Positions 1 through 64,000 of a DNA stretch of 64,000 bases are shown here, piece after piece. The stretch comes from Candidatus Nitrotoga fabula (GTDB lineage: Bacteria; Pseudomonadota; Gammaproteobacteria; Burkholderiales; Gallionellaceae). A program made the position numbers and the translations under genes. The DNA is taken from NCBI RefSeq assembly GCF_905221025.1, contig NZ_CAJNBL010000021.1, positions 1-64,000 on the forward strand, read 5' to 3'. Positions within the stretch are counted from its first letter, which is position 1; each line of letters begins with the position of its first letter. The notes under the pieces were generated by a model that saw only the letters and a program-made list of their open reading frames with translations, did no database searches and was not told the DNA's origin.

Positions 1-230
1 CCAGGGAATGGCTGATCTAGCGAGACAATGTCCCGCCGGGCATGTCTGAATTACGAAATTTGTATCGAATCATGATATCGACTCGAAATTAGCGAAGTAT
101 TACGTGAAAAAATCAGAGGTTCCTTTACCAATCTTGAAAATTTGTAGACCAGTAGAATTTGTATCGATTGTAAATCCGTGTTGGCTGGAAAAAGAATCAA
201 ATTTTTCCAGTCGTTCTTTAAGGAATTAAA
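1..230. other. Left-edge region, possible end of an upstream gene
   Basis: One plus-strand frame is open from the left edge (base 2) to a TGA at 47-49 and could be the last 15 codons of a gene lying outside the window; it is too short to identify. The rest is AT-rich and non-coding as far as I can see. A 12-base direct repeat (AATTTGTATCGA) occurs at 57-68 and 156-167, and a perfect inverted repeat sits at 185-210. Confidence 0.35.
185..210. repeat. Perfect 9-bp inverted repeat upstream of the gldC-like gene
   Basis: CTGGAAAAA (185-193) and TTTTTCCAG (202-210) are exact reverse complements separated by an 8-base loop. The arms lie 21 bases before the start codon at 231 and overlap the likely untranslated leader. 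It could be a weak terminator of an upstream gene, an operator or a leader hairpin; the sequence alone does not decide. Confidence 0.5.
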
Positions 231-572
231 ATGACAAAAGCAGAAATAAAATTTGTTATCTCGCTGGATAACAATATGGTAGCAGAGAAGATAGAATGGA
301 GCGCTTCGGATGCGAAAGTTCACAGCACCAGCAAAGGGGTTATGATTTCAGTTTGGGATGCTAAGGAAAACAATACCATGCGCATGGATTTCTGGACTAA
401 GGACATGATGGTAGATGAGATGTGTCAATTTTATCATCAGACTTTTTTATCCATGGCTGACACTTTTGAGCGTGCTACTGGGGAAAAAGAGGCGGCAAAA
501 TTGATGCGTAATTTTGCTCAGCAGTTTGGAGAAAAATTGGATTTGTTTTCAAATCAAAAGTTTGATGCTTGA
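231..572 (+). CDS. gldC: GldC-family protein
   Basis: A 113-residue soluble protein resembling GldC, a small protein associated with the gliding apparatus of Bacteroidetes. The match I recognise is along the whole length: an N-terminal IKF/LDNN strand, EKIEWSASD near residue 20, a VWDAKENNTMRMDFWTKDM block around 43-62, and VDEMCQFYHQTFLSMADTFERATG around 63-86. No signal peptide or membrane segment is visible. The start is ATG with AAGGA six bases upstream. No gliding genes lie nearby; the next gene is a small hypothetical and then uppP. Family assignment is from memory of the conserved core; a role in gliding is not implied here. Confidence 0.7.
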   Translation: MTKAEIKFVISLDNNMVAEKIEWSASDAKVHSTSKGVMISVWDAKENNTMRMDFWTKDMMVDEMCQFYHQTFLSMADTFERATGEKEAAKLMRNFAQQFGEKLDLFSNQKFDA

Positions 573-632
573 TGCTGATAGCATTTAGCTGTGCCATATT
601 TATTCCATAGTTGAAGAGGAAAGAGGTAATAT

Positions 633-854
633 ATGAATACGGTTGGCGAATTAAGGCAGGCCCTTGAAGGTGTGCCAGATGATTGTGTTCTGAAGGGGCG
701 GGTAGTAGCTAAAAATGGGAGCGCATGGACCTTGAATATCGAATTTTGTGCTTCGGTGCCTGCGGGATACAACGTACACGGTGGAACCATGGCGCTGCTA
801 AAATTAACCCACCCTGATTTGGAGACTATGCCCGAGTGGCCTGCTCCTGAATGA
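633..854 (+). CDS. Small hypothetical protein
   Basis: A 73-residue protein I cannot assign with confidence. It begins with a [15 protein letters not shown] stretch (residues 3-17), a pattern seen in several small uncharacterised families, followed by a short strand-rich part and an acidic, proline-rich tail. It has no signal peptide or membrane helix. The ATG start has a purine-rich AGAGG ribosome site about seven bases upstream, which supports translation. Its stop is only ten bases before the uppP start, so the two are probably cotranscribed. Confidence 0.6.
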
Positions 855-864
855 TTTGTTAGTA

Positions 865-1683
865 ATGGTGGATACTTCATCGCTTATTGCAGCCTTTATT
901 CTTGGTATTGTTGAAGGGTTGACCGAGTTTCTGCCTGTGTCCAGTACCGGACATCTGATCATTGCGGGCGAGCTTCTCAATTTCAATGATGTCAGGGGAA
1001 AAGTCTTCATGATTGTGATTCAGTTGGGTGCCATACTGGCGGTGATTTGGGAGTTTCGAGCCAAGTTGTTGACGGTAATGAATGGTTTCGTGCGGCGGGA
1101 ACCTGCTGCTTGGCATTTTGTCAGAAATTTGTTGGTGGCATTTCTGCCGGCAGTTGCGCTTGGCCTGATATTTCATCATTGGATTAAAACTTATTTGTTT
1201 AACCCCTACACTGTCGCAGTGGCATTAATCGGGGGAGGCGTGGTGATATTATGGGTGGAGAAGCGTATTTTTCATCCGCGTATTGAGAATATCGAAGACA
1301 TAAGCTGGCAGGATGCACTTAGGGTTGGATTTGCCCAGTCAGTAGCAATGTTTCCTGGTATTTCCCGATCGGGTGCGACGATAATGGGAGGAATGATATT
1401 TGGGCTGAATCGCCGTGTAGCTACAGAATTTTCATTCTTTCTTGCCATTCCTACTATGTTCGGGGCAGTTTCTCTCGATCTTTACAAAAATTGGCAGCTG
1501 TTATCAGCCGAAGACTTGCCGATATTTGCGGTTGGTTTTATTGCCGCATTCTTTAGTGCCTATCTGGCCGTGGCTGGCTTGCTGAAGTTTATTTCCAATC
1601 ATACTTTTATCGGGTTCGCCTGGTATCGGATTGTTTTCGGATTGGTGGTGCTGGGAACCGCACTGGGCGGGGCAGTAAGGTGA
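865..1683 (+). CDS. uppP: Undecaprenyl-diphosphatase UppP (BacA)
   Basis: Integral membrane enzyme that dephosphorylates undecaprenyl diphosphate so the lipid carrier can be reused for peptidoglycan and other envelope polymers. The two family signatures are clear: [13 protein letters not shown] near the N-terminus (catalytic Glu and Ser/Thr cluster) and [10 protein letters not shown] around residue 170, with several hydrophobic helices between and after. At about 272 residues it has the usual length. The frame is open from a TTG at 856, but the ATG at 865 gives the normal N-terminus. It converges on the rhodanese gene. Confidence 0.95.
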
Positions 1684-1724
1684 TAGTTGTGATTTGGTCG
1701 GTGGCCACGTAATAGAGTCAGTGC

Positions 1725-2177
1725 TTAACTTTGTTCCCATGGTAGTCCACGGGCACGCCAGCCACCTAACACATTGCGATGCTGGTTAGCATCTTTGTCA
1801 CCCTCAAACCCTTCTAACACGTTGTAGCTTCCGGAATAACCAGCGTTGGTAGCTGCTATGGCTGCGTTATGGGAGCGGGTGCCACTGCGGCATATAAATA
1901 GTGCCAATGCTTCTTTGTCCACTTGTTGTTCTAGTTGAGTCAGGAAATAAACGTTTAATTTCATTCCGGGATAAGAAGCCCATTCAATTTCCACGGCCCC
2001 CGGGATGCGTCCTACCCACTCCAGTTCGGCCTTTGTTCGAACGTCAATCAGTTTGGTTGCAGGCGCGATTTGCAGTATTTCGTAGGCTTCAATAGGCAGG
2101 AGAGCTCCTTCATAAGGTGCATTTATTTCTTTTGCACGTTTTTGTGCAGTACTCAAGATCTCGGTAATTTTACCCAT
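1725..2177 (-). CDS. Rhodanese-like domain protein
   Basis: A 150-residue single-domain rhodanese, presumably a cytoplasmic sulfurtransferase. The domain features are visible: LIDVRTKAELEWVGRIPGA around residues 42-60 and the active-site loop CRSGTRS around 95-101, whose Cys would carry the persulfide. The C-terminus GGWRARGLPW is typical of the family. The ATG at 2177 is preferred over one at 2189 because GGAG lies six bases before it. The sulfur acceptor cannot be inferred from the neighbours. Convergent with uppP, divergent from glnA. Confidence 0.88.
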   Translation of the reverse strand: MGKITEILSTAQKRAKEINAPYEGALLPIEAYEILQIAPATKLIDVRTKAELEWVGRIPGAVEIEWASYPGMKLNVYFLTQLEQQVDKEALALFICRSGTRSHNAAIAATNAGYSGSYNVLEGFEGDKDANQHRNVLGGWRARGLPWEQS

Positions 2178-2543
2178 AATATTCTCCATTGGTATTGAAT
2201 GCGTAATCTCCAGGCAAAAGCTACAGAAGACAGGCGCATGGCATTTTAAAGCAGAAATAAATCCTGTTCATCCATAATTTGACAAGTAGTTCATGACGGT
2301 TCGGTAAGAGGAGGTGCATATTTGTTATGCTGTTCCCGCATTTTTAAGAAAGAAGACCGGACAGAAAAATAGAGAACAAGCATATTAAATCCACTTGTCT
2401 TTGCGAATGTGGCAAAATACTTATTTAGTAGCTGGAATATAAGCTGGTGCCTTCTTAAATTCAGAGTGTTATCTTTGGCTTGATTTAATGGAATGATCCA
2501 GTTTTTAATTTAGGTGTTTACTTATATAAAGGGAATGAAGATT
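2178..2543. other. Divergent intergenic region, rhodanese / glnA
   Basis: About 366 non-coding bases between the divergent rhodanese and glnA genes; both promoters must lie here. A TTGACA hexamer at 2279-2284 has no good -10 partner at the usual distance. I looked for a sigma-54 -24/-12 element, expected for a nitrogen-regulated glnA, and did not find a convincing one. Confidence 0.5.
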
Positions 2544-3965
2544 ATGTCAAAATCGGTCGCTGATGTGCTGAAGATAATTAAAGATAACGAAGTGAAATTC
2601 GTTGACCTTCGCTTTACCGATACCCGTGGCAAAGAACAGCATGTTTCAATTCCAGCGCATGTGGTAACTGATAGCGATGATTGGTTCGAGGCCGGTCATG
2701 CTTTTGATGGCTCTTCCATTGCTGGCTGGAAGGGTATACAGTCCTCGGACATGCAGTTGATGGCCGATCCTGCTTCTGCTTTCTTGGATCCTTTCATGGA
2801 TGAAACTACATTGGTGTTGACATGTGATGTTGTGGAACCGGCAGATGGAAAAGGTTATGACCGTGACCCGCGTTCGATAGCCAAGCGTGGTGAGGCGTAT
2901 CTAAAATCCACTGGAATAGGCGATACTTGTTATTTCGGCCCTGAGCCGGAGTTTTTCATTTTTGATTCAGTAAACTGGCAAGTGGATATGTCCGGTTGTT
3001 TCTGCAAGGTTCATTCCGAAGAGGCGGCCTGGTCATCTGCAGAGAAATTTGACAGTGGCAATACCGGTCACCGTCCAACGGTTAAGGGCGGCTATTTTCC
3101 GGTCCCCCCGGTTGATTCGCTCCAGGATATGCGATCGGCGATGTGTCTGATACTGGAAGAAATCGGTGTCCCTGTTGAGGTTCATCATCATGAAGTCGCG
3201 ACAGCCGGGCAATGTGAAATTGGTACCCGTTTTAATACCCTGGTATACCGCGCCGATCAAACTCAGAAGCTTAAGTATGTAGTGCACAATGTCGCACATC
3301 AGTATGGCAAAACAGCGACTTTTATGCCCAAGCCTATTGTTGGAGATAATGGCTCAGGCATGCATGTTCACCAGTCAATCTGGAAAGGTGGTAAAAATCT
3401 GTTCGCGGGGAATGGTTATGCCGGCCTATCAGAGACAGCATTATATTATATTGGTGGAATTGTCAAACATGCCCGTGCGCTCAATGCTATTACGAATCCT
3501 GGTACCAACTCTTACAAACGTTTGGTTCCCGGTTTTGAAGCTCCGGTAAAGCTGGCTTATTCTGCAAGAAATCGTTCTGCCTCGATTCGAATTCCATTTG
3601 TGCAGAGCGACAAGGCACGTCGCATTGAGGTACGTTTCCCAGATCCAACGGCCAATCCTTATCTGGCCTTCACAGCCATGTTAATGGCTGGCCTGGATGG
3701 CATACAGAATAAAATTCATCCGGGCGATCCTGCGGACAAAAATTTATATGACCTGCCACCGGAAGAAGATGCAAAAATTCCAACGGTGTGTTCCAGTCTC
3801 GAACAGGCTTTGGAATCACTGGACAGGGACCGTGAATTCCTGACCCGTGGTGGAGTATTTTCCAATGATTTTATTGATGCTTTCATCGAATTGAAGATGG
3901 AAGAGGTGACCCGATACAGAATGACGACTCATCCAGTTGAGTATGATATGTATTACAGTTTGTAA
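2544..3965 (+). CDS. glnA: Glutamine synthetase, type I
   Basis: ATP-dependent synthesis of glutamine from glutamate and ammonia, the entry step of GS-GOGAT assimilation together with gltB/gltD in this window. The 473-residue product has the dodecameric GSI hallmarks: [11 protein letters not shown] near residue 50, PEPEFFIFD, the active-site [12 protein letters not shown] loop, NRSASIRIP, and NLYDLP with the adenylylation Tyr near residue 402. The adenylylation site suggests covalent control by a GlnE-type enzyme (family knowledge). The ATG at 2544 gives the normal [10 protein letters not shown] start; an upstream TTG at 2514 would add ten residues with no support. Confidence 0.97.
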
Positions 3966-4009
3966 ATGGATTATCAAGGTACGGACCTTCCCGTGAAAGT
4001 TGGTTTGCC

Positions 4010-4055
4010 GGTTCATCAGGTTCTCTTCTTTCATGGGGCGCATCCTGCGTGAACC
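4010..4055. repeat. Imperfect inverted repeat after glnA
   Basis: GGTTCATCAGG (4010-4020) pairs imperfectly with CCTGCGTGAACC (4044-4055) across a 23-base loop, 45 bases downstream of the glnA stop. No T-run follows directly. Together with the perfect repeat at 4121-4161 it makes the 3' region of glnA unusually structured. Confidence 0.4.
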
Positions 4056-4120
4056 GGGTATAGTCAGGCTTATCAAGGGTGAAGGGGGATCTACAGAGTA
4101 CATGAGTTTCAACGGATAAC

Positions 4121-4161
4121 GCCTTGTTGAGCATCGCTTTATTTAGCAGGCTCAACAAGGC
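4121..4161. repeat. Perfect 12-bp inverted repeat between glnA and zwf
   Basis: GCCTTGTTGAGC (4121-4132) and GCTCAACAAGGC (4150-4161) are exact reverse complements with a 17-base loop. This is the strongest hairpin in the window. It is followed by ATTTCC rather than a T-tract, so it is not a classical rho-independent terminator; it may stabilise the glnA transcript, attenuate read-through into zwf, or be an operator-like site. Confidence 0.65.
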
Positions 4162-4261
4162 ATTTCCGGTTTCTTTCCTTATATCTTGATCAAAATAGCC
4201 CCAGTTTCGTGCTGACGAAAAGCGAATGTCAATTTTGTGGTATGCAAGCGGTTTTTCTGGC

Positions 4262-5689
4262 ATGTCTGAAAGAGAAGAAAAAAGCAGGCTATTCGATGCT
4301 ACAGACAGTTTGGTTTCTTCAGATGCGCTGGTATTGTTTGGTGCAACGGGGGATCTTGTGCACAAGAAGATCTTTCCTGCGCTATATGCACTTGCGAAGC
4401 GAGGTATTCTCTCGAAACCTGTGGTTGGCGTTGCTCGTCAGCCCTGGAGTCTTCTCCAGTTTCAGCAACGGGCCGAGGATGGAATAAAAAGTTCCTGCAA
4501 GATTGATGACAGACAGGCGCTAATTCATTTTCTTTCTTTGCTTCGGTATGTGGAGGGAGATTATAACGATCCAGGTGTTTATCTCGCGATCAAGCAGGTG
4601 CTTGCAGATTCTCGTCGGCCGGCACATTATCTCGCGATACCTCCCGCGCTTTTTGCTACGGTTATAAAAGGATTGGGTGAATCCGGACTGGCAGACAATG
4701 CAAGAGTTATCGTGGAAAAACCCTTCGGACGAGATCTGGCGTCTGCCCGGGAATTAAACAATATTGCAAAATCTGTGTTCCCGGAAGAGTCGATTTTTCG
4801 GATTGATCACTATCTTGGCAAGGAAGCGATCATGAATATCCTCTATTTCCGCTTTGCGAATTCTTTTCTTGAGCCGATCTGGAATCGGAATTGCGTGGCC
4901 AGTGTACAGATCACTCTAGCGGAAAATTTTGGAGTGGAAAGTCGTGGTGAGTTTTATGAAAGCGCGGGTTGCCTTCGTGATGTAATTCAAAACCATCTGT
5001 TCCAGATCGTGGCGCTGCTCGCTATGGAGCCACCTGCTTACCGGGGATACGAGGCCGTCCATATTGAAAAAGCAAAAGTTTTTAAGGCGATGCGTCCGTT
5101 GCAGCCTGAAGATATTGTTCGTGGCCAGTATGTTGGCTATCGGGATGAGCAGCGAGTTGCAAAGGATTCCGATGTTGAGACGTTTTGCTCTTTGCGCCTT
5201 TTTATTGATTCATGGCGTTGGGCGGGGGTTCCATGGTATCTGCGTTCTGGAAAATTTCTGGCTGCAACAGCAGCTGAGGTATTGATTCAGTTGAAGCCGC
5301 CACCTCAAAAGTTGTTTGCCGATTCTGCTCCTGAAAATGGCCGGGCCAATTATCTGCGTTTTCAGTTGTCCCCACGCTTCGTAATAGCCCTTGCGGCTCG
5401 CGTGAAGCGCATAGGCAAAGAGTTTGTTGGCGAACAACATGAACTGGATTTGCTTTACAAACAATCGGAAGAGGATATGCCTTATGCACGGTTGCTGGCA
5501 GATGCCATGGCCGGTTATAGTGTGCTATACACCCGTGCGGATGCAATTGAAGCGGCTTGGGCAGTAGTAGAGCCGGTCCTGAAATACCATGAGTCTGTAA
5601 TCCCCTATTATCCCGGTAGCTGGGGGCCAGAAAAATCGGATACCTTGATAGCAGCAGATGGAGGGTGGTTTAATCCCAAACTGGAATAG
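4262..5689 (+). CDS. zwf: Glucose-6-phosphate 1-dehydrogenase
   Basis: Oxidises glucose 6-phosphate to 6-phosphogluconolactone with NADP, feeding the oxidative pentose phosphate or Entner-Doudoroff route. The N-terminal Rossmann loop [12 protein letters not shown] (residues about 22-33) and the active-site signature RIDHYLGKE with its catalytic His and Lys are both present, and the length is normal. The frame is also open from an ATG at 4226, which would add 12 unconserved residues; neither start has a strong ribosome site. No lactonase or phosphogluconate dehydrogenase gene is adjacent; the next gene is transaldolase, a pentose phosphate partner. Confidence 0.94.
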
Positions 5690-5792
5690 TGCGAGGAAAC
5701 GGATATTGTTAAATGATTCGTTTGCTTTTGGTAACAAGACCAGCATGTTGCAATGATTTTATTCAGTCAATCAATGTGTAACAGGAGAAATC

Positions 5793-6886
5793 ATGAATCC
5801 AATCCGAAACCTGCATAATTCCGGCCAAAGAATTTGGCTCGACAATATCACACGATCACACGTGAGCTTTTGAATAGCGGGACATTAAGTTGTTATATAA
5901 AACAACTGTTTGTAACCGGCCTCACTTCAAATCCGACGATTTTTCATAATGCCATTAATAAGGGAAATGCCTATGACGAATCTATTCTTGTTCATGCATT
6001 GGGGGGGAAATCAGGCGAGGCACTCTTTTTCGAGCTTGCACTGGAAGATTTAACTCGGGCAGCCGATCTTTTTCGTCCAATTTATGATGCCAGTGAAGGA
6101 TTGGACGGTTGGGTGTCGCTAGAAGTTTCCCCCTTGCTGGCCGATGCTGCTGCCAGCACCATAGAGGCGGCTATCCGGTTATATACGCAGGCGGGGCGGC
6201 CTAATTTCTTTATCAAGATTCCGGGTAATCGTGTAGGGGCTTCCGCAATTGAAGAAGTTGTTTTTGCAGGAGTGCCTGTGAATGTAACACTGCTTTTCTC
6301 GGAGGAGCATTACCTGGCAGCAGCTGATGCGTATATGCGCGGCATAGAGCGGCGCATTGCCAGCGGTCTGGATCCTAAAGTGCGCTCTGTTGCTTCGGTT
6401 TTTGTTAGCCGTTGGGATTTGGCGGTTCAGGGCAAGACGCCACCAGGCTTGAATAATTGCCTTGCCATAGCGATTGCCAAAAATATTTACAAAGCCTATC
6501 GGAATTTGTATGAATCGGCTCGCTGGCATAAGCTATATGATTCGGGAGCCTGCCAGCAAACCTTGCTCTGGGCAAGTACGGGGACCAAAGATCCCGGTTC
6601 TTCTGATACATTATATATTGAAGCACTTGTGGCACCGGATACCATCAGTACCATGCCGGAGAAGACGTTGCTTGCTTTTTCAGATCATGGAAAAGTGGAA
6701 GGTATCTTGCCAGTGGATGGGGGCGGTGCTGGCAGTGTACTCGCTGCATTTAATCAGGCAGGAATTCAGAGTGAAGAGCTGGCTTCTGATCTTCAGAGGC
6801 AAGGAATTGATATTTTTGCCAAGTCGTGGAATGATCTGGTGGACTCTATCCGGGAAAAAAGTGATATTTTGATGCAGAGCAAGTAA
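5793..6886 (+). pseudogene. tal: Transaldolase, frameshifted by an 8-bp duplication
   Basis: Transaldolase exchanges dihydroxyacetone units between sugar phosphates in the pentose phosphate pathway. The ATG at 5793 has AGGAGA a few bases upstream and encodes a typical N-terminus (MNPIRNLHNSGQRIWLDNI), but after codon 19 the frame is lost and stops at 5871-5873. The rest continues in another frame (TRELLNSGTL, LTSNPTIF, Schiff-base Lys in NFFIKIPG, DGGGAG) to 6886. The cause is an exact tandem duplication, ATCACACG at 5847-5854 and 5855-5862. Deleting one unit restores one continuous protein of about 360 residues. The downstream frame has only a TTG at 5834 near its beginning, without a ribosome site. 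It could be a pseudogene, a reversible slippage switch, or an assembly error. Confidence 0.9.
5847..5862. repeat. 8-bp tandem duplication inside tal
   Basis: Two adjacent exact copies of ATCACACG. One copy reads through in the transaldolase frame (D-N-I-T-R-E-L-L); two copies shift the frame by eight bases and truncate the product after 26 codons. Confidence 0.95.
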
Positions 6887-7085
6887 GAGTGTTAAGCAGG
6901 TGTTCTTTTTTCATCGGGATTGGCAAGACGGTAGCAAGAATTGTGAGCGAGCAGGCCCGGAGAAAGACAGGTATGGATGCAAATGCCAAATTGGATATGT
7001 GCGGTAACGCACAGAATCATTCAGGTCATTCATTTATTCTTTAAATGTTGAAATCTGAACATGAAGAATTATGGAAGGAGTTAGC

Positions 7086-7343
7086 ATGGAAAATGCACTA
7101 TATCTTCAGAAGGAATCTGCATCCCCGATAGGTGTCAAAAGGACCCGGAGGAAAGCTTCCACAGGAAAAAAGAAGGCGGATGTTTCTCCCGAGAAAAGGC
7201 AACAAATGATCGCGGAAGCAGCATACATGAGAGCCTTGAATCGAAACTTTGAAGGAGGAGATCCCGAAGCTGACTGGTATGCCGCGGAAGCGGAGATTGG
7301 TCTGTTGATTTCCCGATGGGGTGAATCTCATAATAAACCATAA
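7086..7343 (+). CDS. DUF2934-type small protein
   Basis: An 85-residue protein with a basic Lys/Arg/Ser-rich N-terminal half followed by a short helical module around residues 40-80 (EKRQQMIAEAAYMRALNRNFEGG, then DWYAAEAEI) that matches my recollection of the DUF2934 family. Function is unknown. The ATG at 7086 is preferred over 7071 because GGAG lies at a good distance before it. It is followed by a convincing rho-independent terminator, so it ends its transcript. The basic tail could allow nucleic-acid contact, but that is only a guess. Confidence 0.75.
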   Translation: MENALYLQKESASPIGVKRTRRKASTGKKKADVSPEKRQQMIAEAAYMRALNRNFEGGDPEADWYAAEAEIGLLISRWGESHNKP

Positions 7344-7373
7344 TGCATAACGATGGTATGCAGTAGTTTGCAT

Positions 7374-7397
7374 CCTTGGATTATTCGAGGTTTTTTT
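7374..7397 (+). terminator. Rho-independent terminator after the DUF2934 gene
   Basis: A CCTTG/CGAGG stem (one G-U pair) with a seven-base loop is followed directly by seven T residues at 7391-7397, 30 bases after the stop codon. Confidence 0.7.
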
Positions 7398-7558
7398 GAA
7401 CTCCGGGGTGTTTCGCTTGCCAAACAATATGACCAAAAATAGTTGGGGGCGATGTGTCGAGAATAAAATATGCAAAACTAGGGTAACAGAGACGTGATTG
7501 AATATTTCGGCGTGTCTGGATTGTATCCCGGAATATGGTAAGTGTAGATTTCAGAGTA

Positions 7559-8902
7559 TTATTCTTTTTCCAGTGTCCAGAGCCTCCTTAGCAGTTTTTC
7601 GTGTATCCCGCCGAATTCGCCGTTACTCATGATCAGTATATGGTCCCCGGGGCGGGCCGCGGTGGCAATGGCAGCTATCAGTTCATCCATTTGGTCGGTT
7701 ACAATAGCCCGTTGACCCAACGGAGAAAAGATTGCTCTGGCATCCCATCCCAAGCTGGAGTTGTAGCAGAATATCATATCGGCATCGCGGAGACTGGCTG
7801 GCAGGGAATTTCTCATGACTCCCAGTTTCATGGTGTTGGATCGCGGTTCGAGTACCGCCATTATGCGAGCATTTCCAGTTTTCGCGCGCAGCCCTGATAA
7901 GGTTGTTGCAATTGCAGTGGGATGATGGGCGAAATCGTCGTAAACGGTGATACCGTTGACCATTCCGCGTACTTCCATGCGCCGTTTGACATTTTTAAAT
8001 TCTTTTAATGCAGAGAGGCCTTGGGTAACTGGCACACCGGCATGTCGCGCGGCAGAAATTGCTGCAAGTGCGTTGAGACGATTGTGTTCGCCCATTAGAT
8101 CCAGCTGAAGTTTACCATGTGCATTACCTGAAAAAATTATGTGGTTGTGTGTGTCTATGTCCCATCCCCCAGGACAGCCAAATAGTTCCACGGGTGTCCA
8201 GCAGCCGCGTCTGATTACTCGGCTTAATGCCTCCTCTCTTCCGTTACAGATAATCAGCCCGTTACCGGGTATGGTACGAATCAGGTGATGAAATTGCGTT
8301 TCAATGAAATCAAGATCCGGGAAAATGTCTGCATGATCGAATTCCAAATTGTTAAGAATGACGGTACGTGGGTGGTAATGGATGAACTTGGAACGTTTGT
8401 CGAAGAAAGCGGTGTCATATTCATCCGCTTCAATGACAAAGAAGGATGAGTCGGTTAAACGTGCGGAAACTCCAAAATTTTGCGGTACGCCGCCAATCAG
8501 GAATCCAGGTTTCATGCCTGAATATTCCAGCATCCAGGCCAGCATGGAGCTGGTGGTAGTTTTGCCATGGGTTCCTGCGACAGCCAGTACCCATTTATCC
8601 TGCAGTAAATATTGCGCCAGCCATTGTGGTCCGGAAAGGTAGGGCAGGTTGCGATTCAGTATTTCTTCTATTAGTGGATTTCCACGCGAGATTACATTCC
8701 CGATAATAAAAATATCTGGATGAATCCCGATCTGTTCCGGGCTGAAACCTTGAATGAGTTCTATTCCCTGGGCTTCGAGCTGGGTGCTCATTGGTGGATA
8801 AACATTGGCATCGCAGCCGGTGACGCGGTATCCAGCCTGTTTTGCCAATAAGGCGATGCCGCCCATGAAGGTGCCACAGATACCCAGAATATGGATATGC
8901 AT
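7559..8902 (-). CDS. mpl: UDP-MurNAc:L-Ala-gamma-D-Glu-mDAP ligase Mpl
   Basis: Peptidoglycan recycling ligase that attaches the recovered tripeptide to UDP-N-acetylmuramate in the cytoplasm. The order is that of Mur ligases: HILGICGTFMGGIALLAKQ at the N-terminus (Mpl variant of the MurC nucleotide motif), the ATP-binding GTHGKTTTSSM near residue 110, a central EADEYDTAFFDKRSKF segment, and a C-terminal domain with YDDFAHHPTA. About 447 residues, the usual Mpl length. Start at 8902 has GGA about eight bases upstream; the longer open frame adds an unlikely hydrophobic stretch. It starts directly after the DUF486 gene, so they are probably cotranscribed. Confidence 0.93.
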   Translation of the reverse strand: MHIHILGICGTFMGGIALLAKQAGYRVTGCDANVYPPMSTQLEAQGIELIQGFSPEQIGIHPDIFIIGNVISRGNPLIEEILNRNLPYLSGPQWLAQYLLQDKWVLAVAGTHGKTTTSSMLAWMLEYSGMKPGFLIGGVPQNFGVSARLTDSSFFVIEADEYDTAFFDKRSKFIHYHPRTVILNNLEFDHADIFPDLDFIETQFHHLIRTIPGNGLIICNGREEALSRVIRRGCWTPVELFGCPGGWDIDTHNHIIFSGNAHGKLQLDLMGEHNRLNALAAISAARHAGVPVTQGLSALKEFKNVKRRMEVRGMVNGITVYDDFAHHPTAIATTLSGLRAKTGNARIMAVLEPRSNTMKLGVMRNSLPASLRDADMIFCYNSSLGWDARAIFSPLGQRAIVTDQMDELIAAIATAARPGDHILIMSNGEFGGIHEKLLRRLWTLEKE

Positions 8903-8903
8903 A

Positions 8904-9248
8904 TTAAGTCCTAAAAATAAAAAACACTGCACCAATCAGGCATAGGGCGGCATACAGATAGTCCAGTTTTAGTGGTTGGTCCATATATAGCACAGCGAAA
9001 GGTACGAATACCGATAGAGTGATGGCTTCCTGCAAAATTTTCAGTTGCCCGAGGTTGAGTTCAGCAAACCCAATGCGGTTAGCGGGTACCTGCAGCAAAT
9101 ATTCAAATAGCGCAATGCCCCAGCTTGTCAGTGCGGCAATGTACCATGGAGATTGTGATAGGTTTTTGAGGTGGCCATACCAGGCGAAAGTCATGAATAC
9201 ATTTGAAGCCGTCAGGAGCAATGTGGTAAGTAACAATGGATGCGGCAT
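8904..9248 (-). CDS. DUF486 / DMT-like small membrane protein
   Basis: A 114-residue hydrophobic protein with about four membrane segments. It matches the DUF486 family (ASNVFMTFAWYGHLK near the N-terminus, NRIGFAELNLGQLKILQEAITL in the middle), small relatives of drug/metabolite transporters of unknown substrate. The ATG at 9248 is preferred; the frame also opens at a TTG at 9269. It ends one base before the mpl start codon, so the two are translationally close. It lies 180 bases downstream of metH on the same strand. Confidence 0.85.
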   Translation of the reverse strand: MPHPLLLTTLLLTASNVFMTFAWYGHLKNLSQSPWYIAALTSWGIALFEYLLQVPANRIGFAELNLGQLKILQEAITLSVFVPFAVLYMDQPLKLDYLYAALCLIGAVFFIFRT

Positions 9249-9427
9249 AGTATTATTCTGGTCGTTCAATAGTAAAGATCCGGTATTGGGTTAAATAATA
9301 GAGACGATTCGATCCTGTATGAGAAAATTCATGAGCATGCAGAGTGTACGTTGGGAGAACTGCAAATCACAAATAGGGAAAAATTATATATTTTTAGTAA
9401 CTTATTGATACAGAATGCTGCTCCATA

Positions 9428-12400
9428 TTATGTTTCATAATTTAGTACGGGTGCTAGCCAGCGTTCTGTTTCCTCTAGGCTGAGTCCTTTGCGCTGCGCG
9501 TAATCTTTGATTTGATCCTTGTCTATTTTTGCGGTGGCAAAGTATCGTGCCTGTGGGTGAGAAAAAAAGAAGCCGCTTACGCTTGCAGCGGGCATCATGG
9601 CAAAATTTTCCGTCAGGGTAATTCCTGCCTTGCTGGTTGCATCCAGGAGCTCAAACAGGGCACTTTTCTCGGTATGATCAGGGCAAGCCGGGTAGCCTGG
9701 GGCGGGGCGGATTCCACGATATTTTTCGCTGATCAAGTCTTCGTTGCTCATTTCCTCGTCTGCGGCATATCCCCAGAATTCGCGTCGGATGCGGGCATGC
9801 AATAATTCGGCGAATGCCTCTGCCAAACGGTCAGCCAATGCTTTCAGCATTATGCTGCTGTAGTCGTCATGTTTGCGTTCATATTCTGCTACGCGTCCGT
9901 CAATTCCAATGCCGGTAGTGACCGCAAAAGCCCCGATATAATCGGGCATCCCGCTTTCTTTGGGTGCGATGAAATCTCCGAGACTCAGATTGGGTTTGTC
10001 CTCAGGCTTTACCATTTGTTGACGGAGATTGTGCCAGGTCATGGCTACCTGGTTGCGCGTTTCATTCGTGTAAATCTCGATGTCGTCGCTATGGACACTG
10101 TTGGCAGGAAACAGGCCAAAAACAGCATTTGCGCGCAACCATTTTTCTTCTATGATGTGCTTCAGCATGGATTTGGCATCTTGGAACAAGTTGCGCGCAG
10201 CTTCTCCGATAACGTTATCATTAAGAATTTCTGGATATTTCCCAGATAGCTCCCAGGTTTGAAAAAACGGTGTCCAGTCAATGTATGTGCTGATTTCAGA
10301 TAGAGGGTAGTCAATCAGTGTCTGGATACCGATACTGTTGGGTTTTGGTGGGGTGTACTGTGTCCAGTCTGTCTTCAGTCCATGCGCGCGTGCTTCTGCC
10401 AGTGTATAACGCGCACCTTGGGACCTCTTGCCAGCATGAAGTTCGCGCGTTTTGGAATAATCACGTTTTATATCAGCGATGTAATGGTCGTTTAGGGTGC
10501 TGCTCAGCAGGTTGTTGCACACTCCCACGGCCCGTGATGCATCTGTCACATACACGGTTACCCCGCTGGGATAATTGGGTTCGATTTTTACTGCAGTATG
10601 GACTCGTGAAGTAGTTGCGCCGCCAATCAGCAATGGGATGGTGAAACCTTGGCGCTGCATTTCCCGGGCTACATGGGTCATTTCTTCCAGAGAGGGAGTG
10701 ATCAGTCCGGAAAGACCGATTATATCGGCTTGATATTCGCGGGCCGTATCCAGAATTTTCTGGCACGGTACCATTACCCCCATGTTGATTACCTCAAAAT
10801 TGTTGCACTGCAATACTACGGTTACGATGTTTTTCCCGATGTCATGCACATCGCCTTTGACCGTAGCAATGACAATTTTACCTTTGGGTTTGTTGTCACC
10901 TGAGCGGGCTTTTTCTGCTTCAATGAAAGGAACCAGATGTGCAACCGCCTGTTTCATAACACGTGCGGATTTGACCACTTGCGGTAAAAACATTTTACCG
11001 GCACCGAATAGATCTCCTACCTCATTCATGCCGTTCATCAGTACACCCTCGATTACTTTGATCGGATGCGATGCCTGTTGACGTGCTTCTTCTGTATCTT
11101 CCACGATATAGGTATTAATGCCATGTACCAGTGCGTGGGTCAGGCGTTCTTGTACAGTACCCCGCCTCCATGCGAGATCTTCGATCTTGGCCTTGGTTCC
11201 TCCGGTTACGCTATCCGCCATTGCCACCAGTCGTTCACCTGCATCCGGATGGCGGTTCAGCACTACATCCTCTACCGCTTCGCGTAAGTCGCCAGCCAGT
11301 TCATCATATACTCCGAGCTGACCGGCATTTACGATGCCCATGTTGAGCCCCGCCTGTACTGCGTGATAAAGAAACACGGTATGAATGGCTTCACGCATTG
11401 CGTCATTGCCGCGGAAAGAGAAAGATACATTGGATACTCCGCCGCTTACTTTTGCATGAGGCAGATTTTTTCTGATCCAGCGTGTAGCCTCGATAAAGTC
11501 CACTGCATAGTTGTTGTGCTCCTCTATCCCAGTAGCAATGGCAAAAATGTTTGGGTCGAAAATGATATCTTCCGGCGGAAAACCGATCTGGTGTACCAGA
11601 ATGTCATAGCTGCGCTGGCAGATTTCGATTTTTCGCTGTTGTGTGTCAGCCTGGCCCTTTTCGTCAAATGCCATAACCACTGCAGCTGCGCCATAGCGGT
11701 GAATCAGGGTGGCATATCTGATGAATTCGGTTGTGCCTTCTTTCAGACTGATCGAGTTGACAATCGCTTTTCCCTGCACGCATTTAAGTCCTGCTTCAAG
11801 CACGGACCATTTGGAAGAGTCGAGCATGACCGGAACCCGTGAAATATCCGGTTCGGCTGCAATTAGATTAAGGAATTTCGTCATGGCAAACTGTGAATCC
11901 AGCATCGCTTCATCCATGTTGATATCGATAACCTGTGCGCCATTTTCTACTTGCTGCCTGGCAACGTTAACGGCTGCTTGGTAATCCCCTGAGAGGATCA
12001 TGCGTGCAAACATCCGTGAGCCGGTCACATTGGTGCGTTCACCAACATTGACAAACAGTGAATTCTCTCCAATGTTGAATGGCTCTAGGCCAGATAGTCT
12101 GCACATTTTTTCGAGTTGGGGGATTTCGCGCGGAGGAATGCCTTGTAATGCATCAGCAATAGCTTTGATGTGTGCGGGTGTGGTACCGCAGCATCCCCCT
12201 ACGATGTTGACGAAGCCGCTGGTGGCAAATTCCTTAACCAGCCTTGCAGTATGTTCTGGTGATTCATCATAGCCTGTTTCTGATAGTGGATTGGGTAGCC
12301 CTGCGTTTGGATGTGCACTGAGATAAGTGGTTGCAACGCGTGATAATTCTGCTATGTAAGGGCGCATCAGCTCCGCGCCAAGAGCACAATTGAGTCCGAT

Positions 12401-13162
12401 GGACAATGGTTTGACATGTGATAGTGAATTCCAGAATGCCTCGGTTGTCTGTCCTGACAGGGTGCGTCCTGAGGCATCGGTGATCGTACCTGAAATCATA
12501 ACCGGAACTTGGAGCTGGTGGCGATCAAAGAACTGTTCGATTGCAAACAGCGCAGCCTTGGCATTCAGTGTGTCGAAAATGGTTTCTACCATCAGCAGAT
12601 CCGCCCCACCATCCAGCAGGCCGCGTATGGATTCGGTATAGCCTTCCACCAGCTGATCGAAAGTAATATTGCGGAAACCGGGATCATTCACGTCGGGGGA
12701 GATTGATGCAGTACGTGTAGTTGGACCAAGTACGCCTGCTACAAACCGTGGTTTGCCGGGAGTCAGTTTTTCATATTCGTTGCAGATTTCACGCGCCAGT
12801 TTTGCGCCGGCAACATTCAGCTCGTAAACCAGATGTTCCATCTGGTAGTCAGCCATGGATATTGCGTTAGCATTGAAAGTGTTGGTTTCGATAATATCCG
12901 CCCCCGCTTCCAAGTATTGTGCGTGGATATGGCGGATGATCTGGGGTTGAGTCAGTACCAGAAGATCATTGTTCCCCTTTAGATCTAACGGGTGGTTTGC
13001 ATAGCTTTGGTGGGGCCAGGTCGGATCGTCATTATGTGCGGCTGTTCCGCGATAATGCTCTTCGGCGAGTTTGTATTGCTGAATCATCGTCCCCATTGCA
13101 CCGTCCAGGATCAGGATGCGCTGTTTCAGCAAATGTTCAATCGGGTGGGGCTGGCGGTTCAT
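9428..13162 (-). CDS. metH: Cobalamin-dependent methionine synthase
   Basis: Transfers the methyl group of 5-methyltetrahydrofolate to homocysteine through methylcobalamin. All four modules are present in about 1244 residues: homocysteine domain with zinc ligands (GLNC around 250, [10 protein letters not shown] around 310), pterin-binding domain ([11 protein letters not shown] around 360, NFAIATG region), cobalamin domain with DVHDIGKN, whose His ligates cobalt (around 760), and the C-terminal AdoMet reactivation domain with [12 protein letters not shown]. The ATG at 13162 gives the standard start; an in-frame ATG at 13198 adds 12 residues. Functionally linked to ahcY and metF just across pyrC. 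I see no cobalamin riboswitch upstream. Confidence 0.97.
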
Positions 13163-13329
13163 GGTGTCGTGTCTGAAAGTGGAACTGAATTTTACCATGT
13201 ATCAAGCAGGGCAAATTTTATAGGCGTTGGCATGGCCGATTGCAGCATGATGGTGCCTTGCATATCGTTACAATTTTGTTGGATCATGAGCAGATCAGAC
13301 GCGAACAAAACGGCTTTAAACAATTACTT

Positions 13330-14364
13330 TTACTCTGCCAGCTTCCACTTCAAGGTTTGATTTGCCCGCAATGGGACCAGTCGGTCATTGCCAAATCCGA
13401 TAGTCTCGGGTACTTGCCATTCCTCTTTTATTAGGGTGATTTGCCGGGTATTGCGCGGCAACCGATAAAAATCGGCGCCATAGAAACTCGCAAAGCCTTC
13501 CAGTTTGTCCAGAGCTCCACTCTGCTCGAATATTTCCGCATAGAGTTCCATTGCGGCGTGGGCGGTGTAGATACCGGCGCAGCCACAGGCAGTCTCTTTG
13601 GAATGACTTGCATGCGGGGCACTGTCCGTACCCAGGAAAAATTTTTTGTTGCCGCTGGTGGCGGCTGCGAGCAATGCCTTGCGATGAGATTCACGTTTTA
13701 GTACAGGCAGGCAATAATAGTGCGGCTGGATGCCGCCGCTGAACAGGGCATTGCGGTTGTACAGGAGATGATGAACGGTAATGGTGGCGGCGATTTGGTC
13801 GGGTGCACATGTTACAAACTGTATAGCGTCAATCGTGCTGATATGCTCCAGTATCACGCGTAAACAAGGCATGTCGCGCAGCAATGGCTCCAGTACGCGG
13901 TCTAGGAATACTGCTTCACGGTCAAAAATGTCGATTGCAGGGTCGGTTACTTCCCCATGCACAAGCAGTGGCATGCCGCAGCGCTGCATTTCTTCCAGCG
14001 CGGCATAGGTCTTTCGGATGTCGGTGACGCCCGAATCGGAGTTGGTAGTGGCACCAGCCGGGTAGTATTTGACTGCATGTACGGTATCACTTTGTTGTGC
14101 GATGCGGATTTCATCCGCTGAAGTATTGTCGGTAAGGTACAGCGTCATTAATGGTTCAAAATCCGAGTCCGCAGGGAGTGCAGCAACAATGCGAGCGCGG
14201 TAAGCTTCTGCCTGCCTGGTGGTGGTAATGGGCGGGCGCAGGTTGGGCATGATGATCGCACGGGCGAACTGGCGTGCACTATCGGGTAGCACTGAGTGCA
14301 TGAAGGCGCCATCACGCAGATGCAGGTGCCAGTCATCAGGTCGGGTTAGTTTTATCAGTTCCAT
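13330..14364 (-). CDS. pyrC: Dihydroorotase (class II, catalytic)
   Basis: Zinc enzyme closing carbamoyl-aspartate to dihydroorotate in pyrimidine synthesis. The HLHLRDG metal motif near the N-terminus, the Lys that is carbamylated ([13 protein letters not shown]), LLVHGEV and the LGTDSAPH segment are all present, indicating an active enzyme of about 344 residues. The frame is open from 14454, but the ATG at 14364 ([16 protein letters not shown]) matches the family start. It lies upstream of metH on the same strand and divergent from ahcY. It complements the defective dihydroorotase homologue at 19.5-20.8 kb. Confidence 0.93.
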
Positions 14365-14519
14365 GCCGGTAATTTTACCTGAATGTTTAAAGCGATTGGG
14401 TATGGGATGTATGGTCGTTGCGGAAGGTTGTGGTGCAGTATGGTTGTAATTCATGGTAATGATTGTGTTAAAATAAAAAAAGTTTGGATGCCATATTCAT
14501 GGCGTACCTTGCTTCTCCA

Positions 14520-14597
14520 GTTCCGAGGGGCGCTGCGACCCTGCTCAATCAGGGCCAGGCTTGGAATGCGGGATGCCCCTGTAGTAACGGCGCTCAT
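14520..14597 (+). promoter_or_regulatory. S-adenosylhomocysteine (SAH) riboswitch
   Basis: The leader carries the SAH-riboswitch core: CCGAGGGGCGCTGCGACC (14523-14540), a short hairpin, GGCCAGGCTTGG (14553-14564) and the closing AACGGCGCTCA (14586-14596), the last part pairing back with GGGCGC to form the P1/pseudoknot arrangement. This class turns gene expression on when SAH accumulates and is found ahead of ahcY and metF or metH genes in proteobacteria. It ends about 25 bases before the ahcY start codon, leaving room for the ribosome site GGAGA. Confidence 0.92.
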
Positions 14598-14621
14598 TCA
14601 TTTACTTGAATGGAGAGAAAC

Positions 14622-16070
14622 ATGCTGGCCGTTACCAACCCGGAATGTAGCGATTACGATTATAAGATTGCCGACATCAACCTTGCTTCCTGGGGACGCA
14701 AGGAGATTGCCATTGCTGAGACAGAAATGCCTGGGTTGATGGCAATTCGTGAGGAATATGCCTGTGTCCAGCCGCTGCGCGGTGCCCGCATTGCCGGATC
14801 TCTGCATATGACGATCCAGACGGCCGTGCTGATTGAAACCCTGGAAGCCTTGGGCGCCGAGGTGCGGTGGGCTTCCTGCAATATTTATTCCACTCAGGAT
14901 CATGCAGCTGCAGCGATTGCTGCAAATGGCACGCCGGTATTTGCAGTCAAGGGTGAGACATTGGAAGAATACTGGGAATACACCCATCGTATTTTCGAAT
15001 GGTCTGATGGCAGGTATGCCAATATGATTCTGGATGATGGCGGGGATGCCACCTTGCTGCTGCATTTGGGCGCGCGCGCCGAAAGAGATGCATCGGTGCT
15101 TAGCAGGCCTGTTTCCGAGGAAGAAACCTATCTGTATGCTTCCATTAAACAGCGTCTTGCCGTTCAACCTGGGTGGTATTCGAGCCGTCTAGCTGCAATC
15201 AGAGGGGTGACCGAAGAAACGACGACTGGGGTGCACCGTCTGTACCAGATGCATGCCCGTGGTGAGCTGATGTTCCCTGGAATTAATGTCAATGACTCCG
15301 TTACTAAATCCAAATTCGATAATCTGTACGGCTGCCGGGAATCCCTGGTAGATGGTATCAAACGGGCAACCGATGTGATGATTGCAGGAAAGATTGTTGT
15401 TATTGCAGGGTATGGCGATGTAGGTAAGGGTTCGGCTCAGGCCATGCGTGCTTTGTCAGCCCAAGTGTGGGTTACCGAGATTGATCCGATTTGTGCACTG
15501 CAGGCAGCCATGGAAGGCTTTCGCGTAGTCACGATGGACTATGCTGCAGAGCATGGCGATATTTTTGTTACTTGCACAGGTAATTACCATGTGATTACTC
15601 TCGAACACATGAAGAAAATGAAAAACCAGGCAATCGTATGCAATATAGGGCATTTTGATAATGAAATTGATGTGGCTTCGCTCAGGGCGTACACTTGGGA
15701 AAATATTAAGCCCCAGGTAGATCATATTATTTTCCCTGCACCTGATGGGCAGCCAGAAAAGCGCATAATCCTTCTGGCTGAAGGTCGTCTGGTGAACCTG
15801 GGTTGTGGTACTGGTCATCCTTCCTATGTAATGAGCTCATCATTTGCCAATCAGACCCTTGCGCAGATTGAGCTCTGGAGCGAGGCTGAGAAGGGAAATG
15901 GGAAATATCCGGTTGGTGTATATACTTTGCCTAAGCATCTGGATGAAAAAGTGGCGGCACTGCAATTAAAGAAGCTGAATGCACAACTGACTGCACTGAC
16001 AGACCAGCAGGCGGCTTACATTGGGGTATCCAAGGAAGGCCCATACAAGCCAGATCATTATCGTTATTGA
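14622..16070 (+). CDS. ahcY: Adenosylhomocysteinase
   Basis: NAD-dependent hydrolysis of S-adenosylhomocysteine to adenosine and homocysteine, relieving inhibition of methyltransferases. The 482-residue product shows the substrate-domain [21 protein letters not shown], the NAD-binding [15 protein letters not shown], and the C-terminal KPDHYRY that closes the neighbouring subunit's cofactor site. The length including the 40-residue insertion is that of the bacterial long form. ATG at 14622 has GGAGA before it; 14610 would add four residues. It is the first gene of the riboswitch-controlled ahcY-holin-metF unit. Confidence 0.97.
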
Positions 16071-16107
16071 TGCGCCGACCTCATATTTAAAATACTGGGG
16101 AGTTACG

Positions 16108-16452
16108 ATGCGACTTGTTCTGATATGGGTATGCAATGCACTTGCGTTGCTTGGGGTGGCCTATTTTCTTCCAGGCATAACTGTGGATGGTTTTTTGACC
16201 GCATTGCTTACTGCATTAATACTGGGCCTGATCAACACTTTTTTGCGACCATTGCTGATTCTGCTGACATTGCCGGTTACCGTGCTGTCATTAGGATTGT
16301 TTATTTTGGTCATTAACGGTTTGCTCTTTTGGTTTGCAGGTTCAATTTTAGAAGGATTTGAGGTTGGTGGTTTTTGGGCAGGGGTATTCGGCGCTCTGCT
16401 GTATAGTGTTTTTTCCTATGTATTCTCTCTGTTTTTGCCAGTGCGGGAATAG
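16108..16452 (+). CDS. Phage-holin-like small membrane protein (YvlD type)
   Basis: A 114-residue, very hydrophobic protein with about four transmembrane segments (LIWVCNALALLGVAYFL, ALLTALILGLINTFL, LPVTVLSLGLFILVING, WAGVFGALLYSVFSYVF). It belongs to the holin superfamily IV/YvlD family, which is widespread in bacteria and not phage-specific; function unknown. GGGGAG precedes the ATG at 16108. It sits between ahcY and metF, an order I recall from other betaproteobacteria, and should be under the same riboswitch. Confidence 0.85.
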   Translation: MRLVLIWVCNALALLGVAYFLPGITVDGFLTALLTALILGLINTFLRPLLILLTLPVTVLSLGLFILVINGLLFWFAGSILEGFEVGGFWAGVFGALLYSVFSYVFSLFLPVRE

Positions 16453-16483
16453 GTGCGGCAACTGGAATCAGTAATTTTCGATC

Positions 16484-17335
16484 ATGGAACATGCTAAATC
16501 ATTTAGTTTTGAATTTTTTCCCCCTCAGACACAGGAAGGGGCAAAAAAACTTGCTATTACCTGCGGGGAATTGACCGTTCTGAAACCTGCTTTTTTTTCG
16601 GTAACTTTTGGTGCGGGCGGCTCGACGCAAGATCGCACTCTGGAAACAGTACAGCAGATCATGGCCGATGGGTATGATGCTGCGCCGCATTTGTCCTGCG
16701 TTGGTTCAACACGTGAGAACATTCGTGCGATTTTGGATTTATATAAGAAGATAGGTGTCAGGAGGATCGTGGCACTGCGTGGTGATCTCCCTTCAGGGAT
16801 GGCTGTTTTTGGTGAATTCCATCATGCAAGTGATCTAGTTTCGTTCATCCGCGCCGAGACTGGGGAACATTTCCATATTGAAGTGGCTGCTTATCCAGAA
16901 TTTCATCCTCAGGCGAAATCTCCGCAAGATGATCTGCGGAACTTTAAACGTAAGGTAGATGCCGGAGCAAATTCCGCCATCACTCAGTATTTTTACAATC
17001 CAGATGCATATTTTCGTTTTGTTGACGAATGCCACAGAATGGGGGTTACACTTCCTATTGTGCCCGGCATAATGCCTATTATGAAATTTTCGCAATTGGC
17101 GCGCTTTTCGGATGGATGCGGTGCAGAAATCCCACGCTGGATGCGTAAAGTTTTTGAGGGTTATGGGGATGACAGTGCATCTGTGCAGGCATTTGGACTG
17201 GACGTGGTTACCCGGTTATGTGAGCGTTTGCTTGCGGGAGGCGCGCCAGGCCTCCATTTCTATACACTGAACCAGTCCCGTCTTTCACTGGAAATCTGGA
17301 AGCGACTGGAAACCACCTGTAGGGTCTTGTTCTGA
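16484..17335 (+). CDS. metF: 5,10-methylenetetrahydrofolate reductase
   Basis: FAD-dependent reduction of methylenetetrahydrofolate to the 5-methyl form used by MetH. The 283-residue protein starts with FSFEFFPPQT, has VTFGAGGSTQDRT, the folate/FAD region LRGDLPSG, and AGANSAITQYFYNPD, all typical of the short bacterial enzyme. The ATG is 31 bases after the holin-like gene, so it is likely the last gene of the SAH-riboswitch operon. Confidence 0.96.
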   Translation: MEHAKSFSFEFFPPQTQEGAKKLAITCGELTVLKPAFFSVTFGAGGSTQDRTLETVQQIMADGYDAAPHLSCVGSTRENIRAILDLYKKIGVRRIVALRGDLPSGMAVFGEFHHASDLVSFIRAETGEHFHIEVAAYPEFHPQAKSPQDDLRNFKRKVDAGANSAITQYFYNPDAYFRFVDECHRMGVTLPIVPGIMPIMKFSQLARFSDGCGAEIPRWMRKVFEGYGDDSASVQAFGLDVVTRLCERLLAGGAPGLHFYTLNQSRLSLEIWKRLETTCRVLF

Positions 17336-17523
17336 ACTGGCAGATTATCGTAGGTTGTCTGAAATTTTTTGCAGGAAAGCTGAAAAGTGGTTTTTCTATA
17401 TTCCCTATTGAATGCGGAAACCCGGTGATCAAGATGCCTCCGAGATGGGCTGGTTGCCAGATCAGCTGGCAAAAATGAATTCTCTTTACGTAAGAGGCTG
17501 AATTATGAATTACAATAAGAAAT

Positions 17524-18084
17524 ATGTTGCAACTTGATTTAAGACATCATTTTTTGATCGCCATGCCGGCCATGGCAGATTCTCATTTTGCAAAAACTCT
17601 TGTTTACGTTTGTGAACATAACGAACAAGGGGCACTGGGCATCATAGTGAACCGGCCAACCAATCTCACGCTAGGCGAACTGTTCGCGCAGACAAAAATC
17701 CCGGCGGATGAATTTGAACTGGCCGGCATGCCTGTATATTTTGGTGGACCGGTGCAGACTGATCGGGGTTTTGTGCTGCATAAGCCGGTAGGGCAATGGC
17801 AATCCACCTTGGCTATAAATCAAAATCTTGGCTTGACTACATCTAAGGATATTTTGTTAGCGGTAGGGGAAGGACGGGAGCCAAAAAATCTTCTGCTGAC
17901 TCTGGGCTATTCCGGTTGGGCCCAAGGGCAACTAGAGCACGAATTGACTCAAAACGCGTGGCTGACAGTACCTGCTTCTGAACATATACTGTTCGAATTG
18001 CCTTCAGAGGAACGCTTGCTTGCGGCGATGGCTTTGCTGGGTGTAGATTATTCCTCGCTCTCGGAGTATGCAGGACATGCCTGA
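17524..18084 (+). CDS. yqgE: UPF0301 (YqgE/AlgH) protein
   Basis: A 186-residue cytoplasmic protein of the YqgE/AlgH family, function not established. Conserved features are GHFLIAMP-like [10 protein letters not shown] near the start, [24 protein letters not shown], the YFGGPV loop and the [11 protein letters not shown] segment. It overlaps ruvX by 17 bases, the common yqgE-ruvX pairing. First gene of a tight cluster running through pyrB and the pseudo-dihydroorotase. Confidence 0.93.
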
Positions 18085-18535
18085 AGAGGGCAATACCATT
18101 GTTGATCACGGCGTTTTTTTGGCATTTGATTTTGGCAAGAAGCGCATTGGTGTGGCGGTTGGGAATTCGGTTTCTCGTACAGCCAGGCCATTAATTACCC
18201 TGCATGGCGAACAAAAAATGCAGCGCTTTGCTGCTATCGGGGATTTGGTTCGCGAATGGGAACCCAACGCTTTGGTAGTGGGATTGCCGTGTCATGAGGA
18301 TGGTATCACGCACGAATTGACTCATCTTTGCCGGCGTTTCGCACAGCGACTTAAAGGGCGTTTTGCCTTGCCTGTGTTTTTAGTGGACGAGCGATATACT
18401 TCCGCAACGGCAAGTTTACATTTGGCTGCGATGGGAATACGTGGCATCAGGCAAAAGCCGTTGCTTGATCAGGTGGCCGCGCAGCAAATTCTGCAGGCTT
18501 ATTTTGATGAGCCTGTGATAAAACAACCTGCATGA
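18068..18535 (+). CDS. ruvX: Putative pre-16S rRNA nuclease / Holliday junction resolvase
   Basis: YqgF/RuvX family, RNase H fold, about 155 residues. [15 protein letters not shown] holds the first catalytic Asp; [10 protein letters not shown] and [10 protein letters not shown] supply the other conserved acidic and polar residues. The family is implicated in 16S rRNA 5'-end processing and was earlier proposed as a resolvase. It has about 15 extra N-terminal residues before the first strand, encoded in the overlap with yqgE, so a slightly later start is possible. The stop overlaps the pyrB start. Confidence 0.92.
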
Positions 18536-19485
18536 ATAATCCACAACTCAATAAGCATGGTGAACTTCAGCACTTGCTGTCCACCGAGGGTTTGTCTGCA
18601 TCTATTCTGTTTAAAATCCTGGATAAAGCAGATTCTTTTTTGAACGTGGCGGAAGGTCGCGAAATTAAAAAATTACCGTTATTGCACGGTATATCCATAT
18701 TCAATATTTTTTTCGAGAACAGTACTCGTACCCGCACTACTTTTGAGATTGCAGCCAAGCGGCTTTCGGCGGATGTGGTTAACCTGAACATAAGCTCTTC
18801 ATCTGCCAGCAAGGGCGAAAGTTTGTTGGATACAGTCGATAATCTGTGCGCCATGCATGCGGACATGTTTGTGGTGCGCCATGCGCAAAGCGGTGCCGCC
18901 CACCTGATCGCCAGGCATGTCGCGCCTGAAATTCATGTAATCAATGCAGGTGACGGGCGCCATGCGCATCCGACACAGGCGTTGCTCGATATGTTCACTA
19001 TTCGATATTACAAAAAGGAATTCCATAATTTGCGGGTAGCAATTGTCGGCGATATCCTGCATTCGCGCGTTGCACGTTCACAGATTCATGCTCTCACCAC
19101 TCTGGGTGTGCCGGAAGTGAGGGTGATTGCTCCGAAAACATTGTTGCCCGGTTGCGTTGACAAGCTTGGGGTGCGGGTTTTCCATGATCTGGCAGCAGGT
19201 CTGCGCGATGTGGATGTGGTAATGATGCTGCGCTTGCAGAACGAACGCATGCAGGGCGCGATTTTGCCCAGTGCCCAAGAGTATTTTAAGTATTATGGCC
19301 TTACCCAGGAAAAACTGGCGCTGGCCAGATCGGACGCAATTGTGATGCATCCGGGCCCGATGAATCGTGGCGTGGAGATTGATTCCAGCGTTGCGGACGG
19401 GGCGCAGTCCGTTATCCTGCCGCAAGTTACTTTTGGCATTGCGGTGCGAATGGCGGTAATGAGCACGCTGGCAGGAGTTGGGTGA
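18532..19485 (+). CDS. pyrB: Aspartate carbamoyltransferase catalytic chain
   Basis: Condenses carbamoyl phosphate with aspartate, committing step of pyrimidine synthesis. The 317-residue chain has the carbamoyl-phosphate loop [11 protein letters not shown] near residue 62, the HPTQALLDM segment, and the C-terminal aspartate-binding [11 protein letters not shown]. Its start overlaps the ruvX stop by four bases, and its stop overlaps the next gene, so translation is coupled. No regulatory pyrI is present; in this enzyme class the partner is a dihydroorotase-like chain, encoded next. Confidence 0.96.
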
Positions 19486-20777
19486 TGAATATCCGGATTA
19501 AAAACGGACATCTGATTGATCCTAAAAATAATATTGATGGCCGTCATGATTTGTTCATCATGGATGGCAGGGTGGCTGCGGTTGGCATTGCACCAGCAGA
19601 TTTTGTCGCGCAGCAGGTGGTTGATGCCACAAACCTGGTTGTTGCCCCTGGCTTGATTGATCTTGCAGCAAGGCTTCGCGAACCGGGTTATGAATATAAG
19701 GCCACGCTTGAATCAGAGATGAATGCGGCAGTGGCAGGCGGTATTACGATATTGGCTTGTCCACCAGATACCGATCCTCCGTTGGATGAGCCGGGTCTGG
19801 TAGAGATGCTAAAACACCGTGCCCGGGAATTGAACAAAGCTCGGGTGTATCCCGTGGGCGCGCTGACGTACGGTTTGAAAGGTGTGGAACTTACGGAAAT
19901 GGCCGAATTGGCTGATGCCGGCTGCATAGCCTTTAGCCAGGCTGATGCGGCGATTACGGATACGAGGGTATTGATGCGCTCGATGCAATATGCGGCTACC
20001 TTTGGTTTTAGCGTATGGTTAAGACCCCAGGATAGTTTTCTGGCACGTGATGGGGTGGCGCACGACGGGGAAGTGGCGACCCGTCTGGGGTTACCGGCGA
20101 TTCCTGTGTGTGCTGAAACGATCGCGCTTGCTACCATGCTGCAATTGGCGCGCGAAACCGGGGTGCGGCTGCATGTCTGCCGGATATCTTCTGCTGATGG
20201 GGTGGCATTGGTGCGTGCCGCTAAGCAGCAGGGGATGCCCATTACCTGTGATGTTTCGGCCAATCATGTTCACCTGTCTGAAATGGACATCGGGTTTTTT
20301 GATGCCCATTGCCACCTGGTTCCGCCATTGCGTAGCCTGCGCGATCGTGATGCTTTGCGTGCCGGGTTGCTCGATGGATCAATAGATGCAATTTGTTCCG
20401 ATCATTCTCCTGTTGATGAGGATGCCAAACAGCTGCCTTTCGCTGAGGCTGAAGCGGGAGCTACAGGGCTGGAACTATTATTGCCGCTTGCTTTGAAATG
20501 GGCGAGGCAGGAGCGCCGCCCCATTGCCGACGGGCTTGCCCGGATAACGCACCAGCCTGCACAAATCCTGGGCCTGGATGCAGGTCATTTGTCCGTCGGC
20601 AGTATTGCAGACGTGTGTGTGTTTGATCCTGATGTTTTCTGGCAAATAAAACCGGCTGCATTGAGCAGTCAGGGGAAGAATACGCCGTTTCTTGGTGTGG
20701 AGCTGCAAGGGCGCGTGTGCTATACCCTGATCCGTGGTCAGCTTGTTTATCAGTTTCAGCCAAAGCACGGACAGTAG
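19485..20777 (+). CDS. pyrX: Dihydroorotase-like protein, non-catalytic (PyrX type)
   Basis: A 430-residue class I dihydroorotase homologue that has lost its metal site. Where active enzymes have a D-x-H-x-H motif after PGLID, this one reads PGLIDLAARLREPG, so both His ligands are replaced. Later parts such as DHSP near the C-terminal third are retained. In several proteobacteria such a chain forms a structural complex with PyrB (the DHO-like subunit), while a separate PyrC provides activity; that PyrC is at 13.3-14.4 kb. ATG at 19485 overlaps the pyrB stop by one base; GTG 19482 is an alternative. Confidence 0.9.
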   Translation: MNIRIKNGHLIDPKNNIDGRHDLFIMDGRVAAVGIAPADFVAQQVVDATNLVVAPGLIDLAARLREPGYEYKATLESEMNAAVAGGITILACPPDTDPPLDEPGLVEMLKHRARELNKARVYPVGALTYGLKGVELTEMAELADAGCIAFSQADAAITDTRVLMRSMQYAATFGFSVWLRPQDSFLARDGVAHDGEVATRLGLPAIPVCAETIALATMLQLARETGVRLHVCRISSADGVALVRAAKQQGMPITCDVSANHVHLSEMDIGFFDAHCHLVPPLRSLRDRDALRAGLLDGSIDAICSDHSPVDEDAKQLPFAEAEAGATGLELLLPLALKWARQERRPIADGLARITHQPAQILGLDAGHLSVGSIADVCVFDPDVFWQIKPAALSSQGKNTPFLGVELQGRVCYTLIRGQLVYQFQPKHGQ

Positions 20778-20820
20778 TTCTGTGCAGGTGGCTTTATGCA
20801 GTATGCAGTTTCTGTCCGTG
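20766..20820. repeat. 9-bp inverted repeat at the pseudo-dihydroorotase stop
   Basis: CACGGACAG (20766-20774, ending right before the TAG) is an exact reverse complement of CTGTCCGTG (20812-20820). The 37-base interior has a partial TGCA-rich repeat. It could form a terminator-like hairpin for the pyrB operon, but no T-run follows. Confidence 0.45.
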
Positions 20821-20827
20821 GATGTAA

Positions 20828-20977
20828 TCAATTGTAATTGAATGGTTTTGATTGTAGTGGTTTGCCGGGAATGAACGGGCGGTCTTCCCTGCCGAATTGT
20901 AATGGATCAGGAATCAGGTAGTTTGCATGCAGAATGCTCACAAGGATTTTGTTTTCTCTGGGTGCAATGTTATTCAT
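20828..20977 (-). CDS. Possible small protein, unknown
   Basis: A 49-residue open frame in the gap between the pyrimidine cluster and prlC, on the opposite strand. It begins with ATG and has GGAG seven bases upstream, which is better than many annotated genes here. The predicted product is polar, proline-rich in its second half (PDPLQFGREDRPFIPGKP) and has no signal or membrane segment. I recognise no family. Conservation in relatives would be needed to accept it. Confidence 0.35.
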   Translation of the reverse strand: MNNIAPRENKILVSILHANYLIPDPLQFGREDRPFIPGKPLQSKPFNYN

Positions 20978-21139
20978 TGCCGTCTCCGGCTGTTGCAGGT
21001 TGAATCGTTTCAACCTGGTTAAATAGTTGTACATATCAGATATTGGAGTGATTGCAGATATTGTGCGGGTATGATCCGTATCTGGATTGGTTTTTTGTAA
21101 GAATAAAATGAATTGTGCATGAAAGGTTTTTTATACCAT

Positions 21140-23221
21140 ATGAACCCGTTACTTGATTTTTCCGGCTTGCCTCGTTTTACGGAAATCCGTTCCAAGCACG
21201 TTGCTCCAGCACTGGATCAGTTGTTAATGGAAAATTACGCATTGATCGAGCGATTGCTGGCCGATGCTTCTGTCCCTACCTGGAATAATTTCATACAGCC
21301 ATTAACGGATGCCAATGAGCGCTTGTCGCGATTATGGGGCCAGGTTTCGCATTTGAATGCGGTATTGAATTCCACCCCATTGCGTGAGGTATATAACGCC
21401 AACTTGCCCAGAGTTTCGCAGTATTACGCCGGACTGGCGCAGAATCTGGCGCTGTTCCAGAAAATGAAAGCGATACGTGCAAGTGCAGAATTCGGGACTT
21501 TAGGTGTGCCGCGCCAGAAAATTATTGAAAATCAGCTGCGTGACTTTCGCCTTGGAGGCGCAGAGTTGCCGCAAGCGGAAAAGGCACGCTTTCTCGCCAT
21601 CCAGGAGGAGTTATCCACATTATGCTCCCGTTTTTCCGATAACCTGCTAGATGCCACGAATGCTTATACATGGCTTGTAGAGGATGAGGCGGAGTTGTCC
21701 GGCATGCCGGCAGATGAACGTCAGGCTGCTGCAGAAGCCGCGCAAGAAGAAGGAAAAACGGGTTGGTTGTTTACTCTGAAGGCCCCGTCCTATGGTCCCC
21801 TTATGCAGTATGCGGACAATCGCGCGTTACGCAAGCGCATGTATGTTGCCTACAGCACTCGTGCCAGCGAGCTTTCGCCAAATGCAGTGGTGGATGGTCA
21901 GTCCAGGCCGGAATGGGATAATGCGCCGCTGATGCAGCAGATTATGAAGTTGCGAGCTGAAGAGGCGCATCTGCTGGGATTTGCAAATTTTGCCGAACTG
22001 TCACTGGAAACCAAGATGGCCAGTACACCGCAACAGGTAAATGATTTTCTGCGTAAGCTTGCGCAACGCGCCCGACCTTTTGCCGAGAGAGATCTGGCGG
22101 AGTTACGTGAATTTACCCATGAATGCCTAGGCATAACCGATTTGCAGACATGGGATATCAGTTATGCGAGCGAGCATTTGCGCCGGCAGCGGTATGCTTT
22201 TTCCGAGCAGGAGGTAAAACAATACTTTCCTGAAGATAAAGTATTGGAAGGGATGTTCAAGCTGGTCGAATCACTCTTTGGCTTGCATGTCCGGTCTGCA
22301 CCTGCGCCGTTATGGCACATGACAGTCAGCTTTTATGAAATCCTGGACAGCGAAGGCAGGCTGGTTGGTCAGTTCTATCTTGATCTATACGCACGCAGCA
22401 ACAAACGTGGAGGCGCATGGATGGATGATGCCATTACTCGCCGTCGCACTGCGGTTGGCATACAGACTCCCGTAGCTTATCTGAATTGTAATTTTGCTCC
22501 ACCAGTGGGAGACAGACAAGCGTACTTTACTCATGATGAAGTGATTACCCTGTTCCATGAATTTGGTCATGGGTTGCATCATATGCTGACGCAGGTCGAA
22601 GATCTCGGTGTATCGGGTATCAACGGGGTCGAATGGGATGCAGTGGAATTGCCCAGCCAGCTTATGGAAAATTTCTGCTGGGAGTGGGAGGTTTTGCAGG
22701 ATTTGACGAGGCATGTTGATACCGGGAAAAAATTACCGAGGGGGTTGTTTGACAAGATGCTTGCGGCAAAAAATTTTCAGAGTGGCTTGCAAACTTTGCG
22801 CCAGATAGAGTTTTCTTTGTTTGACATGCGTCTGCACAGCGATTTTGATCCAGATGGTGCACAAACTATCCAGCAACTTCTGGACGAAGTACGCAGTGAA
22901 GTGGCGGTATTGATACCACCGGCTTTCAATCGGTTTCCCAATAGTTTTTCTCATATTTTTTCCGGTGGTTATGCAGCAGGTTATTATAGTTACAAGTGGG
23001 CGGAAGTGTTGTCTGCAGATGCGTATAGCCTGTTTGAGGAAAGCGGGGTCCTAAATCTTGCGGTAGGCCTCCGCTTTCGCGATGAAGTGTTGGCGGTGGG
23101 AGGAAGTCGTGATGCAATGCAATCTTTCGTGTCATTCAGGGGACGCGAACCGAAAATTGATGCTCTGTTGAGGCACAGTGGCTTGCTGGTGGAAAATCTT
23201 CCCTTGGCTGGCTTGAGCTGA
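21140..23221 (+). CDS. prlC: Oligopeptidase A
   Basis: Cytoplasmic M3-family zinc metallopeptidase that degrades short peptides including cleaved signal peptides. The HEFGHGLHH zinc motif is near residue 475, followed by the third-ligand segment EWDAVELPSQLMENF and the substrate-loop FSHIFSGGYAAGYYSYKWAE. About 693 residues, the usual length. The ATG at 21140 gives the standard MNPLLDFSGLPRF start; an ATG at 21119 would add seven residues, and neither has an ideal ribosome site. It is followed closely by xth. Confidence 0.95.
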   Translation: MNPLLDFSGLPRFTEIRSKHVAPALDQLLMENYALIERLLADASVPTWNNFIQPLTDANERLSRLWGQVSHLNAVLNSTPLREVYNANLPRVSQYYAGLAQNLALFQKMKAIRASAEFGTLGVPRQKIIENQLRDFRLGGAELPQAEKARFLAIQEELSTLCSRFSDNLLDATNAYTWLVEDEAELSGMPADERQAAAEAAQEEGKTGWLFTLKAPSYGPLMQYADNRALRKRMYVAYSTRASELSPNAVVDGQSRPEWDNAPLMQQIMKLRAEEAHLLGFANFAELSLETKMASTPQQVNDFLRKLAQRARPFAERDLAELREFTHECLGITDLQTWDISYASEHLRRQRYAFSEQEVKQYFPEDKVLEGMFKLVESLFGLHVRSAPAPLWHMTVSFYEILDSEGRLVGQFYLDLYARSNKRGGAWMDDAITRRRTAVGIQTPVAYLNCNFAPPVGDRQAYFTHDEVITLFHEFGHGLHHMLTQVEDLGVSGINGVEWDAVELPSQLMENFCWEWEVLQDLTRHVDTGKKLPRGLFDKMLAAKNFQSGLQTLRQIEFSLFDMRLHSDFDPDGAQTIQQLLDEVRSEVAVLIPPAFNRFPNSFSHIFSGGYAAGYYSYKWAEVLSADAYSLFEESGVLNLAVGLRFRDEVLAVGGSRDAMQSFVSFRGREPKIDALLRHSGLLVENLPLAGLS

Positions 23222-23283
23222 ACCAGATCCATGAGGTCCGGAAAATTCTGTAATAAAAATTTTCTGCAGGATGGAGCGGATGT

Positions 23284-24051
23284 ATGAAGCTTGCAACATG
23301 GAATGTAAATTCATTGAAGGTGCGCCTGCCGCATGCGCTGGACTGGTTGGAAGCAAACCAGCCGGATGTGTTGTGTTTGCAAGAGACCAAGCAGGAGGAC
23401 AGTAAGTTTCCCCTGTCAGAACTGCAGCAGGCAGGATATCAGGCTGTGTTCAGCGGGCAAAGAACATATAACGGGGTGGCTATCATCAGCAAAGCAGTTC
23501 TTGAGGATGTAATGTGTGGCATACCTGATTTCCCAGACGAACAGCGCCGCGTGATCGCGGCAACGCTGAACGGCGTACGGGTAGTCTGTATTTATGCCCC
23601 GAATGGCCAAAGTGTGGGTTCGGAAAAATATCAGTACAAGCTGAGCTGGTATCTTGCCCTGCGGAAGTGGCTAAAGAACGAGCTGGTGTGCTATCCAAGG
23701 CTTGCGCTGCTTGGTGATTTCAACATTGCGCCTGAAGACCGGGATGTGCATGATCCCAAGGCATGGGAAGGAAATGTACTGGTGAGTGAACCGGAGCGTG
23801 CTGAATTCAGGGAGCTCGAACAGTTGGGGCTGAGAGACAGCTTTCGTCTTTTCGAGCAGCCGGAGAAATCCTATAGCTGGTGGGATTACCGCATGATGGC
23901 TTTTCGGCGCAACATGGGGCTGCGCATCGACCATATTTTATTGAGTGAGGTGCTGATTCCAGTCTGTACCGATTGCACCATAGACCGTGCGCCGCGCAAG
24001 CTGGAGCGCCCTTCAGACCATACTCCGGTGGTGGCGAATATTGTAATTTAG
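23284..24051 (+). CDS. xth: Exodeoxyribonuclease III
   Basis: AP endonuclease and 3'-exonuclease of base excision repair. The 255-residue protein has the fold's catalytic blocks in order: [22 protein letters not shown] with the metal-binding Glu, [23 protein letters not shown] and the terminal [10 protein letters not shown] with the active-site His. It starts 62 bases after prlC and converges on trpE. Confidence 0.95.
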
Positions 24052-24064
24052 ATTTTTGAGAAAG

Positions 24065-24120
24065 AGTCTATACCTCGGGTTATCAATGAGAATGTAATGA
24101 TACATTGATTTTTATAGACT
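24065..24120. terminator. Putative bidirectional terminator between xth and trpE
   Basis: Nested inverted repeats lie between the convergent genes: AGTCTATA (24065-24072) with TATAGACT (24113-24120), and inside them ATCAATG (24082-24088) with CATTGAT (24103-24109). T-rich stretches flank both sides. The outer arm overlaps the trpE stop. The stems are AT-rich, so strength is uncertain. Confidence 0.4.
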
Positions 24121-25629
24121 ATTTTCTGATTCATCTGTGTTATCCAGACCGGCGAGTACCATTTCTGCTGCACGCAGCACAGCGCGCGCCTTGTTCTGCG
24201 TCTCGGTCCATTCGCTGTCCGGTACCGAGTCTGCCACCAGGCCGCCCCCGGACTGAACATAGAGGACGCCTGACTTGATCACTGCGGTACGGATTGCGAT
24301 GGCAAGATCCATGTCTCCGTTGAAAGCGAGGTAGCCGACCGCTCCCGCATAGATGCCGCGTTTAGAAGGTTCCAGTTCATCAATAACTTCCATTGCGCGT
24401 ATCTTGCTGGCGCCGCTTACCGTACCGGCAGGAAAAGTCGCTTTTAATACCTCAATGGCATCCAGTCCGGGTTTAAGTGTCCCTTCGACGTTCGATACGA
24501 TGTGCATCACATGTGAATATTTCTCAATAACCATTTTTTCGGTGAGCCGTACAGTTCCATGCTGTGCGACACGCCCAACGTCATTTCGCCCCAGATCAAT
24601 GAGCATCAGGTGTTCTGCCAATTCTTTAGGGTCGGCCAGAAGTTCCTGCGCCAGTTCTGCGTCCTGTTGTGGCGTCTTGCCGCGTGGACGGGTACCGGCA
24701 ATGGGACGCACGGTGACGCTGTTTCCTTCCAGGCGTACCAGAATTTCCGGTGAAGCACCAACCACATGGTGGTCGCCCATGTCGTAATAGAACATATATG
24801 GCGAAGGGTTTATGGAACGCAGCGCCCGGTAAAGGTTGAGAGGGGATGCTGGGAATGGCTGGCTCATGCGTTGTGAAGGTACAACCTGCATGATGTCGCC
24901 TTCAAGTATGTAGTGCTTGGCTTTTTCTACCGCTTTTTTATAGGCATCCTCTCCGAATTCCGATACTGCTTGCTGGGGTGGGAATTGCGGGGCATTCGGG
25001 ATGGCCACAGGCTGGCGCAGCAATAAGGCCAGTTCTCGCAGGCGCTGACGAGCCAGATCATAGGCATCTTGCAGTTCCGGGTTGGCATATACGATGAAGG
25101 TGAGTTTTCCGGATAGGTTATCCACTACCGCCAGTTGTTCGGTGAGCATCAGCAGGATATCCGGCGTGCCGAGTATGTCAGGTTTTTGTGATTTGGCCAG
25201 GCGTGGCTCGATATAGCGTATGGTTTCATACCCGAAATAGCCTGCTAGCCCGCCAGTAAAGCGGGGCAGTTCAGAGAGAGGGGCAACCTTGAAACGTGAT
25301 CGGTAATCCTTGATGAAATCGAGTGGATTGTCTGCATGAATAGTGGTGTCGCCTGCCGGGCCATGGATCGTGACCTGTGTACCACGCACAGATATGTGCG
25401 TATCGGCGGGCAGGCCAATGAAGGAATACCGGCCGAAGCGTTCGCCGCCCTGTACTGACTCCAGCAGATAGGAATAGGGTTTATTGGCGAGCTTGAGATA
25501 AAGTGACAGCGGTGTGTCCAAATCTGCAAATGTTTCGGAAACCAAAGGGATGCGGTTATATCCCTGCTTGGCAAGGTGATCGAAGAGTTGCTTTGAGATT
25601 GGATTTAACACGAATTGCTCCTGGTTCAA
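24112..25629 (-). CDS. trpE: Anthranilate synthase component I
   Basis: Converts chorismate to anthranilate with the TrpG amidotransferase. The 505-residue chain shows the N-terminal allosteric LLES element, then the chorismate-binding C-terminal half: [55 protein letters not shown] and [16 protein letters not shown]. The [16 protein letters not shown] element suggests tryptophan feedback inhibition (family knowledge). No trpG lies next to it here. I found no Trp-rich leader peptide upstream. It follows gph and rpe on the same strand, an order seen in other proteobacteria. Confidence 0.96.
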
Positions 25630-25743
25630 GAAATAGGAAAAAGGCTGTCCTATGATGAATGCAGTCCTGATTCAGAGGTGGCGATCATCTTTGTTATGAT
25701 AGAAGCCTTCAATCAGATTTTGAAATTTTCGTGTGTCATCGGG

Positions 25744-26430
25744 TTATGCTTTTTGAATTAACTTCATGGCATCTGGAAGTGTGTCAATTACCGCGTCAAG
25801 ATCAAGGGTGTCCACTGGTTCTCCATGATTGTATCCGTAGGGCACACAAATAACCGGACAACCTGCTGCGCGTGCAGCAACTGTGTCATTGAGCGAATCG
25901 CCAATCAGCAAAACCTGCTCAACGGGAACGCGGAAGAACTGGGCTGCATGCAGCAATGGCATCGGGTGTGGTTTTTTCTCCGGCAGGCTATCACCAGAAA
26001 GTACAAGCTCGAAATAATGTGCAAGCCCTGTACCTTCAAGCAGGGGTTCGGTAAATGATTTCAACTTGTTGGTAATGCACCCTAGATGGAATTTGGCTGC
26101 CCTCATGGCGTCAAGTCCAGCAATGACCCCGTCGAATGGTTTGCTTTGCAAGAGCAGTTCATGATAATGCCGTTCAAAAATCGGGAGTGCCTGGTTAAAC
26201 AATCCAGCGTCCGGTTCAGCATGCATATCGCCGGTCAGAGCACGTTTAACCAGCCAGCTTACGCCGTTGCCGATATAGCTAACCAGCAGGTCTTGTGAAA
26301 CGGCAGGGCGTCCCATTTCATCCAGCATGCGATTGGCTGCAGCAGCCAGTTCAGGAGCGGTGTGAAGCAATGTGCCATCCAGATCTATCAGAATGGCGGA
26401 AATGCTGAGTGGGAAATTTGTGTGTGACAT
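25744..26430 (-). CDS. gph: Phosphoglycolate phosphatase
   Basis: HAD-superfamily phosphatase that removes 2-phosphoglycolate, produced by RuBisCO oxygenation or by DNA 3'-end repair. The DLDGTLLHT nucleophile motif is at residues 16-24, a small helical cap follows, then the Lys of motif III and GDSLNDTVAARAAGCP as motif IV. 228 residues. Its ATG overlaps the rpe stop by one base, so the two are coupled. The rpe-gph pairing would suit a Calvin-cycle organism but is also common in heterotrophs. Confidence 0.93.
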   Translation of the reverse strand: MSHTNFPLSISAILIDLDGTLLHTAPELAAAANRMLDEMGRPAVSQDLLVSYIGNGVSWLVKRALTGDMHAEPDAGLFNQALPIFERHYHELLLQSKPFDGVIAGLDAMRAAKFHLGCITNKLKSFTEPLLEGTGLAHYFELVLSGDSLPEKKPHPMPLLHAAQFFRVPVEQVLLIGDSLNDTVAARAAGCPVICVPYGYNHGEPVDTLDLDAVIDTLPDAMKLIQKA

Positions 26431-27113
26431 TATTTGCCTGCTTTAGCCAGCTCGGAGCGCAGAGCGGCGATGATGGAGTCGTAGCGGTGTGGGTCGGTAT
26501 CTTTGCCAGCTCCATATACAGCAGAGCCAGCTACGAAAGTATCGCAACCTGCCTTAGCGATTTCTGCAATATTGTTCGTGTTTACGCCGCCGTCGATTTC
26601 CAGCATGATGTCCCGTCCGCTTTCATTTATTTTTTGTCGAGCACTACGCAGTTTATCCAGTGCGCTAGGAATAAATTTCTGTCCGCCAAAGCCGGGGTTA
26701 ACGGACATGATCAGAATTAGGTCGATTTTATCCATGACATGGTCAAGATAGCTCAGGGGGGTGCTGGGATTGAAGACCAGTCCGGCCTTGCATCCATGCT
26801 CCTGGATCAGACCGATCGTGCGGTCGACGTGTTCAGATGCTTCGGGGTGGAAAGAGATGATGTTGGCACCGGCCTTTGCAAAATCCGGAATGATGCGATC
26901 CACTGGTTTGACCATCAGGTGTACATCGATTGGTGCTTGGGTAACTGGGCGTATGGCGGAGCAGACCAGCGGACCAATGGTCAAATTAGGTACATAATGG
27001 TTGTCCATTACATCGAAGTGGATGATGTCCGCGCCGGAAGCAATGACATTGGCTACTTCTTCACCGAGTTTGGCAAAGTTGGCGGAGAGAATGCTGGGTG
27101 CAATTTTGTACAT
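26430..27113 (-). CDS. rpe: Ribulose-phosphate 3-epimerase
   Basis: Interconverts ribulose 5-phosphate and xylulose 5-phosphate in the pentose phosphate and Calvin routes. TIM barrel of about 227 residues with [10 protein letters not shown] at the start, the metal-binding [31 protein letters not shown] and the phosphate loop VAGSAVYGA. The frame is open 26 codons further upstream (27191), but ATG 27113 gives the standard IAPSILSA start and has AAAGG before it. Confidence 0.96.
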
Positions 27114-27341
27114 GGAGAAGCCTTTGACTAGTTTAACTTTTAAATTGCGCATTCTACCCGAAACTTTGCCCATGATTACATTCAATGACATTCAGGTCGC
27201 TACTTTTATCACGTCATGAGCTGTTCCCGTCATAGAATCTTGAAGTAAACATTGGATTGATAGTTTTCGTGATGGGGAAGAGTATTTTCAATTCCGTGGA
27301 TTGCTGGCTGTCAATGGACGGACAAAAAATCGCTCCCGACC

Positions 27342-28718
27342 TCATGATTCGTTTTGATATGTTCCTCCATATCGCTGCAGCAACTTGAGCATGGCTGCAG
27401 TTTTGTCCAAGGTTTCCTGATATTCTTCATCAGTGCGCGAATCGGCAATGATGCCTCCGCCTGCCCAGAACTGAATTTCGTTATTGGCAAATACCAGTGT
27501 ACGAATAGTAATATTGCTATCCATATTGCCGTCGAATCCGACGTATCCAATTGCACCGCAATATATTCCGCGTCTATGTGGTTCGATTTCTTCGATTATT
27601 TGCATTGCACGTTGTTTGGGGGCACCTGTTACAGAACCTCCCGGAAAGCAGTCTTGCAGCAGTGCTAGCGCATCACGTCCTGGTGCAAGCTGGCCGGTTA
27701 TGGTGCTGACCAAATGGTGTACTTGGGCAAATTCTGTTACTTTGAATAGCTTGGGTACTTGGATTGAACCATAGTTGCAACATTTACCCAGATCGTTTCG
27801 CAGTAAATCAACAATCATTAGATTTTCGGCACGATCTTTCGCGCTCTGGCCGAGTGCTTCTGCCACTTTTTTGTCTTCGACCGGATCATGAATGGCGCGT
27901 GCACGTGTTCCTTTGATGGGACTGGTTTGAACTTTCCCAGCTTGAATTTGCAAAAATTGTTCCGGAGAAGCGCATAGAATTTGTACTTGTGGGAAATTAA
28001 GAAATGCAGCATAAGGAGCGGGACTTAATTGTCGCAAATCCAGGTATGCGGCGAAAGAATTCCCAGAAGCAGGTGCGGCAAACCGCTGTGCAAGGTTTAC
28101 TTGGTAACAGTCGCCTGTATATAGATAGCGTTGTACAGTTTTAAATGCAGATTCATATTTTGTGCGGCTAAGGTTTGACTGGATTTCTCCATGCACTTTG
28201 AATTTTTCTTTGGGCATGGGGCGGTTTTGCTGGAGCCGTGCAAGTATTTGGGGTAAAACTTTTTCCGTAGTTGGATCGCGTTGCTGCGATACCAGATGTG
28301 CACTTTTTTCCAGGTGATCCAGAACAATTGCCCAGTCATATATGCCAGTCATCATGTCTGGAAGGCATTCCTGATTTTGTGTCTGGGCAGGCAGATGAAT
28401 CATTCGCCGCGCCAGATCGTAGCCCCAATACCCTAATGCACCACCTGTAAAGGGGAAGCCTGGTATAGCCGCGATGGGAGTGCCCAGTTCTTGGCGCAAA
28501 AGTTCGAACGGGTCAGACACTGAGTGTTGCACATTGGTTGTCTTTGCAATTTCGGTACATGGACCACAGGTGACCAAGGTTGTGACTGGCTGCGCGCACA
28601 GAATATCGAAGCGTCCGTTTCCGCAGCTATCAAGCCATGCTGCCCAAGGTAAATCTGCTATGGCCCTGTAGTATGGGGTGGCATCCTGTGCATAGGGAAG
28701 TGGAGAACAGTAGAACAT
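27342..28718 (-). CDS. pabB: Aminodeoxychorismate synthase component I
   Basis: Makes 4-amino-4-deoxychorismate for folate with a PabA/TrpG glutaminase. It is a TrpE paralogue of 458 residues; the chorismate-binding half shows TGDCYQVNLAQRF, PIKGTRARAIHD, DLLRNDLGKCC, CFPGGSVTGAPKQRAMQIIEEIEP and WAGGGIIADSRTDEEY. The PIKGTRAR Lys replaces the Ala/Thr region typical of TrpE, which distinguishes PabB. No C-terminal lyase domain is fused, so PabC must be elsewhere. Confidence 0.92.
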   Translation of the reverse strand: MFYCSPLPYAQDATPYYRAIADLPWAAWLDSCGNGRFDILCAQPVTTLVTCGPCTEIAKTTNVQHSVSDPFELLRQELGTPIAAIPGFPFTGGALGYWGYDLARRMIHLPAQTQNQECLPDMMTGIYDWAIVLDHLEKSAHLVSQQRDPTTEKVLPQILARLQQNRPMPKEKFKVHGEIQSNLSRTKYESAFKTVQRYLYTGDCYQVNLAQRFAAPASGNSFAAYLDLRQLSPAPYAAFLNFPQVQILCASPEQFLQIQAGKVQTSPIKGTRARAIHDPVEDKKVAEALGQSAKDRAENLMIVDLLRNDLGKCCNYGSIQVPKLFKVTEFAQVHHLVSTITGQLAPGRDALALLQDCFPGGSVTGAPKQRAMQIIEEIEPHRRGIYCGAIGYVGFDGNMDSNITIRTLVFANNEIQFWAGGGIIADSRTDEEYQETLDKTAAMLKLLQRYGGTYQNES

Positions 28719-29110
28719 TCTAGGTGCTGTATATTTGATGGAATAACTATCTGTCCTTTCTGATTAGCGCAGTTTGAAAAGTCAGATACGAAATTTAAAT
28801 TTACTCAAATAATAAAGTTGGGAATGAGATATTGATTTCTGGAAGAAGGCTGGTACATTCAGCAGTGGGGTGGTGTGAATATAGATTATTCGGAAATTCC
28901 GCTCCATGAACGGTTTTCTGATGACGTCAGGCTGTCGGCTATAGCGGCAGTTTAGTTTGCGCTCTAAACACTGCAGATTAAATCAGGATTGCGAAAGTGG
29001 AATTTTTTCTAATCTAAATTAGCTATTTCCCGTCTGTTTTTTAGTTTGTACGGGTAATTATCTAGGTGGAAAGTAGGTGCTATGCTCCACGGAGGGTAAG
29101 CTTCAAGAAT
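28719..29110. other. Intergenic region between rpoZ and pabB
   Basis: About 390 bases without a supportable gene. The sequence is AT-rich with only short imperfect hairpins (for example CCCGT/ACGGG around 29031-29055). Where many proteobacteria have spoT after rpoZ, nothing resembling it is present here. The pabB promoter probably lies in this stretch. Confidence 0.5.
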
Positions 29111-29317
29111 TCAGGAAACTCCGCGGGTGAGAATTTCAACCCCAACTTTCCCTTCACTGATTTCACGCAGGGCGATTACCGTTGGTTTGTCCTTGCATTG
29201 CTCTACAAGATAGCTAGCACCGTTTGCCAACTGGCGTGCGCGATAGGCAGCAGCCAGTGTGAGTTCAAATCGGTTTGGAATGTTAATCAGGCAGTCATCC
29301 ATTGTTATACGTGCCAT
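29111..29317 (-). CDS. rpoZ: RNA polymerase omega subunit
   Basis: The small subunit that helps fold and assemble beta-prime. The 68-residue product is recognisable throughout: [10 protein letters not shown] at the start, [16 protein letters not shown] with the conserved RARQ helix, and [14 protein letters not shown]. It lies 14 bases after gmk on the same strand, the usual gmk-rpoZ pair. Confidence 0.95.
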
Positions 29318-29331
29318 GGGTCTTTTGCTCC

Positions 29332-29940
29332 TTATTGCAGTTGATCTATTAGTGTGTGTTGGCGTGCTAGTTGCCTGTCGCGCCGAAGCCCTGTGGCAAC
29401 GACAACAGCATTTAACTGCTGCAGGGCAATTTCCAGTTGATCGTTAATAATAACATAATCAAACTCTCCGACGTGCGCAATGTCTTCTTTTGCGGCGTTA
29501 AGGCGTTGCATGATTACATAGGGTTCATCCTGCCCACGAGCTTGCAAACGACTCTCCAGTGCCTTCAGGGATGGAGGGAGGATAAAAATGCTGATGCAAT
29601 CCGAAAATGCAAGTCGTATTTGCGCAGCGCCCTGCCAATCAATTTCCAGTAAGATGTCATTTCCTTTCGAAATCTCTGTCTCGATCCATGATTTTGATGT
29701 CCCATAAAGATTGCCATATACTTCCGCGTATTCCAGAAAATCCCCATGTTTTTGCATGGCCAGGAAATTTGCATGGTCGATGAAGTGATAGTCTTTTCCC
29801 TCGGTTTCGCCGGGACGCGGTGTTCGTGTAGTATAGGAAACGGACAATTTAATTTCCTGGTTGCAGGCTAGCAGCGCATGAACCAGGCTGGTTTTCCCGG
29901 CTCCGGAAGGCGCGCTGACGATGAAAAGGTTTCCCTGCAT
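29332..29940 (-). CDS. gmk: Guanylate kinase
   Basis: Phosphorylates GMP to GDP. The P-loop [11 protein letters not shown] is at residues 9-19, followed by the GMP-binding [19 protein letters not shown] segment and the DWQGAAQIR region. About 202 residues from ATG 29940; the open frame begins at 30000 but its first 20 residues are not family-like. Paired with rpoZ; usually preceded by yicC, which is not found here. Confidence 0.95.
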
Positions 29941-30357
29941 ATTATTCTTTAAATCCGATAGTTTTATTAAAAGCCGGATGACAATTAAATCCCAAAGCAT
30001 GCCTGTATGCTTTGACGTGTTAATTTTACCATCATTGCAGTAAAGTCAAAAATAACTCCATATTTGTTAATGTCCTGAAGTCCGTGTATTGGCCCTTCAA
30101 GCTGAAGTGCTGCAATTGCATTTAGTAGTGAATGGGCCGATTGTTTTCCTGTGGCACCCGGTGCTTGGTTATATCTGATGCAGCAGGCATGTGACAACCC
30201 AGAATAATATCTGGGTAAAGGTTTATGGTTGCCGTGCGGTCGTAGACAGGGTAATATTCCCGCCCTTTCGCCTTGTTTTTTGCAGGTACAGCAATGCAGG
30301 AATAGCGTTGTGGCGGAGTGCCGCCACATTAGATTAATTTTGGGTTAATGATTTTTA
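29941..30357. other. Divergent intergenic region, gmk / gltB
   Basis: About 417 bases between the divergent gmk and gltB start regions. A minus-strand open frame of 114 codons (29985-30329) fills most of it, but its product is Cys/His-rich, resembles nothing I know and lacks a ribosome site, so I do not call it a gene. An ACCCAG/CTGGGT palindrome and a strong hairpin (30309-30328) may be regulatory. Confidence 0.45.
30309..30328. repeat. Hairpin upstream of gltB
   Basis: TGTGGCGG (30309-30316) and CCGCCACA (30321-30328) form a perfect 8-bp GC-rich stem with a 4-base AGTG loop, 29 bases before the gltB ATG. It may be a leader hairpin affecting gltB translation or a protein-binding site. Confidence 0.5.
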
Positions 30358-33300
30358 ATGAGGAACAGTGTGAGTCATTCTTCGTTGCCGGTCCAGCAGG
30401 GGCTATATGACCCGCGCCATGAGCATGATGCTTGTGGGGTGGGATTTGTGGCGCATATCAAGGGGAAGCGGAGCCATGAAATAGTAAATCAAGGCCTGCA
30501 AATTTTGGAAAATCTTACCCATCGAGGTGCCGTAGGCGCAGATCCACTGGCTGGTGATGGTGCGGGCATTCTTATCCAGATCCCTGATGCATTTTTGCGT
30601 AAATCCTGCGTAGAACAGGGAATGGAGTTGCCAACGGCGGGCGAATATGGGGTTGGCATGTTGTTTCTGCCGCGTGATATGCAGGCACGTGCATCCTGCG
30701 AGCAGATGATCGCTAGCAAGGTTGTGGAAGAAGGTCAGGTTTTGTTAGGCTGGCGAGACGTCCCGGTGGACAACTCTGGCTTGGGTGAAAGTGTCAGGGC
30801 AGTGGAGCCTGTGGTACGCCAGATATTCATAGGGCGCGGCAGGGATTGCGAGGATGCCGCCTGTTTCGAACGCAAGCTGTTCGTTATCCGCAAGGTGGTT
30901 GAGCATGCCGTACGTGGGTTGCCAAACGAGCAGGGGCGAGGTTTTTATATTCCATCCCTTTCTGCCAATACAATTGTCTACAAGGGCATGCTGTTGGCGG
31001 ATCAGGTTGGCAAATATTATCTGGATTTGCAGGATGAGAGTTTGATTAGCGCATTGGCGCTGGTTCACCAGAGGTTTTCCACGAATACCTTTCCTTCATG
31101 GGATCTGGCACATCCATTTCGCATGATTGCACACAATGGTGAAATCAACACGCTGCGTGGAAATGTGAACTGGATGACGGCGCGTCACGCCGCCATGTCC
31201 TCCAGTTTGCTGGGTCAGGACTTGGAAAAGTTGTGGCCGCTAATTCAGGAAGGGCAATCCGATTCTGCCTGTTTTGATAATGCCTTGGAATTGCTGGTGG
31301 CTGGCGGCTATTCGCTGCCTCACGCGATGATGCTGTTAATTCCAGAGGCATGGGCAGGGAACCCATTAATGGATGAAGAGCGTCGCGCTTTCTATGAATA
31401 TCATGCAGCATTAATGGAGCCATGGGATGGACCAGCCGCAGTGGCGTTTACGGATGGCCGCATGATTGGAGCCACGCTGGACCGAAATGGATTGCGCCCG
31501 GCCCGTTATCTTATAACTGAGGATGATTTGGTGCTAATGGCCTCCGAAATGGGGGTGCTGGATGTTCCCCAAAGTAAGATCGTGAAAAAATGGCGGCTGC
31601 AACCTGGCAAAATGTTTCTTATCGACATGCAGGTCGGACGCATAATAGACGACGCTGAATTGAAGCTTCAGCTGGCTACTGCCAAACCGTACCGTGAATG
31701 GATCAGAAAATCACGTTATTTTCTTGCCGATTTGCCAAGTTCCGACATAAAGGCTGCTGACAAGGATATTCCCGTAGGCGACAGCCTTCTGGACATCCAA
31801 CAGGCATTTGGTTACTCGCAGGAAGACATCAAATTCATACTGGCGCCCATGGCTGCCGCCGGGGAAGAGGCAACGGGTTCTATGGGGAATGATGCTGCCC
31901 TGCCTGTTTTGTCAGACAAGAATAAAGGTCTGTACAATTATTTCAAGCAGCTTTTTGCTCAGGTGACCAATCCGCCGATAGACCCGATCCGAGAAGAAAT
32001 CGTAATGTCGCTTACTTCGTTTATTGGACCAAAACCCAATTTGCTCGGTATCGATGAAATGGACCCACCGCTTCGCCTTGAGGTTCCACAACCGGTTTTG
32101 TCCAATGCAGATTTATCCAAGCTTTGTGAAATCAGCGCTTTAACCAAGGGGCAGTACAAGGCGAGGGTATTGGATATCACCTATCCTGCTAGCGAAGGGG
32201 CAGCTGGGTGTGAGGGTGCCATCCATACGTTGAGAGCCTCTGCCGATCAGGCGGTCGCAGATGGATTCAATGTGCTGATTTTATCGGATCGCAGGGTTAC
32301 ATCTGCGCGTGTGGCGATCCCGGCTTTGCTTGCCTGTGCATCGGTGCACCACCATCTGGTTCGAGAGGGGCTGCGCACCAGCACCGGATTGGTGGTGGAC
32401 ACGGGCTCTGCGCGTGAAACACATCATTTCGCCTTGCTGGCCGGATATGGGGCCGAGGCGGTATGTCCGTGGCTTGCTTTTGAGACAATCGCTAATATGA
32501 GCAGTGACTTGCCTGCAGGTTTATCAGTTAAGGAAGCTGATAAGCGTTATATCAAGGCGGTAAACAAGGGGTTGCTCAAGGTAATGTCCAAAATGGGCAT
32601 TTCGACTTACCAGTCTTATTGTGGTGCACAGATTTTTGAGGCGATCGGCCTGAATGCGGATTTCGTTTCACAGTATTTCACTGGCACCGCCACACAGATT
32701 GAAGGTATTGGTTTGCGTGAGGTGGCTGAAGAGGCGTTGCGTATTCATCAGAGCGCTTTTGGCAACGACCCTGTGTTGTCCAATGCGCTAGAAGCAGGAG
32801 GAGAATATGCATTTCGAGTGCGTGGTGAAGAGCATATGTGGACGCCGGATGTTATTGCCAGGCTACAGCATGCCACGCGCAGTAACAACGCGCAGACTTA
32901 TCGGGAATATGCGAATCTGATTAATGATCAGACACGGCATATGAAAACTTTGCGTGGATTGTTTGAAATCAAGCCGGCTGGGCCGCCAGTGCCGTTGGAA
33001 GAAGTTGAACCTGCAAAGGAAATTGTTAAGCGTTTTGTTACCGGCGCAATGTCGCTTGGCTCCATTTCTACAGAGGCACACACCGTTTTGGCCATTGCAA
33101 TGAACCGGATTGGTGGTAAATCCAACACAGGGGAGGGAGGAGAAGACCCTGCCCGCTTCCTCCCCATTAAAGGTGGAGAGAAACTATCTGAGATCATAGG
33201 AAAGGGGCGCATTGAATCCGATTTGTCGTTGTTGCCGGGCGATTCATTGCGTTCCAGGATAAAACAGGTGGCCTCCGGGCGCTTTGGGGTGACAGCTGAA

Positions 33301-35055
33301 TATTTGACCAGTGCTGACCAGATTCAGATCAAGATGGCGCAAGGTGCGAAGCCAGGGGAAGGCGGGCAGTTACCTGGGCATAAGGTATCGGAATATATTG
33401 CCAAGCTGCGTTATTCGATACCCGGTGTAGGGTTGATCTCACCACCGCCACATCACGATATATATTCCATTGAAGACTTGGCGCAGTTAATTCATGACCT
33501 GAAGAATGCCAATCCGCAGGCTTCAATTTCGGTAAAACTGGTTTCGGAAGTGGGGGTGGGCACAGTTGCAGCAGGAGTAGCCAAAGCCAAAGCGGATCAT
33601 ATAACCGTAGCGGGTCATGATGGCGGTACGGGCGCTTCGCCATTGTCTTCCATTAAACACGCGGGTACTCCGTGGGAACTCGGGCTGGCAGAAGCCCAGC
33701 AAACCTTGGTATTGAATCGGTTGCGTGGACGTGTGGTTTTGCAGGTGGACGGGCAGTTGAAAACCGGGCGGGATGTATTAATTGGTGCTTTGCTGGGGGC
33801 GGACGAGTTTGGTTTTGCTACGGCGCCTCTGGTGGTTGAAGGTTGTATCATGATGCGTAAATGCCATCTTAATACCTGTCCGGTTGGCGTGGCTACGCAG
33901 GATCCACTGCTGCGGAAGAAATTCACGGGCCAGCCAGAGCATGTGGTGAATTATTTCTTCTTTGTGGCGGAAGAGATCCGTGCATACATGGCGGCGATTG
34001 GCATTCGAAGGTTTGATGATTTGATCGGACGCAGCGATTTGCTCAATACAAATCCTGCGATTGCCCATTGGAAAGCCAAGGGGTTGGACTTCAGCAGGAT
34101 TTTCTATCAGCCGGATGTGCCTCCAAGTGTGTCGCGGCGCCGTGCAGAGGAACAGGATCATGGTTTGGCTGATGCTTTGGATCACCGGCTAATTGACGAA
34201 GCAATGCCAGCACTGGAAAAACGGCTTCCGGTGACTATTGAAGCCCGTATTTGCAATGTTAACCGTACTGCTGGCGCAATGCTTTCGCATGAGGTGGCAA
34301 GGCGTTATGGTCAGGCGGGGTTGCCAGACGACACGATCAGGGTGAAATTCAGGGGTACGGCAGGGCAGAGTTTTGGAGCTTTTCTTGTGCATGGTGTGAC
34401 TTTCGAGCTGACAGGAGAGGGAAATGATTATGTCGGAAAGGGGTTGTGCGGCGGGCGTATAACGGTACTGCCACCAGAGGAATGTCACATAGTTGCCGAA
34501 GAAAATATTATCGTTGGTAATACCGTTCTGTACGGTGCTACCAGCGGAGAATGCTATTTCCGCGGGGTGGCAGGCGAGCGTTTCGCAGTGCGTAACTCAG
34601 GTGCAATTGCAGTAGTAGAAGGTTTGGGCGATCACGGTTGTGAGTATATGACCGGTGGAGTAGTAGTAGTGCTGGGGAAGACAGGACGCAATTTTGCTGC
34701 AGGCATGTCTGGGGGTGTTGCTTATGTGCTGGATGAGGAGGGCTGCTTTGAGAGCAGATGTAATCTGGCGATGGTGCAACTGGAGCCCATTCCAGAGGAG
34801 GCTGCCGCGAGCGAACTGGGGGAAGTTGAAATGCATGGACGAGTGCATTTCAATCATCTCGGTAAGGCGGATGAACAGGTCCTGTTCGGTATGGTGACTG
34901 CGCATCTGCGTTATACCGAAAGTGTTCGCGCCCAAAAAATATTGAATAACTGGGCCTATTATTTGCCTAAGTTCGTCAAGGTCATGCCGACAGAATACCG
35001 CCGTGCACTGCAGGAAGTTGCGGCGCAGCAAAACAAGCAACTGGAGGTTGTTTAA
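30358..35055 (+). CDS. gltB: Glutamate synthase, large (alpha) subunit
   Basis: NADPH-GOGAT large subunit: hydrolyses glutamine, channels ammonia and aminates 2-oxoglutarate on FMN. Order of modules in 1565 residues: class II amidotransferase with catalytic Cys26 (HDACGVGF) exposed after propeptide removal; a central domain; the FMN/iron-sulfur synthase domain with [44 protein letters not shown] and the 3Fe-4S Cys cluster [17 protein letters not shown]; and the C-terminal beta-helix GXGXG-type repeats. ATG 30358 lacks a ribosome site, whereas GTG 30370 has AGGA five bases before it and may be the true start. Confidence 0.97.
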
Positions 35056-36483
35056 ATGGGTAAGATTACCGGGTTTATGGAATTTCGCCGCCTGAGCGAG
35101 CAGAGCTCTCCTGTTGTGGAACGTCTGAAAAACTATCAGGAATTTATGCCACGCCTGAATGATCAGGAAGCTTCCATTCAGGGTTCGCGCTGCATGGACT
35201 GCGGCATTCCATTTTGTACTACAGGCTGCCCAGTTAATAATATCATTCCGGACTGGAATGATCTGATTTATCGTAACCAGTGGAAATCCGCGCTGGATGT
35301 TCTGCATTCTACGAATAATTTCCCTGAGTTTACCGGGCGTATTTGCCCGGCACCCTGTGAGGCGGCCTGCACATTAAACATCAATGATGATGCGGTGGGT
35401 ATTAAGTCGATTGAGCATGCCATTATTGATAAAGGCTGGGAGGAAGGCTGGGTAAAACCACAGCCTGCCAGGACAAAAACTGGCAAGCGGGTTGCGATTG
35501 TTGGTTCTGGTCCGGCTGGTCTGGCATGTGCGCAGCAGTTGGCACGCATAGGGCATGACGTAGTGGTGTTTGAGAAAAATGACCGGATTGGCGGTCTGCT
35601 GCGTTATGGTATTCCTGATTTTAAGCTTGAAAAATCCCATATTGATCGTCGTATTGATCAGATGCGTGCAGAAGGGGTGGAGTTTCTTGTTGGGCAAGAT
35701 ATTGGCCTGCATGTGCCGCCTCAGAAACTGCAGGATGAGTTTGATGCAGTGGTATTGGCTGGAGGGGCGGAGCAGCCCAGAGATCTTCCGGTTCCGGGTC
35801 GCAACCTGGATGGGGTGCATTTTGCAATGGATTTTTTGCCACAGCAAAATCGCGTGGTAGCCGGAGATGTTTTGTCTGAACAAATAAAGGCCACAGGTAA
35901 ACATGTAGTGGTTATCGGCGGCGGGGACACTGGATCGGATTGCGTTGGGACTTCGAACCGGCAGGGAGCGATTTCAGTGACACAGTTTGAGGTTATGTCG
36001 CGCCCCCCGGAACAGGAGAACAAGTCCATGGTTTGGCCTTACTGGCCGATGAAGCTGCGCACCTCCAGTTCTCATGAAGAGGGATGTCAGCGGGACTGGG
36101 CTGTGGCAACTAAGGAATTAATCGGCAAGAATGGCAAGGTCGAAAAATTGCGTGCCGTACGTGTTGAATGGAAAGATGGAAAAATGCACGAAATCGCGGG
36201 GAGCGAATTTGAAATCAAGGCGGACCTCGTGCTGCTGGCGATGGGTTTTGTCAGCCCCGTGCAGAAAATTCTGGATGCATTTAGCATTGAGAAGGACGGC
36301 CGTGGAAATGCTCGTGCGGCTACGGATGGAGCAGGTTATTACCAGACATCGGTAGGTAAGATATTTGCTGCCGGTGATATGCGGCGCGGCCAATCCCTGG
36401 TTGTTTGGGCAATCCGTGAAGGCCGACAGGCCGCACGCGCAGTGGATGAGTATCTGATGGGTAGTTCCAGCCTGCCACTTTAA
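35056..36483 (+). CDS. gltD: Glutamate synthase, small (beta) subunit
   Basis: Supplies electrons from NADPH through FAD and 4Fe-4S clusters to GltB. The N-terminal Cys motifs [17 protein letters not shown] and CPAPCEAAC bind the clusters; the FAD loop [17 protein letters not shown] is near residue 147, and the NADPH loop [14 protein letters not shown] near 290. 475 residues. It starts directly at the gltB stop, so the two are cotranscribed and probably coupled. Confidence 0.97.
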
Positions 36484-36840
36484 GGTTATGCTGGTTTGTC
36501 AATGGTCGGGATGCGGTTATCGGTGAGCCATCTGTGCTGGCTTTACATGCCATACAGTTCACTTGGTGATTCCTACTGGTATTGAATAGGCTTGCTGTTT
36601 GATTCTGCAACCATTTTTATATTTCATGGTTTAGTGGAGAATTTGCTAACTGATATTTCAGGACGCCATGAATTGCTGGTTCCTGGAGACTATCGGCATG
36701 TTCGTATGTTAGATGACTGTTACCCAGATGATCCGTCTTATTGCATGATCAGGCCATAACTGTCCGGTTTTTCTGACTAGGGGAACAATGAAGAATTAGG
36801 TCGTTTACACTTAATCTGGATAAATTACGAAGAGATCAAT
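36484..36840. other. Intergenic region between gltD and hemE
   Basis: About 357 bases. A short open frame at 36634-36759 (GTG start, 41 codons, containing GRHELLVPGDYRHVRMLDD) looks protein-like in composition but has no ribosome site and no family I know; it could be a remnant of a decayed gene or chance. No clear terminator or promoter was seen. Confidence 0.35.
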
Positions 36841-37905
36841 ATGAATTTTAAGTTAAAAAACGACACCTTTCTGCGTGCCCTGCTTCGTCAGCCGACTGAT
36901 TACACCCCGGTTTGGATGATGCGCCAAGCTGGACGGTATTTGCCGGAATACTGTGCAACGAGAAAGCGTGCGGGCAGCTTTATGGATTTATGTAAAAATC
37001 CTGATCTGGCGACAGAGGTGACATTGCAACCGTTAGATCGCTTTCCGCTGGATGCTGCCATCCTGTTTTCTGACATTCTTACCATACCGGATGCGATGGG
37101 ACTTGGATTGTATTTCACCGAGGGGGAAGGACCCAGGTTTGCTCGTCCTTTGAGTGATGCTGCTGCCATTAAGGCTTTGAGAGCACCAGACATCGGCAAG
37201 GATCTACGTTATGTTACTGATACCGTGTCACAAATTCGCAAGGCTCTTAATGGCAAAGTGCCGTTGATCGGATTTTCTGGAAGTCCATGGACATTATCCT
37301 GTTACATGGTTGAAGGCGGAGGCAGCAGTGACTATGCACGGGTAAAGACGTTGATGTACAAGGAACCGAAGTTGATCCATCACATTTTGGGAATTACTGC
37401 AGGAGCAGTAACGCAATATCTGAATGCACAGATAGAAGCAGGTGCGCAGGCGGTAATGATTTTTGATTCATGGGGGGGGGTGCTATCGCACGCGGCTTAC
37501 CACGAATTTTCCCTGCCGTATATGCAACAAATTGTCCAAGGACTAAAGCGGGAATATGATGGCACGGTTATACCTGTTATTGTATTTACTAAAGGCGGTG
37601 GCCTGTGGCTCGATAGCATTGCTGATATTGGATGCGATGCGGTAGGACTAGACTGGACTATTGACATTGGGGTAGCACGTCAGAAAGTAGGCCATAAGGT
37701 TGCGCTGCAAGGAAACCTGGATCCAGCCGTATTGTTTTCCACGCCAGAAGTAATTCGTGCCGAAACGGAACATGTTCTTGCCAGCTATGGTTATGGCAGT
37801 GGTCATGTGTTTAATCTGGGGCATGGAATTTCCCAGTTCACCAATGCAGATAATGCTGCTGTGCTTGTACAGGCTGTACATGAATTAAGCCGTAAATATC
37901 ACTAG
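36841..37905 (+). CDS. hemE: Uroporphyrinogen decarboxylase
   Basis: Converts uroporphyrinogen III to coproporphyrinogen III in haem synthesis. The 354-residue enzyme has the signatures [14 protein letters not shown] near residue 22 and [19 protein letters not shown] around 143, the FDSWGG loop, and the HGISQFTN segment near the end. The FDSWGGV codons contain a run of nine G (37472-37480). The reading frame is intact. Confidence 0.96.
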
Positions 37906-37987
37906 AGATCTTTGTTACTTCCGTCGAATTACAGGATCATTCTGAAAGTCAGGCGCAAGCCGGAATTTCTGGAGCAGGTTTCATTAC

Positions 37988-40165
37988 ATGACAATTGTTC
38001 GCGTCGCGTTAGATGTGCCATTGTCAAAATTATTTGACTACTCTCTGGATAATGGTACTGACATTGTTCCGGGGCAATTGGTATGGGTTCCATTTGGACG
38101 CAGAATCATGGCGGGAGTGGTAATGGAGTCTGTAACCGATTCGGTTTTTCCAGTGGAACGGATCAAGCCGGTGTTGAAGGTGGTGGATAATATTCCGCCT
38201 ATGCCTGCAGATTTGCTTGGGTTGTTTCGTTTTTGCAGTGAGTATTACCATTATCCCCTAGGTGCTACAGTTTTGTCCGGTTTGCCGGCCCGTTTGCGTT
38301 CCTGTCATAAGGTTGTGCTCAAGGATTCGGTTCGGTATATGCTGAGCGATAGTGGACGCAACCTCGATATAAACTTTCTGCCCAAGCGCAGTGCAGTGCA
38401 GCGCCGAATATTTGCGGCCTTGCAGCTGGGCACGTTATCTCACGTGCAAGTGCGTGCATTATCTTCGCGTGGACCATCTGCCCTCAAGTCTTTGCAGGAT
38501 GCAGGCTGGGTGAAGTCTTGTGTGATGCCGGAGATTCCAGGTCCACATATATTGAAAAACGCTCATGCGTTGACCTTGGAGCAACAGCAGGCAGTGGATG
38601 TGGTTAACGCAGTGCAATGTTTTGAATGTTTTTTGCTGCACGGAATTACCGGGAGCGGGAAGACAGAAATTTATGTGCATTTAATGCACCATATAGTACA
38701 GCGCAACGGGCAGGTGTTGCTTTTGGTACCTGAAATCAACCTTACCCCCCAGCTGGAAAGTTATTTTCGCGTCCGTTTGCCGGGGGTAGAGCTGGTAACT
38801 CTCCATAGTGGCCTAAGTGAAGGGGAACGCCTGCAGAACTGGCTTCGTGCGCAATCCGGTCAAGCACGCATCATACTTGGAACGCGCCTGGCAGTATTTG
38901 CTCCTGCGCCAAAACTTGCATTGCTGATTGTGGATGAGGAGCAGGATGCCTCCTTTAAGCAGCAGGATGGTTTGCGTTATTCGGCACGGGATGTGGCAGT
39001 TTTTCGCGCAAGTCAGTGCGGCGTGCCGGTTGTGCTGGGATCGGCCACTCCTTCGCTCGAGAGTTATTATAATGCACAGACCGGACGTTACCGGATGTTG
39101 CGTTTGACCCGGCGTGCGGTGGCGCAAGCCCAGTTGCCGATCATTCATTGCATTGACACCGGAAAAACTGTCTTTCGGCATGGCCTTAGTGAACCGCTTC
39201 TGGATGCTGTTGCAGAGAGGTTGCAGCGAAGGGAGCAAAGTCTGATCTTCATTAATCGGCGGGGGTATGCTCCTGTACTGATGTGTGGGGCATGCGGCTG
39301 GCTGTCAGGTTGTTCAAGTTGCGCAGGGAAATTGGTGCTGCATCTCAAGGATCGCCGGTTGCGCTGCCATCATTGTGGCTACCACGAGAGGGTTCCGCAA
39401 GCCTGCCCGTCCTGTGGCAATGCCGACTTGCTGCCGGTCGGCATTGGCACGCAGCGTGTAGAGAGTGCATTGCAAGATCATTTTCCTGATGCTCGCATTC
39501 TCCGGGTAGATCGCGACAGTACGCGTAATAAGGGAACATGGCAGGCTATTCGGCAGCAGATTCATCAAGATGCAGTGGACATTCTGGTAGGTACGCAAAT
39601 GCTGGCGAAGGGGCACGATTTTCCTAACCTGACCTTAGTAGGGGTGCTTAGTCCGGATTCTGCTTTATATAGTAGTGATTTTCGTGCGTCAGAGAAACTT
39701 TTTGCCCAGCTTTCTCAGGTTGCAGGGCGCGCCGGCCGTTCAGGAAAACCAGGCGAAGTGTTACTTCAGACAGCATTTCCGGACCACCTATTGTTCAGTG
39801 CTTTGCGGGATCACGATTATGATGCGTGGGCAAAAAATCTGCTTGTGGAACGTCAATATGCCGGTTTCCCGCCATTCGTGTATCAGGCATTGCTACGTGC
39901 AGAAGCAAAACAGGAGACATGTCTGTATACTTTTCTACAACATGCGCGCGATGCTGGAATTAAGCTTGCCGGGCTGGTTGAAATTTATGGAGTAGTCCCT
40001 GCAGCTATGCCGCGTCGGTCGAGCCACTTTATAGCGCAATTACTGGTGCAAAGTGAAGCGCGTAAATCTTTACAGCATTTCTTGCGAGAATGGCTTCCTT
40101 TGGTACATGCTTTGCCTGCACGGAATTTGCGTTGGTCACTGGACATAGACCCGATAGATTTCTAA
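37988..40165 (+). CDS. priA: Primosomal protein N' (replication restart helicase)
   Basis: 3'-to-5' helicase that reloads the replisome at stalled forks. Modules in 725 residues: N-terminal DNA-binding part (VPLSKLFDYSL, VPFGRR), the helicase P-loop GITGSGKTEIY, DEEQDASFKQ as motif II, the zinc-binding Cys pairs between two helicase lobes (MCGACGWLSGCSSC and CHHCGYHE with CPSCG), and QVAGRAGRSGKPGEV as motif VI. Follows hemE on the same strand by 82 bases. Confidence 0.96.
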   Translation: MTIVRVALDVPLSKLFDYSLDNGTDIVPGQLVWVPFGRRIMAGVVMESVTDSVFPVERIKPVLKVVDNIPPMPADLLGLFRFCSEYYHYPLGATVLSGLPARLRSCHKVVLKDSVRYMLSDSGRNLDINFLPKRSAVQRRIFAALQLGTLSHVQVRALSSRGPSALKSLQDAGWVKSCVMPEIPGPHILKNAHALTLEQQQAVDVVNAVQCFECFLLHGITGSGKTEIYVHLMHHIVQRNGQVLLLVPEINLTPQLESYFRVRLPGVELVTLHSGLSEGERLQNWLRAQSGQARIILGTRLAVFAPAPKLALLIVDEEQDASFKQQDGLRYSARDVAVFRASQCGVPVVLGSATPSLESYYNAQTGRYRMLRLTRRAVAQAQLPIIHCIDTGKTVFRHGLSEPLLDAVAERLQRREQSLIFINRRGYAPVLMCGACGWLSGCSSCAGKLVLHLKDRRLRCHHCGYHERVPQACPSCGNADLLPVGIGTQRVESALQDHFPDARILRVDRDSTRNKGTWQAIRQQIHQDAVDILVGTQMLAKGHDFPNLTLVGVLSPDSALYSSDFRASEKLFAQLSQVAGRAGRSGKPGEVLLQTAFPDHLLFSALRDHDYDAWAKNLLVERQYAGFPPFVYQALLRAEAKQETCLYTFLQHARDAGIKLAGLVEIYGVVPAAMPRRSSHFIAQLLVQSEARKSLQHFLREWLPLVHALPARNLRWSLDIDPIDF

Positions 40166-40220
40166 AAACCCATGTTATGGGAAGTCAGGGTATTTAGAAA
40201 GTAATTCGCTGAAAAAAATT

Positions 40221-41618
40221 ATGTATTCAAGGGTTCAAAAAATCCTGTGGAATGTCGTTGGCCTGGACTATGTATTAAGTGGCGAGATGGCTGCCCCTTA
40301 TTGCATAGATTGGCGTGGCCGTTATAGCGGTGATGCGCTGGCGGTAGTCTTGCCGGGTGATAAACAGCAGGTTGCTGCGGTGGTTGCGGCTTGCGCCGAG
40401 CATGGTCTCGCAATTGTTCCGCAAGGTGGTAATACCAGTTTGTGCGGGGGGGCAGTCCCTTTGCCCCATAGCCAGCAGATTGTAGTGAATTTGTCGCGCA
40501 TGAACCGGATTTATGCGCTGGATACAGTTAACTACACGCTAACGGCAGAAGCGGGATGTTCTCTGGCCGCGATACGGAAAGCTGCGGAGCAGGCTAATCG
40601 TCTTTTCCCGCTTGGCCTCTCCGCCATCGCGGAATACTGCGAAATCGGCGGGAATATTTCCACCAATGCTGGTGGGGTTGGAGTGCTCCGTTATGGCAAT
40701 ATGCGCGATCTTGTTCTTGGTCTTGAAGTGGTTTTACCGGATGGCCGTATCTGGGATGGATTACGCAGACTGCGCAAAGATAATACTGGTTATGATTTGA
40801 AACAATTATTTATTGGGGCAGAAGGTACGCTTGGCATTATTACTGCTGCGGTACTGAAATTGTTTCCGCGACCACGATCGGTGGCTTCTGCGTGTGTGGC
40901 AGTGCGTGATCCTGCGGTAGCGGTTGGATTGCTTGCCTATTTACGGGAGAATTGTGGAGATAAAATAAGCGCTTTTGAAATTATTTCCAGCTCCTGTCTT
41001 GATCTGGTTTTACATCATATTTCAAATGCGCATGAACCTCTCTCACGACGCCATGATTGGATCGTGCTGATAGAGTTATCGGATGTGCTTCCGGTTTCAT
41101 TGGACCTGTCTCTGAATTATGCGTTGCAAGGGTTTGGTGAAGGGATCCTTGAGTTTTCTGTTGATTCAAATGAGCGTGCGGCAAGCTGGTGGTATTTGCG
41201 GAAAAATATTAGCGAAGCACAAAAACTTGAAGGTTTTAGTGTTAAGCATGACGTTGCGGTGCCGCTCAGCCATGTGGCTGAATTTCTTACCCAGGCTAAT
41301 TCAGCATTGCGTGCAGTATTCAATGGTGTGCGTATTGTTGCTTTTGGCCATATTGGTGATGGCAACATTCATTACAATGTTTCTATGCCGGACGCTGTCC
41401 GGAATTCTGTATTAATCGAAAAAAGCCAGCAGGTTAACCGGATTGTGTACGATATTGTGAATGGACTGGGCGGCAGCATCAGCGCCGAACATGGATTAGG
41501 ACAGCTTAAGCGTAATGAGATATGCCAATACAAGGATGCAATCGAAATGGGATTGATGCGTAGCATCAAGTTCACGATCGACCCAGAAAATTTAATGAAT
41601 CCAGGGAAGGTAATATAG
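40221..41618 (+). CDS. FAD-linked oxidase (GlcD/D-2-hydroxyacid dehydrogenase type)
   Basis: A 465-residue flavoprotein of the vanillyl-alcohol-oxidase fold. The FAD-binding part shows PQGGNTSLCGGAVP around residue 73, GGNISTNAGGVGVLRYGNMRDLVLG, and GAEGTLGIIT; the C-terminal substrate domain ends with FGHIGDGNIHYN and SAEHGLGQLKRNEI, giving the conserved metal or substrate His residues. This is the GlcD/D-lactate/D-2-hydroxyglutarate dehydrogenase group. The substrate cannot be fixed from sequence; no glcE/glcF lies beside it, which favours the single-subunit D-2-hydroxyglutarate type. The electron acceptor is unknown. Confidence 0.88.
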   Translation: MYSRVQKILWNVVGLDYVLSGEMAAPYCIDWRGRYSGDALAVVLPGDKQQVAAVVAACAEHGLAIVPQGGNTSLCGGAVPLPHSQQIVVNLSRMNRIYALDTVNYTLTAEAGCSLAAIRKAAEQANRLFPLGLSAIAEYCEIGGNISTNAGGVGVLRYGNMRDLVLGLEVVLPDGRIWDGLRRLRKDNTGYDLKQLFIGAEGTLGIITAAVLKLFPRPRSVASACVAVRDPAVAVGLLAYLRENCGDKISAFEIISSSCLDLVLHHISNAHEPLSRRHDWIVLIELSDVLPVSLDLSLNYALQGFGEGILEFSVDSNERAASWWYLRKNISEAQKLEGFSVKHDVAVPLSHVAEFLTQANSALRAVFNGVRIVAFGHIGDGNIHYNVSMPDAVRNSVLIEKSQQVNRIVYDIVNGLGGSISAEHGLGQLKRNEICQYKDAIEMGLMRSIKFTIDPENLMNPGKVI

Positions 41619-41802
41619 GGTTTGAACTTGTTGATTGGGCGGTCGCGGCAATTGGGCCAGGTAGCAGTTTGTAAATCGGGTCAGAATCATTTAATTGATG
41701 GTTGTTTTTGAGAAAACGATGTGCGGGAAGATTGATCTGGCCGGGGGAGAAATGGTCAGTTCTGTCAGGTGTTATAATTTAAAATTATGAAAGTTTTGTG
41801 TA

Positions 41803-43479
41803 ATGTCTGTTGTGTTAAATTTTAGGTCACATCTTTCAGATTTGTTTGCTCAGGCAGTGCGCATAGTAGCACCTGAAGTGACAGAAATCGACATCGTGAT
41901 CGAGCGTCCAAAACATGTGCAGCACGGGGATTATGCCTGCAACCTGGCAATGCAGCTTGCCAGATTGTTGCGCAAAGCTCCGAATGAAATCGCACGGTCC
42001 CTGATTACGGCCTTGCCGACATCGCATGTGGTGGAAAAGGTGGAGATTGCAGGGGCAGGTTTTATCAATATATTCATTACGGTAGCAGCCAAACAGAATG
42101 TGGTTCATGGCGTGCTGCGTGCTGGTATGGGATATGGCCACATTCATCTGGGTGCGGGGCGAAAATTACAGGTGGAGTTTGTTTCCGCAAATCCAACGGG
42201 ACCGTTGCATGTGGGACATGGTCGGGGTGCGGCTGTCGGTGATTGTTTGTGCCGTGTATTGCAGGCTGCAGGTTGGAACGTAACACGGGAATTTTATTAT
42301 AACGATGCTGGCGTACAGATTGACAACCTTGCCATCTCTGTTCAGTTACGTTGTATGGGGATTTCACCGGATGACCTGTCTTGGCCTGAGAATGGCTATC
42401 GTGGCGAATATATTGCCGATGTTGCCCGTGCGTACATGGCTCAAGAAATGGTGGAAGCGGATGATCAGCATGTTCAGGCATCAGGTGATATTGGCGATCT
42501 CCGTGCTATTCGTTCTTTTTCGGTAGCTTATCTGCGCAGCGAACAGGATCTTGATTTGCGTGCATTCGGGGTAAATTTTGATGTGTATTCTCTGGAGTCG
42601 GCCTTGTATACCGATGGTAAAGTGGAAGAAACCGTCAACAGGCTCATTGCTAGTGGTTATACATATGAACAAGACAATGCGCTATGGTTGCGCACTACAG
42701 ACTTTGGGGATGACAAAGACCGTGTAATGCGGAAGAGTGATGGAAGCTATACCTATTTTGTGCCAGATGTAGCTTATCACCTGGATAAATGGCGTCGTGG
42801 TTTTGTGCGTGTCATCAATGAACAGGGAGCAGATCATCATAGCACTATCACTCGCGTGCGTGCGGGGTTGCAGGCTTTAGACGCTGGAATTCCGCCAGAC
42901 TGGCCGGATTATGTGCTTCATCAGATGGTAACAGTATTGCGGAATGGTGAAGAGGTAAAAATTTCCAAACGGGCTGGCAGCTACGTGACATTGCGCGACT
43001 TGATCGATGAAGTAGGTTGTGATGCAACACGTTTTTTCCTTGCTGCTCGTCATCCTGATTCCCAACTGGTATTTGATATTGACCTGGCTAAATCGAAGAG
43101 CAATGAGAACCCTGTGTATTATATTCAATACGCCCATGCGCGTATTTGTAGTGTACTGGGACAATGGAAAGGCGATATAGCGGAATTGCACCGCGCCAAT
43201 GTCAGTGTACTGGATAGTGAAAATGAGCGAGCGTTACTGCAGCACTTGATTGATTACCCGCAGGTGATTGAGAGTGCGGCGAAAGATTTGGCTCCTCATC
43301 TGATCGCCTTTTTTTTGAAAGACTTGGCTGCTGATCTCCACGGTTATTACAATGCTACTCGTTTTCTGGTTGAAGATGAAGATATCAAGCTGGCACGACT
43401 GGCTTTGATTGCTGCGGTGGCCCAGGTAATGCGTAATGGGCTGGCTCTTTTGGGGGTTTCTGCGCCGGCAAAAATGTGA
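41803..43479 (+). CDS. argS: Arginyl-tRNA synthetase
   Basis: Class I aminoacyl-tRNA synthetase charging tRNA-Arg. The N-terminal additional domain is followed by [24 protein letters not shown] with the HIGH-type HVGH, then the catalytic core with [21 protein letters not shown] as the KMSKS equivalent, and a C-terminal anticodon-binding helical domain (ARICSVL). 558 residues, normal length. A TATAAT hexamer at 41773-41778 may be its -10 element, but the -35 is poor. Confidence 0.96.
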
Positions 43480-43602
43480 GCCGGGTTGGTTCCGATGCTT
43501 GTAAGTATCTGAAAGCTAGTAATGAATTGCAGAGTGACCTTTTTGTCTGGGTTCGGCTGCACTCCTGGGAGCGGCAGGTGATGTTTATGAAGGAATGGCG
43601 AA

Positions 43603-44220
43603 ATGAGTAAATACAGTAATACTCGATCTGCACCTTCGCGGCGGGGTAGCTCGCTACTGACCGGGATATTGGTCGGCATGGTGGTTGGTTTGCTTATTGC
43701 TGGCGGGGTTGCGTGGTACATTTTGAAGACACCGAGTGCATTTATCGAGAATGTAACGAATGGAAAATCAAAACTTGTGGCCGATGCTCCGGTTAAAAGC
43801 GGTCAAGAAGGAGGCAACCCATCGAATTCTGGCTCGAATGAGGGGGGGGGTAAGCCACGTTTTGAATTTTATAAGGTGTTGACTGACACACAGGATGTTT
43901 CGGTGCCTATACCCAAGACTATCGAAAGTCCTGCCGTGCAGCAGCGGAGTCAGCCGGTGCAGGCTGCTGGCCAAGCTCCCGAGAAAGAAATGTATCTGTT
44001 GCAGGTGGGTTCATTTCCCAATGCGGTTGACGCAGATAATTTGAAAGCCAGGCTGGCTATGCTTGGTCTGGAAGCTAGCGTGCAGGTGGCAGAGGTTCCT
44101 GATAAAGGCGTATGGCATCGGGTGCATATGGGCCCTTATGCGGGCAGGGAAGAAGTAAAAAATGTGCAGCTGATTTTGAAACAAAACGGGATAAGCGCCA
44201 CTCCAATTCTTGCTCGTTAA
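43603..44220 (+). CDS. SPOR-domain membrane protein (FtsN-like)
   Basis: A 205-residue bitopic inner-membrane protein. After a short basic N-terminus, one transmembrane segment spans about residues 19-44 (LLTGILVGMVVGLLIAGGVAWYI), then a low-complexity periplasmic linker, then a SPOR domain at about 127-203 (YLLQVGSFPNAVDADNLKARL, VWHRVHMGPYAGREEV). SPOR domains bind denuded septal glycans, so a cell-division or envelope role is likely. A run of nine G lies in the linker (43842-43850). It follows argS, as in many betaproteobacteria, and precedes dsbA. Confidence 0.88.
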   Translation: MSKYSNTRSAPSRRGSSLLTGILVGMVVGLLIAGGVAWYILKTPSAFIENVTNGKSKLVADAPVKSGQEGGNPSNSGSNEGGGKPRFEFYKVLTDTQDVSVPIPKTIESPAVQQRSQPVQAAGQAPEKEMYLLQVGSFPNAVDADNLKARLAMLGLEASVQVAEVPDKGVWHRVHMGPYAGREEVKNVQLILKQNGISATPILAR

Positions 44221-44470
44221 ATTGTAATGGGCATTGTTAGGGAATACAGGTATTGTTTAATTTTGAAATTTTAAAATTGTACCCGAATGGTTGATTTGTA
44301 TATTCTGGCTTGTCGAAGTATCAATCGTCGCGAGAACGACGGGATTGTGAATGTGTAGTGTGTTTTTTTGTCAGGGTGATAAAAACGTACGCAGAAAAAA
44401 CAGTATAGGTGACGTGTTGTATTTTCTTGTTAATTTTTAAAAGCAGTATTAATTTTGCATGGAGAATAAT

Positions 44471-45094
44471 ATGAGATTCATCAAGCAGATTGTTGCGGTT
44501 TTGGCGTTGCTATGTGCTAGTCAGGTTTTTGCCGGACTCGAACCTGGTAAGGATTATAAAGTGCTCAATACACCTCAGCCAACCCGTACAGGCAGTAAAA
44601 TTGAAGTGTTGGAATTTTTTTTCTACGGCTGTTCGCACTGTTTCAAGATGCATCCTCCGCTGACTTCCTGGGAAAAGAGAATGGCGAAGGAGGTCGAGCT
44701 GGTCTATATTCCTACAATTTTCAGTAGTTCTTGGGAGCCGATGGCGAGAACTTTTTACTCTCTTGAAATATTGGGACAGCAAAAGCAGTTGCATGATGAA
44801 TTGTTCAATGCCTGGAACGTCAATAATATTGATTTGAGGGATGAAGCCAAAATTACTGAATTTGTGGGGCAGCAGGGCGTTGATCGGAAAAAATTTAACG
44901 AAGCCTATAATTCCTTTGCCATGCAAAGCAAGGTTACGCGCAGCAAGCAGCTCCAGCAGATATATGGAATCCGTGCTACCCCATCTTTTATAGTGGACGG
45001 GAAATATCTGGTTAGTGGTCTGGGTCCAGAAGAAACGATAAAAGTGCTGGATGCTCTGATTGATAAAGTGCGCAGAGCACGCGCAGGGAAATAA
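44471..45094 (+). CDS. dsbA: Thiol:disulfide interchange protein DsbA
   Basis: Periplasmic oxidase that introduces disulfides into secreted proteins. From ATG 44471 (GGAGA upstream) the 207-residue precursor has a signal peptide ending in QVFAG near residue 22, then the thioredoxin-fold active site FYGCSHC with the Cys pair at 54 and 57, and the cis-Pro loop RATPSFIVDG. The dipeptide between the cysteines (Ser-His) differs from the Pro-His of E. coli DsbA but is common in betaproteobacterial homologues. The partner DsbB is not in the window. Confidence 0.93.
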   Translation: MRFIKQIVAVLALLCASQVFAGLEPGKDYKVLNTPQPTRTGSKIEVLEFFFYGCSHCFKMHPPLTSWEKRMAKEVELVYIPTIFSSSWEPMARTFYSLEILGQQKQLHDELFNAWNVNNIDLRDEAKITEFVGQQGVDRKKFNEAYNSFAMQSKVTRSKQLQQIYGIRATPSFIVDGKYLVSGLGPEETIKVLDALIDKVRRARAGK

Positions 45095-45121
45095 CAGCGT
45101 GTTGTGTAATGTATTTAAACA

Positions 45122-45158
45122 GGACGGCCTACTTGGTAGAGTGGGTCGTCCATTTTTT
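45122..45158 (+). terminator. Putative rho-independent terminator after dsbA
   Basis: GGACG (45122-45126) pairs with CGTCC (45147-45151), with extra CC/GG pairing inside, followed by an A and a run of six T (45153-45158). It lies about 30 bases downstream of the dsbA stop and separates it from the convergent gatB. Confidence 0.55.
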
Positions 45159-45321
45159 GGTTATCTAAAGTACTTGGGACCGATTGCTTCCTGGACCCCG
45201 ATGGGTGATAGGCAATCTGTATACCCTTACCCGATTTTCTTTGAAAATAGGTTTGCCGCATTTGCCATGCATGCGTGAATCGTACGTTTTTGTTGGCGTA
45301 CAAGTTGGCAGTGCGCTGGTT

Positions 45322-46770
45322 TTAACCCGCTAATTTGCGTTTCAATATTTCATTCATCTGGGCCGGATTAGCTTTTCCTTTGCTGGCTTTCATTGCGAGA
45401 CCCGCAAAAAATCCGAACAATTTTTCCTTGCCGTTTCGATATTCAGCAACCTGTGACGGATTGGAAGCAATAATTTCTTCTATCATGGCCTCCATCGCGC
45501 CAGTATCGGACATTTGCTTTAATCCTTTTGTGTCAATTATGGCATCCGGCTCACCTCCCTCACTCCAAAGAGTCTTAAAAACTTCCTTGGCGGCGGTACT
45601 TGAAATGGTTCCATCCACAATTCTTTTGAGTATGCAGCCAAGTTGCCGGGGCGAGATCGGGCATTGAGTGATATCGAGGCTTTGACGGTTCAGGGAGGCA
45701 TTTATGTCACCCATAAGCCAGTTGGCGCAAAGTTTGGCCTCGTTGGGGACTTCGTTGAGCGTTGCTTCGAAGAAATCTGCCATTTCCCGGGAGGATGTTA
45801 ATGTGTTTGCATCGTAAGCGGATAGCCCGAAATCGGCGGTATAGTGTGCTTGTTTGGACAGAGGCAATTCTGGAAGTGAGCTACGTATCTGCTCGATCCA
45901 TTCATCGTCAATTACAACTGGCAGCAGGTCAGGATCTGGAAAGTAGCGGTAATCCTGCGCATCTTCTTTGCTGCGCATGGAACGGGTTTCACCTTTTTCG
46001 GTGTCAAATAGTACGGTTGCCTGCTGGATGGAGCCGCCACCTTCGAGTGTATCAATCTGCCACTGTGCTTCATATTCAATTGCCTGCTGCAGAAAACGGA
46101 ATGAGTTCAGGTTTTTGATTTCGCGCCGTGTACCCAATTCTTTTCCCGGGCGACGTATGGAAACGTTGGCATCGCAACGGAATGAGCCTTCCTGCATGTT
46201 GCCATCGCAGATGCCGATCCAGCGTACCAAGGTATGAAGCATTCTGGCATAGGACACGGCTTCGGCAGCAGAGCGCATATCCGGCTCCGATACAATTTCC
46301 AGGAGGGGTGTTCCGGCGCGGTTTAGATCAATTCCGGTTAGCCCCTGAATGTCTTCATGCAAGGATTTTCCAGCATCTTCTTCAAGGTGTGCACGGGTAA
46401 TCCGCACCGTTTTTTCGTAAGTCTGGCCATTTGTCCCTGTAGGAACCTGAATAGTCAGGGAGCCTTGTCCGACTATTGGTAAATCAAACTGGCTGATCTG
46501 GTATCCTTTGGGCAGGTCGGGATAAAAATAATTTTTGCGCGAAAATACTGAGCGTGGAGCAATGTGCGCGCCTACTGAAAGGCCAAACTTGATTGCGCGT
46601 TCCACGGCGCCGCGATTCAACATGGGTAATACACCTGGCAGTGCCAAATCTATTGCACAGGCCTGGGTATTGGGTTCTGCCCCAAATGCGGTGGGAGCGC
46701 CAGAAAAGATCTTGCTGCAGGTCGATAGTTGAACATGTACTTCTAATCCGATCACAATTTCCCAATGCAT
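45322..46770 (-). CDS. gatB: Asp/Glu-tRNA amidotransferase subunit B
   Basis: Kinase/transamidase subunit of GatCAB, which converts Glu-tRNA(Gln) and Asp-tRNA(Asn) to their amides. The 482-residue chain has the cradle-domain start [14 protein letters not shown], the [14 protein letters not shown] loop, the [11 protein letters not shown] segment with metal-binding residues, [15 protein letters not shown], and a C-terminal helical and YqeY-like tail. It starts 11 bases after gatA. The operon order gatC-gatA-gatB is conserved. Confidence 0.97.
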
Positions 46771-46781
46771 GGCGTGGCTCC

Positions 46782-48242
46782 TTACACCTCGATATGTTGC
46801 GGAGAGCGGGTATGCCAGTCGGCCACCTGCTGATATTGATGCGCCACGTTAAGCATGCGAGCCTCTTCGAAATAATTACCGATAATTTGCAGGCCAATAG
46901 GCAGGCCATTGTTGCTGAATCCGGCAGGAATCGACATCCCGGGCAGGCCTGCAAGGTTCACTGCGATGGTATAAATGTCAGAAAGGTACATCTGCACCGG
47001 GTCGTCGTTTTTTTCTCCCAGATTAAAAGCAGTGGTAGGAGTTGTAGGTCCCATGATGACGTCGCACTGCTTGAATGCCTCGACAAAATCTTGTGCGATT
47101 AGGCGGCGAATTTTTTGCGCCTGCAAATAATATGCATCGTAATAACCATGCGACAGCACGTAGGTGCCGATCATGATGCGGCGTTTTACTTCCGCGCCGA
47201 ATCCTTGGGCACGGGATTTTTCATACATTTCCGCTAGATTGGCATATCCGGATGCGCGGTAGCCGTAACGTACCCCGTCAAATCTGGACAGGTTGCTGGA
47301 GGCTTCTGCCGGGGCCAATACATAATATACAGGGACAGACAGGCTAGAGTTGGGCAGATGGATATCTACTATTCGGGCACCTAATTTTTTATATTCAGCA
47401 ATAGCTGATTCAATTGCATTGGCGACATCAGAGTGGACGCCTTCGGTGAAGAACTCTTTGGGCAGACCGATGCGCAGACCGTTCAGCGGTGTGTTTAGAT
47501 TTCGCGTGTAGTCCTCGGGTTCACGTTGCAGACTGGTGGAGTCGCGTGCGTCGAATCCTGCCATTGCATTTAAAAGTAAAGACAAGTCCTCTGCGCTACG
47601 AGCCATGGGTCCCGCCTGGTCCAAGCTGGATGCAAAAGCAACCATACCATAGCGCGATATTACGCCGTAGGTTGGCTTCAGGCCAGATATGCCACATAGT
47701 GCAGCAGGCTGGCGGATTGAGCCGCCTGTGTCGGTTCCGGTGGCGGCAGCACACATGCGGGCTGATATAGCTGCTGCACTGCCGCCAGAGCTTCCGCCCG
47801 GAACACTGTTGCGATTCCATGGGTTTTTTACCTTGCCAAAGAAAGATGTTTCATTGCTGGAGCCCATGGCAAATTCGTCCATGTTGGTTTTTCCAAGATT
47901 CACAGCACCGGCGCGATTAAACTGTTCAATGACATGAGCATCATAGGGAGCAATAAAATTGCTCAGCATTTTGGATCCGCATGTGGTGCGCCAGCCCTTG
48001 GCGCAGAATATATCTTTTTGGGCAATGGGAATGCCTGTCAAAGCGTGCGTATGAGATAGTGCTAGTTGGGTATCTGCTGCGCGGGCTTGCTGCAGACTCA
48101 GTTCTTCATTAACTGTGATGTAGGCATTGAGTTCTGGATTGAGTGCTGCAATGCGCTTGAGGTAAAGCTGAGTCAGTTCAACACTGGAAATTTTTTTGCT
48201 GCGCAATGCAGCGCCTAGCTGTGACAGACTGGAAGTTAACAT
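46782..48242 (-). CDS. gatA: Asp/Glu-tRNA amidotransferase subunit A
   Basis: Amidase-signature glutaminase subunit of GatCAB. The Ser-cisSer-Lys triad is visible: the Lys in [10 protein letters not shown] near residue 77, and the Ser residues in the [11 protein letters not shown] block and [13 protein letters not shown] around 150-180. 486 residues, full length. It lies 23 bases after gatC on the same strand. Confidence 0.97.
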
Positions 48243-48265
48243 GACCTTAGGTTTGATGCAGATGG

Positions 48266-48553
48266 TTATTCGATGACTTGGGGGACCAGGTACAACCCGT
48301 TCTTGACTTGGGGGGCTGCAGATTGAAATAGCTCACGTTGATTGGTTTCTGTGACCGTGTCCTCACGTAATCGCTGGGATATGTCCTGAGCGTGTGACAT
48401 CGGTTCGATGCCATGGGTATCGACCGCCTGCATTTCAGCGATCAGGCCGAAGATACTTGAAAGCTGGGAATGTGCAATTTGCGCTTCATCTTCAGTTAAC
48501 CCAAGCCGAGCTAGTCGGGCAATCTTGAAGACATCATCAATACTGAGCAACAT
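48266..48553 (-). CDS. gatC: Asp/Glu-tRNA amidotransferase subunit C
   Basis: Small belt subunit that tethers GatA and GatB. The 95-residue protein has the family start [20 protein letters not shown], the middle [16 protein letters not shown] and the terminal [20 protein letters not shown]. First gene of gatCAB, divergent from mreB across 116 bases. Confidence 0.95.
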
Positions 48554-48624
48554 AGTCTGAGAATTCTTTATTAAACGTACTTTGATAGGGTATCATAATA
48601 ATCTATCCGGATTATTTTTTTTAG

Positions 48625-49713
<1,089 letters not shown>

Positions 49714-49870
49714 ATTTTTGATTGGATAAGTCATAAATAAATGTAATCCGCTACAGCCTGACCATGATTTTATTTTCTCTGGACAGACCATTTTTTAATG
49801 AATGGAGAGAGAAGGAATGTTGCGTTATAATTAATTATTTGTAAGCAGGAATGGCTGTTGGAATGCCATA

Positions 49871-50782
49871 ATGGAACAAAATCAGCCTCTTCGCTTCTTC
49901 CATCGGGGTCCTTCTCCTGCAATTCGGCTGGGCCTGTTCGTGGTGCTTTCGTTAATCTTGTTGCTGGTCGATGTAAAATACCAGTATCTGGAAACCGCCC
50001 GAAGTGGGCTCACATTTCTTGTCTACCCTTTGCAGAGGCTGGTCACGGTTCCAAGCGCACTGTGGCACGGGGTGGGAGATTATTTTATTACTCACGACCA
50101 ACTGGTTCGCGACAATGCCGAGTTACGCCGCTTGAATATCCAGGCTGCTTCAAAGTTGCAGCAATTTGCAGTGTTAAAGTCCGAAAATCAGCACTTGCGT
50201 AACCTTCTGTCAGTGCAGCAGCGTGCCGATTATTCCATGCAACTTGCCGAGATTCTGTATGCCGCAAGAGACATTTTTAATCGCAAGGTGTTCCTGGACA
50301 AGGGTACGCAGGAAAATGTAGAGGCAGGACAGATCGTAATGGATGAAAGCGGTATCGTTGGCCAGGTTACGCGTGTTTATCCCTGGATGAGCGAAGTGAC
50401 ACTGATAACCGACAAGGATCATTCCGTACCGGTTCAGGTATTGCGGAATGGGTTGCGATCGGTTGTATTTGGTACTGGTGATACCAGTAGGCTGACGTTG
50501 CGCTATATGCCACCCAGTTCGGACATTCAGAATGGTGATGTCCTGGTGACTTCCGGTATAGATGGTATTTATCCAGATGGTCTGCCGGTAGCCCGGGTAA
50601 TTCACGTTGAAAGAGATCCTGCCTATCCTTTTGCCCGTATTTTGTGCAGCCCGATTGCGGGCGTGGACCAGCGGCGTCAATTGATGATTCTGTCTACGAT
50701 TCAGAAATTCAAGGGACCGGATGGCGCAGAGGAAGAGATAGCCGGCAGCCCATCGAATAGCAGGCAGGCGGGTGGACGGTGA
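49871..50782 (+). CDS. mreC: Rod-shape-determining protein MreC
   Basis: Bitopic periplasmic scaffold linking MreB to the elongation peptidoglycan synthases. 303 residues: basic N-terminus, one membrane helix around 17-38 (AIRLGLFVVLSLILLLVDV), a coiled coil around 70-115 (RDNAELRRLNIQAASKLQQFAVLKSENQHLRNLL spans it), then the beta-barrel domain with DESGIVGQVTRVYPW and VTSGIDGIYPDGLPVA. The last bases overlap the GTG start of mreD. Confidence 0.96.
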   Translation: MEQNQPLRFFHRGPSPAIRLGLFVVLSLILLLVDVKYQYLETARSGLTFLVYPLQRLVTVPSALWHGVGDYFITHDQLVRDNAELRRLNIQAASKLQQFAVLKSENQHLRNLLSVQQRADYSMQLAEILYAARDIFNRKVFLDKGTQENVEAGQIVMDESGIVGQVTRVYPWMSEVTLITDKDHSVPVQVLRNGLRSVVFGTGDTSRLTLRYMPPSSDIQNGDVLVTSGIDGIYPDGLPVARVIHVERDPAYPFARILCSPIAGVDQRRQLMILSTIQKFKGPDGAEEEIAGSPSNSRQAGGR

Positions 50783-51297
50783 GAGATCGCACTTTGTCTG
50801 TCCAGGAGTTTCAGGCGCCGGACAGTCCCATACTTATCGCGGCCAGCCTGTGTGTCGCGTTGTTACTCAATTGGCTGCCGTGGCAAGGAATATGGCTGGA
50901 ATTTCGTCCGGATTTTCTGGCACTGGTGCTGTTGTACTGGTGTACGCACAAACCGTTACAGGTGGGGATTGGCATCGCATGGATGCTGGGCATACTGGCT
51001 GACGTGGTGGATGCAAGTTTTATCGGGCAGCATGCCATGGCGTATTCAGTGTTAGCATTCTGTGGCATATTGCTGCATCGCAGGCTGCTCATGTTCAATT
51101 TGCTCCAGCAGACACTGCAAATCTTTCCATTGCTATTGCTTGCTTATGCGGTTTATGCCGTAGTGCATTGGCTGCTGCGCGGAAATATTGTATGGGAATA
51201 CTTTCTCGGCTGCATACTGACAGCCCTTCTCTGGGCGCCTATGTCGATGTTGGTGCGAACCTTGAGGCGTTCGAGGAGCGTATCTGATCGGTTATGA
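50779..51297 (+). CDS. mreD: Rod-shape-determining protein MreD
   Basis: Polytopic inner-membrane component of the elongasome, 172 residues with about five hydrophobic helices and the recognisable RPDFLALVLLYW and GILADVVDASFIGQHA segments. It begins with GTG overlapping the mreC stop by four bases and ends overlapping the mrdA ATG by four bases, so the whole cluster is translationally coupled. Confidence 0.92.
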   Translation: MRDRTLSVQEFQAPDSPILIAASLCVALLLNWLPWQGIWLEFRPDFLALVLLYWCTHKPLQVGIGIAWMLGILADVVDASFIGQHAMAYSVLAFCGILLHRRLLMFNLLQQTLQIFPLLLLAYAVYAVVHWLLRGNIVWEYFLGCILTALLWAPMSMLVRTLRRSRSVSDRL

Positions 51298-53198
51298 AGC
51301 CCCATATTGAGTTTAAAGACACTCTCCGAGAGATTCATAATTTCCGTCAACGTCTGGCAATATGTATAGTGTTTGTGTTATTGCTTCTGTTAGTTCTTTT
51401 TTCGCGTTTTATTTATTTACAGGTGATACAGAAGAATCACTATCAGACTCTGGCAGAGAATAATCGTATCGCTGTCGTACCCATTGCACCCAGCCGTGGC
51501 CTGATACTCGACCGCAATGGCGTGGTTCTGGCACATAACTACTCGGCGTATACGCTGGAAATTACCTTAAGCAAAGTGCCAGACCTGCAGGAAACGATAG
51601 AAGAGCTGGCAAAGATAGTGGATATCCAGCCGGGTGATCGCAAGCGTTTTAAAAGAATGCTCGCGGATAACCGAAAATATGAAAGCCTACCCATTCGCAA
51701 CCGTCTGACTGATAGTGAAGTGGCGCGTTTCACCGGACAGCGCTATCGTTTTCCTGGGGTGGAAATCAAGGCGCGTTTATTCCGAGAGTACCCCCTTCAT
51801 GACCAGAGTTCTCATTTGGTTGGTTACATTGGCCGAATAAACAAGAATGAACTTGCGCATCTTGAAGAAGATGGGGTTAGTGCAAATTACCGCGGCTCTG
51901 ACTATATTGGAAAAACCGGTATCGAGCAGCATTATGAAAGTGAGTTGCACGGTATAACGGGTATCGAACAGGTAGAGGTTGATGCTGCTGGGCGTGAAGT
52001 CCGTGTGCTTTCCCGTACCCCTCCCATTCCGGGTAATAATCTGGTGCTAACGATAGATGCCAAATTGCAGGCGATTGCCGAGCAGGCATTCGGCAGCTAC
52101 AGGGGGGCGCTGGTGGCTATAGACCCAAGCAATGGGGAGGTATTGGCTTTCGTTAGCAAACCAGGCTACGATTCTAATCTGTTTGTTGATGGAATTGATG
52201 AGCAGAGCTGGAGCGAGCTGAATAATTCTCCGGATAGACCGCTGAATAACCGCGCAATACGCGGACAATATGCACCGGGTTCCACCATCAAGCCCTTCAT
52301 GGCACTGGCCGGGTTGCATTACAACAAACGCTCCCCGGATTACACGATCAGTGATCCGGGGTATTTCAGCCTACCCAATAGCCGACACCGATACCGTGAT
52401 TGGAAAAAAGAAGGGCACGGCAGCGTGGATTTGTTTAAATCAATCGTGGTGTCATGTGACACTTATTATTATGGGCTGGCTACGGATATTGGTGTTGACC
52501 ATATATATGATTATTTCTCCGGGTTCGGGTTTGGCAAGAAGACCGGAATCGATATGGAAGGTGAAGTTCCCGGCCTGCTGCCGTCGCAGGAATGGAAGAG
52601 AAGACGCTACAAGCAGAAATGGTATGTCGGTGATACCGTATCGGTTGGCATAGGTCAGGGTTATAGTCTGGTAACCCCGTTACAATTGGCTTATGCCACG
52701 GCAATACTGGCAAATGGTGGATCAGCACATCGTCCGCATTTGCTGAAGGAGGTGCAAATTCCGCGCACGAACGAAAGGCGTCCATTTGGAACCCATCTGG
52801 AATCTAGCCTCAATATCAATCCCGATCATCTTGCGCTGGTGAAAAAAGCGATGGTCGCGGTGACGCAGCCCGGAGGTACCGCTGCTCAAGCGGGAGCGGG
52901 GGCACCCTATGCTTTCGCTGGAAAAACTGGTACGGCTCAGGTAATAGGTATAAAACAAGGCGAAAGGTATATTGAGAGCCAGATTCAGGAACGGCATCGC
53001 GATCATGCCTGGTTCATGACCTTTGCGCCTGCAGACCAGCCCAAGATCGCTTTGGCGGTTTTGGTTGAAAACGGCGGGCATGGCAGTTCTACCGCTGCGC
53101 CAATTGCTCGCAAGATGCTGGATTACTTCCTGTTGGGCAAGCTTCCCCAGCCCTTGCAGCCAGTGGAGGGAGCAGAAGGGATCGATGAAGATGAATAA
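51294..53198 (+). CDS. mrdA: Penicillin-binding protein 2 (PBP2)
   Basis: Monofunctional class B transpeptidase of cell elongation. 634 residues: one N-terminal membrane helix around 21-44, dimerisation domain (RGLILDRNGVVLAHN), and the transpeptidase domain with catalytic PGSTIKPF (SxxK), SCDTYYY (SxD/N position) and GKTGTAQV (KTG). The last 14 bases overlap the start of rodA, its glycosyltransferase partner. Confidence 0.96.
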   Translation: MKPHIEFKDTLREIHNFRQRLAICIVFVLLLLLVLFSRFIYLQVIQKNHYQTLAENNRIAVVPIAPSRGLILDRNGVVLAHNYSAYTLEITLSKVPDLQETIEELAKIVDIQPGDRKRFKRMLADNRKYESLPIRNRLTDSEVARFTGQRYRFPGVEIKARLFREYPLHDQSSHLVGYIGRINKNELAHLEEDGVSANYRGSDYIGKTGIEQHYESELHGITGIEQVEVDAAGREVRVLSRTPPIPGNNLVLTIDAKLQAIAEQAFGSYRGALVAIDPSNGEVLAFVSKPGYDSNLFVDGIDEQSWSELNNSPDRPLNNRAIRGQYAPGSTIKPFMALAGLHYNKRSPDYTISDPGYFSLPNSRHRYRDWKKEGHGSVDLFKSIVVSCDTYYYGLATDIGVDHIYDYFSGFGFGKKTGIDMEGEVPGLLPSQEWKRRRYKQKWYVGDTVSVGIGQGYSLVTPLQLAYATAILANGGSAHRPHLLKEVQIPRTNERRPFGTHLESSLNINPDHLALVKKAMVAVTQPGGTAAQAGAGAPYAFAGKTGTAQVIGIKQGERYIESQIQERHRDHAWFMTFAPADQPKIALAVLVENGGHGSSTAAPIARKMLDYFLLGKLPQPLQPVEGAEGIDEDE

Positions 53199-54288
53199 AC
53201 GGCACATCTGGCAACGTTTCATAGCGTGTCTTGACCCGGTTCTGTTGGCTGCGATCGGACTGCTTCTGCTGACCAGTCTGGTAGTGTTGTATAGTGCTAG
53301 TGGCGGTAACTGGAACCGCGTGCTGTTGCAGGTGATAAACATACTGGTGGCTTGTTCCGCGATGTGGCTGGCGGCTAATATGCCTCTTCATTACCTGATG
53401 CGGGTTGCAGTGCCGGCTTACCTTATGGGCATGGCATTGCTGGTTGCCGTGGCTTTTTTCGGAGAGATTACGAATGGTGCCCGGCGCTGGTTAAATATTG
53501 GTGTGACGACCATACAGCCTTCTGAGCTGATGCGGATAGCGGTACCGTTAATGATGGCATGGTATTTTGAAAAGAACGAGGCCATGCTGACCTTGAAAAA
53601 TTATTTCATTGCAACGCTGCTGCTGCTGCTGCCGGTGCTATTGATTGCCCGCCAGCCCGATCTGGGTACATCCATTATGATCGCTGCCAGTGGATTTTAT
53701 GTATTATTCCTGGCCGGAATATCCTGGCGTGTCATGCTGACTTTTCTGGCTGTGGCCATGGCAAGTTTGCCGTTTGTATGGTCAACGTTGCACGATTATC
53801 AGCGTCACCGGATTCTGATGCTGCTGGATCCGGCGCAGGATGCGCTGGGCAGGGGTTACCATACTATTCAGTCGGTTATAGCAGTCGGATCGGGCGGGAT
53901 GGTCGGCAAGGGCTATCTGCATGGTACACAGACACACCTTGATTTTTTGCCGGAACGGACTACGGATTTTATATTCGCCGTGTATTCTGAAGAGTTTGGC
54001 CTGTTGGGAAATCTGGTGCTTTTATGCTTGTACCTTTTTGTCATTGCGCGAGGTTTTGTCATTACTGCGCATGCTTCGACCTATTTTACCCGTTTGATGG
54101 CCGGAAGCATTACACTTACTTTTTCGACATATGCTTTTGTCAATATGGGGATGGTAAGCGGTATCTTGCCGGTAGTAGGGGTGCCGTTACCGCTTATAAG
54201 TTATGGCGGCACATCTATGGTTATATTGCTGTTAGGTTTTGGTATTTTGATGAGCATACATGCCCACAAAAAACTGATACAAACCTGA
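53185..54288 (+). CDS. rodA: Peptidoglycan glycosyltransferase RodA
   Basis: SEDS-family polymerase working with PBP2 in lateral wall growth. About 367 residues with ten hydrophobic segments; the family signatures NGARRWLNIG, LQPSELMR-like IQPSELMRIA, RQPDLGTS and the C-terminal GVPLPLISYGGTSM are present. The open frame extends far upstream inside mrdA, but ATG 53185 has AAGGG at the right distance; ATG 53191 is the alternative. Confidence 0.96.
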   Translation: MKMNKRHIWQRFIACLDPVLLAAIGLLLLTSLVVLYSASGGNWNRVLLQVINILVACSAMWLAANMPLHYLMRVAVPAYLMGMALLVAVAFFGEITNGARRWLNIGVTTIQPSELMRIAVPLMMAWYFEKNEAMLTLKNYFIATLLLLLPVLLIARQPDLGTSIMIAASGFYVLFLAGISWRVMLTFLAVAMASLPFVWSTLHDYQRHRILMLLDPAQDALGRGYHTIQSVIAVGSGGMVGKGYLHGTQTHLDFLPERTTDFIFAVYSEEFGLLGNLVLLCLYLFVIARGFVITAHASTYFTRLMAGSITLTFSTYAFVNMGMVSGILPVVGVPLPLISYGGTSMVILLLGFGILMSIHAHKKLIQT

Positions 54289-54537
54289 TGTGTTGCTAGA
54301 ATTTCTCTTGGGCAGCGCGGAAACAAAGCTTAAGCCAGAAGAACTGGATATGTGGTTATGTTCAGGGAAAGGCTAGGCCGGATGGTCTGTGGAATGAATT
54401 CAGTGTCAAAAAGCAGTTTACAACGGTTCTGGGTTGAATTGGTGGGGCAGAAGTGCGCTATACATCGACTCTTCAAGATTCATCTTTGATTAATAATGGC
54501 ATTTTAATGATCCATGGTCTAACAGGGGGTCAGGTAA
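54289..54537. other. Gap between rodA and the first rlpA copy
   Basis: About 250 bases with no gene I can support. Its last 90 bases or so (from about 54445) are duplicated in front of the second rlpA gene and mark the left edge of the tandem duplication. Confidence 0.5.
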
Positions 54538-55030
54538 GTGATTCAACAAACTGGATTAATACTGTTTACTGTATTGGTTCTCACTGCATGCAGCAATATA
54601 CCCGCACAGAAGGAAGAAACACGCAGTTCCCCAGCTCCAGTGATAGAGTCGAATGGGGTTCAGCGCGCGGAACCCTTGCACCGTTTTGCGAACAGCCCGT
54701 ATTCTGTATTAGGAAAGACCTATATACCCCTAATATCTCCGGGCGGGTACAAAGAGCGCGGTATAGCTTCCTGGTATGGCAGTAAGTTTCATGGCAAGCG
54801 AACTGCAAGTGGAGAAATATACGATATGTATAGCATGTCTGCGGCTCATCCTGTTTTACCTATACCCAGTTATGCGCGTGTAACCAATCTTGCCAACAAA
54901 AAATCGGTAGTGGTTCGGATCAATGATCGTGGCCCGTTCGTGCATGATCGCATCATTGATCTTTCCTACACTGCCGCAGATAAGCTCGGGATTGTCAATA
55001 ATGGTGGTGCTGAAGTTGTGGTGGAAATGG
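54445..55030 (+). repeat. Tandem duplication unit A (leader plus rlpA copy 1)
   Basis: This stretch, from GGGGCAGAAGTGCGCTATAC to about GTGGAAATGG, aligns with 55034-55720. Both units carry the same leader words (TTCAAGATTCATC, GTCTAACAGGG) followed by the lipoprotein start and the double-psi barrel. Unit A is about 102 bp shorter because of an internal gap. Confidence 0.88.
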
Positions 55031-55095
55031 ATAGGACAAGAATGCGCTATACTTCACCTGTTCAAGATTCATCGCTGAATAAAAAAACATATTAA
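54538..55095 (+). CDS. rlpA: RlpA-like lipoprotein, SPOR-less paralogue
   Basis: A 185-residue lipoprotein: signal peptide with lipobox LTAC (Cys at about residue 18), a short linker and an intact double-psi beta-barrel domain (GIASWYGSKFHGKRTASGE, INDRGPFVHDRIIDLS) like that of RlpA, a lytic transglycosylase acting on denuded glycans. The acidic residue in TASGE and the Asp in INDRGP are kept. It lacks the C-terminal SPOR domain: after VVVEM the frame runs into duplicated leader sequence and stops. The start is GTG, versus ATG in copy 2. It arose by tandem duplication and could be functional or decaying. Confidence 0.82.
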   Translation: MIQQTGLILFTVLVLTACSNIPAQKEETRSSPAPVIESNGVQRAEPLHRFANSPYSVLGKTYIPLISPGGYKERGIASWYGSKFHGKRTASGEIYDMYSMSAAHPVLPIPSYARVTNLANKKSVVVRINDRGPFVHDRIIDLSYTAADKLGIVNNGGAEVVVEMDRTRMRYTSPVQDSSLNKKTY

Positions 55096-55720
55096 CGATC
55101 AAGAGTCTAACAGGGAGCCAGGAAAATGAAAATACAAACTGGATGGATACTGTTTGCTGCATTGGTTCTCACTGCATGCAGCAGCACACCTACGCGGAAG
55201 GAAGAAACACGCAGTTCCCCAGCCCCGGTAATAGAATCGAATGCGGTTCCAACCATTTCCGGAACTCAACCCAAGCGTGGCGGATATCTGGAAGGAGATA
55301 GTCCTGGTAAGGACATACCAGCCAATCTGGACTCCATTCCCGACGCGGTTCCGCGCGTGGAACCCTTGCACCGTTTTGCGAACAGCCCCTATTCTGCGTT
55401 AGGAAAGACCTATACCCCGCTAACTTCTCCGGGCGGGTATAAAGAGCGCGGTATCGCTTCCTGGTATGGCAAGAAGTTTCATGGCAAGCGTACTGCAAGT
55501 GGAGAAATATACGATATGTATAGCATGTCTGCGGCTCACCCTGTTTTACCAGTACCCAGCTATGCGCGTGTAACCAATCTTGCCAATAAAAAATCGGTGG
55601 TGGTTCGGATCAATGATCGTGGCCCGTTCATGCATGATCGTATTATTGATCTTTCCTATGCTGCCGCACATAAACTTGGAATTGTTAATAATGGTAGTGC
55701 CGAAGTTGTGGTGGAAGTGG
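55034..55720 (+). repeat. Tandem duplication unit B (leader plus 5' part of rlpA copy 2)
   Basis: Partner of 54445-55030. Within it, GCGGTTCC occurs at 55243-55250 and 55345-55352, exactly 102 bp apart; the interval between them is missing in unit A, as expected for loss by short-repeat recombination or slippage. Confidence 0.88.
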
Positions 55721-56151
55721 AAGGTCTTGTTGCAGAAAATAAGGCTCTTCCTCCGGAGGATACCGAATCTGTAGTGATTACCCCCTTAAAGTCAACCATG
55801 GATTCGGTTGTGGTGGCTCCGATCAAGCCCCCGCCTGCATTTTCTGCTCCGGTTGCTGCGGCAAAGAAAACCAGTCCGGCACTGGTTCCATCTGCCCTGG
55901 GCGGGGAGCTGGCCAGTGGAAATGTCTATCTGCAATTGGGTGCATTCCGGTCGCAGCAGAGTGCGGAAAGCTTTCTTTCACGCATGAATATTGAATTTGA
56001 GGGGAGTGGAAAGCGTGTTGAGCTGTACCAGAAGGACGATGACATGATCCGCATTCATGTTGGTCCTTACCTGTCGCAGGAAGAGGCACGTGCAACTGCA
56101 GAGAGGCTGGAGCCACGCTTGGGCTTCAGGCCCCTGGTAAAATTCCACTAA
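55126..56151 (+). CDS. rlpA: Septal-ring lytic transglycosylase RlpA, full length
   Basis: A 341-residue outer-membrane lipoprotein: lipobox LTAC near residue 18, a linker, the double-psi barrel catalytic domain around residues 110-200 (GIASWYGKKFHGKRTASGE, INDRGPFMHDRIIDLS), a proline/alanine-rich linker and a C-terminal SPOR domain around 265-338 (YLQLGAFRSQQSAESFLSRM, IRIHVGPYLSQEEARATAERL). This is the ancestral arrangement. ATG has an AGGA site. It follows the mre-mrdA-rodA cluster, its normal neighbourhood. Confidence 0.93.
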   Translation: MKIQTGWILFAALVLTACSSTPTRKEETRSSPAPVIESNAVPTISGTQPKRGGYLEGDSPGKDIPANLDSIPDAVPRVEPLHRFANSPYSALGKTYTPLTSPGGYKERGIASWYGKKFHGKRTASGEIYDMYSMSAAHPVLPVPSYARVTNLANKKSVVVRINDRGPFMHDRIIDLSYAAAHKLGIVNNGSAEVVVEVEGLVAENKALPPEDTESVVITPLKSTMDSVVVAPIKPPPAFSAPVAAAKKTSPALVPSALGGELASGNVYLQLGAFRSQQSAESFLSRMNIEFEGSGKRVELYQKDDDMIRIHVGPYLSQEEARATAERLEPRLGFRPLVKFH

Positions 56152-56301
56152 TGGAAACAGCATGGAACTGCAGGATTTTTAGGAAATTGACCGGGTGTAA
56201 TTCATGGGAGAACGCATGATGAATTCTTTGGATAGAATGGGATGTGTGCCTGCTTGTATGGTCAGGCCGGCTCCGGATCCTGACTGGACTTGCGAATCGA
56301 G

Positions 56302-57111
56302 ATGACCGTGCAATCCACAATTTCCGTAGGGAATATCAGCCCTTCCCTGTCACTTGATTTTAATGGCAGTAAGGTTTCTGCACGACGCCTTGAACTGCTC
56401 GTTGCAATAAGTCGCGAAAATTCAATTAACGGCGCTGCCAAATCCCTTGGAATGACCTACAAAGGAGCATGGGAAGCGGTGGAAGCGATGAACAACCTTG
56501 CCGGTGTACCTTTAGTAACCGCTCATCAGGGAGGTCGCGGCGGGGGCGGCGCAGAGCTAACCGCAGCGGGCCTGCGGCTGGTGGAAGAAATGGGGCGCAT
56601 TGCGGCATTGCAAGCCCAGTTTTTTTCGGTGCTCGAAAAAGATACAGGCCTGGGGAATAGTTTTGAACTGCTAAAGCGGATCGGGGTAAACACAAGCGCA
56701 CGCAATGCTTTCAGGGGAGTTGTAGAAAATGTGCAAAGAGGGGCGGTGAATGCGGAGGTCACGCTCAGACTGGCCAGTGGCGAAATCCTGCATGCCATGG
56801 TTACCCTTGAAAGCGTCCGTTCCCTGGATTTGCTGCCGGGCAAGGCAGTCTTTGCATTAATCGATGCGTCCTGGGTAATTCTGACGACTGCGGATGAAAA
56901 TGCCAGGGTTTCTGCGCGCAACCGACTTTGCGGGACAGTCAGTCGCATTGAGTGCGGTTCAGTGAATACCGAGGTGCTGCTGGATCTGGGCAATGGCGTG
57001 ACTCTTGCTGCAATTATTACCGATGAGTCACGGAAAATGCTAGGGCTGGTGGTCGGTAGTCGCGCTTGCGTCTTGATCAAGTCGTCCCACATCATTCTCG
57101 GGGTGGATTAA
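56302..57111 (+). CDS. modE: Molybdate-responsive regulator ModE
   Basis: Transcription factor that, with bound molybdate, represses uptake genes. 269 residues: N-terminal winged helix-turn-helix around 20-110 (SARRLELLVAISRENSINGAAKSLGMTYKGAWEAVEAMNN spans it), then two tandem Mop/TOBE domains around 135-200 and 206-268 (SARNAFRGVVENVQRGAVNAEV and SARNRLCGTVSRIECGSVNTEV begin them). ATG 56302 is chosen over an upstream TTG. A strong terminator follows. Two ModE-box-like palindromes lie downstream, in front of the mop gene and the porin gene. Confidence 0.95.
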   Translation: MTVQSTISVGNISPSLSLDFNGSKVSARRLELLVAISRENSINGAAKSLGMTYKGAWEAVEAMNNLAGVPLVTAHQGGRGGGGAELTAAGLRLVEEMGRIAALQAQFFSVLEKDTGLGNSFELLKRIGVNTSARNAFRGVVENVQRGAVNAEVTLRLASGEILHAMVTLESVRSLDLLPGKAVFALIDASWVILTTADENARVSARNRLCGTVSRIECGSVNTEVLLDLGNGVTLAAIITDESRKMLGLVVGSRACVLIKSSHIILGVD

Positions 57112-57121
57112 TCCTGGAATT

Positions 57122-57155
57122 CGGCAGATTTTTCGTCTGCCGGTGTAAATTTTTG
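57122..57155 (+). terminator. Rho-independent terminator after modE
   Basis: CGGCAGA (57122-57128) and TCTGCCG (57136-57142) form a perfect 7-bp stem with a 7-base loop, followed after a short spacer by TTTTT (57151-57155). Confidence 0.75.
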
Positions 57156-57295
57156 AATATTTTGCAGTGCAGTGCAATTCGGGTTGAAATTGATTCAGGT
57201 TGAGTAGTCCGCAGCCTGGAGTAATAGTTGATAGCAGCCAGGAAGATTTTACTATCAGTTTGTTATTTCCGGATGGGTGTGAATTGCTTGCTTTT

Positions 57296-57319
57296 CGTTA
57301 TATAGTTGTATATATTACG
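57296..57319. promoter_or_regulatory. ModE-box-like operator upstream of mop
   Basis: Left half CGTTATATA (57296-57304) and right half TATATTACG (57311-57319) form an inverted repeat with one mismatch, close to the known ModE half-site CGTTATAT. It lies about 128 bases before the mop start, consistent with an operator over a promoter. Confidence 0.7.
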
Positions 57320-57446
57320 TATGCAGATGCAGATTGGAAAAAATCAGTATCAGCGGGGTGCATGCGGGTTGGAGCCCGGATGTAAATGCATGGGATCGCC
57401 AGATAAAAGAATGGCAAACTCAAATTCGGTTTAAGGGAGATGAGAA

Positions 57447-57875
57447 ATGAGAACCAGTGCTAGAAATATGCTGAAAGGCAGTGTGGAATCCATAGCGATT
57501 GGTGCAGTAAATTCAGAAGTGACATTGAGACTGGGTAATGGCGTGCTGATATATTCAATCATTACCAATGAAAGCGTCACGTCATTGGGCCTTGCGCCAG
57601 GCAGGGAGGCAACTGCGCTGATCAAGTCTTCATGGGTGATACTGACTGCTGCAGATGAAAAAATTGTGACCTCGGCGCGCAACCGGTTGTGCGGGGTGGT
57701 TACAAAAATAGACAGGGGGGCGGTAAATGCCGAAGTGGTGATGGATTTGGGCTACGATACCAGCTTTACCGCAATCATCACCAATGAATCGCTAGCTATG
57801 CTCAAACTGGTTGTGGGTAGTCCGGCATGCGCTCTGGTCAAGGCATCGCATGTGATTCTTGCTATAGAAAAATAA
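57447..57875 (+). CDS. mop: Molbindin (two Mop domains)
   Basis: A 142-residue cytoplasmic protein made of two tandem Mop/TOBE domains (about 1-68 and 73-141), each beginning with an SARN block (SARNMLKGSVESI and SARNRLCGVVTKI) and carrying the KSSWVILT / KASHVILA end. Such molbindins oligomerise and store or buffer molybdate. The two domains closely resemble the C-terminal half of the upstream ModE, suggesting origin by duplication of that part. Preceded by a ModE box and followed by a terminator, so it is a separate, probably molybdate-regulated unit. Confidence 0.93.
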   Translation: MRTSARNMLKGSVESIAIGAVNSEVTLRLGNGVLIYSIITNESVTSLGLAPGREATALIKSSWVILTAADEKIVTSARNRLCGVVTKIDRGAVNAEVVMDLGYDTSFTAIITNESLAMLKLVVGSPACALVKASHVILAIEK

Positions 57876-57894
57876 CAGAAAACAGTGGGATCGG

Positions 57895-57918
57895 AACCGC
57901 AATTTATGCGGTTTTATT
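57895..57918 (+). terminator. Rho-independent terminator after mop
   Basis: AACCGCA (57895-57901) and TGCGGTT (57907-57913) form a perfect 7-bp stem with a 5-base loop, followed by TTATT. It separates mop from the porin gene. Confidence 0.65.
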
Positions 57919-57926
57919 CCGTCTTT

Positions 57927-57950
57927 CGTTATGTAGTTTAGTATATTTAG
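57927..57950. promoter_or_regulatory. ModE-box-like operator upstream of the porin gene
   Basis: CGTTATGTA (57927-57935), then six bases and TATATTTAG, resembles the site at 57296-57319 and the ModE half-site, though the right half is less perfect. It lies 18-40 bases before the porin start codon and just after the mop terminator, where the promoter of the porin-modABC unit must be. Confidence 0.6.
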
Positions 57951-57967
57951 ATTGAGATAATTTTGTT

Positions 57968-59608
57968 ATGATTAAAATTTTTCCAGTCCCAACATGTCGG
58001 ACCATGAATCGGACGGTCTGTAACCCGGTGGCGACAAATTTGTCAGCAAGCCTGTTACCTGCCATCCGGAAATCTGGATTAGAAATTCATGCCGGGATTC
58101 TGGCCGGCTGTCTGCTTATTGCCCCTGCATTTGCGGCTGAGCAGGAAAACATCCAGCAAAAACCGCACGTTGAAGAGTCTGGCCAGAAAGTGCAGGAAAA
58201 AAAAGCCAAACCGCCGGCCAAGCCAACGTATTATGTGCAGTACCGCAGTTCCGGATTGACGCTTCAATCGGATCCTCCGCGTTATGTCAAGCAGGCCAAC
58301 CAGACCTGGCTTAAAGACCAGGGGTGGCAGGATGTGGACTGGCTGGATCTGGGGGTGGAAATCCGGGCGCGCTATGAATATATCAATAACGATTTTCGCA
58401 AAAAAACCGAAACCATAGATGAGCCGTTTCAATTGCGCTCCCGCCTGTATGCGGCCATAAAGAACAAGTTTGATCCGTTGCGCGCCACCTTTGAGTTCCA
58501 GGACTCCCGGAGATATAACAGTCAGTATCCGGATACCAACCTGGAAGTCAACAAGACAGAATTTATCCAGGGGTATGGGGAGCTGTATTTCAAGGACGCG
58601 CTGGGCAAGGACGATCTGGGTACCAATCGTCCGCTCAGTTTGCGGTACGGGCGCCATGCATTCGAGCTGACGGATAAGCGCCTGATTGCAAGAAATGAAT
58701 TCCGTAACACCACGAATAATTTCCAAGGAATACGAGCGCTTCTGGGTTCGAAGAATAGTGACTGGCAGGCAGATTTTTTTGCCTTCAACCCCATTGTTCG
58801 TTTTATGGACCAGACGGACAAGGCCAATGATGCGCAGTGGTTTTACGGTGCCAAGTTTGATTTGCGCAAATGGTCCAAAATAGTGACGTTTCAGCCCTAT
58901 TATTACCTGCTTCAGCAAAACGGCAGCAAGATGAAATATGCTTCCAGCGGAGCTTTTGCCACTGCAGCGGATAAAAAAGACCGTGAAATCCATACGGCCG
59001 GTTTGCGTGCCTATGGGATCGTAGCCGATACCGGACTGGATTGGGATTTGAACTATCTTAAGCAATGGGGCGAGGATGGCGGGCTGAATCAGGACAGCTA
59101 CGGGTATAACATGGAAGCAGGCTATACCTTCGGCAACCATGCGTGGAAACCCCGTTTCATGGCCAATATGGGCTATGCCAGCGGCGATGCGAATCTGACG
59201 GATCAAACCAGTCAGCGTTTTGAGGGCCTGTTCGGATTTGCCAGACCCTGGTCTCACAGTAACTATATTAAGATGGAGAACATACGTGCGGTTAAACTGC
59301 GCGGAGAGTTCAGCCCCACAGCCAACCTGAAAATCGATTTTGGTTACAGCTGGTATGACCTGGCCAGCGCCACGGACAGATGGGCAGCATCCGGCTATCG
59401 TGATACTTCAGGCAAAAGCGGCAAGGAAATAGGCCAGGAATTTGATATTCTCGCGCGATTTCCGGTTACCAAATATTTATCGATGGTGGCGGGATATTCC
59501 TACTTCATGGCCGGAGATTTTGCTGAGGCGCAATCCCAGAAGCAACAGCCCGGGCGGGATAACGACACCCACTATGTCTGGATAGACGCGATGGTAGTCG
59601 CATTTTAA
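57968..59608 (+). CDS. Outer-membrane channel, alginate-export family
   Basis: A 546-residue predicted outer-membrane beta-barrel. A long N-terminal region ends in a signal-peptide-like core with cleavage near APAFAAE (about residue 57); internal ATG 58004 is an alternative start. A Lys/Pro-rich linker follows, then the barrel with alternating strands (WLDLGVEIRARYEY, RSRLYAAIKNK, EFQDSRRY, LRYGRHAFELTDKRLIARNEF) and a terminal Phe. The family match I recognise is the alginate_export barrel, a group with diverse substrates. It is directly followed by modA and preceded by a ModE-like box, so a role in molybdate passage is inferred, not shown. Confidence 0.85.
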   Translation: MIKIFPVPTCRTMNRTVCNPVATNLSASLLPAIRKSGLEIHAGILAGCLLIAPAFAAEQENIQQKPHVEESGQKVQEKKAKPPAKPTYYVQYRSSGLTLQSDPPRYVKQANQTWLKDQGWQDVDWLDLGVEIRARYEYINNDFRKKTETIDEPFQLRSRLYAAIKNKFDPLRATFEFQDSRRYNSQYPDTNLEVNKTEFIQGYGELYFKDALGKDDLGTNRPLSLRYGRHAFELTDKRLIARNEFRNTTNNFQGIRALLGSKNSDWQADFFAFNPIVRFMDQTDKANDAQWFYGAKFDLRKWSKIVTFQPYYYLLQQNGSKMKYASSGAFATAADKKDREIHTAGLRAYGIVADTGLDWDLNYLKQWGEDGGLNQDSYGYNMEAGYTFGNHAWKPRFMANMGYASGDANLTDQTSQRFEGLFGFARPWSHSNYIKMENIRAVKLRGEFSPTANLKIDFGYSWYDLASATDRWAASGYRDTSGKSGKEIGQEFDILARFPVTKYLSMVAGYSYFMAGDFAEAQSQKQQPGRDNDTHYVWIDAMVVAF

Positions 59609-59632
59609 AATGACTTTGTAAAGGAAATTATC

Positions 59633-60409
59633 ATGTTTAAAACAATCACCTTACGTGTTATCGCGCTTGCAGCAGTAATTCTGCTGATCGGTCCTGGCAT
59701 TGCAACGGCCGAGACGATTACCGTCGCCACTGCCGCCAGCATGAAAAATGCAATGACCGATATTGTTCATAAATTTAATGCTGAAAATCAGCAAGACCAG
59801 GTAAAAGCCATTTATGGTTCCTCCGGGAAATTCACTGCACAAATTCAGAATGGTGCGCCTTTCGATATGCTGTTTTCGGCGGACACTAATTTTCCGCAGG
59901 CGCTGAAGAAAGAAGGTTTGACGAGTTCGGATCCGGTAGTTTATGCGATTGGCCGATTGGTCATCTGGTCGTCCACAACCGATGCCAGCAAATTGACTTT
60001 GCAAAAACTGGATGATTCGAATATCCGCAAGGTGGCCATTGCCAACCCGGATGTCGCTCCTTACGGCATGCGAGCCAGGGAAGCCATGAAGGCTGTCGGG
60101 GTATGGGAAAAATTGCAGAGTAAACTTGTGCTTGGCGAGAATATCGAGCACGCGGCGCAGATGGCAAGTTCCGCTGCCGCCGATGCCGCTATAATCGGCT
60201 TGTCGCAAGCACGTATTCCTGCAATGGCAAAACTGGGGTCATACAGCATGATTGATGAGCGCCTGCATGCGTCGTTGGCGCAAGCCTTTGTGATTACCCA
60301 ACGTGCAAGGAATAATGCGCTCGCGCGGAAATTTGCTGCTTATGTTCAGACGCCAGAATCGCAGAAGATACTGGAAAGTTATGGTTTTGTGCTACCAGGG
60401 AAACGCTAG
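59633..60409 (+). CDS. modA: Molybdate-binding periplasmic protein ModA
   Basis: Periplasmic substrate-binding protein of the molybdate ABC importer. 258 residues with a signal peptide ending at GIATAET (about residue 25), followed by VATAASMKNAM and YGSSGKFTAQIQNGAPFDMLFSAD, which carry the oxyanion-coordinating Ser residues, and NPDVAPYGMRAREAM. It starts 24 bases after the porin stop, so they are likely cotranscribed. Confidence 0.96.
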   Translation: MFKTITLRVIALAAVILLIGPGIATAETITVATAASMKNAMTDIVHKFNAENQQDQVKAIYGSSGKFTAQIQNGAPFDMLFSADTNFPQALKKEGLTSSDPVVYAIGRLVIWSSTTDASKLTLQKLDDSNIRKVAIANPDVAPYGMRAREAMKAVGVWEKLQSKLVLGENIEHAAQMASSAAADAAIIGLSQARIPAMAKLGSYSMIDERLHASLAQAFVITQRARNNALARKFAAYVQTPESQKILESYGFVLPGKR

Positions 60410-60423
60410 GGCGGGAAATAATA

Positions 60424-61128
60424 TTGGAATCTATCGGGCAGAATTTCGGTTTGACAGCAGAAGACTGGACAGCGCTTGCACTTACTTTTCGCCTTTGCCT
60501 GTACACGACGATCATTCTGATGATCTTTGCTACCCCTTTGGCCTGGTGGCTGGCTAACGGACGTTCGCTAAGCCGCACGGCCGTGCAGGCGGTGGTGGCA
60601 CTGCCTCTGGTGTTGCCACCGACGGTACTCGGGTTCTATTTGCTGATCGCACTGGGGCCGCGCGGGATAATAGGCGGAACCATGGAAACCCTGGGACTCC
60701 AACATTTCGCCTTCACTTTCGAGGGGATTCTGATTGGCTCGGTGATTTATTCCATGCCGTTTGCCGTACAACCACTGGAGCATGCTTTTTCCAACCTGGG
60801 GAAGCGTCCGGTCGAAGTCGCCGCTTCGCTCGGGGCTGGCGCGATGGATCGACTTTTCAGCGTGATTATTCCGATGGCGAGGCGAGGCTTCGTGGTTGCC
60901 ATAACGCTGACATTTGCCCATACCATGGGTGAATTTGGGGTGGTTCTGATGGTGGGCGGCAATATTCCCGGAGTTACCCATGTGCTTTCGACCACGATTT
61001 ATGGTTATACCGAAAGCATGCAATACGCTGCTGCGGGCAGACTGAGCCTTTTGCTGCTGATTGGTGCTTTTGTTGTGCTGTTCCTGGTTTACTGGCTCAA
61101 CCGAAGTTTTGAGATGGCCAGGCCATGA
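60424..61128 (+). CDS. modB: Molybdate ABC transporter permease ModB
   Basis: Inner-membrane permease, 234 residues, about five or six helices. The EAA loop is clear (EVAASLGAGAMDRLFSVIIPMARRG), as are LPLVLPPTVLGFYLL and HTMGEFGVVLMVGGNIPG. No ATG is available before the first helix; the TTG at 60424 with GGGCGGGA upstream is the likely start. It overlaps modC by four bases. Confidence 0.94.
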   Translation: MESIGQNFGLTAEDWTALALTFRLCLYTTIILMIFATPLAWWLANGRSLSRTAVQAVVALPLVLPPTVLGFYLLIALGPRGIIGGTMETLGLQHFAFTFEGILIGSVIYSMPFAVQPLEHAFSNLGKRPVEVAASLGAGAMDRLFSVIIPMARRGFVVAITLTFAHTMGEFGVVLMVGGNIPGVTHVLSTTIYGYTESMQYAAAGRLSLLLLIGAFVVLFLVYWLNRSFEMARP

Positions 61129-62198
61129 CCTTGTCTGTTACTGCGCGTATCACGCACCCAGGTTTTGTCTTTGATGTAGATGCATGTTGGCCGGTGGAAG
61201 GGGTTACCGTTCTGTTTGGGCGTTCCGGTTCGGGGAAAACCACCCTGCTGCGCCTGATTGCCGGTCTGGAGAGGCCCAAAAAAAACGGGCGGGTCAGTTT
61301 TTGTGGTCAGTCCTGGCTGGACGGGCGTCATTGGGTTCCATTGCATCGGCGCCGGATCGGCATGGTATTTCAGGAGGCAAGCCTGTTTTCGCACCTGTCG
61401 GTACGCCAGAATCTCCTGTATGGCTATCAACGTACGCCGGCTGCCGAGCGCAAGCTGGATCTGGAAGAAGTGGTTGACATGCTTGCTATCGAGAATCTGA
61501 TCGGGCGAAATGTGGGCCAGCTTTCCGGCGGGGAGCGGCAGCGTATTGCGCTGGGACGTGCCCTGCTGACTAGCCCGCGACTGCTGCTGATGGATGAACC
61601 GCTTTCCGCTCTGGACAGTCAGTCGAAGCGCGAGATCCTTCCATTTCTGCAGCGTCTGGTCGAACAGGCCGGTATCCCGATCATATATGTCACTCATGCA
61701 CCCGCGGAAGTGGAACGTCTGGCAGATCGGGTGGTGTTTTTGCGCGATGGGGGTATAGATTGCATAGAAACGCTGAAGCAGACCCTATCGAGACCGGATT
61801 CTCCCTTGTTTAACGATCAGGGCGTGGTGTCGGTCATAGAAGGCCGTCCGGAACAGAAAGAACATGGGTTAACCGCTTTTCATGTCGGGAAGGACATTTT
61901 CTGGTTGAGTCTCCAGGTTCACGCGGATGCCGCAGGCAGGACACAGCGCTTGCGCATACTTGCCAGGGATGTCGGCATCGCTCTCTCCAGGCCGGAGGGG
62001 ACCAGTCTGTCGAACATTCTGCCGGTAACCATACAGCGCATAGACTCTGTCCGGGATGGACATGTGCTGCTTGGGCTACAATTGGGGGGAGGGCAAAATC
62101 TGTTCGCAGAAATCACTGCATGGTCCTGTGAGCGGCTGAAATTACGCACGGGAATTGCAGTGTATGCAATGATCAAATCAGTCGCGCTGGCAGAGTAA
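61125..62198 (+). CDS. modC: Molybdate ABC transporter ATPase ModC
   Basis: Cytoplasmic ATPase energising ModB. 357 residues: Walker A GRSGSGKTTLLRLIAG around 33-48, Q-loop MVFQEASLFSHLSV, signature LSGGERQRIALGRALL, Walker B LLLMDEPLSALD, H-loop YVTHAPAEVERLADR, and a C-terminal TOBE/Mop domain that binds molybdate and gives trans-inhibition in this family. It closes the porin-modABC unit. Confidence 0.96.
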   Translation: MTLSVTARITHPGFVFDVDACWPVEGVTVLFGRSGSGKTTLLRLIAGLERPKKNGRVSFCGQSWLDGRHWVPLHRRRIGMVFQEASLFSHLSVRQNLLYGYQRTPAAERKLDLEEVVDMLAIENLIGRNVGQLSGGERQRIALGRALLTSPRLLLMDEPLSALDSQSKREILPFLQRLVEQAGIPIIYVTHAPAEVERLADRVVFLRDGGIDCIETLKQTLSRPDSPLFNDQGVVSVIEGRPEQKEHGLTAFHVGKDIFWLSLQVHADAAGRTQRLRILARDVGIALSRPEGTSLSNILPVTIQRIDSVRDGHVLLGLQLGGGQNLFAEITAWSCERLKLRTGIAVYAMIKSVALAE

Positions 62199-62296
62199 TG
62201 ATGCGGTCATGCAAAAATTCAGGGCTTGAGCTTCCCCTGCCCGCCTGCATGGTTGTCACGATAAACTGAAACAGGCATTTTCTGTAAAATGTCTGC

Positions 62297-62968
62297 TCAG
62301 GTCGTTTTATGATAGACGGTGGTATCACCAGCCAGCCTGGTGTCAGCAGTTCCGGGCAGGGAAGGTTCGCCGGAATTGGTCAGAGAATCCGTTTTCGCCT
62401 GATTCTGTTGATCATATACCGACTTGAGATAGCGTTGTATTTCCCCGCTCGTGGTATGAACCGGGGTTGCCTTTTCAACATTCCGGATCGTGGCATTTGC
62501 GCCATGTTCAACGAGCAGCCGCGCAGATTCCAGATTTCCCACCTTGTGCAGAGCAGTGTTCCCCCTTTTAATGATCATGCTTCCCGTTACCAGCTGTACA
62601 TTCGGGTCTGCACCCTCATCCAGCAAGCGTTGCACTACTTCGGGAAAATCGACCCATATGTATAGTGCGGTCAAACCATCTTTATCCTGGAATTTGGCAT
62701 TCGCGCCATGATCAATTAAAAATACGGCGAGACCAGGGTCATTCACGTCGAATAACGGGGGGCGATTATTATAATCGACCAGATTGGGATCTGCCCCATG
62801 TTCGATTAACAGTCGGGCTGCCTCAATGCTTTCGGCATAGTGAAGTGCCGTTTTTCCGAAAAAATTCTGATGATTAATATCCAGGCCCAGCTGGATTGCA
62901 TTCCTGATCCCATCCAGATCGTTGGCCATTGTCGCGTCGATTAGGGCTTCATCGGGTTCATTTTGCAT
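62297..62968 (-). CDS. Ankyrin-repeat protein
   Basis: A 223-residue soluble protein composed of about four to five ankyrin repeats over residues 6-180. The typical TALHYAES..ARLLIEHGADPN, FLIDHGANAK, RLLDEGADPN and TALHKVGNLESARLLVEHGANA motifs are clear. The C-terminal 45 residues are polar and probably disordered. It has no signal peptide, so it should act in the cytoplasm as a protein-binding scaffold. It is convergent with modC and lies between the molybdate uptake genes and moeA; whether it is related to that pathway is unknown. Confidence 0.88.
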   Translation of the reverse strand: MQNEPDEALIDATMANDLDGIRNAIQLGLDINHQNFFGKTALHYAESIEAARLLIEHGADPNLVDYNNRPPLFDVNDPGLAVFLIDHGANAKFQDKDGLTALYIWVDFPEVVQRLLDEGADPNVQLVTGSMIIKRGNTALHKVGNLESARLLVEHGANATIRNVEKATPVHTTSGEIQRYLKSVYDQQNQAKTDSLTNSGEPSLPGTADTRLAGDTTVYHKTT

Positions 62969-63168
62969 ATTTGTTTTCTATCGGCCTAAAAGGTTAAAAG
63001 TATCTGCGCGGAATATGAACAGCCTATCGGTATGGAGCAGGCAGATGGGAACTCATGTCCATACTGCCTGATTACAGGTAGAACCTGTCTGTAGCAGGGG
63101 GTACACCTCCATGCACTACAATGCTTGATATCCGTTTCTGGTGAAATATTACATTATGACATGATTTG

Positions 63169-64000
63169 TTAATCTAAAAAAGGTTGAACCAGGACAGTAC
63201 TCCCTGCCTCAACGCTTCCTTGCGACGCAGGTAATACGATGTAGCTGTTTGCCTTGCTCATTGAGCTGAGAATGCCGGAGCACTGGGTACCCGTGGTGCG
63301 TACGGTCCATGAGCCATCCGGATCCTTGCTGAGAATGCCGCGCTGGAATTCGGTTCGCCCGGGAACCTTGCGGATGGGGCTGGTGCAAGTGGCCTGGAAT
63401 TCTATGGTAAGCCTGGGTTGCTGCCCCATCAGAATGCGTAATGCATCGCGGACAAACTGCTGAAAAGTTACCATGACTGCGACTGGATTGCCGGGCAACC
63501 CGAAAAAATGACAGGTGCCAATCTTGCCATAAGCAAGAGGTTTTCCAGGTTTCATCGCTATTTTCCAGAATACAACTTCTCCGATTTCTGTGAGCAGTTG
63601 CTTGATATAGTCGGCCTCACCTACGGAAACTCCACCACTCGTGATAATGGCATCCGTCCGGGATGCGGCATCCAGCAATGCCTCCTTGAGGCTGGCTTTG
63701 TCATCACGAATGGTGCCCATGTCGACAATTTCGACCCCAAGCTCGCCCAGCATCCCCAGCAGGGAGTAGCGATTGCTGTTGTAGATTTTCCCGGGAGCCA
63801 GTTGAGTTCCTGGTTCCTGTAATTCATCGCCGGTCGAAAACAGCGCGACTTTTAATTTATGGTAAACGGTGACATCACTAAAGCCAAGCGAAGCCAGCAG
63901 GCCCATTTCGGCGGGACGAATGATTTGTCCTTTGGTCAGCACAGTGGAATTCTGTGCAATGTCTTCCCCAATCAGGCGAATGTTCTGGCCTCGACGATGC
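63169..64000 (-). CDS. moeA: Molybdopterin molybdenumtransferase MoeA (partial)
   Basis: Inserts molybdate into adenylylated molybdopterin. The gene runs off the right edge of the window, so its N-terminus is missing; the frame stays open to base 64000 (RRGQNIRLIGEDIAQNST precedes the first internal start). About 277 residues are present, with PAEMGLLASLGF, VALFSTGDEL, the GGVSVGEADYIK and FFGLPGNPVAVMVTFQQFV signatures and the C-terminal beta domain. Its position next to modEABC couples molybdate uptake to cofactor synthesis. Confidence 0.95.
   Translation of the reverse strand, partial: HRRGQNIRLIGEDIAQNSTVLTKGQIIRPAEMGLLASLGFSDVTVYHKLKVALFSTGDELQEPGTQLAPGKIYNSNRYSLLGMLGELGVEIVDMGTIRDDKASLKEALLDAASRTDAIITSGGVSVGEADYIKQLLTEIGEVVFWKIAMKPGKPLAYGKIGTCHFFGLPGNPVAVMVTFQQFVRDALRILMGQQPRLTIEFQATCTSPIRKVPGRTEFQRGILSKDPDGSWTVRTTGTQCSGILSSMSKANSYIVLPASQGSVEAGSTVLVQPFLD

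Follow-up and report, generated by a model that had tools for sequence, protein, structure and literature searches.

Organisation of the molybdate locus

The window (the whole 64-kb stretch of Nitrotoga DNA that was analysed) contains a run of genes and putative control elements, all read from the + strand, that relate to molybdate:

56302 to 57111, + strand: modE, encoding a ModE-type regulator (HTH_1, 3.5e-10; two TOBE domains, 1.6e-32)
57121 to 57143, + strand: probable terminator downstream of modE, a hairpin with a 9-bp stem (fold z -2.9)
57296 to 57319, + strand: ModE-box-like palindrome CGTTATATAGTTGTATATATTACG, upstream of mop (16/20 to the E. coli consensus)
57447 to 57875, + strand: mop, encoding a stand-alone molbindin with two TOBE/Mop domains (TIGR00638, 144.9 bits, two stretches)
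57887 to 57920, + strand: hairpin, probable terminator between mop and the porin gene (-16.6 kcal/mol, z -3.5)
57927 to 57950, + strand: ModE-box-like palindrome CGTTATGTAGTTTAGTATATTTAG, 17 nt 5' of the porin start (16/20 to the E. coli consensus)
57968 to 59608, + strand: porin, predicted outer-membrane 18-strand barrel of the Alginate_exp/AlgE type (PF13372 match and predicted structure)
59633 to 60409, + strand: modA, periplasmic molybdate-binding protein (TIGR01256, 184.8 bits; cut-off 62.5)
60424 to 61128, + strand: modB, molybdate ABC permease (TIGR02141, 209 bits; cut-off 182.6)
61125 to 62198, + strand: modC, molybdate ABC ATPase with a C-terminal TOBE domain (TIGR02142, 380.2 bits; cut-off 285.05)

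Profile matches thus reproduce the order modE, mop, porin-modA-modB-modC that had been read from the sequence in an earlier note, and the gap between the end of the porin gene and modA, put there at no more than 24 bases, is exactly 24. ModA, ModB and ModC all exceed their curated TIGRFAM cut-offs and form a single gene run, a molybdate ABC importer, ModABC; the porin gene would be the first of a presumed porin-modABC operon. Profile searches also show that the genome encodes a ModE protein with DNA-binding and molybdate-binding domains, although its ModE_repress domain (89.8 bits) falls just below the curated cut-off of 98.5 and its match to the full-length model PRK10676 scores 159.2 against 369. 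The sole Pfam family returned for the porin is PF13372, Alginate_exp (319.9 bits, curated cut-off 25.2, E 2.8e-95).

A barrel of 18 strands, of the AlgE/OprD type, is predicted by the structural model of the porin (pLDDT 82.9). Its best solved structural match is AlgE (Foldseek E 1.4e-17, Z 30.3) at 12-14% identity, a ranking in which a family missing from the match list does not count as excluded; a sequence search of solved structures returned one match, with an E value of 0.48. The earlier designation of this protein as an alginate_export-family barrel is correct as to family and fold, and the label signifies nothing further.

Both palindromes are present to the base where they had been placed. 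The consensus against which they score is that of E. coli ModE, ATCGNTATATA-N6-TATATANCGAT, as quoted in PMC545781, and nowhere else in the 64-kb window does a sequence with the 6-base spacer reach 15/20. A degenerate pattern allowing up to three mismatches occurs at two places in the 2.30-Mb genome, namely the two palindromes, and has no matches when read backwards; since the pattern was derived from these same palindromes, the scan is evidence of their uniqueness and not of their independence. When the 61-base DNA containing the mop box was used as a query against 21 genomes (this one and 20 others of the order), it was found in its own genome only.

Separate terminators had been suggested previously. 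Hairpins follow both modE and mop, and similar hairpin-and-T sequences, some of them imperfect, can be seen by eye in front of the porin in orthologs. The fold signal 3' of modC is weaker (z -1.7), and a terminator scan gave no excess (8 sites compared with 7.3 in shuffles), the hairpin following mop not being among its sites, so the proposal depends on the folds and on the sequences recognised by eye in orthologs.

Conservation of the porin-modA link and of the ModE boxes

Conservation of the link in relatives had been named beforehand as one of three points on which the proposal could fail, and on this point it was not refuted. ModA is encoded in 14 of 19 Nitrotoga-genus genomes (our own included), and in 14/14 of these modA lies 3' of the porin gene at a distance of approximately 20-190 nt. 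The five genomes without ModA, four of which are represented by assemblies that are 71-91% complete, also lack the mod-linked porin. Molybdopterin-enzyme genes are present in 19/19 genomes, including these five, so the porin-mod system is not strictly required for them, subject to the incompleteness of those four assemblies. Of 50 porin loci examined in the pmoA-bearing family, 42 have modA downstream of the porin, with about 0.9-1.2 kb between the two genes in three of the 42; eight loci have no downstream modA within the sequence stretch examined, one of which is then followed by sulfate genes. Linkage to one oxyanion importer is therefore conserved for this porin in both groups, and the porin-mod link is also found in one Methylotenera bin and in two Myxococcaceae. 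In the order outside the genus, modA was present in 0/12 of the porin stretches sampled (L078-L089), several of which carry sulfate genes.

Porin homologs are encoded in 18 of 300 genomes in an order-wide sample. A class-wide search with a Nitrotoga-like profile (E<=1e-60) retrieved only 2/369 genomes, and a profile of pmoA-family porins together with two myxobacterial porins was used instead (E<=1e-40), giving 13/369. The arrangement of porin and molybdate pump recurs in unrelated bacteria. Chance adjacency of porin and modA was rejected as it is unable to explain 14/14 in the genus together with this recurrence.

ModE boxes follow the same distribution. Within a fixed region (-260 to +120) at each locus, boxes of at least 15/20 are found upstream of 36/40 mod-linked porins compared with 0/33 sulfate-linked or unlinked relatives, a contrast for which the threshold was picked after the scores of an earlier scan were known and the Fisher p is uncorrected for relatedness. 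The mod-linked porins with a box comprise 13/13 from the Nitrotoga genus, 22/26 from the pmoA-bearing family (the other four scoring below 15) and 1/1 from Methylotenera. In the comparison groups boxes occurred at 0/10, 0/5 and 0/18 loci: none among ten Nitrotoga-genus paralogs, none among five pmoA-family porins without mod genes, and none among 18 of the 22 named Methylophilaceae sulfate-linked loci. Four Myxococcota mod-linked loci were left out of this count, and a separate box scan found a ModE box in 0/4 of them. Upstream DNA could be read at 13 loci of the Nitrotoga genus, and in all 13 the box occupies the same place before the porin. The recurrence of ModE sites that the earlier note had proposed as a check is hence observed, and a ModE-type box conserved in the promoter region of relatives suggests that the porin belongs to the ModE regulon; its regulation looks dedicated.

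Sulfate- and tungstate-linked relatives

The genome encodes a paralog, approximately 55-60% identical to the mod-linked porin, that is flanked by genes for two sulfate-binding proteins, the second of them 11 nt downstream, with cysTWA located about 4 kb beyond. Among 73 named relatives, 33 have sulfate-transport genes in the neighbouring stretch examined, and four porin relatives are found directly 5' of TupA-like genes. In a 42-row tree, which was preceded by a quick tree of 95 rows, the starred branches require at least three changes of the "mod" label, counting gains and losses alike: in the Nitrotoga genus, in Methylotenera and in a joint pmoA-family/myxobacterial clade. The trees separate L106/L107 from the other Nitrotoga-genus mod-porins, although a single-clade constraint was not rejected (p-AU 0.455).

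The mod-linked pore of Nitrotoga is a close relative of the sulfate-linked pore and most likely a duplicate of it; we infer the direction, the mod pore probably having arisen by duplication of the sulfate pore in both Nitrotoga and Methylotenera. The best reading of these sequences is that the pore is a member of an XO4(2-) oxyanion pore family whose partner has changed at least three times. The arrangement at the mod locus, and the related porins found next to sulfate and tungstate pumps, point to dedicated outer-membrane doors for these nutrients. On balance it seems probable, in more general terms, that PF13372 holds a widespread and unrecognised family of outer-membrane XO4(2-) pores that has repeatedly changed partner, each member being connected with an importer and a regulator of its own; the layouts would be TOBE protein-porin-Sbp-CysTWA for sulfate, ModE-Mop-porin-ModABC for molybdate and ModE-like/PBP regulator-porin-TupA-like for tungstate, and in these bacteria the high-affinity uptake of trace oxyanions would span three compartments with a regulated outer-membrane step.

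Proposed function and comparison with known systems

We favour, with a probability of roughly 0.78, the reading that porin-modABC is a single unit repressed by molybdate-loaded ModE and that the porin is a molybdate pore drawn from the XO4(2-) family. When molybdate is scarce, ModE would leave the box at 57927-57950, and derepression would yield the AlgE/OprD-type pore and the ModABC importer together. Molybdate, and probably tungstate and further XO4(2-) anions as well, would diffuse through the pore and be captured by ModA directly behind it; ModBC would then import molybdate, Mop would buffer it, and loaded ModE would switch off both mop and porin-modABC. Discrimination between substrates probably resides in the binding protein rather than in the pore.

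It is unlikely that the pore itself is selective for MoO4(2-)/WO4(2-) over abundant sulfate, for example through a constriction lined with arginines and matched to the larger anion. Separate sulfate and molybdate paralogs are retained within single genomes (our own; G687, L165, L167), an unexpected redundancy if a single generic pore would do, and the family alignments contain many Arg positions with little or no variation. However, these residues are common to sulfate-linked members, and the Nitrotoga-genus mod- and sulfate-linked sets differ near-consistently only at positions 53, 198 and 542, a number lowered by the two diverged members, L076 and L077, of the mod set. A fixed specificity switch between the two Nitrotoga sets, sought by alignment, was not found; a molybdate-selective pore thus lacks sequence support. 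The dedicated channel envisaged in the earlier note is consequently upheld in its gene order and predicted ModE site but not in its selectivity. The scarcity of consistent differences between paralogs, and a fold class shared with the OprD/Occ porins, would also suit a general anion porin that the Mod regulon has recruited simply to make the outer membrane more permeable, in which case the link is regulatory and there is no oxyanion-binding site. This is possible, if doubtful, as family neighbours repeatedly belong to one chemical class (sulfate, molybdate, tungstate), which is unexpected for a non-specific porin.

Some bacteria release catechols that bind molybdate, and the channel might accordingly take up the metal in chelated form, bound to a molybdophore or as a catecholate complex, and not as free molybdate; this is very unlikely given the predicted AlgE/OprD class of the barrel and the lack of any matched TonB-receptor domain in the porin. 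Least probable of all is an exporter or polysaccharide secretin that lies in front of modABC by chance, as might be supposed from the Pfam name and from AlgE being the closest solved structure. Alginate export was rejected on account of the low identity to AlgE, the neighbouring Mo genes and the many relatives that adjoin oxyanion importers.

Molybdate import is usually described from ModA onward, with passage across the outer membrane ascribed to general porins. A ModE-controlled pore, if true, would supply the missing outer-membrane step and is open to test. The nitrite oxidoreductase on which Nitrotoga depends for its living is a molybdenum enzyme (PMC6050957); where molybdate is present only in traces, the supply of molybdenum could therefore restrict nitrification. 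The sisters linked to sulfate and tungstate systems form a ready-made series for studying how a barrel comes to prefer one XO4(2-) anion over others, and "alginate export" proteins of methylotrophs, pmoA-bearing bacteria and nitrite oxidisers would need re-annotation.

With respect to known systems, a ModE-type box likewise precedes the molybdate operon in the ModE regulons of E. coli and Geobacter (PMC545781), for the latter of which the available portion of that paper lists modDABC and names no porin. An outer-membrane partner in molybdate acquisition has been proposed in the T6SS-ModA-IcmP route of Pseudomonas aeruginosa, where IcmP is described as a metalloproteinase outer-membrane protein and the partner of secreted ModA; in contrast to the arrangement presumed for the present locus, the available portion of PMC8602904 mentions no pore that shares a transcript with modABC. 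A porin for molybdate, tungstate or sulfate was not found in the literature among the matches listed, and a search on arginines of the AlgE pore gave no papers.

AlgE, the alginate exporter of P. aeruginosa (PDB 3rbh, 4afk), is the closest solved fold, and the window porin matches Alginate_exp. Its neighbours, however, are modE, mop, modA, modB and modC and not alginate or exopolysaccharide genes, and it is predicted to be a pore importing small anions. The OprD/Occ porins are small-molecule pores with a preference for particular substrates (e.g. OpdK and OccK2) and have a similar barrel (Z about 26-29), whereas the window porin matches PF13372 alone and its family neighbours oxyanion ABC systems. 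In its manner of working the closest comparison is with OprP, OprO and PhoE, the phosphate porins of the Pho regulon, each an outer-membrane anion pore induced by scarcity of its oxyanion; the window porin differs from these in belonging to PF13372 only, in its regulator, and in being associated with molybdate, sulfate and tungstate instead of phosphate.

Gene order and ModE-like sites in the window

The genome of Candidatus Nitrotoga fabula (44 contigs, 2.30 Mb) carries the following genes in the window (below, L numbers denote loci fetched around porin homologs, G numbers genomes of relatives and C numbers contigs of this genome):

56302-57111, + strand, modE
57447-57875, + strand, mop
57968-59608, + strand, PF13372 outer-membrane barrel (porin)
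59633-60409, + strand, modA
60424-61128, + strand, modB
61125-62198, + strand, modC

The ModE-box-like palindromes described in the earlier note were both confirmed, at 57296-57319 before mop and at 57927-57950 before the porin. Each scores 16/20 against the E. coli ModE consensus as quoted in PMC545781, while the rest of the window remains below 15 (6-base spacer). A pattern derived from both sites, allowing up to three mismatches, has no further match in the genome and none when read backwards. Fold calculation places hairpins directly 3' of modE and of mop, which suggests three transcription units: modE, mop and porin-modABC. The separate terminators proposed previously are thus backed by these hairpins but not by a terminator scan of the window, which on its own gave sites not above those in shuffled sequence and did not list the hairpin after mop.

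By eye, moeA- and moaA-like genes (window 63169-64000 and L221:1173-3701, both on the - strand) are located downstream of modABC and convergent with it, beyond an ankyrin-like ORF (62297-62968). Immediately 5' of modE lie two adjacent lipoprotein-like ORFs of closely similar sequence (54538-55095 and 55126-56151), by eye a tandem duplication. L077 (the same locus as L106) has a second full-length ModE-like gene in place of the stand-alone mop, and in L054, L055 and L057 a ModE HTH fragment immediately precedes mop; mop itself looks like a duplicated ModE minus its DNA-binding half.

Linkage of the porin to modA and to ModE-like boxes in relatives

The earlier note had proposed a ModE-controlled porin-modABC operon providing a dedicated molybdate or tungstate channel, and the adjacency of porin and modA is borne out in relatives. 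Of 150 family genomes searched, 17 matched the porin, and stretches of up to 17.5 kb were taken around the matches. A tblastn search with the six window genes found the porin followed by modA, with a gap of about 20-190 nt, in 13 other genus genomes. ModA is encoded by 14/19 genus genomes, including the present one, and in all 14 is located after the porin. The five ModA-less genomes (four assemblies, G358, G361, G370 and G373, 71-91% complete, and G349, 97%) also lack a mod-linked porin, G373 possessing a porin unlinked to mod genes. Short ModA-like pieces occur elsewhere in the genomes of G346, G355 and G313. Across the order, 18/300 sampled genomes (this one included) encode a porin homolog; outside the family modA is absent from the 1.5-kb flanks and from all 12 longer stretches (L078-L089), which counts against the link, and several stretches carry sulfate genes.

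A class-wide sample yielded homologs in 13/369 genomes at E<=1e-40, including our own and G687, which holds both a short ModE-porin-modAB layout and a porin-sulfate-binding protein layout. The family of G687 is probably the methanotroph family Methylomonadaceae, since 10/10 genomes checked encode a PF02461 (PmoA/AmoA) protein; we refer to it as the pmoA-family. Porin homologs are present in 153/201 of its genomes (E<=0.001). Within 1.5-kb flanks modA follows the porin in 26 of the 30 top-ranked loci, a set that contains the query locus, and among 20 further loci picked down the list 16 continue with modA, one with sulfate genes and three with neither. The resulting 42/50 is not a random sample, because the first 30 loci were ranked by similarity to a mod-linked porin; in three of the 42 (L195, L225 and L228) about 0.9-1.2 kb separates porin and modA.

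A scan of named genomes gave 73 porin loci, whose neighbours were typed by tblastn, with family identity confirmed for selected members. The mod-linked loci comprise 11 from Nitrotoga or Nitrotoga-like organisms, two unjoined contig ends of one Methylotenera bin (L145 and L155: porin part then modABC, and short ModE then porin part), two porin-modABC loci from Myxococcaceae (L158 and L160), and L161 and L163, with a ModB-type permease downstream of the porin. Sulfate-binding-protein or cysTWA genes lie within the fetched stretch in 33/73, although in two Nevskia loci they are about 3 kb off and divergent, and 23/73 have neither mod nor sulfate genes.

A box is found just before the porin, after the mop-ending hairpin, in 13/13 Nitrotoga-genus loci with readable upstream DNA, a count that leaves out L072, which begins inside the porin gene. 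The recurrence of ModE sites, a check proposed in the earlier note, was scored in one fixed upstream region for all loci, at a threshold of >=15/20 chosen after an earlier box count. Boxes precede mod-linked porins in 13/13 Nitrotoga-genus, 22/26 pmoA-family and 1/1 Methylotenera cases, compared with 0/10 Nitrotoga-genus paralogs, 0/5 pmoA-family porins without mod genes and 0/18 sulfate-linked Methylophilaceae porins, giving 36/40 versus 0/33 (Fisher 1e-16, ignoring kinship and with the threshold set post hoc). Four Myxococcota mod-linked loci, outside this count, had no box in the upstream scan; in L160 an XRE-HTH + PBP_like regulator is located in front of the porin, where the box is missing.

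Sulfate- and tungstate-linked relatives

The genome encodes a second close barrel on C41, 57% identical to the window porin, and a distant third PF13372 protein on C44. The C41 paralog lies between two different sulfate-binding proteins (L062:5484-6497 and 8860-9864), with 11 nt between it and the second; cysTWA lies some 4 kb further on. Both proteins also score above the CysP (thiosulfate-binding) cut-off, and sulfate and thiosulfate may therefore be divided between them. Directly before this porin is a 71-residue ORF (L062:6926-7141), TOBE-like by eye, which parallels mop before the mod-linked porin; weak mop matches (36-39%) also occur just before the sulfate-linked porin in L063, L066, L071, L073 and L074.

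In four loci of the class-wide sample (L204, L207, L208 and L210, the last with in-frame stops in the porin) a PF13372-type barrel directly precedes a protein that matches a single NCBIfam model, the tungstate-binding TupA, with E-values of 1e-68 to 1e-72; it is termed TupA-like here because its 232-244 bits fall below the equivalog cut-off of 400. L204 and L208 encode a ModE-type HTH fused to a PBP_like domain, divergent from the porin. A TupB-like permease is divergent from the porin in L201, and L205 gives a weak permease match. Genes of these kinds are absent from the short stretches fetched for L202, L203, L206, L209, L212, L213, L217 and L218.

Phylogenetic analysis (42 rows) groups the mod- and sulfate-linked Nitrotoga-genus porins as a single clade (96/100). 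Next to it is a mostly sulfate-linked Methylophilaceae clade (join 89/89, unstarred) within which the Methylotenera mod-porin is nested (98/98). The pmoA-family and myxobacterial mod-porins form a separate clade (100/100). Starred branches require at least three changes of mod label. Each could be a gain or a loss and the tree is unrooted, so their direction is our inference. A 95-row quick tree is concordant, with long-branch warnings.

Predicted pore, molybdoenzymes and known oxyanion porins

AlphaFold2 predicts an 18-strand barrel for the window porin (mean pLDDT 82.9; residues 1-79 below 50) and a similar barrel for the sulfate-linked paralog L103 (pLDDT 81.5). The nearest solved structure is AlgE, followed by OprD/Occ porins, and we read the model as a putative passive anion pore. 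Near-consistent differences between 14 Nitrotoga-genus mod-linked porins (two diverged) and 10 paralogs are confined to three positions, and molybdate selectivity is therefore not claimed. In an economical model the pore would be generic for XO4(2-) anions and expressed along with the co-transcribed importer, and substrate choice would fall to the binding protein; two pore copies under two regulators could then raise molybdate permeability without inducing sulfate uptake.

Candidatus Nitrotoga is a nitrite oxidiser, and PF00384 molybdopterin-enzyme genes are present in 19/19 genus genomes, the five without ModA among them. On C25 a 1169-residue PF00384 protein is encoded beside a 385-residue ORF with Fe-S-like cysteines, which we take to be NxrA and NxrB. 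The single-contig genomes G346 and G355 each have three copies of a 1169-residue molybdopterin enzyme, the probable NxrA. According to the Nitrotoga fabula paper (PMC6050957), NXR is a molybdopterin enzyme of the type II DMSO reductase family; the words 'porin' and 'outer membrane' are absent from the main text of that paper. No description of a molybdate, sulfate or tungstate porin from the PF13372-type family was found in the open-licence PMC literature. Since scarcity-regulated oxyanion porins are already known (OprP/PhoE), we do not claim a wholly new kind; as far as literature searches show, what is new relative to these is the substrate class, the regulator and an undescribed subfamily.
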